A model generated the notes under the pieces. That model was not told the origin of the DNA and did no database searches. It saw nothing but the letters and a program-made list of their open reading frames with translations. 64,000 bases of DNA from Arcobacter sp. LC1 (GTDB lineage Bacteria > Campylobacterota > Campylobacteria > Campylobacterales > Arcobacteraceae): NCBI GenBank assembly GCA_021378565.1, contig JAACJU010000001.1, forward strand, positions 351,458 to 415,457. The letters run 5' to 3'. Positions 1 through 64,000 of the stretch are shown in pieces; position 1 is the stretch's first letter; every line of letters starts with the position of its first letter. The position numbers and the translations under genes were made by a program.

Positions 1-563
1 TTGTTTCCAGCCATATCATCAAAGTTAACATTAGGTTTCTCAGAATTTATCATTTTTTTAGAACTTCCAATTCCTAGAAGTCCTCCGCCACCGCCCATTG
101 ATTTTTGCATTTTTTTAGCAAGAAACATCCAAATAGCAAAAAATATAAATATTGGTAAAATCCAGCCAAATAACATATCAGAAACTACGTTATCTTCACT
201 AACCCCACTATAAGATATTTTTGACTTTTCCAAATCTGGAATTAAGCTCAAATCTGGAATTACTCTTCTTGCTACATAAACTGTACCTCTTGAATTTAAA
301 GATTTTTCCATTCCTTTAATCTTTGTATTTCCAATTGTTACATAATCAACTTGCTTATTTTTAATCAAACTTTTTAGTTTAGAATAAGAGACGTTTCTTG
401 TGCTTGTGCTTGAATTTGACAAAGAAAAATTATCTAAGCCACCTTGAGAGAAAAATGTTTTAAATATCACTATTACGACTACTGCAAAAATTACAAAAAC
501 CAAAAGTGGATTATTGTTAAAAAAATTCCCACCTTGATTATTGTTATTATCCTGATTGTTCAT
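1..563 (-). CDS. ftsH: FtsH, ATP-dependent membrane zinc metalloprotease, N-terminal part (cut by the window edge)
   Basis: Only the first 187 residues are inside the window. They show the FtsH N-terminal layout: an Asn/Gln-rich cytosolic start, a first membrane segment at about 20-38, a periplasmic domain, and a second membrane segment at about 131-149. A Gly-rich linker (MGGGGGLLG) follows, then the beginning of the AAA domain (NFDDMAGN). FtsH degrades membrane and short-lived cytosolic proteins at the inner membrane. The Walker and HEXXH motifs would lie outside the window. The start ATG at 563-561 overlaps the prmA stop codon by one base (TGATG), so translation is probably coupled to prmA. 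As I know it, C. jejuni also has prmA next to ftsH. Identity is firm; the catalytic part cannot be seen. Confidence 0.93.
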   Translation of the reverse strand, partial: MNNQDNNNNQGGNFFNNNPLLVFVIFAVVVIVIFKTFFSQGGLDNFSLSNSSTSTRNVSYSKLKSLIKNKQVDYVTIGNTKIKGMEKSLNSRGTVYVARRVIPDLSLIPDLEKSKISYSGVSEDNVVSDMLFGWILPIFIFFAIWMFLAKKMQKSMGGGGGLLGIGSSKKMINSEKPNVNFDDMAGN

Positions 564-1390
564 CAATTATCATCCTTGTTATTTTCTTTTAAAACTATTG
601 TAAGCCAAGCGTTTTTATTTACTTTTTCTAAAAGCTCAAAGCCTTCAAATTTAGCAAGAATTTTATTTTCATATTTTTCTAAAATACCTGATAAAATCAA
701 GATTCCATTTTTATTAATTTTTTCTTTTAAATCACTTGCTAAGTGCAGTAAAACATCAGCTACAATATTAGCCAATATTATATCGTATTTTTTGTTAGCT
801 AAGCTCTCTAAACTTAAAGTTGATTCTAAAAAATTCAAAGAATTTAAAATAAAGTTACTAAGGCTTGATTCTAGGGCTTGTTTGTCATTGTCACAAATCG
901 TAACCTGTGCTCCAATCTTAGCACAAGACAAAGCCAAAATACCACTTCCACAGCCTAAATCTAAGACTTTTTTATCTTTTTTCACATATTTTGCTAGCAT
1001 TTGTATACAAGCTTGAGTACTTTCATGATGACCTGAACCAAAGGCAAGTGCTGGATTTACTATAATATTTTCACGCCCCTCTTTGGGCTTAGTCCAAGTT
1101 GGATGTATATAAAAAGGAGGTATTTCGATAGGTTTTACTCCAGCTTTATATTTTTCTATCCAATCTTCATTTTCGCAAATTTTTTCTATAAATTCGCACT
1201 TTACATCTATTTTTTTTGCAAATTTTTCAAATCCATCTCTAACATTATTTAAGCTTTCTTCATCTCTTAAAATCAATCCTTTTTTATTCTCTTCAAAGCA
1301 AAGCCCTAAAAGATTAGCAAGTTCTAAAAAACTATTAAGTGATTCATCTGGGTAAATTCTTAGTTCATAATATTTTTGTTTTTCTAACAA
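563..1390 (-). CDS. prmA: Ribosomal protein L11 methyltransferase PrmA
   Basis: The 275-residue protein is a class I SAM-dependent methyltransferase. It has motif I VLDLGCGSG in the middle of the protein, the PrmA-typical AFGSGHHEST upstream of it, an acidic loop CDNDKQAL, and a catalytic-loop motif DIILANIVADVL. PrmA trimethylates ribosomal protein L11 in the cytosol. The start codon is TTG. It is preceded by a good AAGGAA ribosome binding site five bases upstream and no in-frame ATG lies nearby, which supports TTG. It is followed by ftsH with a one-base stop/start overlap. Length matches short PrmA forms (E. coli about 290). Confidence 0.92.
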   Translation of the reverse strand: MLEKQKYYELRIYPDESLNSFLELANLLGLCFEENKKGLILRDEESLNNVRDGFEKFAKKIDVKCEFIEKICENEDWIEKYKAGVKPIEIPPFYIHPTWTKPKEGRENIIVNPALAFGSGHHESTQACIQMLAKYVKKDKKVLDLGCGSGILALSCAKIGAQVTICDNDKQALESSLSNFILNSLNFLESTLSLESLANKKYDIILANIVADVLLHLASDLKEKINKNGILILSGILEKYENKILAKFEGFELLEKVNKNAWLTIVLKENNKDDN

Positions 1391-1436
1391 AAGTTTCCTT
1401 TCTTAAATAGTATAATTTTAAATTTTTAAGATAATA

Positions 1437-2372
1437 TTAAAAAATAAAAAAATCTTCTAAAAGTTTTTTGACTTTCAAAGGCTCTGAGATTTTATTTATT
1501 TTTTGTCTAAATTCATTTGCACCGTTTAAGCCTTTTGAATAAGTATGAAGATGTTTTCTAAATAAAACTACCCCATAATCTCCATAAAATTCTAGCATTT
1601 TAGAAAAATGCTCTTGTACGATTTGCGCTTTTAACAAAGGTGATATTTCTTCTTCATTATTTTTTATTTGATGAAAAATCCAAGGCTTACCAATAGCGCC
1701 TCTACCAATCATAAGTCCGTTTGCTTTTGTAAACTCTAATACTTCTTTAGCCTTTGCCAAATCTTTTATATCTCCATTTGCAATGATAGGAACCTTGACA
1801 CTGGATTTTATATCTTTAATAGCGCCATAATCAACCTCAGATTTATACCCTCCAGCCCTAGTCCTTCCGTGCACACAAATAAAATCAACTCCACAAGCTT
1901 CAACAACTTTTGAAATCTCGATAGGTTTTTTTTCAACTACGCCTATTCTGATTTTTGCTGAAGTATATTTTTTTTTTGAATTTAGTTTTATAGTGCTTAG
2001 TATTTTTTCTAATTTTTTTAAATCATTTAAAAGACTTGAGCCTGAGCCATGATTAAAAACTTTTGGTGCTGGACAACCACAATTTAAATCAATACCCGCA
2101 ATACCATCTCTTTCATTTAAAATCTCTACAGCATCTTTGATAATAGCTTCATCATTTCCTGAGAGTTGAACAAAATAAGGATCTTCGTTTGAAGATTTTT
2201 CTAGCATTTTTAAGGTTTTTTTTGAATTATGCACTAAAGCATTTGAGCTTATCATTTCGCTAATCGTTAAATCTGCACCAAATTTTTTGGCAATATAGCG
2301 AAATGGCAAGTCTGTGTATCCAGCAAGTGGCGCTAGAAATAGCAAAGACTTAGAAAAATCTAAATCTTCCAT
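1437..2372 (-). CDS. dus: tRNA-dihydrouridine synthase (DusB-like)
   Basis: The 311-residue protein is an FMN-dependent TIM-barrel dihydrouridine synthase. Visible motifs are the N-terminal LAPLAGYTDLPFR, VQLSGND, the catalytic-Cys region GIDLNCGCPAPKV, the CVHGRTRAGGY segment, IANGDI, and the FMN phosphate-binding loop MIGRGAIGKPW. It reduces uridines in the tRNA D-loop. The ATG start directly abuts the stop of the upstream membrane-protein gene (no gap), so the two are co-transcribed. The neighbours (Cj0124c-like membrane protein, DksA-like, RlmH, AccD) follow the C. jejuni Cj0123c-Cj0127c order. Subfamily (DusB versus others) is not certain. Confidence 0.9.
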   Translation of the reverse strand: MEDLDFSKSLLFLAPLAGYTDLPFRYIAKKFGADLTISEMISSNALVHNSKKTLKMLEKSSNEDPYFVQLSGNDEAIIKDAVEILNERDGIAGIDLNCGCPAPKVFNHGSGSSLLNDLKKLEKILSTIKLNSKKKYTSAKIRIGVVEKKPIEISKVVEACGVDFICVHGRTRAGGYKSEVDYGAIKDIKSSVKVPIIANGDIKDLAKAKEVLEFTKANGLMIGRGAIGKPWIFHQIKNNEEEISPLLKAQIVQEHFSKMLEFYGDYGVVLFRKHLHTYSKGLNGANEFRQKINKISEPLKVKKLLEDFFIF

Positions 2373-3383
2373 TTACTTATATGAAATACTATCCATAGAA
2401 TACTGTTTACCTTCTTTTTTAAGTTCAAGCAAGGCTTTAAAAGGCATATATTCTTCATCGTTAGCATTGCTTAAAATATCTTCAGCTTTTTCTATCATTT
2501 CGAATTCAAATAAAACATAAATATATGCTTGCATTAATTCTTCATTTTTGCTACTAAGTTCTTCAAACAAAGCTATCATTTCATCAGGAGTGATTTTTGC
2601 TTTATATATTTTAACAAATTTCACAAAATCTATTAAAAGTAAATCTTTTTGGCTTAAAAAGTTTTTTATATCTTCTTCTTCAAAAATGTATTTTTCTTTT
2701 TTATTTTTTTCAAGAAGTGCAAAAAGCATACATTTATCAAGAACTAATTTTTTATTTATTTTTATCAAAGATTCAGTATCTTTTTCTTCTAAAAATCTTA
2801 AAAATGCTTTTTTAACTAATTCTTTAGAATAAGATTCAAAACGCTTTAAAATATCTTCACAAAATCCCATATCACTTGCAATTTTATTTTCAAGATTTTT
2901 TTTAGCCCAAGGATTATCTTCACCTAGCTTAAGTTTTTTATTTGGAATATAAGTCCCATCTTTAATATCAAGCAACATATTTGCAGCTTCATTTAAGTCT
3001 TTGTGAGATGATACAAATTCACTTACCTTGATATCAAAAGTAAATTGAGCCAAAATTTGTGCTAAATCTTTAAATCTTCTTGTCTTAAATTCAGGATCTT
3101 CGTCTTTTTGTAATAATAAAACCTTAATGTAGCTATAAAGTTTTATTTTATCATTCTCAACTGCTCTATCAAATAAATAGCTTTTAGCCCCATGATAAAG
3201 CATATGTATTATAGAAACTATCAACAATAAAACGTAAGGTATAATAAACCACACAAAAACTGGCATATTTAAACTGTGAGAAAAAATCTGAAGTCTATAA
3301 TCGCCTACCTGCAATGAAAATATAAATCCTGTGATTACTATTAAAAGTAACAAAGCCGCAATGACATATTTTTTAATTCCCAT
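2373..3383 (-). CDS. Conserved two-TM membrane protein of unknown function (Cj0124c-like)
   Basis: The protein has 336 residues with two hydrophobic segments near the N terminus (about 5-24 and 40-62) separated by a short loop. A long, charged, mostly helical soluble region rich in Lys/Glu/Leu follows. No enzymatic motif was recognised. Position between dus and a DksA-like gene matches C. jejuni Cj0124c, a family kept in Campylobacterota without a known role. The spacing (5 bp after dksA, 0 bp before dus) places it in an operon with both. A role in envelope or RNA biology would be a guess from context only. Confidence 0.75.
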   Translation of the reverse strand: MGIKKYVIAALLLLIVITGFIFSLQVGDYRLQIFSHSLNMPVFVWFIIPYVLLLIVSIIHMLYHGAKSYLFDRAVENDKIKLYSYIKVLLLQKDEDPEFKTRRFKDLAQILAQFTFDIKVSEFVSSHKDLNEAANMLLDIKDGTYIPNKKLKLGEDNPWAKKNLENKIASDMGFCEDILKRFESYSKELVKKAFLRFLEEKDTESLIKINKKLVLDKCMLFALLEKNKKEKYIFEEEDIKNFLSQKDLLLIDFVKFVKIYKAKITPDEMIALFEELSSKNEELMQAYIYVLFEFEMIEKAEDILSNANDEEYMPFKALLELKKEGKQYSMDSISYK

Positions 3384-3388
3384 TTTAT

Positions 3389-3763
3389 TTATCCTTTTTT
3401 ATTAGTGTTAACTTTCTCATTCTCATAAATTTCTCTGCAAGGAATACAAAATTTAGCAAAAGGCTTAGCTCTTAATCTACCTAAGTTGATTAATTCATCG
3501 CACATTTCACAAACTCCATAGCTTCCTTCTTTAATCCTTTTTAGAGCCAAATCAATCTCAACTAGCTCTTTTACCTGTTGGTCTGCTAAAAGTCCTTCTT
3601 TGAAGCTGTCAGAGCTAACTTCAGCAAAATCGTACTCATCTCTGCATTCTGAATCTTTTAGATTTTCCATACTATTTCTGCTACCTAAAATACTATTTGT
3701 TATTCTTGTCTTTCTGCTAAGAAGTATATCTTCTAGCTCATCTATGTTTTTTTTAGTTGCCAA
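3389..3763 (-). CDS. dksA: DksA/TraR-family zinc-finger transcription factor
   Basis: The protein has 124 residues, with an N-terminal helical coiled-coil half and a C-terminal four-cysteine zinc finger (Cys85, Cys88, Cys106, Cys109). The finger is followed by a short helix ending in a basic tail. DksA proteins enter the RNA polymerase secondary channel and modulate transcription together with ppGpp in the stringent response. It is slightly shorter than E. coli DksA (151 residues), as is usual for the campylobacterial form. It is the first gene of a block with the membrane protein and dus. Confidence 0.87.
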   Translation of the reverse strand: MATKKNIDELEDILLSRKTRITNSILGSRNSMENLKDSECRDEYDFAEVSSDSFKEGLLADQQVKELVEIDLALKRIKEGSYGVCEMCDELINLGRLRAKPFAKFCIPCREIYENEKVNTNKKG

Positions 3764-3814
3764 CTCTTTCGCCCTTATTCTAAAATGGCAACATTATACT
3801 TTATATAAGATAAA

Positions 3815-4276
3815 TTACTTATGATATGGGTGATTAGTTTTTATACTAAAGGCTCTATAAATCTGCTCAAACAAGACGAGTTTGGCGATTTTATGAGCAA
3901 AAGTAAGCGAACTTAGAGAAATAATTTTATTACATTTTTGTAAAAATTCATCTTCAAAACCATAAGCTCCAGCTATAAAAAAGTTGATATTTGCTTCTTT
4001 TTCGAATATTTTGGTAAAAGCAAAGGTATCTAAACTAGCTCCTTTTACATCTAAAGCTATATTATATGAAGAATTTAAATATGGTAAAAAAACTTTTGTA
4101 TAAGCTTTTTTTGCTTCCAAAGCAGAAATATTTTGCGCTTTTTGTATGCTTTTATCAAAAATATAAATGCTTTTTATTTTGGTAAATTTTCCTAGCATTT
4201 TTTCATATTTTTTAAACAAAATTTCAAATTCATCTTGATTTTGCTTTAAAATACAAAAAATATTTATTTTATACAT
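3815..4276 (-). CDS. rlmH: 23S rRNA (pseudouridine1915-N3)-methyltransferase RlmH
   Basis: This is a SPOUT-class methyltransferase of 153 residues if the ATG at 4276 is used; a GTG three codons upstream (4285) is also possible. I chose ATG because family members begin close to this point. The SAM-binding C-terminal signature is clear: FFIAGAYGF, then SLSSLTFAHKIAKL, and a C-terminal segment ending NHPYHK, matching the family ending ..PYHK. It methylates pseudouridine 1915 in 23S rRNA of the assembled ribosome. Its start overlaps the end of the thiE-like gene, so both are translated from one mRNA. Confidence 0.9.
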   Translation of the reverse strand: MYKINIFCILKQNQDEFEILFKKYEKMLGKFTKIKSIYIFDKSIQKAQNISALEAKKAYTKVFLPYLNSSYNIALDVKGASLDTFAFTKIFEKEANINFFIAGAYGFEDEFLQKCNKIISLSSLTFAHKIAKLVLFEQIYRAFSIKTNHPYHK

Positions 4277-4862
4277 AAAAAGCACTGCTCATTACTTTGT
4301 AAGTGATATTTTCTAATTTATCTTCAAGTCTTAGCCCGCCAATCAAAGCTACCTTGTGCTTTGATAATTTAGCTAAGCTAAAGGCCTTAGCACCTAAAAT
4401 ATATTCTACTTGCTTAGTTTTACTTGCCCTGTAAGCACCAAGTCCGATATAAGATAAGCAAAATTCATTTGCTTCTAGAATTTCACTTTTCTTATGCGTG
4501 CTAAGTCCTAGTATTTTATTTGGATTTTGTCTTTTTAACTCTTGCAAAAAGTGTTTTTTAGCTTGCATTTTATCACTTTTGCAAAGCCTTAGTAAATCTT
4601 CTTGACCTAAGTGCAAACCATCAGCAAAATCAAGCAAGCTTGGATTATCATTTACAATAATTGGAATATTTGTTTTTGATTTTAAATATTTTAGATTTTG
4701 GATTTGAGTTTTTAAAGAGGATATTTTATCTCTATATTGCAAAAGTTTTATATCAAAAGATGAAATTAAACTTAAAAAATCATCAAGATTAAGTTTTTTT
4801 TTATTTAAAGTTTCATAATCACAAAGGGCGTAATTCCCTTCATAGTTTTTCTTAAGCAACAT
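4269..4862 (-). CDS. thiE: Thiamine-phosphate synthase-like protein (ThiE/TenI family)
   Basis: The protein has 197 residues with ThiE/TenI TIM-barrel motifs: LLQYRDK (family QLREK), IPIIVNDN (family IINDR), DGLHLGQED (a strong ThiE signature), LGLSTH, YIGLGAYRASKTK (family GPIFPTxTK, here divergent) and ALIGGL. ThiE joins HMP-PP and HET-P to thiamine phosphate. The divergent phosphate-loop segment leaves open whether this copy is the main synthase or a TenI-like relative. It lies between accD (11-bp overlap) and rlmH, an insertion relative to the C. jejuni order as I know it. No TPP riboswitch is expected or seen, because the gene is internal to an operon. Confidence 0.75.
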   Translation of the reverse strand: MLLKKNYEGNYALCDYETLNKKKLNLDDFLSLISSFDIKLLQYRDKISSLKTQIQNLKYLKSKTNIPIIVNDNPSLLDFADGLHLGQEDLLRLCKSDKMQAKKHFLQELKRQNPNKILGLSTHKKSEILEANEFCLSYIGLGAYRASKTKQVEYILGAKAFSLAKLSKHKVALIGGLRLEDKLENITYKVMSSAFYV

Positions 4863-5712
4863 CTTCTTTATTCAAGATTTTTAATAAATCAGAAATTGTT
4901 TTTTTCATATTGTTTCTATTTACGACCATATCAATAGAACCATGTTCAAGTAAAAATTCAGCTCTTTGGAAGCCTTCAGGTAAATCTGCACCTATAGTTT
5001 GTTTTATTACTCTTTGTCCTGCAAAACCTATCAAAGCCCCAGGTTCAGCCATAATAATATCGCCAAGCATTGCAAAAGAAGCAGTAACGCCACCATAAGT
5101 TGGGTCAGTTAATACAGAAATAAAAGCTAATCTCGCTAAATCCATTTTTTTTAGCGCTGCTGAAGTTTTGGCCATTTGCATCAAAGCAAAAGTACTTTCT
5201 TGCATTCTAGCTCCCCCACTTGCACTAAATATAATCAAAGCTTGCTTTTTTTCTAAGCATCTATTGACCGCTCTAACTATTTTTTCACCTTCAACTGAAC
5301 CAAGAGTACCAGCTAAATAAGCAAAATCAAATATAGCTAATTGAACACTAACTCCATTTATTTTACATTCACCACTAACAACTGAGGATGTTCTTCCAGT
5401 TTTTTTAAATGCATCTTCAAGTCTTTTTTTATAAGATTTTTTATCAACAAATTTTATAGGGTCAACAGCGGCTAGATTGCCATCAAATTCTACGAAAGTA
5501 CCCTCATCACACAAAATCTCAATTCTTCTTTGTGCACCAATTCTCATATGAAAATTGCATTTTGGACAAACATTGTTTTGATTTTCTACTTCTTTGTAGT
5601 ACATCAAAGATGCACATTCTGGACATTTTATCCAGTGACTTGGTGCGTCTTTAATACTAGGCTGTTTTTTTTTATCGAAATTAATTTTACTAAAAAGATT
5701 TTTTAAATCCAT
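4852..5712 (-). CDS. accD: Acetyl-CoA carboxylase carboxyltransferase subunit beta
   Basis: The 286-residue protein has an N-terminal four-cysteine zinc ribbon (Cys30, Cys33, Cys49, Cys52) followed by a crotonase-fold carboxyltransferase domain with SASGGARMQEST and TDPTYGGVTASFAMLGD. With AccA it transfers the carboxyl group from carboxybiotin to acetyl-CoA, giving malonyl-CoA for fatty-acid synthesis. Length and motifs are normal. It heads the accD-thiE-rlmH run and starts 12 bp after the metK stop on the same strand. Confidence 0.95.
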   Translation of the reverse strand: MDLKNLFSKINFDKKKQPSIKDAPSHWIKCPECASLMYYKEVENQNNVCPKCNFHMRIGAQRRIEILCDEGTFVEFDGNLAAVDPIKFVDKKSYKKRLEDAFKKTGRTSSVVSGECKINGVSVQLAIFDFAYLAGTLGSVEGEKIVRAVNRCLEKKQALIIFSASGGARMQESTFALMQMAKTSAALKKMDLARLAFISVLTDPTYGGVTASFAMLGDIIMAEPGALIGFAGQRVIKQTIGADLPEGFQRAEFLLEHGSIDMVVNRNNMKKTISDLLKILNKEDVA

Positions 5713-5724
5713 TTATACTAATCC

Positions 5725-6942
5725 TTATTTATTAAGCTCTTTAAAGACTTCAAGTTCATCTAATTTTTCCCAAGGATAAGAATCTTTTCCGACTTGACCT
5801 TGCGCAGCAACGTCAGCATAAAGAAAAGTACCTACTTTTGGTTGGTCTAAATTAAATTTTCTTGTAATCCAATTTGGAGTTAAGGAAAAATTTTCCATAA
5901 CAAATTCTGATAGTATATCATCATTTAGATTAGTTACACAAGTTCCGCAAGTATCAACTGAAACTGAAGTAGGTTTTGCAACTCCAATAGCATAAGAAAT
6001 CTGCACTATTGCTTTTTTCGCTAATTTTGCTGCTACTATATGTTTTGCGATATATCTAGCAACATATAAACCACTTCTATCAACTTTAGTATAATCTTTT
6101 GAAGATTGTGCTCCTCCACCTATTGGAGCATAACCACCGAAACTATCGACTATTAGTTTTCGCCCAGTTAAGCCACTATCGTGCAAACTTGAGTGAGAAA
6201 CATATTTTCCTGTTGGATTTATATGAATTATGCAATCATCAATATTAAAAACTGATTCAGGCAAACCTGCTTTTGAAATTAAGTCTTTAATCAAAGCTCT
6301 AAGCTCTTTTATATCCATGCTCTCAACACAAGGAGCTGATACTACTATTGTATGGATTTTTTGAGGTTTGCAGTTTTCAAAATTTGCTTTTGTAATATAA
6401 TCCATAGTAACTTGAGTTTTAATATCAACCCCTAGTTTATCAGGATTTGCTAAAGCAAAATTATAAACTTCATCACAAAGCATTCTAGCAAAAACGATAG
6501 CACTTGGCATATAAGTTCTTGTTTCACTTGTTGCGTAACCAAACATTATACCTTGATCACCAGCTCCAGTTTCACCGCTATCTCTATCAACACCTTGACT
6601 AATATCAGGTGATTGATGGTTTAATAAAACTTGCACTTCTACATCATCAGGATGCAAACACTGCGTTTTACTAAAATATGGGTTTCCGTTATAACCTATC
6701 TTAGCAAGTGCGCCTAGCACTAAATTTTTATAATCTTGAGTTGTTATTTTTGAATGAGTTGTAACCTCTCCGCCAATAATAACGTTTTTTCCAGCCACAA
6801 AAACTTCTGAGGCTACTCTTGATAGTGGATCATCTTGTAAAAGCTTATCAACTATGCTATCAGCTATAATGTCAGCACATTTGTCAGGATGACCAGGACT
6901 TACTACTTCACTTGTAAATAAATATTGTTGTTGTTTTTTCAT
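5725..6942 (-). CDS. metK: S-adenosylmethionine synthetase MetK
   Basis: With the ATG at 6942 the protein has 405 residues and begins MKKQQQYLFTSEVVSPGHPD, the canonical MetK N terminus. Family motifs are GHPDKCADIIAD, GAGDQGIMFGYA and GGGAQSSKDYTKVDRSG. It makes SAM from methionine and ATP. The frame stays open for another 46 codons upstream (to 7080). That extension is rich in repeated MENK units encoded by tandem ATGGAAAACAAA repeats and matches nothing known at the front of MetK, so I treat it as leader. Several in-frame ATGs in the leader make the true start worth checking. Confidence 0.93.
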   Translation of the reverse strand: MKKQQQYLFTSEVVSPGHPDKCADIIADSIVDKLLQDDPLSRVASEVFVAGKNVIIGGEVTTHSKITTQDYKNLVLGALAKIGYNGNPYFSKTQCLHPDDVEVQVLLNHQSPDISQGVDRDSGETGAGDQGIMFGYATSETRTYMPSAIVFARMLCDEVYNFALANPDKLGVDIKTQVTMDYITKANFENCKPQKIHTIVVSAPCVESMDIKELRALIKDLISKAGLPESVFNIDDCIIHINPTGKYVSHSSLHDSGLTGRKLIVDSFGGYAPIGGGAQSSKDYTKVDRSGLYVARYIAKHIVAAKLAKKAIVQISYAIGVAKPTSVSVDTCGTCVTNLNDDILSEFVMENFSLTPNWITRKFNLDQPKVGTFLYADVAAQGQVGKDSYPWEKLDELEVFKELNK

Positions 6943-7014
6943 TTTGTTTTCCATTCTTTTGTTTTCCATGAGAATCCTTGAATTTTCAATTGTTTTCCAT
7001 TCTTTGTTTTCCAT
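6943..7014 (-). repeat. Four copies of ATGGAAAACAA(A/T) in the metK leader
   Basis: Read on the minus strand, the 12-mer ATGGAAAACAAA occurs at 7014-7003, 7000-6989 (last base T), 6969-6958 and 6954-6943. The copies form two pairs with 14- and 15-base periods. The last copy abuts the metK ATG. Each copy contains a GGA that can act as a weak Shine-Dalgarno and an ATG. Three of the four ATGs lie in the metK frame or close to it, so the array could give alternative starts. A similar AGAATGGAAAATAAAATG string sits at the moaA start. Confidence 0.8.
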
Positions 7015-7078
7015 TTTGTAGTCGCTATTGCGATAAAAATTAAAATTAAAAGTCTGAATACCTAAATTAAAGGTAAAC

Positions 7079-7129
7079 AATATTAACTTAATTTTTCTTT
7101 AATTTCAATTTATTTTTTAAGTTAATATT
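7079..7129. promoter_or_regulatory. Perfect 13-bp inverted repeat upstream of metK
   Basis: AATATTAACTTAA at 7079-7091 is repeated as its exact reverse complement at 7117-7129, with a 25-base spacer. It lies about 140-190 bases upstream of the metK start. It could be an operator or an mRNA hairpin in a long leader. It has no T-run and is entirely A/T apart from one C or G per arm, so a classical terminator is unlikely. Confidence 0.4.
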
Positions 7130-7758
7130 TTATTTAATTTAGCTAAAGTTTATTTAGAAAACAGAAAATACAAAATAATCCTAAGAAAAATTTCACAAAG
7201 GCGACAATTAAATTCTTTTTTCAAATTTTGATTCATACTACTATTTATGCTTGGGTTATTTTTTGTTCTTATAAAAGAGAATTTAGTAACCTAGAACAAA
7301 AGCCCTTTGACACTAAAGAAATATTATTAATTCCCCTAATTTCATCTTTTGGCTCTTTATAAACTATTTACAAACTTTGCTTTTCTAAAAACTTCTTAGG
7401 CTGTGCTTTTAGTTTTTTTATTTATAAAAAATCAAATAGAAAACTATCTTTAAAAAATAATAAAAAACAATAAACTTTTTATAGATGACTCAAAATACCC
7501 ATTATTTCTATGCTTGGGATTTTTCTAATAAATTATATTTTAAATGTAATTTTAGCACTAAATTCACAATTTTATAAAGAACTATGACTTTAACATTATT
7601 TATGCTGCCAAATGCATTTCTAAGAGGTATTTTTTATGGGAGTTTAGTATATATTTTATATATAAAAACAAAAATATCTAAAAATATATCAAAAATCTAG
7701 ATATTTTTACTTCCAAAAAATATTATTTGAAAATCAAAATAAAATATAATTAAAAAGC
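7130..7758 (+). pseudogene. Gene-poor, AT-rich stretch between metK and glmS with possible decayed ORF fragments
   Basis: There is no intact gene in about 630 bases. On the plus strand one frame, from about 7150 to 7360, reads like a membrane-protein fragment (HTTIYAWVIFCSYKREFSN, then KEILLIPLISSFGSL). It meets a TAA and continues in the same frame for some 36 codons (TIYKLCFSKNFLGCAFSFF). A separate 38-codon piece starts at about 7584 (MLPNAFLRGIFYGSLVYIL). No family was recognised. The strings around 7230 and 7508 share TATGCTTGGG followed by T-rich sequence, an imperfect repeat. This may be a decayed membrane-protein gene or simply noncoding DNA. Confidence 0.25.
7670..7708 (-). terminator. 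Possible terminator downstream of glmS
   Basis: An 11-bp perfect inverted repeat lies at 7670-7680 (AAAAATATCTA) and 7698-7708, about 50 bases after the glmS stop in the minus direction. The 3' arm of the minus-strand transcript ends in a U-rich run. The stem has only one G/C pair, so it would be weak. Confidence 0.35.
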
Positions 7759-9567
7759 TTATTCAACCGTTACAGATTTTGCCAAGTTTCGAGGCATATC
7801 AACATCATTTCCAAGTCTTATAGAAACTTCTAAAGAAAAAATCTGTAATACAATTAAAATATCAAAAAACTCAAGCATATAATGGCTTTTTTCATCTGTT
7901 TTTATAAAATCATCAGCTAAATCAAACTCCAAAGGACTAATAGCGCAAATTGTAGAATCCCTTGCACTTAGCTCCTCTACATTACTTTTAGTCTTTGTGT
8001 AAAGCATATTTTTTGGCATTAAAGCAATAGTAAAAAGTTCTTTATCAGCTAATGCAATAGGCCCGTGCTTCATCTCCCCACTAGGGTAACCCTCAGCGTG
8101 CAAATAAGAAATTTCTTTTAATTTTAAAGCGCCTTCAAGTGCCAAAGGATAAAAAACATCTCTTCCTATGAAAAAAAATCCATGCCCATGCAAATACCTT
8201 TTTGCTAATCTTCTACACTTTTCGTGTATTTTAGTTTTTACAAGTAAAGTTTTTGGTACTTCTCTTAAAGCAGATATTTCATCTTGAAGTTTCTCTTTGC
8301 TTATGTTTTTCTTAATTTCTGCAAAATACAAGCTAAGCATCCAAAGCACTAAACTTTGAGTACAAAATGCTTTGGTGCTTGCTACACCTTTTTCTATCCC
8401 TGCTCTTGTTAGAATACAAAAATCAGCCAATCTTGTCATAGAAGAATTATCCACATTACAAATCACTAAAGTTTTTAAACCAGCTTTTTTTGCCATTTTT
8501 AAAGCTTCTAATGTATCAGCAGTTTCACCACTTTGGCTAATTGCAATAAAAAGTGTTGATTTAAGAAGTAAAGGATTTTTATATCTAAACTCACTAGCAA
8601 TTTCTACCTTTACGCCGATTTTAGCCAAACGCTCAAAAAGGTAAGATGCCATCAAGGCACTATGATAACTAGTACCACAAGCACAAAGTTTTATTTCTTT
8701 TATGCTATCCACATCAAGTTTGGCTAATTCATCAAAAATGATTTTTTCACCATGAATACGCCCAAGTGTGCAGTCTCCTGCTACGTCACTTTGCTCATAA
8801 ATTTCTTTTTCCATAAAAAACCTATAGCCATCTTTTTGAGCATAAGCTTTAGATGTTGGCAATTTTGACCAAGTATAATCTTTTGAGAAAAATTCAATAT
8901 TTCCAAGCCTTGCTACCCCGCCTACTCCATCTTCAAGATAAACTACATCTTCAGCCAATCCAATCAAGGGTGCATCTGTACTAGCAAATAAAACTTCATT
9001 TTTTACCTTGCCCTTAGCTACCACCATAGGTGAACCTTTTTTAAAAAAATAAATATTTTCTGGCTCAACCTTGCTCATAAGAAGCACTGAAAATGCACCT
9101 TCTAAATGTGAAATTGCTTTTTTAAAAGCTTCTTTTGTATTGTTGCAAAGGTTATAATACTCTTCAAATAAATGAACAATTACTTCAGTATCAGTTTGTG
9201 ATATAAATTTATGACCTTTTTCTTCTAAGTCGATTTTAAGCTCTTTATAATTTTCAATGATTCCGTTATGAACTACGTAAGAGAATTCACCTAAGTGTGG
9301 GTGAGCGTTTAATTCGCTAGGTTTTCCGTGAGTTGCCCATCTAGTATGTCCTATACCGATGGCATTTTTTAAGATACTTCTATCAAGAGTTTGAACTTTT
9401 TTTTCTAGATTTGAGATTTTGCCCAAGACCTTGCAAACGCTAATATGTTCAGCATTCATAACTGCTATTCCTGCTGAGTCATATCCTCGATATTCTAATT
9501 CTTTTAAACCATCTAGTAAAACGTCAACACAATCTTTAGAGCCAATATAACCTACTATTCCACACAT
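7759..9567 (-). CDS. glmS: Glutamine-fructose-6-phosphate aminotransferase (isomerizing)
   Basis: The 602-residue protein has full-length GlmS architecture. There is an N-terminal class II glutaminase domain with nucleophile Cys2 (MCGIVGYIGS) and GHTRWATHG, then two SIS sugar-isomerase domains (CGTSYHSALMASYLFE; SQSGETADT; FFIGRDVFYPLALEGALKLKE). It ends with the conserved DMPRNLAKSVTVE. It makes glucosamine-6-phosphate, the entry to UDP-GlcNAc for peptidoglycan and LOS. No glmS ribozyme is present. A hairpin plus TTTT ends just before the ATG (9568-9590), so expression may be attenuated there. Confidence 0.96.
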   Translation of the reverse strand: MCGIVGYIGSKDCVDVLLDGLKELEYRGYDSAGIAVMNAEHISVCKVLGKISNLEKKVQTLDRSILKNAIGIGHTRWATHGKPSELNAHPHLGEFSYVVHNGIIENYKELKIDLEEKGHKFISQTDTEVIVHLFEEYYNLCNNTKEAFKKAISHLEGAFSVLLMSKVEPENIYFFKKGSPMVVAKGKVKNEVLFASTDAPLIGLAEDVVYLEDGVGGVARLGNIEFFSKDYTWSKLPTSKAYAQKDGYRFFMEKEIYEQSDVAGDCTLGRIHGEKIIFDELAKLDVDSIKEIKLCACGTSYHSALMASYLFERLAKIGVKVEIASEFRYKNPLLLKSTLFIAISQSGETADTLEALKMAKKAGLKTLVICNVDNSSMTRLADFCILTRAGIEKGVASTKAFCTQSLVLWMLSLYFAEIKKNISKEKLQDEISALREVPKTLLVKTKIHEKCRRLAKRYLHGHGFFFIGRDVFYPLALEGALKLKEISYLHAEGYPSGEMKHGPIALADKELFTIALMPKNMLYTKTKSNVEELSARDSTICAISPLEFDLADDFIKTDEKSHYMLEFFDILIVLQIFSLEVSIRLGNDVDMPRNLAKSVTVE

Positions 9568-9597
9568 AAAAAGCCTTTAATTTAAAGGCTCATTATA
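9568..9597 (-). promoter_or_regulatory. glmS leader: -10 box, palindrome and U run directly before the ATG
   Basis: On the minus strand a TATAAT lies at 9597-9592. It is followed by the palindrome AGCCTTTAAATTAAAGGCT (9590-9572), then TTTT and the glmS ATG. The right arm contains the AAAGG that would be the Shine-Dalgarno. The element can be read as a moaA terminator (7-bp stem, 5-base loop, U run), as an operator over the start point, or as a hairpin that hides the ribosome binding site. Confidence 0.5.
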
Positions 9598-9641
9598 CTT
9601 AAAATTTGCTTATATTTTGTTTAGATTTCTCTAAGCTAAAA

Positions 9642-10625
9642 TCAACCGCCTGTTTCGTAAAAAGCTCTTGATGATTTTTCATTTTCATTAGAATCTTTTC
9701 CCCATTTATTTTTCTCAGGTTTATTTCTAACTACTGTTTCTAAAATATTTTCAACTTCTTTTAAGTCATTACTCTCAACAGCTTTTTTAATATTCATAGC
9801 ATCTTCAAAATATAAACAAGGTATCAAGTGCCCCTCAGCAGTCAATCTCAAACGATTACAGCCTTTACAAAAATCATCTTTATGCGGTTCAATCACTCCA
9901 AATTCATATCCATCACCCAATCTATAATACTGCGCAGGCGAAGATGTATCTCTTGGAATTTTTACAAAATCATATTTTTTTGAAATATTTTCTAAAATTT
10001 CATCAGAAGTTAATCCCTTGATTGAAGCATTAGCATGATTATTTTCCATAAATTCAATAAATCTTATAGGATAACCCTTAGCCTTAGAAAATTCTAGCAA
10101 TTCGATTAATTCATCATCATTGATATTTTTCAAAGGAACACAATTTATTTTGATTTTAAGTCCAACATCATCAGCTGTTTGTATTCCTTTTAGGACAGTT
10201 TTAAGCACATTTTTTTGAGATATTTTTTTAACTACATCTTCTTTCAAAGAATCAAGCGAAACATTTATTCTTTTTAATCCTGAATCTTTTAACTTTTGCG
10301 CACTTTTAGGCAATAAATACCCATTTGTAGTAATTGCTAAATCAATTTCAGGCTTATAATTATAAATCATAGCAAGAAACTTATCAAGCCCCTCACGAAG
10401 CAAAGGCTCGCCTCCTGTGATTCTTACTTTATTTACACCTTTATCAATAGACAACTTAATAAATTTGAATAAATCTTCATAAGATAATAAATCTTCCCTT
10501 GGAACCCATGTAAAAGGTTTTTCAGGCATACAGTATTGACATCTAAAATTACATCTTTGAGTTACAGAAACTCTAAGATAATTTATGGTTCTTCCAAAAC
10601 TATCGACTAACATTTTATTTTCCAT
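9642..10625 (-). CDS. moaA: GTP 3',8-cyclase MoaA (molybdenum cofactor biosynthesis)
   Basis: This is a radical-SAM enzyme of 327 residues. The N-terminal cluster is C25-x3-C29-x2-C32 (CNFRCQYC). The C-terminal [4Fe-4S] site lies in [18 protein letters not shown], and the chain ends in the functional Gly-Gly (YETGG). It converts GTP to cyclic 3',8-dihydroguanosine triphosphate, the first step to molybdopterin; the two TorA-type enzymes in this window need this cofactor. Two ATGs, 10625 and 10613, are in frame. The second ([13 protein letters not shown]) fits family alignments better and has GGAAAA just upstream. Length is typical. Confidence 0.94.
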
Positions 10626-10752
10626 TCTTAATTTAATTTAATGTCGTAGCATAATATAACAAAACTTAAAAAACCTTCAAGTATCAAACCTTACTTGTTT
10701 TTTTATTTTATTTTTTATAAAAAATTAATATAGAATTTTTACATAAGGCTTT

Positions 10753-10774
10753 TTGAAAGTGGATTTAGTATAAT
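10753..10774 (+). promoter_or_regulatory. Promoter for the NrdG-like gene
   Basis: TATAAT at 10769-10774 is preceded by TTTAG and T-rich sequence, the usual sigma-70 pattern in Campylobacterota. A TTGAAA lies at 10753-10758 but its spacing (10 bp) is too short for a normal -35. The start ATG with AAAGAGG follows 35 bases later. Confidence 0.5.
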
Positions 10775-10808
10775 TTCAGTAATTGAAAATAAAAGAGGTT
10801 AATATCTT

Positions 10809-11480
10809 ATGAATAATTTAGCAATAAATTCAATTACTCCATATACTTTGGAAGCTTACTCAGGAATACCATCAGCTATTGTCTGGTTTAGTACCTGTAA
10901 TCTAAAATGCCAAATATGTGATAATCCAAGCTTGCTTAAGAAAAAAGGGACTATGAAAATCTCTGAAGTAATTTCTTATTTAAAAACTCAACAAGAAAAA
11001 CTAAAAGGCATAGTTCTCTCAGGTGGCGAAGCTACTATTTCAAGACAAGTTATTATGCTATGCAATGGAATAAAAGAACTAGGGTTTTTAGTAAAACTTG
11101 AAACAAATGGCACAAATCCAAAAGTCTTACAATACTTAATAGACAAAAAACTTATAAACTATGTGTCCTTAGATTTTAAGGCAAATCAAGAAAATTATGT
11201 AAAAATCACAGGTTCAAAAAAAAGTTTTTATTTAAATACACTAAAAAGTTTCAAGCTTTTAAATCGCTCAAAAATTGATTTTGAAGTAAAAACTACCTTA
11301 CATGGAAATCTTTTACACAACAAAGAATTGCTTGAAATTATAAAACTTTTTACAAAATTAAAATATCAAGGGCATTATTATATTCAAGCTTTAGATGGTG
11401 TGAATGTAGAATTAGACAAAGAAGAATTGATAGCCGAGGGCAAAAAAAGTAATATTATAGTTGCATTTAAAAATATCTAA
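10809..11480 (+). CDS. nrdG: NrdG-like anaerobic ribonucleotide reductase activating protein (radical SAM)
   Basis: The 223-residue protein has a radical-SAM cluster C30-x3-C34-x2-C37 (CNLKCQIC), the GlyGlu motif VLSGGEATI, and a LETNGTNP strand, as in NrdG/PflA-type activases. The likely role is to generate the glycyl radical on NrdD for anaerobic dNTP synthesis; NrdD itself is not in the window. It is divergent from moaA. An inverted repeat that overlaps its stop codon can terminate the transcript. Other activases of the same fold cannot be excluded from sequence alone. Confidence 0.75.
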   Translation: MNNLAINSITPYTLEAYSGIPSAIVWFSTCNLKCQICDNPSLLKKKGTMKISEVISYLKTQQEKLKGIVLSGGEATISRQVIMLCNGIKELGFLVKLETNGTNPKVLQYLIDKKLINYVSLDFKANQENYVKITGSKKSFYLNTLKSFKLLNRSKIDFEVKTTLHGNLLHNKELLEIIKLFTKLKYQGHYYIQALDGVNVELDKEELIAEGKKSNIIVAFKNI

Positions 11481-11510
11481 GATTAGTTTTTTAAAAATCT
11501 TAGATATATT
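11474..11510 (+). terminator. Hairpin terminator overlapping the nrdG stop
   Basis: TATCTAAGATT (11474-11484) pairs with AATCTTAGATA (11496-11506) around an 11-base loop, followed by TATTTTCT. The left arm contains the TAA stop codon of the NrdG-like gene. Confidence 0.55.
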
Positions 11511-11696
11511 TTCTAGGACTTTAAAATTCTAATATCGTCGTTTTGCTTTGGTACTTTTACCTCATACTAATATAAAATGATTACAAAAAAATCAAGTTTT
11601 TCTATGAAACTATTTCATCAAAAAAAATACCTTATGAATATTACAGCATGGCTTAGATAGACTACTTCTAATTAGTATAATTAAGAGGTATTATAA

Positions 11697-14600
11697 ATGT
11701 TTCAAAAGTCGGTTTTAAAAAGCTTTAAACAAGATAATGGTTTAATAGCTCAAAGATGGGCAAACTTTCAAAATTATTTATCAAAAAAAGAGGCCATAAA
11801 ATCTTTTAAAGAAGAAGAATATCAAGATGGCTTTTTAAAAGATGTATTCGAAGAATGTTTGGGATATACATTAAAAACTACACGACCAGATAATTTTAAT
11901 CTAGAGCGAGAAAAGAAAAATGAAACAGACGCAAAAAAAGCTGATGGAGCTATTTATGTTGATGGTAAAGTTACAGGAGTTATAGAGCTTAAAGGGCAGG
12001 ACACAAAGAATCTTGATAAAGTTACAGACCAAGCTTTTGGTTATCAATCTAAAAATTCTTATGCTAAATATGTGATTGTTACAAACTTTGATGAACTTAG
12101 ATTTTTTGTTGATAAAGCTACAGATTATGAAAAGTTTTCACTTTTTGATTTAGATTATAATGGATTTAAAAAACTTCATCTTATACTATCTTATGAAAGT
12201 ATTTCACAAAATATTCCTGCTATTATAAAAGAAAAATCTCTTAGCTTTGAACAAGATATTTCAAAAACACTATATAAAGATTTTTCATCATTTAGGACTA
12301 ATCTATTTGAAAATTTAGTCAAAAACAATGACTTGGATAAATCTTTATTACTTAGACAAACACAAAAATTATGTGACAAAATAATTTTTATTTTATTTGC
12401 AGAAGATAGAGGACTCTTAACACCAAACACTATTAAAAAGATTAGAGAAAGTCACAAAAATGATGGTTTTGGCGATAGAACTATGTATGACTATTACAAA
12501 CTTTATTTTGATGCCATAAATAAAGGAAATGAAAAACTAAATATTGCAAAATACAATGGTGGATTATTTGCAGAAGATGAAAAACTAGATAGCTTGATAA
12601 TAGATGATTCTATGCTAGATTTAGATGCACAAAAATTAAGTGATTATGATTTTGAAAGTGATATATCTGTAAATATTTTAGGGCATATTTTTGAACATAG
12701 CTTAACTGATTTAGAAGAAATAAATGCTTCAATCAACGATGCAGTTTTTGATAAGACTAAAACAAAAAGAAAAAAAGATGGAGTGTTTTATACCCCTGAA
12801 TATATCACTAAATATATTGTGGATAATACCTTAGGAAAGCTATGCAAAGAGAAAAAAGATGAATTAAAACTTACAAAAATAGCAGAGCCAAAAAATCGTA
12901 AAAAGCTTGGGAAAAAAGAGAAAGAATTAAAAAATAATTTAGAAGAATATAAAGCTTGGCTTTTTAGTTTAAAAATCCTTGACCCTGCTTGTGGTAGTGG
13001 AGCATTTCTAAATCAAGCCTTAGAATTTTTGATAAAAGAGCATAAATCTTTGCAAGATGATTTAGCTATTATGGGTGATATATTTTTCTCTTATGCAGTT
13101 GAAGAAAGTGTGCTAGAAAACAATCTATACGGAGTAGATATAAATGAAAATGCAGTTGAAATAGCTAAACTTTCTTTATGGCTTCGAACTGCAAAAGAGG
13201 GAAGACTTTTAACAACATTAGCAGATAAAATACTTTGTGAAAACTCACTTTTCAATATGCCGTTTGAAGAAAATACTTTTGATGTAATTATTGGTAATCC
13301 TCCTTATGTAAGACAAGAATCAATAAAAGAACTAAAACCACAACTTGAAAAAAAGTATAAAGTTTATACTGGAACATCAGATTTATACGTTTATTTCTAT
13401 GAACTTGCTTTTAAAATGCTAAAAGAAAATTCTTTAATGGGATATATTTGTTCTAATAAATTTTATAAGGCAAAGTATGGAATCAACCTAAGAAAATACA
13501 TTTTAGATAATGTAACCATATTAGAATTTACAGATTTTGGAGATAAAAAAGTATTTGAAGATGCAATCGTAACTAGTGATATTAATATATTCAAAAAATC
13601 AGCACCAGATAATAATATTTTTAAAGTTACAAATAAAGATTTAACTACATATTATAAAATGGAACAACAAAATTTAAATAAGTTAGGTTTTGTATTTTTA
13701 CCAAAATATAAATTAGATTTAAAAGAAAAAATTGAAAAAAATGGGATAATTCTTAAAAAATGGGATATTCAAATAAAATCAGGGATAAAAACAGGTTTTA
13801 ATGAAGCCTTTATTATAGGCGAAGATAAGAAAAATGAATTAATAAAATTAGATTCTAAAAACAAAGAAATTATTAAACCTTATTTGAGGGGGCGAAATAT
13901 AAAACAATATGATTATGAACTTGCAAATAAATATATTATCGTTTCAAAATATAAAGGAAATGAAGAATTAAAAAGTAGCTACCCAACAATATTCCATTAT
14001 TTAGAAACTTATAAAGATAAATTAATACAGAGAGGACAAGTCGAAAATGGACAACATCATTGGTTAGAATTAGATAATAACCCTCAACAGCATTATTTTA
14101 AATTGTTAGATAATCCAAAAATAATTTGGATTGAATTGAGTGATTTAGGTAAATTTACAATTGATGAAAGTGGTGCCTATGTTGATATGACAATATTTTT
14201 TATAACTGGCGAAAGCCTTAAATATTTATTATCTCTTTTGAATTCTAAATTAATATTTTGGTATTTTAATATAATATGTGCTGAATCAGGAGTGGGTACG
14301 AATAGATGGAAAAAAACTTATGTAGAGCAACTTCCTATTCCAAAAATAAATATCGAAGAAAAAAAACCTTTTATAAACTTTGCTAACAATATTTTAGAAG
14401 CAAAACGAAAAATAAAAGATTATAAAATTTTACTAAAAGAATCAATAATTAGTAATAATTTTGATAGAGAAATAAAACTAAAAGCAGAGATTGAAAACTT
14501 TGAAAAAATAGTTATAGCTAGTGAAAACGAGATTGACAGTATGGTTTATAAACTTTATAAACTTACAGATGAAGAAATAAAAATTATAGAAGGCAAATAA
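11697..14600 (+). CDS. Type IIG restriction-modification enzyme (Eco57I-like fusion)
   Basis: This single 967-residue chain has an N-terminal PD-(D/E)xK nuclease (Asp83, Glu97-Leu-Lys99), a helical linker, and an N6-adenine methyltransferase core. The core has DGVFYTPEYITKYIV near 361, SAM motif I LDPACGSGAF at 428-437 and catalytic NPPY at 534-537. The C-terminal target-recognition region includes the TRD-like KPYLRGRNIKQY stretch and the AESGVGTNRWKK segment typical of TaqI/Eco57I-family enzymes. It methylates host DNA at a specific asymmetric site and cuts unmethylated DNA. There is no separate methylase or specificity gene. A remnant of another defence-type gene follows immediately. An AAGAGG ribosome binding site precedes the ATG. 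Recognition sequence unknown. Confidence 0.88.
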   Translation: MFQKSVLKSFKQDNGLIAQRWANFQNYLSKKEAIKSFKEEEYQDGFLKDVFEECLGYTLKTTRPDNFNLEREKKNETDAKKADGAIYVDGKVTGVIELKGQDTKNLDKVTDQAFGYQSKNSYAKYVIVTNFDELRFFVDKATDYEKFSLFDLDYNGFKKLHLILSYESISQNIPAIIKEKSLSFEQDISKTLYKDFSSFRTNLFENLVKNNDLDKSLLLRQTQKLCDKIIFILFAEDRGLLTPNTIKKIRESHKNDGFGDRTMYDYYKLYFDAINKGNEKLNIAKYNGGLFAEDEKLDSLIIDDSMLDLDAQKLSDYDFESDISVNILGHIFEHSLTDLEEINASINDAVFDKTKTKRKKDGVFYTPEYITKYIVDNTLGKLCKEKKDELKLTKIAEPKNRKKLGKKEKELKNNLEEYKAWLFSLKILDPACGSGAFLNQALEFLIKEHKSLQDDLAIMGDIFFSYAVEESVLENNLYGVDINENAVEIAKLSLWLRTAKEGRLLTTLADKILCENSLFNMPFEENTFDVIIGNPPYVRQESIKELKPQLEKKYKVYTGTSDLYVYFYELAFKMLKENSLMGYICSNKFYKAKYGINLRKYILDNVTILEFTDFGDKKVFEDAIVTSDINIFKKSAPDNNIFKVTNKDLTTYYKMEQQNLNKLGFVFLPKYKLDLKEKIEKNGIILKKWDIQIKSGIKTGFNEAFIIGEDKKNELIKLDSKNKEIIKPYLRGRNIKQYDYELANKYIIVSKYKGNEELKSSYPTIFHYLETYKDKLIQRGQVENGQHHWLELDNNPQQHYFKLLDNPKIIWIELSDLGKFTIDESGAYVDMTIFFITGESLKYLLSLLNSKLIFWYFNIICAESGVGTNRWKKTYVEQLPIPKINIEEKKPFINFANNILEAKRKIKDYKILLKESIISNNFDREIKLKAEIENFEKIVIASENEIDSMVYKLYKLTDEEIKIIEGK

Positions 14601-14849
14601 ATTGGAAATAACTCTGCATTAGGTAGCTGTTTAAATCAATTAGATTTTGATTTTAGTAGAAGTTTTAAAGAAGGAATCACTAAAATGTATAATTGGACTT
14701 CGCAAGATGGAGGAATTAGACATGCAAACAGTGATGAAGAAATTACAATCTCATTTGAAGATGCTAAGTATATGTTGGTTATTTGCTCAGCATTTGTAAA
14801 TTATCTTATTGCTAAAAAAGCAAAAAATAAAGTAAAAGAACAATCTTAA
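14601..14849 (+). pseudogene. C-terminal remnant of an abortive-infection-type (AbiJ-like) protein
   Basis: Directly behind the restriction enzyme stop codon, and in the same frame, 82 codons read as protein and end in TAA at 14847-14849. The pattern FSRSFKEGITKMYNWTSQ, GGIRHAN, FEDAKYMLVICSAFVNYL resembles the C-terminal part of AbiJ-like proteins as I remember them (..LYGYTSDEGGIRHA...FDEAKFMLVSCSAFVNYL). There is no start codon or upstream part, so it is a 5'-truncated fragment. The junction suggests that the restriction gene replaced or was inserted into the front of an older defence gene. Family assignment is by memory of the motif only. Confidence 0.55.
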
Positions 14850-14921
14850 CAAAAATAAAATCTTAAATATTAAGTAATTATTATTTATTTTATTGAGAAC
14901 TCTTTTTATTTAAATTAGGCA

Positions 14922-16172
14922 TTAAATACCCATATATTTCTCTAAAACCTTAGGAATCTCAATATCGCCATTTTCGCATTGATAATTTTCCATAATAGCC
15001 ACTAAAGTTCGTCCAACTGCTAGGCTTGAGCCATTCAAAGTATGGACTAAGTCATTTTTCTTAGCATTTTTATATCGTATTTTTGCTCTTCTTGCTTGAA
15101 AAGATTTTGTATTTGAGATTGATGAAATTTCTCTATATTTATTTTGCCCAGGTAGCCAAACTTCTAAGTCGATAGTTTTACAAGCGCTAAAGCCCAAATC
15201 CCCGCCACAAAGCAATACTTTTTGATGAGCAAGCCCTAAAGAACTAAGCAAGTCGCTTGCAGTTTGCACCATGTATTCAAACATTTCTTCGCTCTGCTCT
15301 GGTTTTGTAATAGCCACTAGTTCCACCTTATCAAATTGATGCTGTCTTATTAACCCTCTAGTATCTCTGCCTGCACTTCCTGCTTCTTTTCTAAAGCAAG
15401 GTGTATAAGCAGTAAGCTTCAAAGGCAAATCACAAGCTTGGATAATCTCATCAGCATAAAGGTTTGTTAAAGCTACTTCAGCAGTTGGCAAAAGATACAA
15501 ATCTTCACCCTCGATTTTAAATAAATCCTCAGCAAATTTTGGAAGATTTCCAGTACCCTCTAAAGCAGTAGAATTTACCATAAAAGGCACGTACCATTCT
15601 TCAAAACCTCTTTTTTTATTAAATTCAAGCATGTAATTTATCAAAGCACGCTCAAGTTTTGCACCGATTCCACTTAAGGCTGAAAATCTAGTTTTTGCTA
15701 ATTTAACCCCTCTTTTTGCATCTATCCAAGAATTTTGCTCTCCTAAGTCCCAATGCTCTTTTGGCATAAAATCAAAAGTTGGCTTTTCTCCAATCTGACA
15801 TAAAACCACATTTTCATCTTCGCTTAAACCAAGTGGCACTTCATCATCAGGAATATTAGCAAGTCCTAAAAGACTTTTTCTTAAAACTTCTTCTTTATCT
15901 TTCAAGCTTAGCTCTAAGCTAGATTTTGCTTCTTTTAAATCATTAATCTCCACTTCTAAAGTCTTAGTTTCTAATCCATTTTTTTTGGCATTTCCAAAAC
16001 TTTTTGATAAAATATTTTGCTTAGAACTTATATCTTCTAGTTTTTTTCTCAAATCTTTCGTATCTAAAGATAAGTCTTTTAGCTCCACTAAATCTTGACT
16101 TTTTATACCTTTTTTAAAAAGCTTCTTTGCTGTTTCTTCAAAGTTATTTTGTAATAGTTTTATATCAATCAT
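14922..16172 (-). CDS. serS: Seryl-tRNA synthetase
   Basis: The 416-residue protein has the N-terminal tRNA-binding coiled coil (about 25-105) followed by a class II aminoacyl-tRNA synthetase core. Visible signatures are GTGNLPKF, motif 2 at [47 protein letters not shown], and motif 3 near [19 protein letters not shown]. It charges tRNA-Ser. Length and motif order are normal, and it starts with ATG. Confidence 0.96.
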
Positions 16173-16291
16173 ATTTTTTAGTCCTTATATTCGTAATGCT
16201 TGAGTTTTATTTATTTATTTTAGCAAAATATTTCTAAATAAATATCTAAAGTTTTGTGAAGTAAAAAAATTTTTAAAAAACTTAAAATATC

Positions 16292-17164
16292 CTAGCTAAA
16301 AAGTTCGATAAATTTATGTTTATATCGCATAAGCATAGAAATATTGCCTTTCAAGCCTCCTTGATGAATATAAATAAGCTCTTTTTCATCTTTGAAATAT
16401 TCAAAAACAATCCTCAAACCTTGCATATCATAAAGCAAATCAAACTCAATATTAAGCTCTTTTAAAAGCTCTAAATAAAGCTCAATATTTTCCTTATAAA
16501 GTTGACCAAAATGATATTTTTTCTCTAAGTTTAAAATCTTTGGAAAATATGAATTATTAGTTTCAAGTTGCTTAAACTGCTTTTTTAGATAAGTTTCATC
16601 ACCTGCACATGCACAAGTAAAAACTTGGCAAGATAAGTTTTTTTGTAAGTATAACGCTGAAGTTCCTGTACCACTTGGCAAAAATATTTTTGGATTTTTT
16701 AAGTTATTTTTTAAGATAAATTCTTTTAACTCGTTAGCTAAGATTTTAAGCCCATATTCAGCTTCTTTGACTGCTCCACCTTCTTTTATAAAAAGTGTAT
16801 CGTTATCCAAATTTTCAATAACTTTTCTTGGAATCTGCGAAGTAGAAATCTTCATATTATTTCTTAAAGCATTTTCATAATTTCCGTTAGGATTTTGCCT
16901 TAGAAAACTTGAAATATGCTTAGTATAGTATTCAAAATCCCACGATTTTAAAGCACAAAGTACAGATAAAGAATACATAGCATTTGACTGGTTTGAGCCG
17001 TAAGAGACAAGTTTTTTTATACCTTCAAAATCATGATTTAAAAAATAATGAAATTTTCTAGCTTTATTCCCGCTAAAATCTTCACTTAGTAAGTCATCTC
17101 TTTTTAGAAAAAAGCAAAATTGCTTAAATTTTAGCTTTTGTAAGGGTGGATTTATAAAATTCAT
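16292..17164 (-). CDS. PLP-dependent enzyme, ACC deaminase / D-cysteine desulfhydrase family
   Basis: The 290-residue protein has the fold-type II PLP signature of this family. FFLKRDDLL is followed by SGNKARKFHYFL, where Lys of GNKARK is the expected Schiff-base lysine; then KLVSYGSNQSNAMYSL and FLPSGTGTSALYL, the phosphate-binding Gly-rich loop. Family members deaminate 1-aminocyclopropane-1-carboxylate or desulfurate D-cysteine. The substrate cannot be told here. It is about 40 residues shorter than the usual 325-340. It is divergent from exbB. Confidence 0.78.
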   Translation of the reverse strand: MNFINPPLQKLKFKQFCFFLKRDDLLSEDFSGNKARKFHYFLNHDFEGIKKLVSYGSNQSNAMYSLSVLCALKSWDFEYYTKHISSFLRQNPNGNYENALRNNMKISTSQIPRKVIENLDNDTLFIKEGGAVKEAEYGLKILANELKEFILKNNLKNPKIFLPSGTGTSALYLQKNLSCQVFTCACAGDETYLKKQFKQLETNNSYFPKILNLEKKYHFGQLYKENIELYLELLKELNIEFDLLYDMQGLRIVFEYFKDEKELIYIHQGGLKGNISMLMRYKHKFIELFS

Positions 17165-17210
17165 ACATAAATTATACTAGAATAAGCAAAAAAATTCATA
17201 AAGGAAAATA

Positions 17211-17693
17211 ATGAATCTTATTGATTATATTCAAAAAGGTGGAGTTATTGTTTATATTTTATTAATATTAAATTTTATCGGTTACATTATCATAATCTAT
17301 AAAGGTTTAATCCTAATAAAAAAATCAAAACTAGAACAGCAAATTTGCGAAAAACTTAAAAAAAGAGCCTATAAAAATAAAGATGATGCTGTTGATTTTG
17401 AAGTATCTAAGCTTGAGTCTGGTTTAAATGTTATAAAAAATATCGCTACCATTTCGCCCTTACTTGGACTTTTAGGAACTGTTGTAGGGATTTTAAAATC
17501 TTTTGAGTCAATCTCAGCTCACGGACTTGGAAACCCTTCTGTGTTCTCAGGTGGTATCTCTATAGCTTTGATTACTACTGTTGCTGGGCTAATCGTAGCA
17601 ATTCCACATTATTTATTTTATAATTATTATATTTCTATTTTAAATCGCCTTGAAATTACTTTGAAAAATACCTTAAGCAATAATATAAAATAA
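17211..17693 (+). CDS. exbB: ExbB/TolQ/MotA-family proton channel subunit
   Basis: The 160-residue protein has three membrane segments (about 14-34, 78-100 and 117-140) and the family core LLGLLGTVVGILKSFESI followed by GGISIALITTVAGLIVAIPHYL. With ExbD it uses the proton gradient to energise TonB-dependent outer-membrane transport. It is translated 14 bp ahead of exbD. No tonB gene or TonB-dependent receptor is in the window. Confidence 0.88.
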   Translation: MNLIDYIQKGGVIVYILLILNFIGYIIIIYKGLILIKKSKLEQQICEKLKKRAYKNKDDAVDFEVSKLESGLNVIKNIATISPLLGLLGTVVGILKSFESISAHGLGNPSVFSGGISIALITTVAGLIVAIPHYLFYNYYISILNRLEITLKNTLSNNIK

Positions 17694-17707
17694 GATAGAG
17701 AGTTAAA

Positions 17708-18094
17708 ATGAAAAAAAGAGAAACACTAAATTTTGATATGACTCCCTTGATTGATGTAGTTTTTATACTGCTGATTTTTTTTATGGTAACTTCGACTTTC
17801 AAAAGCCAAAACACAGCTCTTAGCTTAGAATTGCCAAAAGCAAGTGCAAGTAGTAAGGCAGTTAAGAAAGAAGATATTACAATAGAGCTAAGCACTTATG
17901 CACTTGCTTTTAAGGGCAAAATTATTACTCTTAAAATGCTTGATAAATACTTATCACAAATAAATGATAAAGAAAAAACAATCACTCTAAAAATTGACAA
18001 AAAAGTAGAATATGCAAAAGTAATACAAATACTTAATATCTTACAAAAATACAATCTAAATAATCTTGCCCTTATCACAAAAAAGCAAAATTAA
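17708..18094 (+). CDS. exbD: ExbD/TolR-family biopolymer transport protein
   Basis: The 128-residue protein has a short cytosolic N terminus, one membrane segment (about 14-33) holding the conserved protonatable Asp16 (TPLIDVVFILLIFFMVTSTF), and a periplasmic domain ending in an ALITKK-type tail. It partners ExbB directly upstream. The unit ends in a bidirectional terminator at 18213-18238. Confidence 0.88.
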   Translation: MKKRETLNFDMTPLIDVVFILLIFFMVTSTFKSQNTALSLELPKASASSKAVKKEDITIELSTYALAFKGKIITLKMLDKYLSQINDKEKTITLKIDKKVEYAKVIQILNILQKYNLNNLALITKKQN

Positions 18095-18212
18095 GTCATA
18101 GGCTATTTTTATAGCTTGGCTTAGGCTAGAATGAAATAAATTTGTAAGCTTGGATTTTATTTGTATTTTTTATAATGTAAAATTTAGTTTAGTATATATT
18201 TTGGAGTTTTAA

Positions 18213-18238
18213 ACAAGGCAAGAGAAAACTTGCCTTGT
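18213..18238. terminator. Bidirectional terminator between exbD and the lipoprotein gene
   Basis: A perfect 10-bp stem ACAAGGCAAG / CTTGCCTTGT with a 6-base loop lies between two convergent genes. On the minus strand it is followed by TTTAAAAC, and on the plus strand by CTTGTTTAT. It is one of the few GC-containing stems in the region. Confidence 0.75.
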
Positions 18239-18278
18239 CTTGTTTATAAGTATTTATATTGTTTATTTTAAATTTCAG

Positions 18279-19986
18279 CTAGGGACAAATGATTTTATTT
18301 CCTTTACCATCTGGATTAGGTGCAGTTTTGTAGTTATTAAAGTTATATGATTTTCCATCAAACTCAATTGTACCAAAACCACCGCTTACTATTTTACTTA
18401 TATCGCCTTTGATGGCACAAGAACTAGACGAACTAGAATCTATTGTAATAGTTCCTCCCGTGTTATCAAATTTTGAGCTTTGACCGTCCAAGTACACCCC
18501 AACAGCATTCTTAGAATTTTTTATTAAAAGATTTCCTGTATTTATAAATTTTCCATTGCCTTGCACTTCTGCCAATCTTGCATCCTGACTCGAACCACCA
18601 TTTAAGGTATCTATAGTGATGTCTGCTGTATTTTTAACAGTAGAATCACTTACTTGTATTGCTCCAACATAACCACTTGGCTTATCATTGGGATCTTCTT
18701 TAGCACTAGAGTTCTTTATCAAAATAGTTCCATTATTTACGATCGAAGTTCCTGCATTATTTTTATCAGTTTCTATTGCAAAAATATTACCTGTTATATT
18801 GGAGTTTTCTATCGTTAATTTTCCGCTATTTATAAGTGTTGAGTTGCCCTCAAGGTTTAATAAGCTAATATGGCTTTGGTCGTTAGAACCGTTCAATTGA
18901 TACGTAACATTTTTAACAGTAATATCTCCTTGATTAATTATCCCAGAATTATCACTTGCATGTAAAACTTCAAGTTCTTTGTCTAAAGTTTGCCCTGCTA
19001 CGCCCTCGATTGTAATATCTTTATTATTTGTTAAAGTAGAATAATCTGTTGCATACATAAATTTATAAGGTACTTGATAGGTGTTTGAAAAATCACCTTT
19101 TACATTACTCATTTTAAAAGTACCATTATTTACTAAAGCACTATGATTAAATGCAGTCATTGCGATATGCATTCCACTAAAACCATCAAATTTGCTGCCA
19201 TCACTTTTGAAAAAAGTTTCTGTTTTGTCACTTTTATAATTGTTAAGAGTGATAGTACCTGTGTTTATAGCGTGCGAATTAAGACTTGCAAGCATACTAG
19301 AATCAAATTGAGCGGTATCAGAAATACTACCTTTGTTTGTAATAGTTGAGCCATTATGTGCATACATAGCAGCAGGCCATGGTTTTAGCATATCCTTACC
19401 TCTATTTGCTATAGTAAGATTAGCATCTTTAGACAATTTTGAAGATAGGCTTATAGTTCCACCTACTTCATTTGTAGCATTAGAAGTACCATCTGCAATC
19501 ATACCTACCAAACATGGTTTATTATCTGTATTTTTTGGTACAAAATCTTTTCCAGTAAGATTTATAGTGCCGTAGTTAAAAGAATTTGATTTACCAGAAA
19601 TATCAATAGCTTTAAATATCTTACTTGGCAAACTTGCATTAAGGCTTAAAGGCTGTAAAGAATCAGCTTGTATGGAATTTAAAGAATTTTTTGGTTGTAA
19701 AGAATCTAAAATAGGTATTTTGGGAGCACTATCATCTTGACTTATGATACCTTCATTTTTTATTGTAGCACCATTTTTACCTTGTATCATAGTTCCTAAA
19801 CTTGCTTTTGCAGTTCCATTGAAAGTATAAGACGTACCGTCAATTTTATGGTTTACAGCTTGGTTCGAGCCAGTATCGCCCCCCCCCGCAAGCGCTTAGG
19901 GTAATTAGCACAATGCTAAGTCCAAACATTTTTGAAATGCTTGATATATTTGTCATATTTGACAGACTTGAAAATTTTATAGACAT
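18279..19986 (-). CDS. Phase-variable beta-helix surface lipoprotein, OFF in this sequence (G9 frameshift)
   Basis: From ATG 19986 (AAGGAG site upstream) the reading frame encodes a lipoprotein signal ending in LITLSAC (Cys33), then runs into nine Gs and stops after 46 codons. With eight Gs (or eleven) the frame would read CGGGDTGSNQAVNHK and join the long frame to 18279, about 568 residues. The long part is built of beta-helix-like turns with Asn-Xaa-Gly repeats (INTGTITL, INQGDITV, INSGKLTI, VNNGTILI, INTGNLLI), as in filamentous-haemagglutinin or autotransporter passengers. It has no C-terminal barrel. A DG(T/K)SY(T/N)FN motif occurs at both ends. The intact part contains an internal ATG at 19790. 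Function: probably surface adhesion or immune variation, inferred. Confidence 0.8.
19879..19887 (-). repeat. G9 homopolymer (contingency tract)
   Basis: Nine consecutive Cs on the plus strand (Gs in the coding sense) fall right after the lipobox Cys codon of the lipoprotein gene. It is the only such long G/C tract I saw in this AT-rich window. Loss of one G restores the frame. Slipped-strand mispairing at poly-G tracts is the established phase-variation mechanism in Campylobacter. Confidence 0.9.
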
Positions 19987-20229
19987 TTTTTCTCCTTGAA
20001 TTTTTTTAACTTTTGATAATATAAAAATATATCTTAAAATTACATTAAATTATTTATTTTATTTTTATAATTTTTTGAAAAAAATATCATCATTAAAGAA
20101 TTTTTGAAAATTTTGTGATTTTTTGAGTGATTGTTTTTAGGATTTTCTAAATACTAAAAAAGACAAAACTAGAAATAATCTACCTTTATCTTTTTAAGTT
20201 TTTTGTGTGTTTATTTTGTTTATTCTTGG

Positions 20230-21300
20230 CTAGTTCTTATTTATGCAAGAAAGTGCAGAAAAAGCCATTTCAAGTCTTTTCATCATTGAAGTTTGTCCAG
20301 CTCTTAACCATTTTCTAGGGTCATAATAAGCTTTATTTGGTTTTTCTTCACCCTCAGGATTTCCGATTTGTGCTTGAAGGTAAGCTTTATTTTCAAGTTC
20401 ATAAGCTCTCACACCATCCCAAAAAGCCCACTGAGTATCTGTATCAATATTCATCTTAACAACACCATAAGATACAGCTTCTTTAATCTCTTCAAGTTTT
20501 GAACCTGAACCACCGTGAAAAACAAAATTAACTATTTTTCCACTTTGAGACAATTTTTTAGCTATATATTTTTGAGAGTTATCTAAGATTTTTGGAGATA
20601 AAACCACATTTCCAGGTTTATAAACTCCATGAACATTTCCAAATGACGCTGCGATTGTAAAATTTGGACTGATTTTATTTAAAATCTCATAAGCATAAAA
20701 TACATCTTCAGGCTGAGAATATAGAAGTGAATTATCAATACTTGTATTATCAACCCCATCTTCTTCTCCACCAGTGATACCTAATTCAATCTCAAGCATC
20801 ATGTCTAGTTTTACCATTTTAGCGAAATATTCTTTAGAAGTTTTAAGATTGTCTAGAAGACTATCTTCGCTAAAATCTAACATATGAGAAGTAAACAAAG
20901 GTCTTTTATGCACTTTAAAGTATTCTTCACCAGCTTCAAGTAAGCCATCTATCCAAGGAAGTAATTTTCTAGCAGCATGGTCAGTATGTAAAATAACAGC
21001 TACACCATAAGCCTTTGCTAATGCATGAACATATTTAGCCCCTGCTATTGCGCCTAAAATAGCTGATTTTTTAGAATCTTTTAAGCCTTTTCCAGCAAAA
21101 AAACTAGCTCCACCATTTGAAAATTGAATAATTACAGGAGAATTAAGTTTTGCAGCGATTTCAAGCACAGCATTTGCTGAGTCAGTTCCTACTACATTTA
21201 CAGCAGGCAAGGCAAAGCCCTGCTCTTTTGCAAGATTAAAAACTTCTCTTGCTTCGTCTGCGTTTAAAACGCCTGTTTTAACTAAATCTAAAACACCCAT
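20230..21300 (-). CDS. fba: Class II fructose-bisphosphate aldolase
   Basis: The 356-residue protein is a zinc-dependent class II aldolase. It has the HTDHAARKLLPW metal and active-site segment, LEIELGITGGEEDG, FTIAASFGNVHGVY, NFVFHGGSGS and VKMNIDTDTQWAFWDG. It interconverts fructose-1,6-bisphosphate with DHAP and glyceraldehyde-3-phosphate; in Campylobacter, which lacks phosphofructokinase, this serves gluconeogenesis. It follows the peb4-like gene by 12 bp, the same order as C. jejuni peb4-fba. Confidence 0.95.
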   Translation of the reverse strand: MGVLDLVKTGVLNADEAREVFNLAKEQGFALPAVNVVGTDSANAVLEIAAKLNSPVIIQFSNGGASFFAGKGLKDSKKSAILGAIAGAKYVHALAKAYGVAVILHTDHAARKLLPWIDGLLEAGEEYFKVHKRPLFTSHMLDFSEDSLLDNLKTSKEYFAKMVKLDMMLEIELGITGGEEDGVDNTSIDNSLLYSQPEDVFYAYEILNKISPNFTIAASFGNVHGVYKPGNVVLSPKILDNSQKYIAKKLSQSGKIVNFVFHGGSGSKLEEIKEAVSYGVVKMNIDTDTQWAFWDGVRAYELENKAYLQAQIGNPEGEEKPNKAYYDPRKWLRAGQTSMMKRLEMAFSALSCINKN

Positions 21301-21312
21301 TTTATCTTCTTT

Positions 21313-22128
21313 CTATTTTTTAATAGTTATTTTTGCTTTTTTACTTAAATTTTCAGAAAGTTTTTTGATATTTTTAGCAAATTTTTCTTGTTTTAAAGCT
21401 TGAGCTATTCTTTTCTTTACAGTAGAAAAAGAAATAATTTTTGCTTTTTGTTTAGCTTGTAGATAAATAACATGATAACCAAATTGAGTTTTTACAGGTG
21501 TTTTTGTAAAAGTACCCACTTTTAAAGTATTAACTGCTTTTGCAAAAGCTGGAACCATTTGTTTTGGATTAAATTTACCTAAGTTTCCACCATTTTTACC
21601 TGTTGGACCAACTGATTTTGCTTTTGCAAGTTTTGCAAATTCACTTTGTACATTTTTAGATTTCTCTAAAGTTTTGATGATTTGCTCTGCTTCTTTTTTA
21701 GTTTTAACTAAAATATGACTAGCACTTACTGATTCTTTTGTTTTAAATTTTGCTTTATTTTTGTTATAAAAAGTTTTTTCTTCTTTAGTAGTTATATGAA
21801 CTTTTGAAAATTCTTTTTGCATCCAAATTTCTAAAGCCAATTCACTTCTTACTTGTTTTAAAGCTTTTTTATAGCTTGAACTTTTTTCAACTCCACTTTT
21901 TATAGCATGAGAAGTTAAAAGCTCTTTTCTTATAGCTTGTTCTATTACTTTTTTTTGTTGAACTTTAGGTAAAGATTCAAATTTTATACCTCTGTTACCT
22001 AACATTTTGCTTAAATCACTGTTTGTTATTTTTGCGCCATTCACACTTGCGTAAACCTTGTCATTTGCCATTGCCATAGAAGCTACCAAAGTAACACAAG
22101 CTACGATACATAATATACTTTTTTTCAT
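21313..22128 (-). CDS. peb4: PEB4/Cbf2-like periplasmic peptidyl-prolyl isomerase and chaperone
   Basis: The 271-residue protein has a Sec signal peptide (about 1-21, cleaved after AMA), SurA-like helical flanks and a central parvulin domain (SASHILVKTKKEAEQI; GGNLGKFNPKQMVPAFAKAV; VKTQFGYHVIYL). The C-terminal helix is Lys-rich. The family helps outer-membrane proteins fold and supports adhesion in C. jejuni. Promoter: TATAAT on the minus strand at 22166-22161. Co-transcribed with fba. Confidence 0.88.
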   Translation of the reverse strand: MKKSILCIVACVTLVASMAMANDKVYASVNGAKITNSDLSKMLGNRGIKFESLPKVQQKKVIEQAIRKELLTSHAIKSGVEKSSSYKKALKQVRSELALEIWMQKEFSKVHITTKEEKTFYNKNKAKFKTKESVSASHILVKTKKEAEQIIKTLEKSKNVQSEFAKLAKAKSVGPTGKNGGNLGKFNPKQMVPAFAKAVNTLKVGTFTKTPVKTQFGYHVIYLQAKQKAKIISFSTVKKRIAQALKQEKFAKNIKKLSENLSKKAKITIKK

Positions 22129-22160
22129 ATTTGTCCTTAAACGTTTTTAAAATAGCTGAG

Positions 22161-22166
22161 ATTATA
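22161..22166 (-). promoter_or_regulatory. -10 box for peb4-fba
   Basis: The minus strand reads ATGGTATAAT, an extended -10 (TGGTATAAT) about 35 bases upstream of the peb4-like start. Confidence 0.55.
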
Positions 22167-22275
22167 CCATATTTTAACCTTATAAATTCATTAAGTATTA
22201 CCCTTTTTTCTTAGTTATTTTTTAAGTATTTTGAAATTAATCTTAAAAACTCTTTAATTTATGTTTATTTTATGG

Positions 22276-22281
22276 TACAAT
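22276..22281 (+). promoter_or_regulatory. -10 box for the CosR-like regulator
   Basis: TATGGTACAAT, an extended -10 with TACAAT at 22276-22281, lies 39 bases upstream of the ATG. AAGGAAG is the ribosome binding site. Confidence 0.5.
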
Positions 22282-22319
22282 TACGAAGTTTTTAAGCTTA
22301 ATTTTAAGGAAGACAAAAT

Positions 22320-23009
22320 ATGAGAATATTAATTATTGAAGATGAAACTACATTAAATAGGACTTTACAAGAAGGACTTGCTGATTTTGGTTATCAAGTT
22401 GATTCTGCTGAAAACTATAAAGATGCTGAATATTTTATAGACATAAGAAATTACGATTTAGTTTTAACAGATTGGATGTTGCCTGATGGTGATGGTATTG
22501 AACTTTGCAAAATAATCAAAAACAAAAGTAGAAGAACTGCTGTTGTTATACTATCTGCTAGAGACGACAAAGAAAGCGAAGTTACTGCGCTTAAAAGTGG
22601 AGCTGATGATTATATCAAAAAACCTTTTGATTTTGATATTTTATTAGCAAGAATTGAAGCGAGACTTAGATTTGGTGGTACAAGCATTATAGAGATTGAT
22701 GATTTATCAATAAACCCTGATGAAGAAAAAATTATCTATAATGGTAATGAGATTGAATTAAAAGGTAAACCTTTTGAAGTTTTAACTCACTTAGCAAGAC
22801 ATAGAGACCAAATTGTTTCAAAAGAACAATTACTTGACGCTATTTGGGAAGAGCCTGAACTTGTAACTCCAAATGTTATTGAAGTTGCAATTAATCAGAT
22901 TAGACAAAAAATGGACAAACCATTAAAAATCTCTACAATTGAAACTATTAGAAGAAGAGGATACAGATTTTGTTATCCAAGTAATGGTGGGGAAGCAGAA
23001 GAAGAATAA
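22320..23009 (+). CDS. cosR: OmpR-family response regulator, CosR/HsrA (HP1043)-like
   Basis: The 229-residue protein has a receiver domain (1-115) with the acidic pocket Glu7-Asp8-Glu9, phospho-acceptor Asp51 (LVLTDWMLPDGDG), a switch Ser79 and Lys101. A winged-helix DNA-binding domain follows. That domain (IELKGKPFEVLTHLARH, then VSKEQLLDAIWEEPEL and PNVIEVAINQIRQKMDKP) is almost the same as C. jejuni CosR as I remember it. CosR and H. pylori HsrA are essential orphan regulators of oxidative-stress and central genes, and HsrA lacks the usual acceptor Asp. Here the Asp is kept and a kinase gene follows 11 bp later. Could be a CosR paralogue rather than the orthologue. Confidence 0.85.
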   Translation: MRILIIEDETTLNRTLQEGLADFGYQVDSAENYKDAEYFIDIRNYDLVLTDWMLPDGDGIELCKIIKNKSRRTAVVILSARDDKESEVTALKSGADDYIKKPFDFDILLARIEARLRFGGTSIIEIDDLSINPDEEKIIYNGNEIELKGKPFEVLTHLARHRDQIVSKEQLLDAIWEEPELVTPNVIEVAINQIRQKMDKPLKISTIETIRRRGYRFCYPSNGGEAEEE

Positions 23010-23020
23010 GCTAAAACTCC

Positions 23021-24301
23021 ATGAGAACAAAAAGCATTTATAGGCAATTTTATCAAAAGCTTATAATTGCTACTTCTGTTTTCATATTAATTCTATCAGT
23101 TATGTTTTATGCACATACTAAAATGACAATTTATGAAGGCGTAAAAGGAAATCTACTCCTAAATGCAAAACTTGTAAAAAAAATATCGATTATCCGAAAA
23201 GCCGAACACAGAAAACTAAAATTATTTTCTAGCAAAGATATAAAAGTGCATATAATAAAAAACCTAAGACTTAACCATACAGTTATAAAAACTTTTCAAG
23301 TTAAAAATAATTTTTATGTAAAAATGCTTTATCCTTTGGATCTAAAAAAGCATACCTTCGTAGAGATTGTAAAAAATATTAACTCTTCAAGAGCAATGCT
23401 AAATAAAATTTTTAACAACATTATGCTTCTTAGTTTTGTAGTTTTTATTGCTATACTTTTTTATGCCTTTATGGTTTCAAAAGCACTTCTAGGACCTATT
23501 GTTGAGATAACAAATAAGCTTTCAAAAATGGACGAAAATTATCTAGTAAAAATAGAAATGAATAATCTTCCAGTAGAATTTCACCCCCTTGCAAATTCAG
23601 TAAATAAACTTACAAAAAAAATAAAATCATTTTTAAGATTTAAAAAAGAACTTTTTATAGGGGCGGCACATGAGCTTAAAACGCCTCTAGCTGTAATGAA
23701 ACTAAAAAATGAAGTTACGCTTATCAAGACAAGAGATACTAAAAAATACGAAGAAACATTAAGACTAAATATAAAAGAAATTGACAATATGAACATTATG
23801 GTAGGCTCAATCTTAAGCATAGGAAGAGCTGAGGGTTCACAATTTGAAAAACCAAAAAAACTAGATTTAGTTAAATTTATTAAAGAAAAATTTAACGATT
23901 ATAAAATACTTGCAAATCAAAAAGGCATAAATCTGTCCTTAGTTAATGGCATCAAAACTCTTCCTATGTATATCCAAGAAACACTTTTAATACATATTAT
24001 TCAAAATTTTGTGCAAAATGCTATAAAATTTACAGATACAGGGAAAAATATAAATATTATTTTAAGTATTGAAGATGAAAATGTAAACCTAATAGTTCAA
24101 GATGAAGGCTCAGGAATAAATGAAGACCTAGACCTTTTTGCACCATTTGTAAGAGTTGGTGGCAAAGCTGGAGTTGGACTTGGACTTTTTCTAGCACAAA
24201 ATGCTGCGAATACAATCGGAGCTAATATATCGATCTTTAATAGAAAAGATACGATTAAAGGAACAGTAGCAAAGGTTAGTATTCCTTTGCCAAGAACATA
24301 A
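23021..24301 (+). CDS. Sensor histidine kinase partnered with the CosR-like regulator
   Basis: The 426-residue protein has membrane segments at about 12-31 and 133-153 with a sensor region between them, a short linker, and a HisKA H-box (FIGAAHELKTPLAV, His217). It then has an HATPase domain with N box (IIQNFVQNAIKFTD), G1 (VQDEGSGINED) and G2 (GKAGVGLGLFLAQ). It phosphorylates a response regulator, most likely the CosR-like protein translated just before it. The signal is unknown. Confidence 0.88.
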   Translation: MRTKSIYRQFYQKLIIATSVFILILSVMFYAHTKMTIYEGVKGNLLLNAKLVKKISIIRKAEHRKLKLFSSKDIKVHIIKNLRLNHTVIKTFQVKNNFYVKMLYPLDLKKHTFVEIVKNINSSRAMLNKIFNNIMLLSFVVFIAILFYAFMVSKALLGPIVEITNKLSKMDENYLVKIEMNNLPVEFHPLANSVNKLTKKIKSFLRFKKELFIGAAHELKTPLAVMKLKNEVTLIKTRDTKKYEETLRLNIKEIDNMNIMVGSILSIGRAEGSQFEKPKKLDLVKFIKEKFNDYKILANQKGINLSLVNGIKTLPMYIQETLLIHIIQNFVQNAIKFTDTGKNINIILSIEDENVNLIVQDEGSGINEDLDLFAPFVRVGGKAGVGLGLFLAQNAANTIGANISIFNRKDTIKGTVAKVSIPLPRT

Positions 24302-24310
24302 GCATATACT

Positions 24311-24739
24311 TTAAGAAAACAACTTCCCATGCTCTATCTGCGTACATTTATTTTGTACTACTTTTATATTATTGTCTTTAGCTAATCTTGCAGCTTTATT
24401 ATCGACTAAATCAAGTTGAGTCCAAATAACCGAAATATCACCTCTTTTTATAGCACTTTTCACAATACCTTCAATAGCCTCAGGTTTTCTAAAAATATCC
24501 ACCATGTCGATTTTAAAAGGCACTTCCTCAAGGCTTCTATAAACTTTTACTCCTAAAATTTTATCCTCTTTTGGATAAATAGGAATTATTTTATACCCAG
24601 CATTTTGTAAATATTTTGCTACATGAAAACTAGCTTTCATGGGATTTGGAGAGCAAGAAAAAACAGCTATATTTTTAACATTTTCAAAGATTTCTCTAAA
24701 ATCTTTGCTTTCAAGTGAAATCAAGTCAAAATCTGACAT
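24311..24739 (-). CDS. CoA-binding domain protein (YccU-like)
   Basis: The 142-residue protein has one Rossmann-like CoA_binding domain: NIAVFSCSPNPMKASFHVAKYLQNAGY, IIPIYPKEDKILGVKVYRSL, and VWTQLDLVDN-like IWTQLDLVDNKAARLA, ending with QNKCTQIEHGKL. Proteins of this family bind CoA; their cellular role is poorly defined. It is convergent with the sensor kinase gene (10-bp gap). Confidence 0.82.
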   Translation of the reverse strand: MSDFDLISLESKDFREIFENVKNIAVFSCSPNPMKASFHVAKYLQNAGYKIIPIYPKEDKILGVKVYRSLEEVPFKIDMVDIFRKPEAIEGIVKSAIKRGDISVIWTQLDLVDNKAARLAKDNNIKVVQNKCTQIEHGKLFS

Positions 24740-24760
24740 TTTGTCCCCTCCCCTTTTTTA

Positions 24761-25816
24761 TTAATCTTTTATTTCATCTAGTTTTTTTTGAAGAAATATT
24801 CTTGCCTCTTCATATGATGCAGGTGTATCAAAATCATCAAATTTTCCACCAGCAGCATTTTTATGCCCACCACCATTAGCTAGTTTTGAAGCAAGCAAAC
24901 AAACATCAAGTTTAGAATCAGCTCTTAAACTAATTGTGCCTTTATAACTTACGTCAATAAAAAAATCATAATCATCATTTTCTTTCAAAAAAGCATTTGC
25001 AGGTATTGAAATATTTCCTAAGCAATAAGTCATCAAACCTTTATGATTTTTATAGCTCACACTAAGTGTTTCTTTTTTAGCTCCCAAAAGTCCAACTAAG
25101 TTTTTTGCACTTAGATTATCCAAGGTATCATCACCTTTTTTATTTTTTAAATAGATTTTTTTTAGCTTATGAATTTTATTATCAAAAAGTATATTTGCAT
25201 CTTTTTTATCAAGAAATTTTTTAGCTTTTTTTAATAGCCAAAACTTCATCTTTCTATTTTCATCAGGAAAAAGTCTAGGGTTTATTTCATTACATCTTAC
25301 TATCACAGACATACAAACTTTACCAAACTCAAAGTTTTCTTTTTCATCTTCTAGCCAAATATCAGCAGCATTTACTGTGGATATTAGCTTAGTTAATTTT
25401 TCAAGTTTTTTACCTTGTTTGGTATTTTTCTCCAAGAAATAATCTAGACAAATCTTTGCCGCACATCTTGAAATATCCAAAAAATACCAAGGATAAGCTT
25501 TTGCGCTATCTTCCCCACTAATATGATGGTCAAGCACTTGCAAAGTTATCTTATAAGACTTTTCTTGTAAAGATTTTATTTCTTCATCAAGTGTTTTAGA
25601 TTGAGAAAAAGTAAGATTTAAATCGCTTATTAAAAATAAAATCTCATCATTTGGATAATCTTGAATTTTTAGAGGTATTTGCTTTAGAGCAGTTTTTACT
25701 TCTGCACCATAATTTGCATTATAAAAAAACTTTTCATCTTTTGAAAAATATTTGTTGCTAAGGTATTGACAAGCATAACCATCTAAGTCTGTATGTGATA
25801 AGTGAAAAAGTATCAT
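24761..25816 (-). CDS. DHH-family phosphoesterase
   Basis: The 351-residue protein has the metal-binding DHH motifs HTDLDGYACQYLS near the N terminus and LDHHISGED at about 96. A C-terminal DHHA1 substrate domain contains ANGGGHKNAAGG. Relatives cleave oligonucleotides, pAp or cyclic dinucleotides; I cannot assign the substrate. The start codon overlaps the stop of the Rrf2 regulator by four bases (ATGA), so the two are translationally coupled. Confidence 0.83.
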   Translation of the reverse strand: MILFHLSHTDLDGYACQYLSNKYFSKDEKFFYNANYGAEVKTALKQIPLKIQDYPNDEILFLISDLNLTFSQSKTLDEEIKSLQEKSYKITLQVLDHHISGEDSAKAYPWYFLDISRCAAKICLDYFLEKNTKQGKKLEKLTKLISTVNAADIWLEDEKENFEFGKVCMSVIVRCNEINPRLFPDENRKMKFWLLKKAKKFLDKKDANILFDNKIHKLKKIYLKNKKGDDTLDNLSAKNLVGLLGAKKETLSVSYKNHKGLMTYCLGNISIPANAFLKENDDYDFFIDVSYKGTISLRADSKLDVCLLASKLANGGGHKNAAGGKFDDFDTPASYEEARIFLQKKLDEIKD

Positions 25817-26214
25817 TGTGAAATATCCTTCAAAGTAAGGTGTTCGAAAAACCCATTAATTTTAGTTTGCAAAGTATTAAGTAAGGGCCATAAAAGGCAA
25901 GATTCACCGATTTGTGCAGGGCAATCTTCTAAAGAAGGAGAGCATTCAAAAACATAAGGAACTCTTTGCTCAGCTGCTAGAATAATCTCCAAAACCGTCA
26001 AGTTTTCATAAGGAATATCCAAGACAAAACCACCATTTATTCCTCTATAAGATTTTACTATATTATTTTTTGCTAAATTTTGCATAACCTTAGCTAGAAA
26101 AGATTTTGAAAGACAAACTTCTTTTGCTAAAATATCTATATTTTTTGGTTGAGAGCTTTTTGCTAATGCTAAAAGTGCTAGTAAAGCATATTCGCTTTTT
26201 TTTGTAAGTAACAT
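25813..26214 (-). CDS. Rrf2-family transcriptional regulator
   Basis: The 133-residue protein has an N-terminal winged helix typical of Rrf2/IscR (KKSEYALLALLALAKSS, then SKSFLAKVMQNLAKNNIV, then YRGINGGFVL). Three cysteines in a C-x6-C-x7-C arrangement near residues 95-110 (ECSPSLEDC..ESC) are positioned as in Fe-S-sensing members such as IscR or NsrR. Likely senses Fe-S status, iron or NO. Targets are not visible. Confidence 0.85.
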   Translation of the reverse strand: MLLTKKSEYALLALLALAKSSQPKNIDILAKEVCLSKSFLAKVMQNLAKNNIVKSYRGINGGFVLDIPYENLTVLEIILAAEQRVPYVFECSPSLEDCPAQIGESCLLWPLLNTLQTKINGFFEHLTLKDISQ

Positions 26215-26289
26215 ATTAACCTTATTCGTAATCTTATTTTATGTATTTAATATTTTAGAATACTAAAAATTATTTTAGATTAATACAAG

Positions 26290-26314
26290 TTTTAAAAGGC
26301 AAGGCCTTTTAAAA
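26290..26314 (-). terminator. rpsO terminator
   Basis: An 11-bp stem (TTTTAAAAGGC with GCCTTTTAAAA) and a 3-base loop begin 6 bases after the rpsO stop on the minus strand. The U-rich part is within the 3' arm. Confidence 0.65.
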
Positions 26315-26319
26315 GATAA

Positions 26320-26592
26320 TTATTTAGATCTAATTCCTAGAGATTCTACAATACTTGTAAATTGCTCATAATTAGTGTTTTTTAGATAAGCTAAAAGTCT
26401 TTTTCGCTTACCAACCATTTTTAATAAACCAAGTCTTGATGAATGATCTTTTTTATTAATCTTTAAATGTTCTGTTAAAGTTTTGATTTGCTCACTTAAG
26501 ATTGCGATTTGCACCTGTGATGAACCTGTATCACCTTGTTTACTTTGGTATTTTGTAATAATACCTGCTTTTGTTTCCTGATCCAAAGCCAT
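26320..26592 (-). CDS. rpsO: 30S ribosomal protein S15
   Basis: The 90-residue protein has the standard S15 sequence pattern ([46 protein letters not shown]). It binds 16S rRNA and organises the platform of the 30S subunit. A strong AGGAGG site precedes the ATG. It is flanked by its own promoter and terminator. Confidence 0.97.
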
Positions 26593-26642
26593 AATGACCT
26601 CCTGATTGGTATAATTTTGCCTAAAAATCTAGACATTTTGTA

Positions 26643-26648
26643 ATTATA
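26643..26648 (-). promoter_or_regulatory. -10 box for rpsO
   Basis: The minus strand reads TATGTATAAT, an extended -10 about 50 bases upstream of the rpsO start. Confidence 0.5.
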
Positions 26649-26699
26649 CATAAAAATATTTTATTTCTACTTAAAATATCTGTTTAAGCGATACTTGTC

Positions 26700-27017
26700 T
26701 TAAGCACTTTGTGTTTTTAACAAAATTGCACCAAGCAAGATTAATCCTATTGCTAATATTTTAGTAAAATTTAAATATTCTTTAAAAAATACAACTCCGC
26801 AAATGCAAATAAGCACAGTTCCAAAACCAGACCAAAGCACATAAACTGTACTAACATCTATTTTTTTCAAAGTTACCCACATGAAAACAAACGATACAGC
26901 ATAGAAAAATATCACTAAATACAATAAAGAACTTGAATTTTTTATAGCGATTTGCTTTAAGCACAAAGTTCCAGCCACTTCAAAAATTATTGAGATTGCC
27001 AACAAAAACCAATACAT
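26700..27017 (-). CDS. Small multidrug resistance (SMR/EmrE-family) transporter
   Basis: The 105-residue protein has four membrane segments. The essential glutamate is Glu13 in the first (LAISIIFEVAGTLCLK), and the WTLKKIDVSTVYVLWSG stretch is characteristic of the family. It exports cationic drugs, guanidinium or polyamines as a proton antiporter dimer. Its ATG overlaps the stop of the TetR gene (TAATG), so it is expressed with its probable repressor. Confidence 0.87.
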   Translation of the reverse strand: MYWFLLAISIIFEVAGTLCLKQIAIKNSSSLLYLVIFFYAVSFVFMWVTLKKIDVSTVYVLWSGFGTVLICICGVVFFKEYLNFTKILAIGLILLGAILLKTQSA

Positions 27018-27613
27018 TATTTTCCTTTTATTATTTTTTCAATTATTATTAAATATTTTTTTAATTCATCTTCTAGATCATAAGATGAAAGCATCAAAGA
27101 TTGCAAATACATACCATCAGCACTTGCGCAAATACTTCTAAAAAAATCTTTTGAATTTATTTTTAACTCATAAATTTTTGCTTCATCTTTAAAGATTTTT
27201 TCCAAATGCTTATAAATCCAAGAATATAAATATTCATTAAATTCTTTTACTTTTTTTTCTTTTGAATTTATGCACATATTAAGAGTGCTTAAAATCAAAA
27301 CATTGAAATCCTTAAAATCATTATTAAAGTCAAGATAGATTGAAAATAAAATATATAATTTTTCCAAAAAAACATCACATTTTTTTAGTTTTTCATCAAC
27401 GATTGACATATATTTTTTAAATTCTTCTTCCATGACATAAAAAATTAAATCTTCTTTATTTTTAAAATAATGATAAAATTGCCCTTTTGACAACTTGGAT
27501 TTTATAATAAATTGATTTAAAGAAAAATTTTCTATACCATCTTTTTTAAATTCCGTGTAAGCTAAAGAGCAAAGTAATTTAATTTTTTTATTTTTATCAA
27601 CCAATAAAGGCAA
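27017..27613 (-). CDS. TetR-family transcriptional regulator
   Basis: The 198-residue protein has an N-terminal TetR helix-turn-helix (FSLNQFIIKSKLSKGQFYHYFKNKEDL, about 25-51) and an all-helical ligand domain. The start is TTG with AGGA five bases upstream. No in-frame ATG precedes it. It most likely represses the SMR pump gene that it overlaps. Confidence 0.85.
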   Translation of the reverse strand: MPLLVDKNKKIKLLCSLAYTEFKKDGIENFSLNQFIIKSKLSKGQFYHYFKNKEDLIFYVMEEEFKKYMSIVDEKLKKCDVFLEKLYILFSIYLDFNNDFKDFNVLILSTLNMCINSKEKKVKEFNEYLYSWIYKHLEKIFKDEAKIYELKINSKDFFRSICASADGMYLQSLMLSSYDLEDELKKYLIIIEKIIKGK

Positions 27614-27743
27614 ATCATTCCTTTTTAAATATTTTTTAATTTTACTAAAATAAAACTTAATTTTTTATAAACCACCAGTCTAGAAAAATCTTAAATTTTG
27701 CAATATTTAAGAGCTTATAAAATAAACTTGGCTAAAATATATT

Positions 27744-29009
27744 ATGATTTTACATGTAGATATTGATTGTTTTTTTGCCTCAGCACATAGGATAAATAAT
27801 CCAGATTTAGAAAATATTCCAATAGCAGTTGGAGGTAGAAGCAATCTTGGCATTTTTGGCACAAACAATCAAATAAAAGAAATATCTAAGATTCAAGGAG
27901 CATTTACAAGCTCATTTATCAGCCAAAATAAAAATCAAAGTTTTGATGAATATTACAAAGATAAAGATGGCAAAATACGAGGCATAATAACAACTTCATC
28001 TTATGAAGCAAGAGCTTATGGGGTAAAAACTGCTATGTCAATAGCGGAGGCTTTGCGAACTTGTCCAAGCTTGAAAGTACTTATTCCAAACTATCCTTTG
28101 TATCACAAATTATCAAAGCAATTAAAAGATATTCTTGAAGATGAATTGCCTTTGATAGAACAATTTAGCATAGATGAATTTTTTGGAGATTTGCATGGTT
28201 GGATAAAAGATGAAGATGCCAAAGGATTTGCAGTAAACTTGAAACAGAGAATCCAGCAAGAGCTAGGTTTGCCCGTATCGATTGGTTTAGCGCCTAGTAA
28301 ATGGATAGCTAAATTATGCACATCTTATGCTAAACCTTTTGGAGTAAAGTATCTAAAAGCTTGTGAAGTTGATGCTTTTATACAAAATATTCCGATAAAA
28401 AAATTTGTAGGGATTGGCAAGGCATACCAAGAAAAACTAGCAAAATATCACATCCAAACATTAGGAGATATAAAAGACCAAAAAAGACTTTTTGATTCAT
28501 GGGGCAAAAATGGAAAAAAACTTTATGCTAGAATCTGCGGAGATGACAAAGAAGAAATAATACGCAAACAAGAAAGAAAATCCATAAGCTTAGTTAGGAC
28601 TTTTGATGGGCTAAAATCAAGAACGGAACTAAAAAGAAGAATTGCTATACTTTGCAGGCATCTAAGTTTTTTATGCTTTAAAGAAAATAAAAATCCAACA
28701 TCGTATTCTTTACATATAAAATACCATTACAACAGCGAAGAAAAAGCATCAAAAATCACAAATAGACTTTTCAGCGAATTAATCCTAAAGGAAGAAGCTT
28801 TAAGACTCCTAGAAAAAATAGACAAACACCCGCAATATGAAGTAGTGCAAGTTGGGATAAATTTAAGTAATTTTTTAGAAAAAAAATCGACAACACTAGA
28901 CTTACTAAATTATACAAAGGACAAAGAAAGAGCAAAATTTAGCAAATCTTTACAAGAATTAAGAGAAAGATTTGGCGTCGATATTATTAAAAATGCAAGT
29001 GAATTATAA
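27744..29009 (+). CDS. dinB: Y-family DNA polymerase (DinB/Pol IV-like) with an insertion
   Basis: The 421-residue protein has the Y-family palm motifs VDIDCFFAS (catalytic Asp near residue 6) and EQFSIDEFFGD (Asp-Glu pair). It also has SSYEARAYGVKTAMS, SIGLAPSKWIAKLCTSYAKP, and the helix-hairpin-helix FVGIGKAYQEKLAKY. It performs error-prone translesion synthesis. About 40 extra, mostly polar residues lie between AVGGRS (28-33) and RGIITTSSYEAR (79-90), where DinB normally has only a few. No C-terminal clamp motif was recognised with certainty. Confidence 0.85.
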   Translation: MILHVDIDCFFASAHRINNPDLENIPIAVGGRSNLGIFGTNNQIKEISKIQGAFTSSFISQNKNQSFDEYYKDKDGKIRGIITTSSYEARAYGVKTAMSIAEALRTCPSLKVLIPNYPLYHKLSKQLKDILEDELPLIEQFSIDEFFGDLHGWIKDEDAKGFAVNLKQRIQQELGLPVSIGLAPSKWIAKLCTSYAKPFGVKYLKACEVDAFIQNIPIKKFVGIGKAYQEKLAKYHIQTLGDIKDQKRLFDSWGKNGKKLYARICGDDKEEIIRKQERKSISLVRTFDGLKSRTELKRRIAILCRHLSFLCFKENKNPTSYSLHIKYHYNSEEKASKITNRLFSELILKEEALRLLEKIDKHPQYEVVQVGINLSNFLEKKSTTLDLLNYTKDKERAKFSKSLQELRERFGVDIIKNASEL

Positions 29010-29046
29010 AATAATCAAAATCCCTTCTTTTTATAAACGCTTATTT

Positions 29047-29709
29047 CTAAGAATAAAATTTGCAAAATTCTTCAAGCTTAGCCCTAGAAGTCCTAAAGCT
29101 ATTTACTTTAGCATCTTTATCTTCAAACCCAAGAGCGATACCACAAAGCAAAAGTTTATTTTCATCAATTTCTAGCTCTTGCCTTACAATATTTGGAAAC
29201 TCAGCCAAAGAAGCCATGGGGCAAGTTGCTAATCCTTTTTCACAAGCTAAAAGCATAAACGATTGCAAAAACATTCCATAATCAAGCCACGAACCAACTT
29301 CTAGGGTTTTATCAATAAAAAAATAAACCACGATAGGAGCACCGAAAGCCTTGTAATTTTCCTTCCATTGTTGTACTTGTTTTTGCTTATCTTCTCTTGT
29401 AATTCCTAGCGTTTCATACATCAAAAGTCCCATTTCTTTTCTTCTGCTTTTATATGGCTCTTTCCATTCTTTAGGATAATATTGATAATCCATTTTTGAT
29501 TTTTTTTCATCGAATGCTTTTAAAACTTTAGTTTCAATTTTTTTCTTTTTATCTCCACCTACCACGCAAAGCTCCCAAGGTTGCATATTCACTCCAGATG
29601 GGCTAAGTTTTGCACCATCTATCAAAGATTTTATTAAGCTTTCGCTTGGAGTCTTGTCCAAAAATGCCCTAGTTGATTTTCTTACATTTAAAGCTTCTAA
29701 CACATCCAT
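29047..29709 (-). CDS. Nitroreductase-family FMN oxidoreductase
   Basis: The 220-residue protein starts with the family pattern NVRKSTRAFLDKTPSESL and GAKLSPSGVNMQPWELCVV. It has WLDYGMFLQSFMLLACEKGLATCPMASLA and ends in RTSRAKLEEFCKF. It reduces nitro compounds or quinones with NAD(P)H. The physiological substrate is unknown. It is convergent with the polymerase gene. Confidence 0.87.
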   Translation of the reverse strand: MDVLEALNVRKSTRAFLDKTPSESLIKSLIDGAKLSPSGVNMQPWELCVVGGDKKKKIETKVLKAFDEKKSKMDYQYYPKEWKEPYKSRRKEMGLLMYETLGITREDKQKQVQQWKENYKAFGAPIVVYFFIDKTLEVGSWLDYGMFLQSFMLLACEKGLATCPMASLAEFPNIVRQELEIDENKLLLCGIALGFEDKDAKVNSFRTSRAKLEEFCKFYS

Positions 29710-29874
29710 AGCTAACCTTTTTACTTTAATTATACATATTATTGACTTAAAATATTTTACTTTTTAAATAGAATAAAAAGAAACACAAACTTATAAATTT
29801 TTAAAAATGATGTTAGATTTTATATAAAGGTTTATTTTTTTCTAAATTAATGCTAAGATATTTAAAAGGTTTAT

Positions 29875-30597
29875 ATGCAAGAAGATTTAATACTTGGACT
29901 AATAACTATAATAACTTCAACAATCACAGCCATATTAGGAGCAGGTGGTGGCATGGTTTTGATAGCGATTTTACCAAATTTTTTAAGTCCTAGCAATATA
30001 GTGCCAATTCACGGAGCAACGCAATTTGCATCAAATATTTCAAGAGCTTTTTTTGGGTACAAAGATATTTATTATAAAGCACTTGGTAAATTTTTACTAG
30101 GCTCTTTGGTGGGTGTTGGGATTTTTGCTTACTTTTTGTCTTTAATGTCTTTTCAGCATATTCCTTTATTTATAGGCTTATATATCTTGCTTTCTCTTTG
30201 GTCAAAAAAATTCATTAATCTAATAAAAAATTTAGAAAGTTATTTTTTGATAGGTTTAATCCAAAGTGGAATATCTTTAATAGTTGGGGCAACTGGCGCA
30301 ATGGCTATGCCTCTTTTGCTCAAAGATTGTAAAAAAATGGATGAAATAGTCACAAGTGCCGCAGCTTTTGCAAGTGTGACGCATTTTCTTAAAATCATAG
30401 TTTTTGTATTTCTTGGCTTTAAATTTTTTGCTCATTTACCTTTAATGCTTACTATGATTTTTGCAGCTATTATTGGCTCATATTTAGGAACTAAAATAAG
30501 ACGAAATTACTCAGGTGATAAACTAAAATTTATTTTAAAAATTATACTTACGATTTTGGCAATTAAAAGTATCGTTTTTACGTTTGTAAATTTATAA
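29875..30597 (+). CDS. TauE/SafE-family membrane transporter
   Basis: The 240-residue protein has about seven or eight membrane segments and the duplicated TauE/SafE signature: GAGGGMVLIAILPNFLS with PIHGATQFASNISR in the first half, and VGATGAMAMPLLL in the second. The family exports sulfite, sulfoacetate or other organosulfur anions. The substrate is not assigned. The start ATG follows an AAAAGG site. Confidence 0.8.
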   Translation: MQEDLILGLITIITSTITAILGAGGGMVLIAILPNFLSPSNIVPIHGATQFASNISRAFFGYKDIYYKALGKFLLGSLVGVGIFAYFLSLMSFQHIPLFIGLYILLSLWSKKFINLIKNLESYFLIGLIQSGISLIVGATGAMAMPLLLKDCKKMDEIVTSAAAFASVTHFLKIIVFVFLGFKFFAHLPLMLTMIFAAIIGSYLGTKIRRNYSGDKLKFILKIILTILAIKSIVFTFVNL

Positions 30598-30729
30598 ATA
30601 AAAAAATGGATTTTAGTTCTATGATACAAAAATTATAAAAGTATAATAATTCTCAATTTATCACTAAATACATTAGCGTAAAAACCTAAATAAGATTTTA
30701 TTCGCTAAAGCACAAAGCTATTTATAAAA

Positions 30730-31398
30730 CTAAAAAATATAATTCAAAGAAAATATAGTTTTAGAACCAAACATTCCAAACCGTTCGTAGTCTCTCTCAG
30801 TAGCGCTACCAAAAGTTCTAGTATAAGTATCACTTCCAAAAATATTATAAATCATCTGATAAGTAAGGCTTGCAAATATTTTATTTGAAATTTTAAAATC
30901 AGCACCAGCATTAAAAAGCAAGCCAGCACCTGAAAAGTCAATATCGTTTTTTTCTGTGCTTGTTTTTGGCAAACCAGCTTTTTGCAAATCGCCTTTTGAG
31001 ATATTATAAACTGCCCCAATACCTATAAAAGGTATCAATTTATTTGTTAGAGGAATAAGATAATCCACTTTTAGTCCAAAATTTGAGTTCGTTACTATAT
31101 CAGATTTTGTGTCTGTTGTTGCAAAAAATCCTGTAAATTTATAATTATTTACAATAGCTCCAAGGCTTAGTCCAAGCTCTTTAAAATTGCCTGTGCTTGT
31201 CGAAGTGTGAGATGCTCCACCTGATGTGCTATTATCTGTGTATGTCAAATCAGAATAGTATCTTGCTAAAGAAAAATCAAAACCAGCAAAATATTTAACT
31301 CCTTGTTCACTTAACTTTGCGGGAGTCACTTTAGCATAAGATAAAGATGCGAGGCAAAACAATATAAAAATAACTTTAAATAAATTTTTCAAATTCAA
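30730..31398 (-). CDS. Small outer-membrane beta-barrel protein
   Basis: The 222-residue protein has a Sec signal peptide (FKVIFILFCLASLSYA). It has alternating amphipathic strands rich in Tyr/Phe/Gly and ends with the typical outer-membrane signature of a terminal aromatic, SLNYIF. It resembles OmpW/OprF N-terminal or Opa-like 8-strand barrels. No specific family is certain. A Ser/Thr-rich low-complexity loop (NSTSGGASHTSTSTG) lies near residues 56-70. Confidence 0.7.
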   Translation of the reverse strand: MNLKNLFKVIFILFCLASLSYAKVTPAKLSEQGVKYFAGFDFSLARYYSDLTYTDNSTSGGASHTSTSTGNFKELGLSLGAIVNNYKFTGFFATTDTKSDIVTNSNFGLKVDYLIPLTNKLIPFIGIGAVYNISKGDLQKAGLPKTSTEKNDIDFSGAGLLFNAGADFKISNKIFASLTYQMIYNIFGSDTYTRTFGSATERDYERFGMFGSKTIFSLNYIF

Positions 31399-31464
31399 TC
31401 CTTTTTTATTAGTAAAAATTATTATAGCTAAATATTTAATTTTGGCATAAAAATTATATTTTTA

Positions 31465-31613
31465 GTGTTAGTGATACGTGGTTAAAGTCTGTAATTGGAC
31501 ATAAACAAAGTTCAAAAGTCTTAGAAGATGTATATTTTACCTTTGATAAAAAGATTTTTGATTTACCAACAGCAAATAACTTTTTTTCTTATTTAAAGGA
31601 AGAAACGAATTAA
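31465..31613 (+). pseudogene. Possible C-terminal remnant of a tyrosine recombinase (integrase)
   Basis: Beside tRNA-Met lies a short coding-like stretch: SDTWLKSVIG, then (after an apparent one-base shift near 31500) KQSSKVLEDVYFTFDKK and LPTANNFFSYLKEETN, ending in TAA. LKSVIGH..SSK...VY resembles the C-terminal part of phage integrases (LGH..T...Y). No start or upstream catalytic region exists, so it is a decayed fragment at best. Integrase remnants next to a tRNA 3' end are a common trace of a past island. I count a frameshift but cannot exclude a misread of one base. Confidence 0.35.
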
Positions 31614-31629
31614 TTATGTGTGAAAATAT

Positions 31630-31650
31630 TTTTTACCCACTTTTTACCCA
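31630..31650. repeat. Tandem TTTTTACCCA repeat between integrase remnant and tRNA
   Basis: TTTTTACCCA occurs at 31630-31639 and again at 31641-31650 (11-base period). Short direct repeats of this kind near an integrase gene are often arm-type binding sites; here this is only suggestive. Confidence 0.4.
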
Positions 31651-31705
31651 ATTATTACACAGTAAAAAAATAGGTTTTGAAAAAAGCTTCAAAAGCCCCA
31701 TTCTA

Positions 31706-31783
31706 TGGTGTCAGGAGGGAGACTTGAACTCCCGACCTCCGGCTTATGAGACCAGCGCTCTAGCCAGCTGAGCTACCCTGACA
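31706..31783 (-). tRNA. tRNA-Met (anticodon CAT), elongator type
   Basis: The minus strand folds into a complete cloverleaf. The 7-bp acceptor stem is TGTCAGG/CCTGACA, the D arm AGCTCAGCTGGCTAGAGC, and the anticodon loop CTCATAA with CAT. The variable loop holds GAGGTC, the T arm is GGGAGTTCAAGTCTCCC, and CCA is encoded at 31708-31706. The first pair is a normal T-A, unlike the C-A mismatch of initiator tRNA, so it is elongator Met. A CAT anticodon modified to read Ile-AUA cannot be fully excluded from sequence. The 3' end faces the possible integrase remnant. Confidence 0.93.
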
Positions 31784-31810
31784 TATATTGCTTATTTTTA
31801 AGCAGATGAA

Positions 31811-31816
31811 ATTATA
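31811..31816 (-). promoter_or_regulatory. -10 box for tRNA-Met
   Basis: TTGATATAATT on the minus strand places TATAAT 28 bases upstream of the tRNA 5' end. The rest of 31784-31998 shows no gene. Confidence 0.45.
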
Positions 31817-31998
31817 TCAAGATATATTTAAAATAACATAAAGAATGCTTTTTATTTTATTTTAAATCAAGAAAATCAAATTATCATATTTTATATTCTT
31901 CGATAAAATTATAAAAATCCTAGCAATTTAGCAAAATTTTTACTTTGCACTGCATTTGTTTTTAAGAACTTTCAAGCATTTAAAAATCTCAAAATGCC

Positions 31999-33075
31999 CT
32001 AAGAAATATTTTTTCTAAAAAACCAAGAAGCAAAACCTAAAGACCCACAACCTAGTAAAAGCATAGGCCATATTAGTCCAAGGGCATTTGAAAGAGAAAT
32101 ATTTTTTAAATAAACTCCTTTAATCAAAACTAAAAAATACTTCAAAGATACAAAGTCTGTAAAAGGCTGAAGCCAAGTTGGCATATTTAAAACAGGAGTT
32201 GCGAAACCTGACATAAGAAAAAATGGTATAAATATAAAAAAAGCTCCCAAAATCCCTTGCTGTTGTGTTGATGAAATCGAAGAAACGAAAAGTCCAAATC
32301 CTACAATTGAAAAAATAAAAGAAATCAAGCCAAAATAAAGTATCCAAATAGAGCCTAAAAATGGAACTCCGTAGATTACAATTGTAACTATAAAAATAAA
32401 AGTAGCCTCAGCTAAGGCTATTATCATAGGAGGTATAATTTTGCCAAGCATTAATGACATTGGTGGAATTGGTGAGACTAAAATCTGCTCAAAAGTGCCC
32501 AGTTCTCTCTCTCGTGCTAAAGATAGCGATGTTAAAATTACAGCAATTAGCATAGATAAAACAGCTATTAAATTGGGCAAAATCCACCAAAGATTATTAA
32601 GGTTTGGATTATACCAATTTCTTATACTTATTGAATTGCTCAAACTCTGCCCTAAGATTATATTATTTAAATATGAGCTTGCTATTTGAGCATTATTTGC
32701 CTGTCTTCCATCTGCTACAATTCCAAGATTTGCTTTTAGTCCTTGGTCTAGGTTTTTTTTAAAATTTTGCGGAATTCTAAGAGCTAAAAGGATTTTTTGA
32801 GTATCTATAAAATCACCTAATTGCTCTTCGCTTTTTAAAGGATAAACTTTTGTAAATATCGTAGAATTTTTTATACTTCTTTCAATATTTTGACTAAAGC
32901 TTGAATTATCTCTATCCAATACTCCAATAGAAATATTTTTAACCTCAAAAGTTACTGCAAAAGAAAATATAATTAGCTGCAAAAGTGGAGGAGCGATTAT
33001 AACTGCTCGTGAACGTTTATCACTCCAAATTGCTAAAAATTCTTTTTTAATAAGAAACAATAATTGTTTAAACAT
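31999..33075 (-). CDS. ABC-2 type exporter permease (YbhR-like)
   Basis: The 358-residue protein has one N-terminal membrane segment (about 23-44), a large periplasmic domain, and five C-terminal membrane segments including the family motif REREOLGT-like LARERELGTFEQILVSPIPP. The ABC-2 permease pairs with the second permease directly upstream (one-base overlap) and the double ATPase, as in YbhFSR or RbbA-type exporters. The substrate could be drugs or envelope components. It is the last gene of the four-gene operon. Confidence 0.85.
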   Translation of the reverse strand: MFKQLLFLIKKEFLAIWSDKRSRAVIIAPPLLQLIIFSFAVTFEVKNISIGVLDRDNSSFSQNIERSIKNSTIFTKVYPLKSEEQLGDFIDTQKILLALRIPQNFKKNLDQGLKANLGIVADGRQANNAQIASSYLNNIILGQSLSNSISIRNWYNPNLNNLWWILPNLIAVLSMLIAVILTSLSLARERELGTFEQILVSPIPPMSLMLGKIIPPMIIALAEATFIFIVTIVIYGVPFLGSIWILYFGLISFIFSIVGFGLFVSSISSTQQQGILGAFFIFIPFFLMSGFATPVLNMPTWLQPFTDFVSLKYFLVLIKGVYLKNISLSNALGLIWPMLLLGCGSLGFASWFFRKNIS

Positions 33076-34187
33076 TATGCTAACTTCTTTTTTGTTATTT
33101 TAATAATTATACCAAAAACTACAAGCCCTAAAATAAACATATATAATAAATTTGGCAAAATAATCCCGTAAACATTTCCTGATAAAAATAGTGTCTGCAA
33201 GATTGGAATAAAATACCTAGCAGGTATAATTGCTGTAATATATTGCAACCAAATAGGCATGGCACTTATTGGAAAAATAAATCCTGATAAAAGCATAGCT
33301 GGTAAAAATCCTGAGATTAATGCACCCTGAGCAGCAATGAATTGGTTTTTTGCTAAAGTAGAAATTAGTAAACCGATACTAAGAGCTGGAAAAAGATAAA
33401 TGCAAGAGCTTAAAAATAATAATAAATAAGAGCCATGAAATGGGATTTTGAACCAAAATAAAGAAAGTAGCATACAAATTACCATTGACATCAAAGCCAA
33501 AACAAAATAAGGTAAAAGCTTAGCAAGTAAAATCTCAGTAATACTTACAGGAGTGGACATCAAAGCTTCCATAGTCCCTCTCTCCCATTCCCTAGCAACT
33601 ACTAAAGCAGTTAATAGTGTGCCTATTAATGTTAGGATAATTGCGATTGAGCCAGGAAGTAAAAAGTAGCTCGATAATAAAGGTGAGTTAAACCAATATC
33701 TTATATGAATTTGTATTTTTGAGCCTTTAATAAAATGATTTTGCTCTAGCCAAAGATGCCAAAGTCCTGCGGCATATTTAGCACTTAGTCCAGCAACATT
33801 TAGCTCGCTCCCATCAGTTAAAATTTGAATTTTAGGCTTAAATTTACTAAGATTTTTTTCTAAATTTTTTGGAAGAATTATTATGGTTTTGATTTTATTT
33901 TCTTGCATAAGTTGCTTAGGATATTCTCTAGTTCTTGAAACATTTTTGACATCAAAACTTTTAGAATTTGAAAATGCACCTATTATGCTTTGGGTATGTT
34001 TTCCTTGTGAATTTGCAACTATGGCAATAGGTATTTTATTTGAATCAAGTGAAATAGCGTAACCCATCAAAAAAAGCAAAACAAATGGCAAAACAAAGGC
34101 TATCATTAAAGAGCTAGGGTCTTTTAGTATTTGCAAACTTTCTTTTTTGAAAAGTGCTAAAAATCGTCTCTTACTAAGCATTTTCAC
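33075..34187 (-). CDS. ABC-2 type exporter permease (YbhS-like)
   Basis: The 370-residue protein has the same layout as its neighbour: N-terminal membrane segment with KDPSSLMIAFVLPFVLLFLMGYA, a periplasmic domain, and five C-terminal segments with the VAREWERGTMEALMSTPVS motif. Its start overlaps the ATPase gene by 14 bases and its stop overlaps the next permease start. It probably forms a heterodimer with the downstream permease. Confidence 0.86.
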   Translation of the reverse strand: MKMLSKRRFLALFKKESLQILKDPSSLMIAFVLPFVLLFLMGYAISLDSNKIPIAIVANSQGKHTQSIIGAFSNSKSFDVKNVSRTREYPKQLMQENKIKTIIILPKNLEKNLSKFKPKIQILTDGSELNVAGLSAKYAAGLWHLWLEQNHFIKGSKIQIHIRYWFNSPLLSSYFLLPGSIAIILTLIGTLLTALVVAREWERGTMEALMSTPVSITEILLAKLLPYFVLALMSMVICMLLSLFWFKIPFHGSYLLLFLSSCIYLFPALSIGLLISTLAKNQFIAAQGALISGFLPAMLLSGFIFPISAMPIWLQYITAIIPARYFIPILQTLFLSGNVYGIILPNLLYMFILGLVVFGIIIKITKKKLA

Positions 34188-35868
34188 TTCTTTTTATAAG
34201 CTCAATAAAAGCGTCTTCCATAGTGGCATTTTTGCCAACTTTTGCTATTAGATTTGCTGGCGTATCAAGCGCTATTGCTTTTGCTTTGTAAATAAGTGCA
34301 ATTTTGTCACAATACTCAGCTTCATCCATAAAATGTGTTGTTACCATAATAGTCATACCTTTTTGCACCATAGCATAAATATGGTTCCAAAATTCTCTTC
34401 TAGTCAAAGGATCAACCCCTGAAGTTGGCTCATCTAAAAATAAAACTACAGGGTCATGCATCAAAGAACATGCTAAGGCAAGTCTTTGCTTATATCCTAA
34501 AGGCAAGTCTTTTGCCTTTGATTTCTCATATATTTTTAAGTCAAATATTTCTAGCATATCAGCAATTTTTTGCTTTCTTTTTGCCCCTCTTAAACCGTAA
34601 ATTCCTGAAAAAAACTTTAGATTTTGTATTACTGAAATATCACTATAAAGTGAAAATTTTTGAGACATATACCCTATTTTTCCTCTAAGCTTATATGAGG
34701 ATTTTCCAAAATCTTGTCCTAGAACCCTAGCCTTTCCACTGCTTGGTTTCAAAAGTCCGCAAAGCATCTTAAATGTAGTTGATTTGCCCGCTCCGTTTGG
34801 CCCTAAAAAACCAAAAATTTCACCTCTTTTTACCTTAAAACTTATATTATCAGTAGCTGTAAAATTGCCAAATTTTTTGCTTAAATTCTTAGCTTCAATT
34901 AAAGTTTCAGAAGTCATATCAAAAGTTTTCATTTGTTTTGCTAATAAAGATTCACCATTAAATTCACCTTTTAATTTAAGCATAAAGCCATCTTCAAAAT
35001 TAGGCTCCATTGGCTCATACTTGCAAGTTTTTAGCCCTAAGTCTTCTAAAGATGGCAAAGCTTTTGGATTTTTGCAAAGGACTTTAATGCCACTTCCTAG
35101 AATAACCCCATCACTTATATTATCATAAGACAAAAGCTTTTGAAGTGTTTTTCTTTTATCAAGAATATCTCCAATGATTTTAAAAACTCTGCCTGCCATA
35201 AGTTTAGATAAATCCTTTGGCACTCCGTTAAATAAAATCTCACCTTTGTTTAACAAGATTGTTCTATCGCAAAGTTCAGCCTCATCTAAATAAGCTGTAG
35301 ACCATAAAACTGCTACATCATCTTTAAGCAAAGTTTTTACCATAGACCAAAGCTCTTTTCTTGAGATTGGATCTACTCCAACTCCAGGCTCATCTAGAAG
35401 AAGCAATTTAGGCTTTTTAATCAAAGCACAAGCAAGTCCTAGTTTTTGTTTCATTCCGCCTGATAAATTTTTTGTCAAAAAATGTTTAAAATCAAAAAGA
35501 TTTGTAAACTCTAATAATTCATTAATTCTTTTAGATAAATCCTCTTTAGGTATATTTTGCAAATTTGCAAATAAATTTAAGTTTTGCTCAACGCTTAAAT
35601 CCTCGTAAAGTCCAAATTTTTGGGGCATATATCCTATAAGTTCTTGAACTTTTAAAGCGTCTTTTGGAAGAGTAAAACCCAACACTTCAAGTGAGCCTGA
35701 ATTAGCGTCAAGCAATCCTGCCATTATACGCATCAGCGTTGTTTTACCTGCTCCATCTGGTCCAACGAGCCCTGTAATATGCCCGCTAAAAATCTCAAAA
35801 TTTATATCTACAAGGGCTTTTTCTTTGGCAAAATTTTTCTTTAAAGATTTTGCTTTTGCTAAAAGCAC
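34174..35868 (-). CDS. ABC exporter ATPase with two fused nucleotide-binding domains (YbhF-like)
   Basis: The 564-residue protein contains two complete ABC ATPase domains. The first has Walker A GPDGAGKTT, signature LSGGMKQKL and Walker B LLLLDEPGVGVDP. The second has GPNGAGKST, an atypical signature (LPLGYKQRL) and Walker B VVLFLDEPTSGVDP. It energises the two ABC-2 permeases downstream. Stop/start overlaps on both sides show tight coupling. Length fits YbhF (578). Confidence 0.9.
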   Translation of the reverse strand: MLLAKAKSLKKNFAKEKALVDINFEIFSGHITGLVGPDGAGKTTLMRIMAGLLDANSGSLEVLGFTLPKDALKVQELIGYMPQKFGLYEDLSVEQNLNLFANLQNIPKEDLSKRINELLEFTNLFDFKHFLTKNLSGGMKQKLGLACALIKKPKLLLLDEPGVGVDPISRKELWSMVKTLLKDDVAVLWSTAYLDEAELCDRTILLNKGEILFNGVPKDLSKLMAGRVFKIIGDILDKRKTLQKLLSYDNISDGVILGSGIKVLCKNPKALPSLEDLGLKTCKYEPMEPNFEDGFMLKLKGEFNGESLLAKQMKTFDMTSETLIEAKNLSKKFGNFTATDNISFKVKRGEIFGFLGPNGAGKSTTFKMLCGLLKPSSGKARVLGQDFGKSSYKLRGKIGYMSQKFSLYSDISVIQNLKFFSGIYGLRGAKRKQKIADMLEIFDLKIYEKSKAKDLPLGYKQRLALACSLMHDPVVLFLDEPTSGVDPLTRREFWNHIYAMVQKGMTIMVTTHFMDEAEYCDKIALIYKAKAIALDTPANLIAKVGKNATMEDAFIELIKRSENA

Positions 35869-36833
35869 TATTTATCCAAGCTAGGAAATCTTATAGTAAC
35901 TGGCATTCCTTGTTTAATATTAGAATCAAAATCAATCAAATTTATTCTAAAACGATAAACTAAATCTGTTCGTAAATCTTCAGTTTGAACATTTTTTGGA
36001 GTAAACTCAGCAACGCTTGAGATGAAACTCACACGCCCTTTATAAACTTTTTTACTAGAATCCGTATAAATCAAAGCTTTCATATTAGGTTTTATTTTTC
36101 CCAAAAATCGCTCATTTGCGTAAGCTCGCACCCAATATTTGCCTGAATTTGCAAGCTCAAATACAGGCTCATTTGTATTTGTATTAGCTCCTACTTCTTT
36201 TAATCTTGTTAAAACATAAGCATCATTTGGAGCGTAAAGTTTGCAATAACTTAGATTTAGTTTTGCCTCTTCAAGCTTAGCTTTTAGAAAATTTGCCTTA
36301 GCTTTTGCTGAGTTAATATCTGCACTTTCATAACCTTTTTGCTCTTTTTCATAAGAATTTTTAGCATATGAATATTCAGCTTTAGATAAGTTTACTGTTT
36401 CTTTGTAATTATCATAAACTTGTTTTGAAATTGATTTATTTAAAAACAAATTATAATTTCTTTTTAAATCTTTTTTAGCTTTTAGCCAAGCTACGCTCTT
36501 CTGCTTCAAGACATCTTTTGCCATTGCAATATCTTCTTTTCTATAGCCATTTTCAAGCTTTTGGACTTGGAATTTTTGCTCCATATAAGAAGCTTTTGCT
36601 TGTGCCAGATATTGCTTATAAAGATTTGGATTAAGACTTACTAGAAGTGAACCTTTTTTGACATTTTGTCCTTCTTCATAAAAAATCTTATTGATTTTTC
36701 CTGAAACTTGAAAACTTAAAGTTGTAGTTTTAGTATCAATATTTCCATAAAATTTAACTTCTTTTTTGGAAAAGCAAGCACTAAGTAACAAAGCACTTAA
36801 TAAACTAAACATTATAATAATAGCTTTTTTCAT
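35868..36833 (-). CDS. HlyD-family periplasmic adaptor lipoprotein (YbhG-like)
   Basis: I set the start at ATG 36833 (321 residues): GGAG lies nine bases upstream and the chain then begins with a lipoprotein signal (MKKAIIIMFSLLSALLLSAC). Twelve further upstream codons are open but not likely used. The mature part has the biotinyl-lipoyl half-motifs (YGNIDTKTTTLSFQVSGKI; KLYAPNDAYVLT), a long alpha-hairpin (about 75-190) and a beta-barrel region (GRVSFISS). It links the inner-membrane exporter to an outer-membrane channel; no TolC homologue is in the window. First gene of the exporter operon. Confidence 0.85.
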   Translation of the reverse strand: MKKAIIIMFSLLSALLLSACFSKKEVKFYGNIDTKTTTLSFQVSGKINKIFYEEGQNVKKGSLLVSLNPNLYKQYLAQAKASYMEQKFQVQKLENGYRKEDIAMAKDVLKQKSVAWLKAKKDLKRNYNLFLNKSISKQVYDNYKETVNLSKAEYSYAKNSYEKEQKGYESADINSAKAKANFLKAKLEEAKLNLSYCKLYAPNDAYVLTRLKEVGANTNTNEPVFELANSGKYWVRAYANERFLGKIKPNMKALIYTDSSKKVYKGRVSFISSVAEFTPKNVQTEDLRTDLVYRFRINLIDFDSNIKQGMPVTIRFPSLDK

Positions 36834-37096
36834 ATTTTTTTTCTCCAAGATTGCAATTATCGACAACATAATATGAATATTATATCATTATTAAACTAAA
36901 AAAATATTTTATAGATTTTAAATTAAAGTACTATTTTTAGGGATAGTTATAGACAAAGCCAAAGTAGAACAAAAGAAAATTTTTTTGATTGAGTAGATTA
37001 AATGCAAAAAATCTCAAGAAGAAAATTTACGCCAAATAAGATGCTATTTTAAATAAATTTTCTCTCAAGATTTTAAAGTATTTAAAAAAATTAAAG
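36834..37096. other. Intergenic stretch without a recognisable gene
   Basis: It holds the AT-rich upstream region of the adaptor gene, with alternating ATATTATA-type strings around 36870-36890 that may hold a promoter. On the plus strand there is a 16-codon open frame at 37002-37052 that I do not consider a gene. No repeat or RNA structure stands out apart from the torA terminator that follows. Confidence 0.4.
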
Positions 37097-37124
37097 AAAT
37101 CTAGCCTTTTTAAAAGCTAGATTT
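37097..37124 (-). terminator. Terminator downstream of the first torA-like gene
   Basis: The stem AAATCTAGC (37097-37105) pairs with GCTAGATTT (37116-37124) around a 10-base loop. On the minus strand it is followed by CTTTAATTTTTTT. It lies 21 bases after the stop codon. Confidence 0.65.
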
Positions 37125-37144
37125 TTATTTAAATTTTTAAGTAT

Positions 37145-39583
37145 TTAAGCACCTTTGATAACTGGTGGTTGATGAGCCATATTTGGACTAACATGGTCAA
37201 CTTTTCTAATAGCTACTAAAAGTGTATTTACAGTTGTAGCTTGTGACATTTGTGATGATGGTCTTGAAGATGTCAAAACATTTGCATGTCCTGAATTACA
37301 TCTTACTTTTCTTTGATCACTTTTTCCAAACATAGAATCTCCAGCTTTAGGATCAAGTGGGCTATACCAAGCACCCTCTTCAATAGCAACAACACCTTCT
37401 CTTATGCCTTTAGTTACAACAACACCTGCCAAAAGACTTCCTCTGTCATTATAAACTTCAACAATTTCCCCATCTTTTACACCATATTTTTGTGCATCTT
37501 TTGGATTAATTCTCATAGGTTCTCTACCTTGAACTTTATGAGCATCTTGTACCCAAGTATTATCAAATTGTGAATGAACTCTATAAGTTGCATGAGGACT
37601 AAGCATATGAAGTGGAAATTTTTTAACTAATTTTTCATTTCCTAACCATTCAGCTGGCTCAAACCAAGTCGGATGACCTTTGAAATCTTTGTATCCAAAT
37701 TTAGCAAATTTTTCTGAATAAATTTGAATTTTTCCACTTTCAGTTTGAAGTTTGTTTTTAACTGGATCTTCTCTAAATGCTTGATGTCTAACATATTTTC
37801 TAGCTTCAGCAGGAACAGAATATTTAACCATACCTCTCGCCCAAAATTGTTTGAAAGAAAGTCCCATTTTATTTTTTGCATAAGAAATATTATATAATCT
37901 TTCAATCCATTGCATAGGAGTTCTATTTTCTGTAAATCTTCTTTGTTTTCCAAATCTTTTTGCAAGATTAGAGAAGATTTCATAATCATCTTTTGATTCA
38001 TATCTAGGGTCAATAACTTTTTTCATAGCATAAACTCTATCATTTGAATAAGCCATACCATAAGAAATATCATCTCTTTCTAAGAATGTAGTAGCAGGAA
38101 GAACAATATCAGCCATTTTAGCTGATGGAGTCCACCAAGGCTCAACAACAACATAAGTATCAAGTCCTCTAACTGCTTCTATCATTTCATTAACATCAGG
38201 TTGTCTACCAATAGGAGAGCAACCAGCACTTAGCATAAAGTGTACTTCTGGGAAAGTAATTTTATTACCATTATAAGTAATAGTTTTACCTGGATTTTTA
38301 AGCATCTGTGCAACTCTTGAAGCAGGGATTGCAGTTCTTACTTTATCTCCTCCACCTTGTGGAAAACCACCGATTGTAGCTTTACCTGAATTTGCATCTC
38401 CACCATTTTCATAATGCATAGAGAAACCAAAACCACCACCTGGGATTCCAACTTGACCTATCATTGAAGCTAAAGTTATTAAAGCCCAGTCAACTTGCTC
38501 ACCATGGTGCGCTCTTTGCATAGCCCAATTTCCAGCTATAAAAGTTCTATTATTAACCATAGTATTTGCTAGCTCTTTTATGGTATCTTCTTTAATTTCT
38601 GTAATTTTAGATGCCCAAGCTGGAGTTTTTTCTATTTTGTCTTCTGTTCCTAAAAGATAAGGTAAGAATTTATCAAATCCATCTGTGTATTTTTTAATGA
38701 AATTAGCATCATATTTGCCACTTTTGTATAAATAATGCATCATTCCTAGCATTAAAGCAACATCAGTGTTTGGTCTAATTTTAATCCAATCAGCTTTAAA
38801 TTCTTGCGCACTTTGAGTATAAATTGGGTCAATTGAAATAAATTTAATTCCAGCTTTTTTATATTCTTCATAATAATCATAGCAAGAGTGAGTTGGAACT
38901 GAATATCCAATTCTATTACATTTATATAAATCAGCTCCCCAAAGAACCATAACTTTAGTATTTCTAATGATTTCTTGGAAAGTTGTTTGTTGAGAATAAA
39001 CTTCAGAATCACCAACAACTCCTGCATTTACATTTGAGCAAGCTCCTGTACTCATATCACCTTGATTTATAACTGCCCCACCGATTTTATTAAAAAATCG
39101 CCCCGACATTGTACCAGGATTATTGAAAGATCCAACTTCAGCCCAGTTTTCAAAGTTTGAATGATAAAGTGCTTTGTTTCCACCCTTTTTTTGTGCAGAT
39201 TTTATAGACTCAGCTACTAAATCAAGTGCTTTGTCCCAAGACACTCTAACAAATTCTTCTTTACCTCTTAAGCTTCCACTATTTTTACCTTCAAGAAAAC
39301 TTTTTCTAACGCAAGGATATTTTACTCTTGAATCCGAAGTTTCTCTTGGAGCCAAAGCTTTTACCATGATATTAGGATTTTTATCTGAATTTTGAGATGT
39401 GATTCCTACTATTTTATTGTCTCTAACTTCAGCAACAATAGCTCCAACATGTGAAGCAGTAACTATTTTTTTTGTTTTAGCTTGAAATGCTTTAGCAAGA
39501 GCACCAGTTGTTCCACCACTAGCAGCTGCAACAGCAGTACCAACAGCACCTTTTTTTAGAAAATCTCTTCTAGAATTATTCAT
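37145..39583 (-). CDS. torA: TorA/DMSO-reductase-family molybdoenzyme (S- or N-oxide reductase), copy 1
   Basis: The 812-residue protein has a twin-arginine signal (SRRDFLKKGAVGTAVAAA) and no N-terminal Fe-S cysteines, as in TorA, DorA and BisC. Family segments are QGDMSTGACSNVNAGVVG with EVYSQQTTF, WGADLYKCNRIGYSVPTHSC, and VVVEPWWTPSAKMADIVLPA. The C-terminal MGD-binding domain has RVHSQFDNTWVQ and RCNSGHANVLTSS. It would reduce TMAO, DMSO or related oxides in the periplasm. No cytochrome gene adjoins it, in contrast to the highly similar copy 2 at the window end. C. jejuni Cj0264c is the known relative. Confidence 0.88.
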   Translation of the reverse strand: MNNSRRDFLKKGAVGTAVAAASGGTTGALAKAFQAKTKKIVTASHVGAIVAEVRDNKIVGITSQNSDKNPNIMVKALAPRETSDSRVKYPCVRKSFLEGKNSGSLRGKEEFVRVSWDKALDLVAESIKSAQKKGGNKALYHSNFENWAEVGSFNNPGTMSGRFFNKIGGAVINQGDMSTGACSNVNAGVVGDSEVYSQQTTFQEIIRNTKVMVLWGADLYKCNRIGYSVPTHSCYDYYEEYKKAGIKFISIDPIYTQSAQEFKADWIKIRPNTDVALMLGMMHYLYKSGKYDANFIKKYTDGFDKFLPYLLGTEDKIEKTPAWASKITEIKEDTIKELANTMVNNRTFIAGNWAMQRAHHGEQVDWALITLASMIGQVGIPGGGFGFSMHYENGGDANSGKATIGGFPQGGGDKVRTAIPASRVAQMLKNPGKTITYNGNKITFPEVHFMLSAGCSPIGRQPDVNEMIEAVRGLDTYVVVEPWWTPSAKMADIVLPATTFLERDDISYGMAYSNDRVYAMKKVIDPRYESKDDYEIFSNLAKRFGKQRRFTENRTPMQWIERLYNISYAKNKMGLSFKQFWARGMVKYSVPAEARKYVRHQAFREDPVKNKLQTESGKIQIYSEKFAKFGYKDFKGHPTWFEPAEWLGNEKLVKKFPLHMLSPHATYRVHSQFDNTWVQDAHKVQGREPMRINPKDAQKYGVKDGEIVEVYNDRGSLLAGVVVTKGIREGVVAIEEGAWYSPLDPKAGDSMFGKSDQRKVRCNSGHANVLTSSRPSSQMSQATTVNTLLVAIRKVDHVSPNMAHQPPVIKGA

Positions 39584-39724
39584 ATTTTTCCTTTTTTAAT
39601 TTTAAATATTATAATTAAAAAAAGTAGCAAAAAAATCGATTTTAATAAAAAAGTGTAAAAAAAGTGTAAAAACTCTTAAAATATCTTTCTTAAAATTAAC
39701 AGTTATTAAATAAAAATAACTTCC

Positions 39725-40495
39725 TTAATTTTTAACTTTAATTAAAGGTATAATCAAATCTTTTGATTCTTGTTTTTTATCAAAATATTCAAAATTATTA
39801 AGTCTAAAGTCTAGGTTATAAGCTTTTTTTAGATTTATTTCACTCAGCATATCTTTAGTTTCTCCAAAAAGCCACTTTTTATCAGGAAATAAAAGTAAGG
39901 TTTTGTTTGCGACTAAAAGTGCGTGTGAAGGAGAATGAGTTGTAAAAATAATACTTTTTTTCATATCTGAAGCAAGCTTGCAAATTAAGCTTAAGATTTT
40001 TTCTTGATTTTTCAAATCAAGCGCAGAGCTAGGTTCATCCAAAATAAGCACTTCGCAAGAGCCAACCAAAGCTCTAGCTATCAAAACTAACTGCTTTTGC
40101 CCACCTGAGAGTGTCAAATAATCTTTTTGCGCAAGCTCCTCAATACCCAACTCTTTTAAAAGTGAATAAGCTAAATCTCTATCTTTTTGACTAGGCATTT
40201 TAAATAAAGAAATTTTTCTAGCTCTTCCCATCAAAACTACATCTAAAACACTATAAGAAAAAGCAATAAAATTTATTTGAGGCACAAACCCTATATCTTC
40301 GCTTATTAGGATTTCTCCTTTTAATTTAGGCTTTAATCCAATAATAGAGTGCAGAAGACTTGTTTTTCCAAGTCCATTTGCTCCTAAAATTGCACAAATT
40401 TCTCCTTTTTTACAAGAGAAGTTTAAAGGCTCAAATAAAGCTTTTTCATGACCAAATTCAAAATCTTTTAAAAATATATTAGGCTTGCTTGACAT
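39725..40495 (-). CDS. FecE/BtuD-type ABC importer ATPase
   Basis: The 256-residue protein has Walker A GANGLGKTS, signature LSGGQKQLV, Walker B VLILDEPSSALD and an H-loop in IIFTTHSPSH. It drives import of a metal chelate (ferric siderophore, haem, cobalamin, or molybdate as in MolC). It overlaps the permease gene by 17 bases and ends the operon. Confidence 0.88.
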   Translation of the reverse strand: MSSKPNIFLKDFEFGHEKALFEPLNFSCKKGEICAILGANGLGKTSLLHSIIGLKPKLKGEILISEDIGFVPQINFIAFSYSVLDVVLMGRARKISLFKMPSQKDRDLAYSLLKELGIEELAQKDYLTLSGGQKQLVLIARALVGSCEVLILDEPSSALDLKNQEKILSLICKLASDMKKSIIFTTHSPSHALLVANKTLLLFPDKKWLFGETKDMLSEINLKKAYNLDFRLNNFEYFDKKQESKDLIIPLIKVKN

Positions 40496-41492
40496 TTTTT
40501 TCCTTTTTTTGCTTGTAAACTAATAAAAATACAAATATTGGCGCACCAAATAAAGCTGTAATTATCCCAATTGGTATCTCGGTTGAAGTTATACTTCTAG
40601 CCAAATCATCAACTAAAACCATAAATATTCCTCCTAAAACAAAAGAATAAGGCAAAAGTTTTTCGTGACTTGGCCCTACTAAAAGCCGTGCAAGATGCGG
40701 GACTACCAACCCAACCCAAGCGATATTTCCACTTACACTAACTTGTGCTGCTGTTAAAATTGCGCAAATTAACAAAATAAATCTTCGCAAATTTTTGACA
40801 TTAAGTCCAAGAGAATTTGCGTCTTGTTCTTCAAGAGATAAAATATTTACTCTCCAACGAAGTTTTAGTAACAAAATTCCAAAAATAAATACAGGAATAA
40901 AAAGCAAAAGTAGCTTATGCCAAGAAGAAGTAGCAAAACTTCCAAGTAACCAAAACACAATATTTGGCAAAATTTCTTCAGTGTCAGCTAAATATTGCAC
41001 TAAAGAAACCAAGGCTGTAAATACCCCTGCTAAAATAATTCCTGATAAGATAAGCATCAAACGCCTATCACCTTCAAAAATACTAGCCAAAGAATAAACT
41101 AAAATTAAGGCTAAGAAACCAAAAACAAAAGCAAGTCCTAAAAGATAAATTGAAGATAGCCCAAATAAGATAGCCAAGGCACCTCCAAAGGCTGCACCTG
41201 AGCTAACTCCTATAATATGTGGATCAACTAAAGGATTATGAAAAAGCCCTTGCAAGCTAGCCCCTGCTAAAGACAAGGCACTTCCTGCAAAAAATGCTAG
41301 TAAGATTCTAGGCATTCTAATCTTCCAAATTATTTCATTTGCTAAATCACCACTTTTAAAAGGATGAAAAAGTATAAAAAATATTTTTTCATAGCTTACG
41401 CCAAATTGCCCCATGCTAAGAGATAAAAACAAAACAAGAATAACTCCAAAAGCTAGGAAGATAGGGGTTTTTTTCAATACTATTTTTCCCAA
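40479..41492 (-). CDS. FecCD/BtuC-type ABC importer permease
   Basis: The 337-residue protein has about ten membrane segments and the family motifs RMPRILLAFFAGSALSLAGA, GLFHNPLVDPHIIGVSSGAAFG, and VSGNIAWVGLVVPHLARLLVGPSHE near the C terminus. It forms the membrane channel of the importer. Its start overlaps the binding-protein gene by 13 bases. Confidence 0.9.
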   Translation of the reverse strand: MGKIVLKKTPIFLAFGVILVLFLSLSMGQFGVSYEKIFFILFHPFKSGDLANEIIWKIRMPRILLAFFAGSALSLAGASLQGLFHNPLVDPHIIGVSSGAAFGGALAILFGLSSIYLLGLAFVFGFLALILVYSLASIFEGDRRLMLILSGIILAGVFTALVSLVQYLADTEEILPNIVFWLLGSFATSSWHKLLLLFIPVFIFGILLLKLRWRVNILSLEEQDANSLGLNVKNLRRFILLICAILTAAQVSVSGNIAWVGLVVPHLARLLVGPSHEKLLPYSFVLGGIFMVLVDDLARSITSTEIPIGIITALFGAPIFVFLLVYKQKKEKNVKQA

Positions 41493-42532
41493 GAAACTTT
41501 ATAAAACTTTTTATAATAAGCACTAACTTCTTTATTCATATCAATATCTTTAAATAATTTAGGATATAAAGCTTTTGAGATATAAAGTTCACCTAAACTT
41601 GTAGCTTCTGGTAAAGGGTGTCCCCAAGCTTTTGCATATTCAGGAAGAATAAAAATTTTATGATTTTTAACAGCTGGAACTAATTTCCATCTTGAATCAG
41701 CTTTAATCTCATTTAAAACACTTGCATATCTGTGTTGAATAAAAATAACTTCAGGTTGCCATTTTATAACTTGTTCTAGTGAAACTTGTTTATACCCTTT
41801 AATATTTTTTGCTGCTACATTACTAGCCCCACAAAGTCTCATCATCAAAGCTGTGTATTTTCCTTTTCCATAAGTATGAAGCTTAGGATTTGCCATATAA
41901 ACTTTAACTCTTTCACTTGGTTTTATAGTTTTTAGTCTTTTTGCAATCATTGCTCTTTTACTAAAAGCTGCTTTTATAAGCTCTTTTCCTAATTTTGGCT
42001 TGTTTAAAACTTCTGCCATTATTCTTATAGTTTGTGTCAAGCCATCTTTATACGCTTTTTTTGCATTTTTTAACGATGGATTTAATTTATGTAAATCTGC
42101 TTTTGAATTTTTTGTAAAAGAAATAGCAAGTACAGCAATTCCCGCATTTTGAATTTTATTTATCATATCTATTGGAGCATGATTTGTTGTAAATACGACT
42201 TGAGGTCTAAGTTTTAACAAACTTTCAATATTTACAGAATTTTCATCTCCTGGCATTGGCATAGTTTTAAGACTAGGCATAAATTTTATAAAATTATCTC
42301 CTAACTCTCTTTTCCAAGTGCTTGCTACTCCAACTATATCTTTTTGTGCACCTAATTGAACCAAAACATCTAAAGTATGATGGTCTAATACAACTATCCT
42401 AGTTACCTTTGTAGGCACTTTAACTTTTCTTCCAAGTTGGTCCTCGATTGTTCTAAAATCTTTTGCCCAAAGCAAAGATGACATTCCTCCAACTAAGGCC
42501 AACAATATTAGTACATTTATAATCTTACGCAT
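41480..42532 (-). CDS. FecB/BtuF/MolA-like substrate-binding protein
   Basis: With the ATG at 42532 (AAGGA seven bases upstream) the protein has 350 residues and starts with a signal peptide (MRKIINVLILLALVGG). The frame is open for 27 more codons, which I regard as leader. The mature protein is a class III binding protein: FRTIEDQLGRKVKVPTKVTRIVVLD, NIESLLKLRPQVVFTTN, VIKWQPEVIFIQH. Substrate not provable from sequence. The torA neighbour and a ModE-box-like palindrome upstream make molybdate or tungstate a candidate beside ferric chelates and cobalamin. Confidence 0.83.
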   Translation of the reverse strand: MRKIINVLILLALVGGMSSLLWAKDFRTIEDQLGRKVKVPTKVTRIVVLDHHTLDVLVQLGAQKDIVGVASTWKRELGDNFIKFMPSLKTMPMPGDENSVNIESLLKLRPQVVFTTNHAPIDMINKIQNAGIAVLAISFTKNSKADLHKLNPSLKNAKKAYKDGLTQTIRIMAEVLNKPKLGKELIKAAFSKRAMIAKRLKTIKPSERVKVYMANPKLHTYGKGKYTALMMRLCGASNVAAKNIKGYKQVSLEQVIKWQPEVIFIQHRYASVLNEIKADSRWKLVPAVKNHKIFILPEYAKAWGHPLPEATSLGELYISKALYPKLFKDIDMNKEVSAYYKKFYKVSWEK

Positions 42533-42613
42533 TTTTTTCCTTTTGTAAATAAATTGAGATTTTAGCAAGCCATATAGTCTTAAATTTGAATAAACTAAAA
42601 ATAACACAATCAT

Positions 42614-42693
42614 AAGAAATATTATTTTTTTGCATATTTATAGACAAAAAAAATATTAATATTCCTAAAAAAATATTCTTTTTTTGCATATTT
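42614..42693 (-). repeat. Two near-identical 26-bp repeats upstream of the binding-protein gene
   Basis: Plus-strand positions 42614-42639 and 42668-42693 match over 26 bases with two differences (core TTTTTTTGCATATTT exact). They are spaced 54 bases apart, roughly five helical turns, and lie about 80-160 bases upstream of the transporter start. They look like paired operators. Confidence 0.5.
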
Positions 42694-42723
42694 TTCAAAA
42701 GCCCACAAGAGCGATAAAATCTT

Positions 42724-42747
42724 CGTTATATTATTTAAACAATAACG
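42724..42747. promoter_or_regulatory. Palindrome CGTTAT-N12-ATAACG, ModE-box-like
   Basis: The left half reads CGTTATATT and the right half AATAACG. E. coli ModE operators carry CGTTATAT..TATAACG-type halves, so this may bind a molybdate-responsive ModE. It lies about 190 bases upstream of the binding-protein gene and downstream of the sensor kinase stop. A 6-bp arm is short, so this is tentative. Nothing else is seen in 42694-42862. Confidence 0.35.
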
Positions 42748-42862
42748 GTGTAATTCTATCAAATTATCATTAATTATTCATTCAAAATAATTTTAGAATT
42801 TATTTTTAATAATTTTTTAATTGATTAATAATGACTTCATGATGCGATTAAAAGTATTTTGC

Positions 42863-44551
42863 TTATTCTATTGAAGTATTCTTTTGTTTAGCATCTTTTT
42901 GAAATTTTGCTATTTTTATTATAAAACAAGCACCTTTGTTTTTATTTACTACTTTTATAAGTCCTTGCATATTTCTCTCAATAATATTTTTTGACATATA
43001 AAGCCCTATTCCTGTACCTTGAGTTTTATGCCTAGTTGTAAAATAAGGCTCAAAGATTTTTGCAATAATTTCATCTTTTATTCCTCCTCCGTTATCTTCT
43101 ATTTTTATAATTGCATAAGAATTTCCATGCTTAATCTCAACTTTTATTTTTGGGCTTTTGACTTCTCGTTCAAGAAAAATATCCTTGGCATTTGAAAAGA
43201 TATTTAAAATAACTTGAGAAAATTCATTATGATAACCAATAACTTCAATATCTTCAATAACATTAAATTCAACTTGAATATCATAATATCTAAACGAAGA
43301 TTCTATAATAAAATAAGCATCTTTGCAGGCTTTTTCTATACTAAAAATCTCTTTAGTTTCTTTTGGATGGAAGAAGTTTTGAAAATCTGAGATAGTCTCA
43401 GACATATATTTTGTAAGTGTATTTGCTTCTTTTAATTTTCCTTCCATATATTCTTTTGTAAATTTATCAAATTGGTAAGTGATTTTCATATTCATATGAA
43501 TTGCAGAAATTTGCGCTAAAGGTTGTCTCCATTGATGGGCAATATTTCCAATCATTTCACCCATAGATGCTAATTTTGATTGCTGAATCAAAATCTGCTC
43601 TTGGTCAAGTCTTTTCTTAATCTCTCTTTGAATTTTAATCTCAAAGCTTGAAATCACATTATTAATCATATTTTTTAGCTCACTTAATGATTGCGAACTT
43701 GTCTCTTTTGTAAGTCTAGTACCTAAATTTCCACTTTTAATATCTTCTAAAACTCTAGTTGCATCATAAATCAAAGCGTCATTTTTATCTAAGTTTTCTT
43801 GTATAATCTCAATATTTTCATTTATCATTTTGGCCATTTGGCCGACCTCGTCATTTGAGGATATATTTATTTTTATGCTCTCGTGTTCTTCATGATTTAA
43901 ATAAGCAAAAAACTCTTTTAGTCCATGTTGCATAAGTTTTATTGAAGATATAATATTTGATGAAATAAACCAACCAAGCATAATGCAAAAACTTAAAATC
44001 AATACAAGAAAAAATAAAATTTCAAACTCAAGTTTATCTAATTTTTCTAATGTCTTTTTATATTCTTTTGTTGATTTATCAAAAAACTTTTTTTGTCTTA
44101 ATAATAATTCACTTAAAAAATAATCAAATCTAGCATTTGATAAACTTTTTATTTTTAAAATATTTGCTAATCTATCTTGATTTTTTAAAACATTTAGACT
44201 AATTTTATAATTTTTCCACATAGAAATAATATGTTTATTTGGGAACTTTGAGAAATTTTTATCTAGTATTTTTGTATTTTTATCTAAACTTTTATTGAGC
44301 TTTATATTTAAGGCTTTATTTTTACTAAATGCCAAAAGATGGCTAATTTCTCTTACTTTATACAAAGGAGATATTATTTTGACCTCAAAGCGTACTACAT
44401 CTTTTGAGTATTTATGTATCTCTCTCATCTTTTGCGTCGATAATTCGCTAATTCTTAAAGAAGTATAGCCTAAAATAAAAATCGAACACAAAAGAATCAA
44501 GAACAAAAAGCCTAGTTTTGCTTTTATAGAAAAATTACCTAAATAGAGCAT
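42863..44551 (-). CDS. Membrane sensor histidine kinase
   Basis: The 562-residue protein has membrane segments at about 11-30 and 177-197 enclosing a roughly 145-residue helical periplasmic sensor, then a HAMP-like region. The H-box is MGEMIGNIAHQWRQPLAQIS (His339). The HATPase has EFSQVILNIFSNAKD, IEDNGGGIKDEI and TGIGLYMSKNII. This IAHQWRQPL type is common in Campylobacterota. No response regulator is adjacent; the closest is at 61448-62134. It starts 86 bases after the mmsA stop and might belong to either neighbour's regulation. Confidence 0.87.
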   Translation of the reverse strand: MLYLGNFSIKAKLGFLFLILLCSIFILGYTSLRISELSTQKMREIHKYSKDVVRFEVKIISPLYKVREISHLLAFSKNKALNIKLNKSLDKNTKILDKNFSKFPNKHIISMWKNYKISLNVLKNQDRLANILKIKSLSNARFDYFLSELLLRQKKFFDKSTKEYKKTLEKLDKLEFEILFFLVLILSFCIMLGWFISSNIISSIKLMQHGLKEFFAYLNHEEHESIKINISSNDEVGQMAKMINENIEIIQENLDKNDALIYDATRVLEDIKSGNLGTRLTKETSSQSLSELKNMINNVISSFEIKIQREIKKRLDQEQILIQQSKLASMGEMIGNIAHQWRQPLAQISAIHMNMKITYQFDKFTKEYMEGKLKEANTLTKYMSETISDFQNFFHPKETKEIFSIEKACKDAYFIIESSFRYYDIQVEFNVIEDIEVIGYHNEFSQVILNIFSNAKDIFLEREVKSPKIKVEIKHGNSYAIIKIEDNGGGIKDEIIAKIFEPYFTTRHKTQGTGIGLYMSKNIIERNMQGLIKVVNKNKGACFIIKIAKFQKDAKQKNTSIE

Positions 44552-44636
44552 TTACATTCACCTCATCCTAAATACTATTGTATCTAGAAATAAGTAAATT
44601 TTGCTAAAATAATGTATCTTTATTTTAGGCTTAGCT

Positions 44637-46127
44637 TTATGCTTTAAAGTTAAATGCTATTTCTTCATCTTTATCATCTTCAAACCATCTTTGAGTTATT
44701 GTTTTTGCTTGTGTATAAAAAGTCATTGCTTCTTTTCCATAAGCGTGTAAATCTCCATAAAATGAACCTCTCCAACCTGTAAAAGAAAAGAACGATAATG
44801 GCACAGGAATTGGAATATTTACTCCAACTTGACCTACTTGAACTTCTTGTTTAAATTTTGCAGCCACTGCTCCACTCGCTGTAAAAATCGCTGTTCCGTT
44901 ACCATAAATATTATCATTTATTAGTTTTAAACCTTCTTCAAAAGTATCAACTTCGATTAAACATAAAACAGGTCCAAAAATCTCTTCTTTGTAAATTTCC
45001 ATATTAGTTTTTACGCCAGAAAAAACGCAAGGTCCAAGCCAATTTCCCTCAGGATATGCTTCATTTGTATAGCCTCTTCCATCAAGAACTAGATTTGCAC
45101 CTTCATCAATCCCACTTTGAATCAAAGATTTTATATGCCCAAGTGCTTTTTTGTTAATAAGTGGACCATAAGCCGCTTTTTTATCATCCCATGCTCCAGG
45201 TTTTACATCTTTTAGTTTCTCTATTAATTTTGGTATAAATCTTTTTGCATTTCCGACAACAACAGCTACAGCAATAGCCATACATCTTTGCCCAGCTGCT
45301 CCCATACTTGAGCCAATTAGCGCATTTATAAGACTTTCTTCATTTGCATCAGGCATAACTAACATATGGTTTTTTGCACCAACTAAGCATTGTGATCGTT
45401 TTAGATTTTCACTAGCTCTTGCGTAAATATAAGCACCAACTTTTGGAGAACCAACAAAAGAAAAGGCTCTTGTTAAAGGATGGTCTAAAAGCAATTTAAC
45501 TTGCTCTCTTCCTCCGTGAACTACTTGAAACACGCCCTTAGGAACTCCAGCATCAACTAATAGTTTAGCTAAAAACATTGCAGTTTTTGTAACACTTTCT
45601 GAAGGCTTTAAGATAAAAGAATTTCCACAAACAATAGCCAAAGGAAACATCCATAAAGGTATCATAGCAGGAAAATTAAAAGGTGTGATTCCAACACAAA
45701 CACCAAGAGCTTGTTTGATACTAAAAGTATTTACACCTCTTCCGACATTTTCCATATACTCACCTGTTAATAAAGTAGGCGCAGAACAAGCAAATTCAAC
45801 AACTTCAAAACCTCTAGTTAAATCCCCAATAGAATCATCATAAGTCTTACCTTGCTCTTTACTCAAAGTCTTAGCTAGTGCGTCAAGATTGTCTTTTATC
45901 AAAGCTTGATATTTAAGCATAATTCTAACTCTTTTCATAATAGGCACAAATCTCCAGCTCAAATATGCTTCGTTTGCTACTTCAACGGCATGAGAAATTT
46001 CGCTATCAAGCATATGCGGAACTCTTGCTTGCACTTTTTGGGTTAGCGGACATATTATGTCATTTATTGTTTTACTTTTACTTACGATGAATTCTCCATC
46101 AACTAATGCTTTTATTACTTCACTCAT
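44637..46127 (-). CDS. iolA: Methylmalonate/malonate-semialdehyde dehydrogenase, CoA-acylating (MmsA/IolA)
   Basis: The 496-residue protein is an aldehyde dehydrogenase of the MmsA group. It has [43 protein letters not shown], the catalytic Cys in [22 protein letters not shown], and [16 protein letters not shown] near the C terminus, as in CoA-acylating members. It converts malonate semialdehyde with NAD and CoA to acetyl-CoA and CO2, the last step of inositol breakdown. It is the third gene of the divergent arm (flavoprotein, Gfo/Idh-like, mmsA), with a 15-base gap upstream. Confidence 0.92.
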
Positions 46128-46142
46128 TTTTATTCCTTTTTA

Positions 46143-47165
46143 TTAATTATGTTTAACTTCACTTATCTTAACAGAGCGATTTTGCTCAAAAGATTTCTTA
46201 GCAGCAAGGGCAATATACAAGGCTTGCAAAGAATCGTTACAAGAACTAAGACTAACTTTATTATTCAAAATACTTGTAAAAAAATATTCATTTTGAATAA
46301 TATATGCTTGCTTATATCTTTGTATTATTAAATACTTAGGTTTTTCAGCAATTACCCCATAAGTAGTGTAAATCTTTGCTTTAGATTGCAATTCATTTGA
46401 AGTTGTAACCATACCTAAAGAACCATGAATTTCTACTCTTTGGTCATAACCATAAGTAGCTCTTCTTGAATTATCAATCAAGCAAAGAGTTCCATTACTA
46501 AGTTTTAAACTCAAAACTGCCGTATCTATATCATCATATTCTTTTACCATTTCATCAATAAGTACACCTCCTCTTGCATAAACTTCTTCAACCTCGAAAG
46601 AACTTAAATATCTAATCATATCAAAATCATCAACACTCATATCAAAAAATAATCCTCCTGATTTTTTAAGATAATCCAAAGATGGCAAATCAGGATCTCT
46701 TGAAGTTATTTTTATAATATGCGCTTCGCCTATTTTTCCGCTTACTAATACATCTTTTACTGAACGAAAGTTATTATCAAAACGCTTATTTAGACCAACA
46801 TGAAATATTAAATTTTTTGTTTTCAACACTTCCATTAATTTCTTTATATCTTTAGGGCTTTTTGATAAATTACTCTCACAAAAAGTGTGTTTATTTGCCT
46901 TAATTGCATTCATAGATATTTCACACAAACTATCTATATCTGTACAAACATAAACAACATCAATCAAAGCATCTGCTAATAAATCTTTATAATCAAAATA
47001 TTTATCTTTGACTTTATATTTTTTTAGCAAATCTTCTGTTTTATTATCAAAGCTAAGATCACAAACTGCTTTAACATTGGCAAAATTTGAATACTCTTCT
47101 AATAGTTCAAGATGGTTTTTACCCATTCGCCCCATTCCAATTATGCCTACTTTAAACTTTTTCAT
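46143..47165 (-). CDS. Gfo/Idh/MocA-family protein with degenerate catalytic residues
   Basis: The 340-residue protein has an intact Rossmann start (VGIIGMGRMGKNH) and aligns with inositol 2-dehydrogenase IolG throughout: GLNKRFDNNF, SGGLFFDMSVDDFDMIRYL, ATYGYDQRVEIHG. The family EKP motif is replaced by Glu97-Ser-Asn. The catalytic His of DMxIHDFD is replaced by Asp179, while Asp175 is kept. So the Lys and His used by IolG for hydride transfer are missing. It may be a dehydrogenase with altered chemistry, an isomerase or a sensor of inositol. It lies 2 bases from the flavoprotein gene, in the inositol cluster. Confidence 0.8.
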   Translation of the reverse strand: MKKFKVGIIGMGRMGKNHLELLEEYSNFANVKAVCDLSFDNKTEDLLKKYKVKDKYFDYKDLLADALIDVVYVCTDIDSLCEISMNAIKANKHTFCESNLSKSPKDIKKLMEVLKTKNLIFHVGLNKRFDNNFRSVKDVLVSGKIGEAHIIKITSRDPDLPSLDYLKKSGGLFFDMSVDDFDMIRYLSSFEVEEVYARGGVLIDEMVKEYDDIDTAVLSLKLSNGTLCLIDNSRRATYGYDQRVEIHGSLGMVTTSNELQSKAKIYTTYGVIAEKPKYLIIQRYKQAYIIQNEYFFTSILNNKVSLSSCNDSLQALYIALAAKKSFEQNRSVKISEVKHN

Positions 47166-47167
47166 AC

Positions 47168-48289
47168 CTAGTGAAAATCTTTCTTATGAAGATAAGAGGT
47201 AAAGCGTTTTAGATAATAAGCAAATAAATAGCTTATCTTCATACCTAAAAGTAAACCTATGGTATTTTTTCCTCCTAAATCTATCAAAATACCTTGTAAA
47301 GATATTTTTTGCTTAATAAACTTTTTACCATTTATTGCATTTCTTAGGTTTTGTGCTAAATATTTTGCTTGTTTTAAAGCAATCTGCGCACAAGTTGGAG
47401 AATAATGATTGTTTGCATCTTTAGTTTGTGCCGCATCACCTAAGCAAAATACATCATCAAATCCATCAACTTGGAGGTAATCATTTACTATGTATTGATT
47501 TTTAACATTTGCTTTTATATTTTGTTTATTTTCTATAAACTCAGTTGAAACTCCTAAAACAAAAAGACACAAATCAAAAGGTATTTTTTGCTTATCTGAT
47601 AAAATCATATTATTTTTTTCAAGACTTGTGATAAAACTTCCGTGTATTCTTTTTACTTTAAAATTATCCAAAGCTTTGTTTGTTCTATTTTGTAAAAAAA
47701 TATTCATATTTGGCAAAATTTCTTTTACTTGTTCTATTATATAGACTTGAACATTTTTAACTTTTCTTTGTTTTATAACTTCAGATAATTCAACTGCAAT
47801 CTCAACCCCACTTAGTCCTCCACCTGCTATTACAATATTTTTTTGCTCGGTTTCTTTCTTTTTTTCACTGCTATCTAAAAGTTTATAAAAACTTTTTTTA
47901 AACTCTATAATTTTTTCTAAAACCTTAATATCTAAATTATGCTTTTCAATATTTTTAATTTGACTTGGAAAAAAAGTCTTGGCACCATTTGAGATTACTA
48001 AATAATCATAAGAATAAGTCTTATCTTTGCTAAAAACTTGTTTTTTTTCGAAATCAAATTTACAAATCTTTTCATTTATAAATTTTATATTTTTTAACTT
48101 TGCAAATTTTATAAAACTAAAAGTGAAATCTTCTAGTTCAACCTTAGAACTTAAATATCTATGGATTTGTATTTGGTCAATATGATATTTAGCTTCATCT
48201 ATTAAAGTAATATCAAATTCTTTATTAAGTTCTGCACAGAGCTTAATACCTGCAAATCCTCCACCGACTATAAATAATTTTTTTTTCAT
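47168..48289 (-). CDS. Type II NADH dehydrogenase-like FAD protein
   Basis: The 373-residue protein has two dinucleotide-binding folds: FAD site IVGGGFAGIKLCAELN at the N terminus and NAD site IVIAGGGLSGVEIAVELSEV near 150. It also has the FAD-closing motif FCLGDAAQTKD. The C terminus (GLLLGMKISYLFAYYLKRFTSYL) is amphipathic, as in membrane-bound NDH-2. It could pass electrons from NADH to quinone. It is the first gene of the minus-strand arm of the inositol cluster and therefore likely serves the NADH made by that pathway. Other pyridine-nucleotide disulfide oxidoreductase-family roles remain possible. Confidence 0.77.
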   Translation of the reverse strand: MKKKLFIVGGGFAGIKLCAELNKEFDITLIDEAKYHIDQIQIHRYLSSKVELEDFTFSFIKFAKLKNIKFINEKICKFDFEKKQVFSKDKTYSYDYLVISNGAKTFFPSQIKNIEKHNLDIKVLEKIIEFKKSFYKLLDSSEKKKETEQKNIVIAGGGLSGVEIAVELSEVIKQRKVKNVQVYIIEQVKEILPNMNIFLQNRTNKALDNFKVKRIHGSFITSLEKNNMILSDKQKIPFDLCLFVLGVSTEFIENKQNIKANVKNQYIVNDYLQVDGFDDVFCLGDAAQTKDANNHYSPTCAQIALKQAKYLAQNLRNAINGKKFIKQKISLQGILIDLGGKNTIGLLLGMKISYLFAYYLKRFTSYLHKKDFH

Positions 48290-48317
48290 CTCTCACCTTA
48301 AAATATTTATTTAACAA

Positions 48318-48323
48318 ATTATA
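48318..48323 (-). promoter_or_regulatory. -10 box for the minus arm of the inositol cluster
   Basis: GGCTTATAAT on the minus strand, about 30 bases upstream of the flavoprotein start; AGGTGAG is the ribosome binding site. The region between the two divergent promoters (48324-48505) holds AT-rich palindromic strings but no clear known operator. Confidence 0.5.
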
Positions 48324-48505
48324 AGCCATATTATTCCTTTTTCTTTTAATTTATTATTAAAATTTTAATTTTATTGATATTTTGCTACTTTTATACACAT
48401 ATTTTTATACAATATTTTAATATTTTATAAAAAAATATCTTGTTTATAATTTTTGTTTCTTTTTTACACATCTTAAAATAAAAATTCCTTAAACATTAAA
48501 TTTAC

Positions 48506-48534
48506 TTGAAATATTTTAATTATTATTTTATAAT
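48506..48534 (+). promoter_or_regulatory. Promoter for the plus arm of the inositol cluster
   Basis: TTGAAA (48506-48511) and TATAAT (48529-48534) are separated by 17 bp, an unusually complete sigma-70 promoter for this genome, 43 bases upstream of the binding-protein start. Confidence 0.65.
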
Positions 48535-48576
48535 TGACTTGTCGTAAGGACAAAAAAAATCTCAAGGAGCTTGACT

Positions 48577-49482
48577 ATGGTTAAAAAGATATTACTGGCA
48601 CTTATGTTTGTTTCTTGCTTTGCTTTTGCAAAACAAATTACAATTGATGTAGTAACTCACGGAACTGACACAGATCCTTTTTGGAACGTTGTTAAAAATG
48701 GAATTAATAACGCAAAAAAAGATATGGGTGTCAAGGTAGTTTATAGAAATCCTTCAACAGGATCTTTAACACAGATGGCTAGGCTGATTCATTCAGCAGT
48801 GGCAAGAAGACCTGATGGTTTAGTTGTTTCTGTTCCTGATGCTGATGCTCTTGGCCCAGAAATCAAAAGAGCAATAGCACTTGGAATTCCTGTAATTACC
48901 ATCAATGCGGGAGAAAAATTTTCTAAAAAAGTTGGTGCTTTGATGCATGTTGGACAATCTGAGTATCATGCAGGTTATCTAGCTGGTTTAAGAGCTAAAA
49001 AAGCTGGAGTAAAAAACTTTATGTGTGTAAATCATGAAATTACAAACTCAGCAGTAGAAGCAAGATGTAGAGGTTTTGCTAAAGCTTTAGGTGTTAAAAA
49101 CAATATGTTAGATGTTGGAAAAGATCCTACTAACATTACACAAAAAGTTGAACCTAGATTAAAAGGTTTAGATGCCGTTTTAGTTGTAGGCGAAATTGCA
49201 GCAGGTCCAACAGCTAGAGCTATTGCAAAAGCTGGATTAAAAAAACACATCTATTTTGTTACTTTTGATTTAAGTAAAAAAATCCTAAGCCTTATCAAAA
49301 AAGGTGTAATTGACTTTGCAATTGATCAACAACCTTACTTACAAGGCTATATGCCAATAGTTGTATTAACACAATATATTAAATACGGAGTTTTACCAAG
49401 TGGAAATATAAATTCAGGTCCTGGATTTATAACAAAAGCAAATGTAAATTTAGTAGAAAAATATGCAGGTAAATACAGATAA
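48577..49482 (+). CDS. Sugar (probably inositol) ABC transporter periplasmic binding protein
   Basis: The ATG at 48577 lies seven bases after AAGGAG; a TTG two codons earlier is too close to it. The protein of about 301 residues has a signal peptide (VKKILLALMFVSCFAFA). The mature part belongs to the ribose/galactose/inositol type I periplasmic-binding family: THGTDTDPFWNVVKNGI, SVPDADALGPEIKRAIALGIPVITINAG, HVGQSEYHAGYLAG, DLSKKILSLIKKGVIDFAIDQQPYLQGY. First gene of the plus-strand inositol operon, so inositol or an isomer is the likely ligand. A hairpin follows it. Confidence 0.88.
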   Translation: MVKKILLALMFVSCFAFAKQITIDVVTHGTDTDPFWNVVKNGINNAKKDMGVKVVYRNPSTGSLTQMARLIHSAVARRPDGLVVSVPDADALGPEIKRAIALGIPVITINAGEKFSKKVGALMHVGQSEYHAGYLAGLRAKKAGVKNFMCVNHEITNSAVEARCRGFAKALGVKNNMLDVGKDPTNITQKVEPRLKGLDAVLVVGEIAAGPTARAIAKAGLKKHIYFVTFDLSKKILSLIKKGVIDFAIDQQPYLQGYMPIVVLTQYIKYGVLPSGNINSGPGFITKANVNLVEKYAGKYR

Positions 49483-49500
49483 TTAGTTAAATTTTAACGT

Positions 49501-49526
49501 AAACTAGGATTTTTATCCTAGTTTTT
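49501..49526 (+). terminator. Intercistronic hairpin after the binding-protein gene
   Basis: The 10-bp stem AAACTAGGAT/ATCCTAGTTT with a TTTT loop is followed by TT. It lies 19 bases after the stop and before the permease ribosome binding site. Such partial terminators or stabilising hairpins raise binding-protein output relative to the membrane genes. Confidence 0.7.
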
Positions 49527-49544
49527 AAAAAAAAGGAAAATAAA

Positions 49545-50624
49545 GTGGCAGATGAACGACTCTCAAAAGAAAAATTTCATTTAAAAATATTAAAAAAACC
49601 AGAATCAACTTCAGTTATTTCAGTAATTATTGTATTTTTAGTATTTGCATTTTTAGCTAATCCCGCTATGTTTAATCTAGAGGGAATATTGTCTTGGACA
49701 GAATCTTCAGCTTTAATAGGAGTTTTAGCAGTTGGTGTATGTTTGTTAATGATAGCAGGGGAATTTGATTTATCTATTGGTTCAATGATAGGTTTTTCAG
49801 GTATGACTATAGCGATTTTAACAGTAAATTTACATTTAAGTCTTTTTTTAAGTCTTGTGATAGCATTTTTTATTGCAGGTTGCTTTGGATTTTTAAATGG
49901 TTATTTAGTGGTAAAAACTAGGCTACCCTCTTTTATAGTAACTCTTGCAGGTTTATTTATTTTGCGAGGTTTAACTATAGCAATTTCTAGAATGATTACA
50001 GGGCAAACCTTGATTGATGGAGTTAAAGAAGCTACAAGTTCTAGCTTTTTATCTTCTATGTTTGGAGGCTATGCTTTTAAAGGATTTTTTTCATATCTTA
50101 GTAAGCAAGGCTTTATACAGGCTCTGCCCAATGGCACGCCTTCTGTAATTGGTGTGAAAATGATAATAATTTGGTGGATATTACTAACAATAATAGGAAT
50201 TTTTGTTTTAAGAAATACAAAATATGGAAACTGGATTTATGCAACAGGTGGAGATGAAGAATCTGCTAAAAATATGGGAGTACCGACTGATAAAGTAAAA
50301 ATTATGCTTTTTATAGTGACTAGTTTATGTGCTTGTTTATTTGCTGCTTGTCAAGTGTTAGATTATGGTTCAGCAGATGCGCAAAGAGGTTTGTTAAAAG
50401 AATTTGAAGCTATTATTGCTGTTGTTATGGGTGGAACTTTATTAACAGGAGGCTATGGCACGGTAATTGGAGCAAGTATTGGAGCTTTGATTTTTGGTAC
50501 AGTTAATATAGGAATTTCTTATACCTCCATAAGTAGTGATTGGTTTAGGGTGTTCTTAGGCTTGATGCTTTTATTTGCCGTAGTTTTAAGTAATAGCATA
50601 AGAAAAAAAGCCATGAGTTCTTAG
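49545..50624 (+). CDS. Sugar ABC transporter permease (FrcC/RbsC family)
   Basis: The 359-residue protein starts with GTG eight bases after AAGGAAA. It has about nine or ten membrane segments and RbsC-family motifs: LLMIAGEFDLSIGSMIGFSGM, NGYLVVKTRLPSFIVTLAG, GNWIYATGGDEESAKNMGV and FEAIIAVVMGGTLLTGGYGTVIG. It moves the sugar delivered by the upstream binding protein. Length and layout fit the Frc-type importer (one permease, one single-domain ATPase). Confidence 0.9.
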   Translation: MADERLSKEKFHLKILKKPESTSVISVIIVFLVFAFLANPAMFNLEGILSWTESSALIGVLAVGVCLLMIAGEFDLSIGSMIGFSGMTIAILTVNLHLSLFLSLVIAFFIAGCFGFLNGYLVVKTRLPSFIVTLAGLFILRGLTIAISRMITGQTLIDGVKEATSSSFLSSMFGGYAFKGFFSYLSKQGFIQALPNGTPSVIGVKMIIIWWILLTIIGIFVLRNTKYGNWIYATGGDEESAKNMGVPTDKVKIMLFIVTSLCACLFAACQVLDYGSADAQRGLLKEFEAIIAVVMGGTLLTGGYGTVIGASIGALIFGTVNIGISYTSISSDWFRVFLGLMLLFAVVLSNSIRKKAMSS

Positions 50625-50630
50625 GGAGAT

Positions 50631-51428
50631 ATGATGAAACATCCTTTATTAAAAATAAAAAATATAAAAAAGCACTTCGGAAATGTTATAGCCCTTCATG
50701 ATATAAGTATGGACTTGCATGCTGGAGAAGTTATGTGCCTTTTAGGTGACAATGGAGCTGGAAAATCAACTCTTATAAAAACACTTGCAGGAGTACACAA
50801 AAAAACGTCTGGGGTTTATGAAATTGATAATAAAAGTGTAAAAAATGTAAGTCCTCAAAAACTTCTTGACAAAGGGATTGCTACAGTTTATCAAGATTTA
50901 TCAACTATACCTTTAATGTCAATATCAAGAAATTTCTTTTTAGGTAGAGAAAAAGAAATTGAAAAAAGAGTTGCTTTTATAAAAGTGCTTGATTTTAAAA
51001 AAGCAGATAAAATAGCTTATGATTGTATGCACGAAATTGGAATAAATATAAGGCAAGCTTCTCAGCCTGTAGGAACTTTAAGTGGAGGTGAGAGGCAGTG
51101 TTTAGCTATTGCAAAAGCTGTGCATTTTGGAGCAAAAGTTTTGATACTTGATGAGCCAACTTCAGCCTTAGGAGTTGCTCAATCATCTATGGTATTAAAA
51201 TATATTTTACAAGCCAAAAACAAGGGTTTAGGAGTAATTTTTATAACCCATAATGTTTATCACGCTTTTGCAGTTGGAAACAGATTTACTGTTTTAAACA
51301 GAGGTAAAACTGTAGGAACATTTAAAAAAGAAGATACCTCCATTCAAGATTTACAAGAAAAAATGGCAGGTGGTAAAACAATACAAGATTTAAGTAAGGA
51401 ATTAGGTCAAGATTGTGAAAATTTATAG
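50631..51428 (+). CDS. Sugar ABC transporter ATPase, single-domain (FrcA-like)
   Basis: The 265-residue protein (264 if the second ATG at 50634, better spaced from GGGAG, is used) has Walker [11 protein letters not shown]-loop in VYQDLST, signature LSGGERQC, Walker [13 protein letters not shown] and H-loop IFITHNVYH. Unlike RbsA, MglA or IatA, which have two fused domains, it has only one, as in the rhizobial Frc fructose importer. It powers the importer with the two genes upstream. Confidence 0.9.
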
Positions 51429-51447
51429 ATAAGTCTCAGGAGAAAAA

Positions 51448-53325
51448 ATGAAAACAATAAGATTAAGCATGGCGGAAGCCTTGGTAAAGTACTTAAATGC
51501 ACAATACATTGATAATAATGGCGAAATTTCTAAACTAATTCCTGCCGTTTTTGGTATATTTGGACATGGCAATGTAACGTGTCTAGCTTCTGCTTTATAT
51601 GATTGTAAAGAAGAAATGCCAACTTATAGGGGGCAAAATGAACAAGCTATGGCCTTAGCTGCTCTTGGTTTTACGAGGGCAAAAAATAAAAAACAATTTT
51701 TAGCAGTTACAAGCTCAATAGGCCCTGGTTCAACAAATATAATAACAGCAGCTGGAGTTGCGTTTACAAACTCTTTGCCCATGCTTATTTTATCTGGAGA
51801 TTATTTTGACTCGAGACTTAGCCATCCTGTGCTTCAACAAGTTGAGCAAGAAATTGATGCTACAAGCTCAGCAAGTGATTGTTTTAAGCCTTTAGTTAAA
51901 TATTGGGATAGAATTACAAACCCAGCGCAAATAATCGCAAGCTTACCAAGAGCTATTGAAGTTATGCTAAATCCAAAAACCTCAGGACCTGTTTATTTAG
52001 GACTATGTCAAGATACACAGGCAGAAAGTTTTGATTATCCTTGTAGATTTTTTGAAAAGAAAATTCATAAAATTCCAAGACCAAGAGCATGCTTGGAACA
52101 AATAAAAGAAGCAGCAGAACTTATAAAATCATCTAAAAAAATAGTTATGCTTGTAGGTGCTGGACTTGTTTATTCTGAAGCTAGAAATGAATTAATCAAA
52201 TTTTCTAAACAGTGCAATATAATGTATGGAACTACAGTTTGTGCAAAATCAGCATTTTTTGAAAGTGATGATTTATACATGGGACCTATTGGAGTATCTG
52301 GCTCAAAATCTATAAATTCTTTAGTCAAACAAGCTGATTTAATCATAGCTATTGGTACAAGATTGCAAGATTTTAGCACAGCTTCATGGAGCTTATTTTC
52401 ACAAAATGAAAACTTAAAATTTATAAGTATAAATACTTCAAGTTTGGACGCAAGCAAGCATTTAAGTTTGATGATTAATAGTGATGCAAAAGAAGGTTTA
52501 AAAGATTTAAGCTTAGCTTGTAAAGGTTTCAAAGCAAACCAAAGTTTTGTAAATCTTGGTTTAAAAAATAAAAAAGAATATTCAAAATATATAGAAAAAA
52601 GAATCAATGAAAAAGATGGAAAAAATGGGCTCCTAAATTATGCAAATGTTGTAGGCACTTTAAATGAATTTGCCTCAAAAGATGACAAAATCATATCAGC
52701 TTCTGGAGGTTTACCAGGTGAATTAAATACACTTTGGAGAAATAAAGCTTATAATAGCATAGATATTGAGTACGGTTATTCTTGCATGGGTTATGAAGTA
52801 AGTGCAGCTTACGGAGCGGCTCTAGCAAAAGACTCTAAAAATGGCAAAAGCAAAGGTGATGTTTTTTCTCTTTGTGGTGATGGCTCTTATATGATGCTAA
52901 ATTCTGAAATTTATTCTTCAGTTTTAACAGGGCATAAAATGATTGTTTTGCTTTGTGATAACGGAGGCTTTGGGGTGATTAATCGCTTGCAAGTAGCTCA
53001 GGGTGGAGAAGAATTTAATAATCTTATTAAAGATTGTAAACATGTAAATAAACCTTTTATGATTGATTTTGCAGCTCATGCTAAAGCTGTGGGTGCAGAT
53101 TCTTCTTATGTGGAAAATTTGGATGATTTAAAAAAAGCTTTAGTAATGGCAAGAAAAAGTGAGGTATCTTATCTAATCCATATCAAAGTATCAGCGTATT
53201 CTTGGAGTGAGTATTCAGATGCTTGGTGGGAAGTAGGAGTTCCAGAAGATTCAAAAAAAACAAAAATTAAAAAAGCAAGAAAAGTCTTAGAAAAAGACAA
53301 AGAATCTCAAAGAAAAGGCGTATAA
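51448..53325 (+). CDS. iolD: 3D-(3,5/4)-trihydroxycyclohexane-1,2-dione hydrolase IolD (ThDP enzyme)
   Basis: The 625-residue ThDP-dependent protein has GIFGHGNVTCLASAL, the catalytic Glu in YRGQNEQAMALAA, SSIGPGSTNIITAA, and the ThDP/Mg site FSLCGDGSYMMLNSEI with the downstream NNGGFGVI-like CDNGGFGVINRLQ. The C terminus contains SAYSWSEYSDAWWEVGVPE, characteristic of IolD. It opens the ring to 5-deoxy-D-glucuronate. It is the key committed step and shows the cluster is for inositol. It sits 2 bases before iolE. Confidence 0.94.
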   Translation: MKTIRLSMAEALVKYLNAQYIDNNGEISKLIPAVFGIFGHGNVTCLASALYDCKEEMPTYRGQNEQAMALAALGFTRAKNKKQFLAVTSSIGPGSTNIITAAGVAFTNSLPMLILSGDYFDSRLSHPVLQQVEQEIDATSSASDCFKPLVKYWDRITNPAQIIASLPRAIEVMLNPKTSGPVYLGLCQDTQAESFDYPCRFFEKKIHKIPRPRACLEQIKEAAELIKSSKKIVMLVGAGLVYSEARNELIKFSKQCNIMYGTTVCAKSAFFESDDLYMGPIGVSGSKSINSLVKQADLIIAIGTRLQDFSTASWSLFSQNENLKFISINTSSLDASKHLSLMINSDAKEGLKDLSLACKGFKANQSFVNLGLKNKKEYSKYIEKRINEKDGKNGLLNYANVVGTLNEFASKDDKIISASGGLPGELNTLWRNKAYNSIDIEYGYSCMGYEVSAAYGAALAKDSKNGKSKGDVFSLCGDGSYMMLNSEIYSSVLTGHKMIVLLCDNGGFGVINRLQVAQGGEEFNNLIKDCKHVNKPFMIDFAAHAKAVGADSSYVENLDDLKKALVMARKSEVSYLIHIKVSAYSWSEYSDAWWEVGVPEDSKKTKIKKARKVLEKDKESQRKGV

Positions 53326-53326
53326 G

Positions 53327-54205
53327 ATGAATGTAAAATTAGCAATTGCACCAATAGCGTGGACAAATGATGACTTACCTGAGCTAGGTGGAGATACTCC
53401 TGTTGAGCTTTGCTTAAGCCAAATAGAGCAATCAGGTTTTGTAGGTACTGAACTAGGTGGAAAATTTCCACAAAAAAAAGAAAAGCTAAAAGCGATTTTA
53501 AATAAATATAATTTAGAACTAGTTGGAGGTTGGTTTTCTGGTTTACTTCTTAATTTGAGCCTAGGAGAAGAAAAAGTTAGATTAGAAGAAGAATTTATAA
53601 AAAGAAAATTTGTAGATTCTAAAGTAATAGTTTATTGCGAATGTTCAAACACAATTCAAGGTGAGATTTCTACGCCTTTAAGTAAAAAAGTTGTGCTTAG
53701 CCAAAAGGAAATGGAAGAATATGCAAAAAGATTTTCTAAACTTTCTGAATTTGCTAAGCAAAAAGGTTTTATTTTAGCTTATCACCATCACATGGGAACA
53801 ATAATCCAAAATGAAGAAGAACTTGATAGTTTTTTAAAATTTGCTTCAAAAGATGTAAAAATAACTTTTGATAGCGGACATTTATACTTTGCAGGTGCAA
53901 ATCCTCTTGAGGTCTTGAAAAAACATTATGAGCAGATTGCGCATGTGCATTTAAAAGATATAAGAGAAGATATTAAAGCAAAAGCAAAAAAAGAAGACTT
54001 AAGTTTTCTAAATTCTGTTTTAATAGGAGTTTTTACAATTCCAGGAGATGGAGCAATTAATTTTAAAGAAATAATTGACTTTTTAAAACAAAAATCTTAT
54101 TCAGGTTGGCTAGTAGTGGAAGCTGAACAAGATCCAAAATTAGCACCACCATTAGAATATGCAAAAAAAGCTTATAGCTATTTACAAACTTTGTTGAAGG
54201 ATTAA
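53327..54205 (+). CDS. iolE: Inosose dehydratase IolE
   Basis: The 292-residue sugar-phosphate-isomerase-like TIM barrel starts with the IolE hallmark IAPIAWTNDDLPELGGDTP and FVGTELGGKFPQ. Metal-site segments are LAYHHHMGTII, TFDSGHLYFAG and VHLKDIRED, with the WLVVEAEQDP ending. It dehydrates scyllo-inosose to 3D-trihydroxycyclohexanedione. Placed directly between iolD and a Gfo/Idh gene, with no gaps. Confidence 0.94.
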   Translation: MNVKLAIAPIAWTNDDLPELGGDTPVELCLSQIEQSGFVGTELGGKFPQKKEKLKAILNKYNLELVGGWFSGLLLNLSLGEEKVRLEEEFIKRKFVDSKVIVYCECSNTIQGEISTPLSKKVVLSQKEMEEYAKRFSKLSEFAKQKGFILAYHHHMGTIIQNEEELDSFLKFASKDVKITFDSGHLYFAGANPLEVLKKHYEQIAHVHLKDIREDIKAKAKKEDLSFLNSVLIGVFTIPGDGAINFKEIIDFLKQKSYSGWLVVEAEQDPKLAPPLEYAKKAYSYLQTLLKD

Positions 54206-54206
54206 T

Positions 54207-55382
54207 ATGAAAGAATTAGGAATCGGAGTTATCGGTATGGGTTGGATGGGTGAAGCACATAGTAATGCTTACAACAATGTTAGAGCTAAATTTTCACATT
54301 TAAATGTTTCTCCCAAATTAATAATTTGCTCTGAAATTTTAGAAGAAAGGGCAAAAGAAGCTAAAGAAAAATTTGGCTTTTTAGAATATTCTTGTTCTTG
54401 GAAAGATGTTGTTGATAATCCACAAGTTGATGTAGTGGATATTACAGCACCAAACTCAATGCACCTTGAAATAATAAAATATTGCATTAAAAAAAACAAA
54501 CACATAAGTTGTGAAAAACCATTAGGAGCATTTCCTGATCAAAGTATTGAAGCTTATAATTTGGTTAAAAACTATGATAAACAAACTTCAGTTGGTTACA
54601 ATTATAGATATGCGCCTTTAGTTCAATATGCAAAAGAGTTAATAGAAGATGGTTCTTTAGGAGATTTGTGGTACTTTAAAGGAAGATTTTTTGCATCTTA
54701 CGCTAGTGATGAATTAGGTTTTTATTCTTGGCGTTTTGAAAAAGAAAATGGCTACGGAGTCCTAAGCGATATCATGAGTCATGTTGTTGATATGGCTAAT
54801 TATCTTATGGGTGGAATAAAAGAAGTGAGTGCTGATATGGATACTTTTATTAAAAAAAGACCTAGTGCGCCAAAAGGAGCTAGTCACTTTGGAATTGGAA
54901 GTAAAGATGATAAAATGCTAGATGTTACTAATGATGATTTTTTAAGTTCACTTGTAAAATTTGACTCAGGAGCAAAAGGGCATCTTGATACTTCTAGAGT
55001 TTTTCAAGGTCCATCTTGTGATATGAGTTTTGAAGTTTATGGAAGCAAGGGAAGTATAAAATGGGATTTTGAAGAAATGAATACCTTGCATTTATATTTA
55101 AAAGAAGATACAAAAGATAGCAAAGCTACACTAGGATACAAAAAAATCTATTCAAATCCAAGCCATCCATATCATGCAAATTTTAATCCAGCTGATGGTA
55201 CAGGCTTAGGCTATGAAGATTTAAAAACTATCGAAACAGCAAACTTTTTAAGAAAAATTTTGAATAAAGAGCACAAGCATTTTACAGATTTTAGCGATGC
55301 TAAAAATGTTGGGCATGTTTTAAATGCCATGCTAAAATCAATAAAAAGCAAAAGTTTTGAAAAAGTAGAAGGTAAAAAATAA
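54207..55382 (+). CDS. Gfo/Idh/MocA-family oxidoreductase (probable inositol-isomer dehydrogenase)
   Basis: The 391-residue protein has the Rossmann start IGVIGMGWMGEAHSNAY, a full EKP motif (CEKPLGAF, Lys104), and the catalytic Asp/His in SDIMSHVVDMANYLMG. It also has YNYRYAPLVQYAKELIEDGSLGD, and is clearly different from IolG. In family terms it could oxidise scyllo-, D-chiro- or another inositol, or reduce a keto-inositol (IolX/IolU/IolW types). One base separates it from iolE. Confidence 0.82.
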   Translation: MKELGIGVIGMGWMGEAHSNAYNNVRAKFSHLNVSPKLIICSEILEERAKEAKEKFGFLEYSCSWKDVVDNPQVDVVDITAPNSMHLEIIKYCIKKNKHISCEKPLGAFPDQSIEAYNLVKNYDKQTSVGYNYRYAPLVQYAKELIEDGSLGDLWYFKGRFFASYASDELGFYSWRFEKENGYGVLSDIMSHVVDMANYLMGGIKEVSADMDTFIKKRPSAPKGASHFGIGSKDDKMLDVTNDDFLSSLVKFDSGAKGHLDTSRVFQGPSCDMSFEVYGSKGSIKWDFEEMNTLHLYLKEDTKDSKATLGYKKIYSNPSHPYHANFNPADGTGLGYEDLKTIETANFLRKILNKEHKHFTDFSDAKNVGHVLNAMLKSIKSKSFEKVEGKK

Positions 55383-55407
55383 AAAAATTAATGAAGAAGA
55401 AAACGAG

Positions 55408-57129
55408 ATGAAAAAAAAAGTGATGAAATTAAGAAGTCAAAGATGGTTTAAGCAAAATGATTTAAGAAGTTTTGGACACAGGTCAAGAATGAACCAATTG
55501 GGATATGACTATGAAGAATATGTTGATAAACCAATAATTGCGATTATAAATCCTTGGAATGAGCTAAACACTTGTCATGGACATTTTCCACAAATGGTTC
55601 AAGAAATAAAAAGAGGAATATTAAGCTCAGGTGCATTTCCTGTTGAAATACCAGTTTTAAGCCTAGGAGAACAACTAATAAAACCAACATCTATGATGTT
55701 TAGAAATTTATTAGCCCTTGAAGTTGAAGAAGTTCTTCGTGCTTATCCTGTTGATGGTGCTGTTTTGCTTGGAGGTTGTGACAAAACAACCCCAGGAGTT
55801 TTAATGGGCGCAATTTCTTTTAATATTCCTTTTGTTTATGTACCTGCTGGCGCTATGATTAGAGGAAATTATAAAGGCGAAGTTTTAGGCTCAGGTACTG
55901 ATGTTTGGAAATATTGGGATGAAAAACAAAAGGGAAATTTTAGTGAATGTGAGTGGCGAAAACTTGAACTAGGAATTGCACGTTCAGCTGGAACTTGTAT
56001 GAGCATGGGAACAGCAAGTACAATGATGATTTTAAGTGAAGCACTTGGACTTTGTTTGCCAGCAAGCTCTAGTATTTTAGCAGTAGATTCTGAGCATTCA
56101 AGAATGGCAAGAGCTAGTGGAGTGCAAATTGTAAAACTTGTCGAAGAAGATGTAAAACCAAGAGATATTTTAACTAAGCAATCGTTTGAAAATGCAGTCA
56201 TAACACTAAATGCGATAGGTGGCTCAACAAATGCAGTTATTCATTTAATTGCTCTTGCATTAAGAGCTAAAATTCCCCTTGATTTAGAAGATTTTGAAAG
56301 ATTGAGTAAAAATATTCCACTTATTTTAAATCTGAAACCAAGTGGAAAATATGTCATGGAAGACTTTTTTTATGCAGGTGGAACTTTGGCACTTTTCAAA
56401 GAATTAAAATCAAAACTTCATGATATAAAAACCATAAATCAAAAAAGTTTTTTCAAAAACTATGAAGATGGAGAAATATACAACGAAGATGTAATTACAA
56501 ACTTAGAAAAACCATTCAATACCCTTCCTTCTTTAGCAATTTTAAAAGGAAACTTAGCTCCTGATGGTGCAGTCATCAAACAAAGCGCTTGTTCTAAGCA
56601 TTTATTTAAGCACAAAGGAAAAGCTCTTGTCTTTGATGATATTGAAATTTTAAAAGCTACAATTGATGATGAAAATCTTGATGTTGATGAAAATTCAGTT
56701 TTAGTTTTAAAAAATGCTGGCCCTGTTGGGGCTCCTGGTATGCCTGAGTGGGGGAATTTGCCCTTGCCTAAAAAGCTATTAAAAAAAGGTGTAAAAGATA
56801 TGCTTAGAATTTCTGATGCTAGAATGAGTGGGACTTGTTACGGCTCTTCTATTTTACATGTCGCACCAGAATCATACATTGGTGGAAATCTAGCTTTAGT
56901 TGAAACTGGGGATATAATACATTTTGATCTTGAAAAAAGATTAATTGAAGTTTTATTAAGTGGCGAAGAATTAGAAAAAAGAAGAAAAGCTTACAAGCCA
57001 AAACCACGAGATTATGCAAGTGGCTACACTAAACTTTTTACATCAAGTGTAGGACAAGCAAACAAAGGTTGCGATTTTGACTTTTTAAGTGATGGCGATA
57101 GAGCAAACAAAGAACCAAGAATTTTTTAA
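55408..57129 (+). CDS. IlvD/Edd-family sugar-acid dehydratase (pentonate-dehydratase type)
   Basis: The 573-residue protein has the three cluster cysteines of the sugar-acid dehydratases, Cys56 (NTCHGHF), Cys124 (GGCDKTTPG) and Cys197 (GTCMSMGTAST), at positions close to those of L-arabinonate dehydratase. Other motifs are GSTNAVIHLIA, LVLKNAGPVGAPGMPEWG and ISDARMSGTCYGSSILHVAPES. These enzymes turn 2,3-dihydroxy acids into 2-keto-3-deoxy acids. In this operon I infer 5-deoxyglucarate as substrate, giving 4-hydroxy-2-oxoadipate. It lies inside the iol operon, 11 bases before iolG. Ordinary pentonate dehydratase activity is the alternative. Confidence 0.87.
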   Translation: MKKKVMKLRSQRWFKQNDLRSFGHRSRMNQLGYDYEEYVDKPIIAIINPWNELNTCHGHFPQMVQEIKRGILSSGAFPVEIPVLSLGEQLIKPTSMMFRNLLALEVEEVLRAYPVDGAVLLGGCDKTTPGVLMGAISFNIPFVYVPAGAMIRGNYKGEVLGSGTDVWKYWDEKQKGNFSECEWRKLELGIARSAGTCMSMGTASTMMILSEALGLCLPASSSILAVDSEHSRMARASGVQIVKLVEEDVKPRDILTKQSFENAVITLNAIGGSTNAVIHLIALALRAKIPLDLEDFERLSKNIPLILNLKPSGKYVMEDFFYAGGTLALFKELKSKLHDIKTINQKSFFKNYEDGEIYNEDVITNLEKPFNTLPSLAILKGNLAPDGAVIKQSACSKHLFKHKGKALVFDDIEILKATIDDENLDVDENSVLVLKNAGPVGAPGMPEWGNLPLPKKLLKKGVKDMLRISDARMSGTCYGSSILHVAPESYIGGNLALVETGDIIHFDLEKRLIEVLLSGEELEKRRKAYKPKPRDYASGYTKLFTSSVGQANKGCDFDFLSDGDRANKEPRIF

Positions 57130-57140
57130 AGGATAAGAAA

Positions 57141-58148
57141 ATGATAAATATTGGAATACTCGGAGCTGGGCGTATAGGTAAAGTCCATGTTAAAAGTTTA
57201 AAACAAATTTCAGGAGTATATATAAAAAGTATAGCTGACCCTTATTTAGATGAGGCTTGGGCAAAAACGCAAAATATTAAAAACTGTTATAAAAGTACTG
57301 ATGATATTTTAAATGATGATGAAATAGATGCTGTATATATTTGTACACCAACTGATACGCATGCTGATTTGATTATCCAAGCGGCAAGAAAAAATAAAGC
57401 TATTTTTTGTGAAAAACCTGTGGATATAAACTTAAATAGAATTTTAGAAGTCTCTAAAGTTTTAAAGGAAACTAAAGTATTATGCCATCTTGGATTTAAC
57501 AGAAGATTTGATACTAGCTTTTCAAAATTGGCTAAAGAAGTTGAAGACAAAACTTTAGGAGATATCATAAGCATAAAAATTATTTCAAGAGATTGTGCGG
57601 CTCCGCCTAAGGAATATGTAAAAACTTCAGGTGGTATGTTTTTGGATATGACTATTCATGATTTTGATATGCTAAGATTTATCTCCAAAAAAGAAGTTAA
57701 AGAAGTTTTTGTTAAAGGAGGCTCTTTTGTAAGCTCATATGGAGATATTGATATTGATACTGCTATGATTCATCTTGAACTTGAAGATAAAAGCTTAGCT
57801 TTGATAGAAAATTGCAGAGCTACTACTTTTGGGTATGATCAAAGAATAGAAGTATTTGGTACAAAAGCACAAGGAAAATGCGAAAATATTTTAGAAAATT
57901 CGTTTGAACTTACAAATGATAATGGAAACACACAAGCTAAAGCGCTTGACTTTTTTCTTGAACGTTATGAACAAGCATATTTTAAAGAAAGTCAAGCTTT
58001 TGTTGAAAATATTTTAGATAAAAGAAAAAACTTAGGTGCAAAAATAAATGATTGCTTAGAAGCTACTTTTATAGCTTTGGCTTGTAAAAAGTCTCTTGAG
58101 GAAAAAAGAGCAGTTACTATAGATGAAATTAAAAGGACTATAAAATGA
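57141..58148 (+). CDS. iolG: myo-Inositol 2-dehydrogenase IolG
   Basis: The 335-residue Gfo/Idh/MocA protein has a Rossmann start (IGILGAGRIGKVH), catalytic Lys92 in CEKPVDIN, and Asp169/His173 in FLDMTIHDFDMLRF. The GFNRRFDTSF, RDCAAPPKEYV and TTFGYDQRIEVFGTKA segments match myo-inositol dehydrogenases. It oxidises myo-inositol to scyllo-inosose with NAD. Its stop overlaps the aldehyde dehydrogenase start by four bases. First pathway step, although encoded late in the operon. Confidence 0.93.
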   Translation: MINIGILGAGRIGKVHVKSLKQISGVYIKSIADPYLDEAWAKTQNIKNCYKSTDDILNDDEIDAVYICTPTDTHADLIIQAARKNKAIFCEKPVDINLNRILEVSKVLKETKVLCHLGFNRRFDTSFSKLAKEVEDKTLGDIISIKIISRDCAAPPKEYVKTSGGMFLDMTIHDFDMLRFISKKEVKEVFVKGGSFVSSYGDIDIDTAMIHLELEDKSLALIENCRATTFGYDQRIEVFGTKAQGKCENILENSFELTNDNGNTQAKALDFFLERYEQAYFKESQAFVENILDKRKNLGAKINDCLEATFIALACKKSLEEKRAVTIDEIKRTIK

Positions 58149-59590
58149 AAATGTATAAAGATTATGGATTATACTTAGGAAACAAATGGGAAAAAGGCGA
58201 AGATGGAACTTTTGAAGTGATTAATCCTTGTGATGAAAGTGTTATAGGCTTAGCTCCAAATGCTTCAAAAGCACAAATTACAAAAGCTATTGATTTAGCT
58301 CAAGATTGTGCTAAAACTTGGGGTGCACTTGATGCTTGGCAAAGATGTGAAAAACTTCAAAATGTAGCTACAAATATGAAAAATTCTTTAGAAGATATTG
58401 CTCAGGCTATAAGCCTTGAATCAGGTAAACCACTCGCTCAAGCAAAAAGAGAAGTTCAACTTAGCCTTGAGCAATTCACTTGGTTTGGAGAACAAACAAA
58501 AAGAATAAAAGGACAAATCCTAGAAAGTAGAATTAAAAATACTAAAGTTTATGTAGAATATGAGCCAATAGGAACAGTCGGTGCTTTTTCTTCATGGAAT
58601 TTTCCTGTTTTACTACTGGCTAGAAAAATAGCTCCAGCTCTAGCAGCAAAATGCCCTATTATCATTCGTTCAAGTAAAGAATGTGTTTTAAGTGCTATGA
58701 AATTAATCCAAGCTTGTCATGATGCAGGTTTACCTAAAGGGCTTGTTTCTTTGCTTTGTGGGGACGCAAATACTATTTCAACTATTATTGCAGATGATGA
58801 AAGAGTAAAAAAATTATCTCTTACAGGTTCTAGCTTTGTTGGAAGTGAACTTATAAAACAAAGTGCAAAAACATTTAAAAAAGTAACTATGGAATTAGGC
58901 GGACATGCGCCTGTACTTATTTTTCCTGATGTAAAAAATCTTCAAGAATTAGCAAAAACTTGTTGCTCTGTAAAATTTGCAAATTCTGGTCAAGTTTGCG
59001 TTTCACCTACTAGATTTTATGTTCACAAAGATATTATTGATGAATTTTGTAAATACTTTATAGAAGAAGCAAAAAAAATCAAAATAGGTTCTGGGCTTGA
59101 TGAAAGCACAACTATGGGTCCTTTGATAAACAAAAAAAGACTTGTTGCGATAAAAGAATTCATTACTGAAGTAAAAAATACTAAAGGCGATATTTTACTT
59201 GGAGGTAAAGAAGCAGCAGGTTTTAGTAAAGGATATTATTTTGAACCTACGATTATAAGAGATTTAGAAGATTGCTCAAAACTTTTATGTGATGAAATTT
59301 TTGGACCAATTGCACTTATTCAAACTTTTAGCACTTTTGATGAAGTTATCAAAAAAGCAAACTCAACAGCTTATGGCTTGGCATCTTACGCTTTTACTTC
59401 ATCACTTGAACTTGCAAATAAATGCCAAAGTGAAATATCATCTGGAATGGTGGGGATTAATAGCTTTGCACTAGCTGCTGCTGAGATTCCTTTTGGAGGA
59501 ATAAAAGCTAGTGGATTTGGTAGAGAAAGTGGAGAACTTGGTATGACTGAGTATTTAAACACAAAAATTATAACCATGCAAACTTCTTAA
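58145..59590 (+). CDS. NAD(P)-dependent aldehyde dehydrogenase (semialdehyde-dehydrogenase type)
   Basis: The 481-residue protein has full aldehyde dehydrogenase features: PIGTVGAFSSWNFPVLLLARKIAPAL, LTGSSFVGSELI, base Glu250 (TMELGGHAP), nucleophile Cys285 (NSGQVCVSPTRF) and EIFGPIALI. The NAD-site 'KPSE' motif reads RSSKE, a variation. It resembles succinate- and alpha-ketoglutarate-semialdehyde dehydrogenases. Here I infer oxidation of the aldehyde of 5-deoxyglucuronate to 5-deoxyglucarate, in place of IolB isomerisation. Coupled to iolG by ATGA overlap and to the aldolase by an 8-base gap. Confidence 0.87.
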   Translation: MKMYKDYGLYLGNKWEKGEDGTFEVINPCDESVIGLAPNASKAQITKAIDLAQDCAKTWGALDAWQRCEKLQNVATNMKNSLEDIAQAISLESGKPLAQAKREVQLSLEQFTWFGEQTKRIKGQILESRIKNTKVYVEYEPIGTVGAFSSWNFPVLLLARKIAPALAAKCPIIIRSSKECVLSAMKLIQACHDAGLPKGLVSLLCGDANTISTIIADDERVKKLSLTGSSFVGSELIKQSAKTFKKVTMELGGHAPVLIFPDVKNLQELAKTCCSVKFANSGQVCVSPTRFYVHKDIIDEFCKYFIEEAKKIKIGSGLDESTTMGPLINKKRLVAIKEFITEVKNTKGDILLGGKEAAGFSKGYYFEPTIIRDLEDCSKLLCDEIFGPIALIQTFSTFDEVIKKANSTAYGLASYAFTSSLELANKCQSEISSGMVGINSFALAAAEIPFGGIKASGFGRESGELGMTEYLNTKIITMQTS

Positions 59591-59598
59591 GGATTAAC

Positions 59599-60381
59599 AT
59601 GAAAAATATTAGTTTATGTAAAAAATGGGCTAAAAATCAAGGCACGATAAACGCTTGGCTTAGCATGCCCTGCGCTTTTAGTGCTGAACTTATCGGAAAA
59701 GCTGGATTTGATAGCATTACAATAGATATACAGCACGGCTTGATATCTTATGAAAACGCCTTAAATATGTTTCAAGCTATGAGTTCTTCAAAAAGTGAAC
59801 TTATGGCTAGAGTACCTTGGTTAAATCCTAGTGATATAATGAAAGTTTTAGATGCAGGTGCAAGAGGTATAATTTGCCCTATGGTTAATACCAAAGAAGA
59901 TGCACAAAAATTAGTATCTTATTCTTATTATCCTCCACTTGGCACTAGAAGTTTTGGGCCTACTAGAGCTAAGTATTTTTTGAATGATTATGCAAAAGAC
60001 GCAAATTCTAGTTTGCTTATTATTGCTATGATTGAAACTGCAGAGGCATTAGAAAACTTAGAAGATATTTTAAGTGTTGAAGGGATTGATGGTATTTACA
60101 TAGGTCCTGCAGATTTATCTTTAAATCTTGGCAAAGAACCAGCTTTTGACAAAGAAGATGAATTTATTTTAAAAACTATAAAGCATATTTTAAAAGAAGC
60201 AAAAAAGCACAATAAATTTGCAGGAATTCATAACGCTACTGTAGAATATGGACAAAAAATGCTTAAACTTGGTTTTGATTTTATTTCAGTATCTTCAGAT
60301 GCAAACTTCATAATTCAAGGAGCAAATGCCGTTATCTCAAAATTTAACGATAAAGAAGCCACTAAATCAAAAACATACTGA
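59599..60381 (+). CDS. HpcH/HpaI-family 4-hydroxy-2-oxo-acid aldolase
   Basis: This 260-residue class II pyruvate aldolase has all catalytic positions of HpaI: His46 (TIDIQHGL), Arg71 (MARVPW), metal ligands Glu146 (AMIETAEALENL) and Asp172 (GIYIGPADLSLNLG). It also has YYPPLGTRSFGPTRA. HpaI cleaves 4-hydroxy-2-oxoheptanedioate to pyruvate and succinate semialdehyde. The one-carbon-shorter 4-hydroxy-2-oxoadipate would give pyruvate and malonate semialdehyde, the MmsA substrate. It is the last gene of the inositol operon and replaces the missing IolJ in my reading. Confidence 0.89.
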   Translation: MKNISLCKKWAKNQGTINAWLSMPCAFSAELIGKAGFDSITIDIQHGLISYENALNMFQAMSSSKSELMARVPWLNPSDIMKVLDAGARGIICPMVNTKEDAQKLVSYSYYPPLGTRSFGPTRAKYFLNDYAKDANSSLLIIAMIETAEALENLEDILSVEGIDGIYIGPADLSLNLGKEPAFDKEDEFILKTIKHILKEAKKHNKFAGIHNATVEYGQKMLKLGFDFISVSSDANFIIQGANAVISKFNDKEATKSKTY

Positions 60382-60414
60382 GACTTAGTTTAAAACCAAA
60401 TGGCAATAAAAATA

Positions 60415-60423
60415 TGCTATAAT
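60415..60423 (+). promoter_or_regulatory. Extended -10 promoter for the glycosyltransferase
   Basis: TGCTATAAT, an extended -10, lies 19 bases upstream of the ATG, after the end of the inositol operon. Confidence 0.5.
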
Positions 60424-60442
60424 AAGCAAAAAAAGAAGTCTT

Positions 60443-61387
60443 ATGTCAAAAATTAGTATTGTAGTACCAATTTACAATACAGCGCCTTATCTAAAACAGT
60501 GCTTTGATAGTCTTTTAGCGGTGGATTTTGACAAAGAGCTCATACTTATAAACGATGGCTCAAGTGATAATTCACTTGATATTATAAAGTCATATCTAAA
60601 AAAATATCCTAAAGAGATTATTCTAATTGATAAAAATAATGAAGGTCAAGGTGAAGCTAGAAATAATGGAATAAAACAAGCAAGTGGAGAATATATTAGC
60701 TTTATTGATAGCGATGATTTTGTAGATACAAAAAAATATGAGACTTTTATTAATCTTTCATTTAAAAGCAATGCAGATATTTGCTTCGCAGATGGAAGAC
60801 TTTATGGAGAAAAATTGCATAATAAACTCTTATCAAGAAAATTTTATTTTAAAAATAAAAATAATAAAAAAATCCTAACAGGCCTTAAATACTTAGAAGA
60901 TTCTGTAAAACTCCATTCTGTTAGGCCTGAAGCTTGGCTTGGAATATATAAAAAGAATTTTTTAATTTATAATAATTTATTTTTTAAAGCAAAAATTATA
61001 TATGAAGACAATTTATTTTTCTTTTCTACCCTTTGTCTTGCAAAAAAAGTAATTTACTTTAAGCATGATTTTTATTTTTATAGAAAAAGAGAAGGTAGTA
61101 TAATGTCAAAAAAAGTCTCGCTTCACTCTTTGCAAAGTTTATGCTCTATTAGTAAATGCGAAAGACAAACAATTCAAAACAATAATCTAAAATCTCGTTA
61201 TTTAAATTCTATGCCACTTTCCGAACTTTGGGCTATGTACAAAAGTAAAAGAGCGATAAATAAAAAAGAATTTTTTGAAGTGTTAAAACTTTTGCATTTT
61301 AATCTAAAAGGCTATAAAAGAATAATAATTTTATTATTTAAATTAAAAAAGCTAGAAGATATTGATTATATGGATAAAAATGACTAA
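60443..61387 (+). CDS. Family 2 glycosyltransferase
   Basis: The 314-residue GT-A glycosyltransferase starts ISIVVPIYNTAPYLKQCFDSLL. It has INDGSSDNS, NNEGQGEARNNGI and the DxD-type FIDSDDFVD, followed by a region with YEDNLFFFSTLC. It transfers a sugar from a nucleotide donor, probably for LOS, capsule or glycoprotein glycans. The isolated position gives no pathway. It is more A+T-rich and Lys/Asn-rich in its C-terminal half, which could indicate transfer. Confidence 0.87.
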   Translation: MSKISIVVPIYNTAPYLKQCFDSLLAVDFDKELILINDGSSDNSLDIIKSYLKKYPKEIILIDKNNEGQGEARNNGIKQASGEYISFIDSDDFVDTKKYETFINLSFKSNADICFADGRLYGEKLHNKLLSRKFYFKNKNNKKILTGLKYLEDSVKLHSVRPEAWLGIYKKNFLIYNNLFFKAKIIYEDNLFFFSTLCLAKKVIYFKHDFYFYRKREGSIMSKKVSLHSLQSLCSISKCERQTIQNNNLKSRYLNSMPLSELWAMYKSKRAINKKEFFEVLKLLHFNLKGYKRIIILLFKLKKLEDIDYMDKND

Positions 61388-61447
61388 GGCTTCAAACTTC
61401 TCTTATTTTAATTTTGTGTCCCAAGCCATCTTCTATAAAAAATAAAA

Positions 61448-62134
61448 CTACATAAGTCTATATCCTACTCCTGAAAGATTAAACACAATATCAGTAGGCA
61501 ATTTTTTTCGCAAATTTCTAACCAAAGAACGAAGCGCAGAATCTGTCATCACAGAATTTTCCCAAACATTTTTTTCTAATTCTATATAAGTAACTATTCG
61601 ATTTTGATTTGAGATTAATAATTCAAGAAAAACTAATTCTTTTTTATTTAGTTTCACTACTTCATCTTTATATTTTAACTCTCTTTTATCATAATCATAA
61701 AAATAATCTTCATCAACACCTAGCTTAACTTTTTTGTTCAAAGCAAAAACTTTGATACATTTTTCAAGCGCTTCAAATAATTCATCTAAATCAATAGGTT
61801 TTACAATATATTTTTCCATTTTAAGCTCAACTGCTTCAAGTAAATAATCTTTATCGGTATGAGCAGTTAGCATAATAATGGGTATTTTTGTATCTTCTTT
61901 TCTTATTTTTTGAACTAAGCTAATGCCGTCTAAATTTGGCATATGAATATCTGTAAGTATAATATCTGGTTGTTTTTCTTTATATATTTTAAAGGCTTCT
62001 TCTCCATCACTTGCTTCAAAAATTTCTTTTGTATAGTACCTCAAAGAATCAGCAATATTTTTTCTAATACCAATTTCATCTTCTGCGTATAGCAAAGTCA
62101 TATTTTTTAAGTCTTGTAAAAATTTAGCTTCCAT
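61448..62134 (-). CDS. OmpR-family response regulator
   Basis: The 228-residue protein has a receiver with acidic residues AEDE, phospho-acceptor Asp in DIILTDIHMPNLDG (near 58), Thr in MLTAHTDK and Lys in KYIVKPIDLDEL. A C-terminal winged helix follows (LNKKELVFLELLISNQNRIVTYIELEKNVWENS; LRSLVRNLRKKLP; SGVGYRL). No kinase adjoins it within the window. It lies downstream of the cytochrome and torA copy 2 genes and may control TMAO/DMSO respiration, or pair with the orphan kinase at 42863-44551. Both are inference. Confidence 0.87.
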   Translation of the reverse strand: MEAKFLQDLKNMTLLYAEDEIGIRKNIADSLRYYTKEIFEASDGEEAFKIYKEKQPDIILTDIHMPNLDGISLVQKIRKEDTKIPIIMLTAHTDKDYLLEAVELKMEKYIVKPIDLDELFEALEKCIKVFALNKKVKLGVDEDYFYDYDKRELKYKDEVVKLNKKELVFLELLISNQNRIVTYIELEKNVWENSVMTDSALRSLVRNLRKKLPTDIVFNLSGVGYRLM

Positions 62135-62182
62135 AAAAATCCTTTAATATATATAAGGTTAATTCTATCCTATGGTTACTTT

Positions 62183-62200
62183 CCAAGTCCTAAGACTTGG
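62183..62200 (-). terminator. Hairpin after the cytochrome gene
   Basis: CCAAGTC/GACTTGG form a 7-bp stem with a 4-base loop 10 bases after the cytochrome stop (minus strand). No clear U run follows, so it may stabilise or partly terminate the torA-cytochrome transcript. Confidence 0.4.
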
Positions 62201-62209
62201 TAGTAAAGA

Positions 62210-62764
62210 TTATTTTGAACGAACAATTCCGTTTTTAGCATTTGATTTTAAATATCTTAATAATGCAGATGCTTCTTCAGGGCTTATTTGTGCTCTAATT
62301 TTCATAGGTGCAAAAAGTGCTTCCCATTCTTTCATACTGTGATCTTCAACGATTCTCTCAGCGTGACATTGAGTACAAGTATCTTCATAGAAATCTTGTT
62401 CATCAGCCCAAAGACCATCATGATCTGTTGTTAACAATGAAGATGCTACTGTTCCTGTTAATTTAACTTTGTTTCCACCTTCTTTTGATATGGTAAAACC
62501 ATTATTCAAAGTAGCAATAACCAAAGATTCACCTTTTGAAAAATATATTTTTTTTCCATTTTGAAAACCATTTACAGCAATAGTTGAAACTTTTGCATCT
62601 TTTTTTACAACTGTTACAGCAATACCGATATATAATTGTGCTGTTTTACCATTACTTGCTTTTAAAACTGTATTTTTTGAAATATAAGTTTTACCTGTTG
62701 CTGCATAAGAAAAAGTTCCTAGCAATAATCCTAAAGTTAATATACCTTTTACTAATTTGTTCAT
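62210..62764 (-). CDS. Monohaem c-type cytochrome, electron donor to TorA (Cj0265c-like)
   Basis: The 184-residue protein has a signal peptide (VKGILTLGLLLGTFSYA), an extended N-terminal domain without cofactor motifs, and one haem site CTQCH (Cys130, Cys133, His134) in a C-terminal cytochrome c domain. Met144 and Met154 are candidate axial ligands. C. jejuni Cj0265c, which pairs with the TorA-like Cj0264c, has this layout. The gap to torA copy 2 is 2 bases, so they form an operon and the cytochrome feeds electrons to the reductase in the periplasm. Confidence 0.85.
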   Translation of the reverse strand: MNKLVKGILTLGLLLGTFSYAATGKTYISKNTVLKASNGKTAQLYIGIAVTVVKKDAKVSTIAVNGFQNGKKIYFSKGESLVIATLNNGFTISKEGGNKVKLTGTVASSLLTTDHDGLWADEQDFYEDTCTQCHAERIVEDHSMKEWEALFAPMKIRAQISPEEASALLRYLKSNAKNGIVRSK

Positions 62765-62766
62765 TT

Positions 62767-64000
62767 TTACGCTCCTTGAATTTTTGGTGGTTGATATGCT
62801 AGATTTGGACTAACATTATCGACTTTTTTGATTGCCACTAATAAAGTGTTCGCTGTTGTAGCTTGCGCCATTTGTGAAGATGGTCTTGAAGATGTCAAAA
62901 CATTAATTTGCCCTGAATTACATCTTACTTTTCTTTGGTCATCTCCAAACATTGAATCTCCAGCTTCTGGATTTTCAGGAGAATACCAAGCACCCTCTTC
63001 TAGTGCAGCCACGCCTTGTCTTATAGTATTTGTTACTACAACTCCTGCTAAAAGACTTCCTCTGTTATTGTAAACTTCTACAATCTCACCATCTTTCACA
63101 CCAAATTTTTGTGCGTCTTTTGGGTTGATTCTTATAGGTTCTCTACCTTGAACTTTATGGGCATTTTGTACCCAAGTATTATCAAGCTGAGAATGTATTC
63201 TATAAGTTGGATGTGGAGAAACTAGATGTAATGGAAATTTTTTAACTAATTTTTCATTTCCTAACCATTCAGCTGGTTCAAACCAAGTAACATGGCCTTT
63301 GAAATCTTTGTATCCAAATTTCGCAAATTTTTCTGAATAGATTTGAATTTTTCCGCTTTCAGTTTGTAATTTATTTTTAACTGGATCTTCTCTAAATGCT
63401 TGATGTCTAACAAATTTCTTAGCCTCAGCTGGAATAGAATATTTAACAACACCTTTTTCCCAAAATTCTTCAAACGAAATTCCCATTTTTTTCTTAGCGT
63501 AAGATCTAGCATATAATTTTTGTATCCATTGCATAGGAGTTTTATTTCTTGTAAATCTTTTTTCTTTACCAAATCTTTTTGAAAGACTAGCAAAGATTTC
63601 ATAATCATCTTTTGATTCATATCTAGGTTTTAATATTTGCTTCATTGCATAAATTCTATCATTAGAATAAGACATTGCACCAGCTACATCATTTCTTTCC
63701 ATTGTAGTAGTTGCAGGAAGTACAATATCAGCCATTTTAGCTGATGGAGTCCACCAAGGCTCAACAACAACATAAGTATCTAGTGTTCTTATTGCGCCAA
63801 TTAATTCATTTATATTTGGTTGATGCCCTATAGGAGAACACCCAGCACTAAGCATAAAATGCACTTTTGGATAAGTTAATCTGCTACCTTTAAAGTCAAT
63901 AGTTTCACCATCTTTTAAGATTAAATCACTCATTCTAGAAGCTGGAATTGAAAATCTTACTTTGTCTCCTCCACCTTGGCTAAGTCCACCGACAGTTATT
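62767..64000 (-). CDS. torA: TorA/DMSO-reductase-family molybdoenzyme, copy 2 (C-terminal part; runs off the window)
   Basis: The frame is open to the window end: residues before the first ATG (63933) read ITVGGLSQGGGDKVRFSIPASR, matching the copy 1 segment IGGFPQGGGDKVRTAIPASR. So the gene continues outside and the visible 411 codons are its C-terminal half. It is very similar to copy 1 over the shared part (VVVEPWWTPSAKMADIVLPAT; SGKIQIYSEKFAKFGYKDFKGH; RCNSGQINVLTSSRPSSQM), including long near-identical DNA stretches. It has a cytochrome c gene right downstream, so this is probably the complete TMAO/DMSO reductase unit. Confidence 0.9.
   Translation of the reverse strand, partial: ITVGGLSQGGGDKVRFSIPASRMSDLILKDGETIDFKGSRLTYPKVHFMLSAGCSPIGHQPNINELIGAIRTLDTYVVVEPWWTPSAKMADIVLPATTTMERNDVAGAMSYSNDRIYAMKQILKPRYESKDDYEIFASLSKRFGKEKRFTRNKTPMQWIQKLYARSYAKKKMGISFEEFWEKGVVKYSIPAEAKKFVRHQAFREDPVKNKLQTESGKIQIYSEKFAKFGYKDFKGHVTWFEPAEWLGNEKLVKKFPLHLVSPHPTYRIHSQLDNTWVQNAHKVQGREPIRINPKDAQKFGVKDGEIVEVYNNRGSLLAGVVVTNTIRQGVAALEEGAWYSPENPEAGDSMFGDDQRKVRCNSGQINVLTSSRPSSQMAQATTANTLLVAIKKVDNVSPNLAYQPPKIQGA

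Follow-up and report, generated by a model that had tools for sequence, protein, structure and literature searches.

The minus-strand gene at positions 18,279–19,986 of the window (the complete 64-kb stretch of DNA analysed) is very probably a phase-variable gene for an outer-membrane beta-helix lipoprotein; it belongs to a small group of paralogues confined to its lineage, and it is OFF in this assembly. The mechanism is a known one; the protein family is new, the lineage is unusual, and the placement of the tract at the lipobox is recurrent. Slippage, surface exposure and an adhesive role are what we infer for the gene from one genome of its genus.

Translation starts at an ATG at 19986, preceded by an AAGGAG ribosome-binding site, and proceeds through an N-terminal signal that ends in the lipobox SIVLITLSAC. 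This sequence satisfies a rule modelled on PROSITE PS51257, and its cysteine (Cys33, 19888-19890) is the residue expected of a lipoprotein processed by Lgt and Lsp. The nine Gs that follow are read in the signal frame as Gly-Gly-Gly and put the body out of frame; the signal-frame translation is MSIKFSSLSNMTNISSISKMFGLSIVLITLSAC-GGG-RYWLEPSCKP-stop, 46 residues in all. The body lies in the adjacent frame, which is open from the tract to a stop at 18279-18281, and ends in two cysteines that are conserved in the paralogue alignment (SSCAI ... IICP). The arrangement is that of a contingency locus: a coding G tract of at least 8 bases, longer than chance would give, whose length decides whether the 46-residue signal frame is joined to an intact body. 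The first-pass annotation had correctly placed the tract and the LSAC lipoprotein signal, which lie on the minus strand. It was also right that G9 ends the signal frame early and that an intact body follows in the neighbouring frame, but the stop is codon 47 rather than 46, and the body has 532 codons rather than 503. Its arithmetic on the 196 bases separating two ATGs holds; the downstream ATG at 19790 is, however, no second start, being an internal methionine of the body that is aligned in the paralogues (column TGT-M-IL).

Table 1. Features of the lipoprotein locus, in window coordinates.
Feature	Position	Strand	Basis
Lipoprotein signal peptide, lipobox LSA-C, 33 codons	19888..19986	-	Translation, PS51257-like rule
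G9 tract, directly 3' of the lipobox Cys codon	19879..19887	-	Run-length outlier
TAA stop, codon 47, closing the signal frame (OFF state, as assembled)	19846..19848	-	Translation
Lipoprotein body, 532-codon open frame, predicted beta-helix	18279..19878	-	Translation, alignment, structure model
Islet of 2.1 kb separating fba (20230-21300) from exbD (17708-18094)	18095..20229		Synteny comparison
10-pair stem-loop, terminator-like, between the lipoprotein gene and convergent exbD	18213..18238		Suggestive; stem-loop number not above shuffles

The G9 tract and the long frame behind it are not products of chance. Runs of G or C in the window number 57 at length 4 and 5 at length 5, with none of 6-8 and a single one of 9; G8 is matched at 2 overlapping positions, against 0.10 per window in dinucleotide shuffles. 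GGG is the least used glycine codon in the window (11%), and three in succession would be expected at ~0.1% by usage. Among 2000 first-order Markov sequences matched to the body in length and composition, the longest open frame was 136 codons, compared with 532 in the body. The other two frames of the body region hold 45 and 76 stops, and the GC content by codon position (38/41/19%) is as expected for a coding frame.

An AlphaFold model of the body, computed from a five-sequence alignment, is all-beta, and its short strands are regular from end to end (mean pLDDT 78, pTM 0.83), in keeping with the beta-helix proposed in the first-pass annotation. The best fold matches of the model are the HK620 phage tailspike, antigen 43 and pertactin, at TM scores of at most 0.42 and ~10% identity, and no PDB structure matched at E<=0.001. 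From the strand pattern and these best, though weak, matches, we would say that the body is a parallel beta-helix. It would share its fold class with the right-handed beta-helix proteins named above and differ from them in sequence, with no common catalytic motif established. The fold matches also raised a phage tailspike origin, which was rejected, there being no sequence relatives and a lipoprotein signal on every copy. A C-terminal translocator beta-barrel is absent; the body carries no Pfam family, and its end is the conserved two-cysteine C-terminus. On the fold alone, the surface role is probably that of an adhesin or a glycan-binding antigen.

Relatives of the body are found within the same genome: L037 (1394 codons), L038 (614) and L039 (440), at 34-40% identity. 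Two of these, L037 and L039, repeat the layout of the window gene, with a signal, AC-G(S/G)SS, a G tract (G13 and G10, respectively) and a stop-free body in another frame; all tract lengths given here come from one assembly of one genome of the genus. In L037, the largest paralogue (G000 C12:106.7-110.9 kb), the whole body occurs twice in tandem with a long Pro/Thr/Ala linker between the copies. L038 has the same lipobox, which satisfies the PS51257-like rule, followed by a glycine stretch in mixed codons (GGC GGA GGT) and a single continuous 614-codon ORF. Being continuous and free of a tract, L038 shows in nature what a joined product would look like, and it is the expected non-switching control. 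A fourth tract-bearing lipoprotein gene, L046, places an unrelated 203-codon body out of frame behind LNACGPT and a G9 tract. Three of the five lipoboxes (L037, L039 and L046; LNAC or FNAC, with N at -2) fail the strict PS51257-like rule. Across the genome, the layout pattern GCTTGY GG … G7 gave 15 overlapping matches against 0 in the control; in 398 other genomes its matches were scattered, and two of them (L130, L142) resemble the starts of secreted proteins by eye. The argument for phase variation made in the first-pass annotation, an out-of-frame G9 ahead of an intact body, is thus borne out, the layout being repeated in two paralogues and in one unrelated lipoprotein gene.

Outside this genome, no relative was found within the order (398 other genomes), either with the body protein or with a five-row profile built from the family. 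None emerged from viral contigs, nor from 84,980 species genomes that were scanned with the own genome excluded, and the profile matched no sequence in the whole PDB. Pfam and NCBIfam scans assigned the bodies to no real family: a beta-lactamase model matched at E=0.04, by chance; TonB models matched the proline-rich linker of L037, again by chance; and Hyphal_reg_CWP (E=3e-5) fell under its cut-off and matched the repeats.

The lipoprotein gene is the only gene on its islet. In six relatives (L051, L052, L053, L055, L057 and L063), convergent exbD-exbB comes ~20-85 bp after fba, and this junction holds nothing similar to the islet, which argues that the lipoprotein gene is an addition to a conserved neighbourhood. 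Around the islet, no mobile-element ends were recognised, only short A/T-rich repeats. An origin in Campylobacter is ruled out by the adjoining fba, whose nearest proteins come from Aliarcobacter/Arcobacter at 73%; the lineage stands isolated within the Arcobacteraceae, this being the one genome of its genus in the set. Elsewhere in the window (48571-60381), a run of genes resembles a system for myo-inositol uptake and breakdown, with a sugar ABC transporter and IolD-, IolE-, IolG- and aldehyde-dehydrogenase-like products; to our knowledge, such genes are unusual for Arcobacteraceae.

Taken together, a model for switching can be proposed. The GGG run behind the lipobox cysteine would have two roles, that of the usual glycine tether and that of the slippage site. 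Replication slippage would add or remove a G; of every three tract lengths, one would join the signal to the 532-codon body (ON), and the rest would stop early (OFF). The signal peptide and the lipidation site would be identical in both states. That anchoring and expression switch together, as had been suggested earlier, does not hold: the tract begins only after the codon of the lipobox cysteine, which is translated whatever the phase, so that the body is switched and lipidation is not. Even in the OFF state, a short peptide carrying the lipid could be produced. Since several genes would switch independently and one would not switch at all, the cells of a clone would differ in the combination of beta-helix proteins that they carry on the surface. 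In a wider reading, which we offer tentatively and rate at a little under an even chance, these genes would represent a ‘lipobox switch’ module, in which slippery GGG codons have come to encode the tether after the lipid-carrying cysteine in several lipoprotein genes, one of them unrelated to the rest, giving this member of the Arcobacteraceae a combinatorial, independently switching set of lipid-anchored beta-helix surface proteins with no homologues elsewhere.

Given that homopolymer lengths are error-prone and that the assembly is a 26-contig draft in which a search did not find the 16S rRNA gene, the tract could have been miscounted, and the gene could be an ordinary, always-expressed lipoprotein gene. 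We consider such a sequencing or assembly error improbable. The genome holds 13 tracts of G9-G13, no G8 and, in the window, no runs of 6-8, a distribution that single-base misreads cannot yield. The four lipobox tracts are each independently out of frame, which makes a one-off error unlikely as the whole story, and Illumina is reported to read poly-G of Campylobacter-typical length accurately (PhasomeIt, PMC6321876). A long G tract would, moreover, stay a slippage site even with its count wrong.

That all four lipobox-tract genes (the window gene, L037, L039 and L046) are OFF in the assembly needs no special explanation, because the chance of this under neutrality is ~0.2 and not significant; it also resembles what a shared fixed defect would produce. 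The same pattern would be accounted for by transcriptional slippage or ribosomal frameshifting, which would give every cell a constant small output of full-length protein and no heritable switching. RNA polymerase can slip on homopolymers, but such a mechanism is better documented on A/T runs, and the paralogue tracts differ in length (9, 10 and 13), as drift at the DNA level predicts; we regard this explanation as decidedly improbable. The least probable of the alternatives, to our minds, is a pseudogene, in which a frameshift killed the lipoprotein gene and decay has set in. The window gene is indeed OFF in the one genome of the genus, and for C. jejuni and C. coli a decay of the capC and capD autotransporter genes that is associated with lineage has been reported (PMC7168839). 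Against decay stand the body itself, with 532 stop-free codons and coding-type GC (38/41/19%), the likewise intact paralogue bodies of 1394 and 440 codons, and the position of the lesion, which falls every time exactly within the glycine-coding tract. Phase variation by replication slippage is therefore the reading that we retain.

We also surveyed G tracts across the genome and the family. The genome, 99.8% complete at 1.86 Mb in 26 contigs, carries tracts of at least 8 Gs at 13 places, all of them G9-G13, and no G8. G9 is absent from 59 of 104 Arcobacteraceae genomes, and at least 10 G9 matches occur in only 5 of the 103 other genomes of the family, compared with 25 in this one. Those rich in G9 (G031, G037, G038, G040 and G050) have 15-34 overlapping matches and most relatives none; three of the five belong to one small-genome genus (1.3-1.5 Mb). 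Tract richness in Arcobacteraceae thus has more than one origin or has been widely lost. For A. butzleri RM4018, the absence of G:C tracts was described as ‘a major distinguishing characteristic’, and differences in mismatch repair were suggested as its cause (PMC2147049). A search of this genome for MutL domains gave none, and its one MutS (731 aa) appears MutS2-like, with an Smr-like C-terminus as read from its sequence. DnaQ-type exonuclease genes (RNase_T) number 2, versus 3-5 in most relatives. Miller et al. proposed that such exonucleases account for the absence of tracts; tract-rich G031 and G050, however, have 4 or 5 RNase_T genes, so that the RNase_T count alone does not explain the tracts.

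Other tracts of the genome (G000) lie upstream of or within further genes. On the coding strand, G9 and G10 tracts (L042 1909-1917, contig C10; L045 2311-2320, C14) stand 95-100 bp upstream of genes for large secreted proteins with similar starts (602 and >862 aa, no Pfam family) and are candidates for transcriptional phase variation. On contig C12, 34-35 bp separate each of two further tracts (L044 1792-1800, G9, and 5836-5845, G10) from the start codon that follows; the genes downstream encode, respectively, a secreted protein of 202 aa and a membrane protein of 170 aa that was judged by eye to be DUF805-like. These tracts are candidates for the promoter or leader type. Coding tracts were seen in a sugar epimerase gene, in frame (L041 1856-1868), and out of frame in genes for an MBOAT-type acyltransferase (L043 1837-1845) and a PAP2-type phosphatase (L040 1603-1612), the family names being assigned by eye. 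The last three tracts suggest that surface-glycan genes are also switchable.

Campylobacter and Helicobacter are established examples of translational phase variation by poly-G tracts (PMC6321876; H. canadensis, PMC2823697), and 9G makes up 53% of the poly-G tracts of Campylobacter (PhasomeIt, PMC6321876). The present tracts are like those loci in lying within reading frames, in having lengths of 9-13 with G9 commonest, in occurring in a low-GC Campylobacterales genome, and in affecting surface and glycan genes; they differ in their host, a member of the Arcobacteraceae, and in standing repeatedly right behind the lipobox cysteine. In Campylobacter, the poly-G tract of capD lies in the coding sequence and that of capC upstream of it (PMC7168839). 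With the CapC and CapD autotransporters and CapA, the proteins described here share large size, a probable beta-helical form, a presumed surface location and poly-G, but they are lipoproteins with no C-terminal beta-barrel, no Pfam domain and no detectable sequence relative outside their own genome. In the open-access literature, we found neither a set of lipoprotein genes with the glycine tether behind the lipobox as slippage site nor a phase-variable gene set in Arcobacteraceae, although this is weak evidence.

These genes add lineage-specific, putatively phase-variable surface lipoproteins to a family whose best-known genome is reportedly without contingency G tracts. Since MutL was not detected, the one MutS is MutS2-like and genes for DnaQ-type exonucleases are few, the genome also allows the proposed connection of tracts with mismatch repair to be tested. 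Finally, the use of the glycine tether as a slippage site would amount to a simple design rule by which other lipoproteins can be screened.
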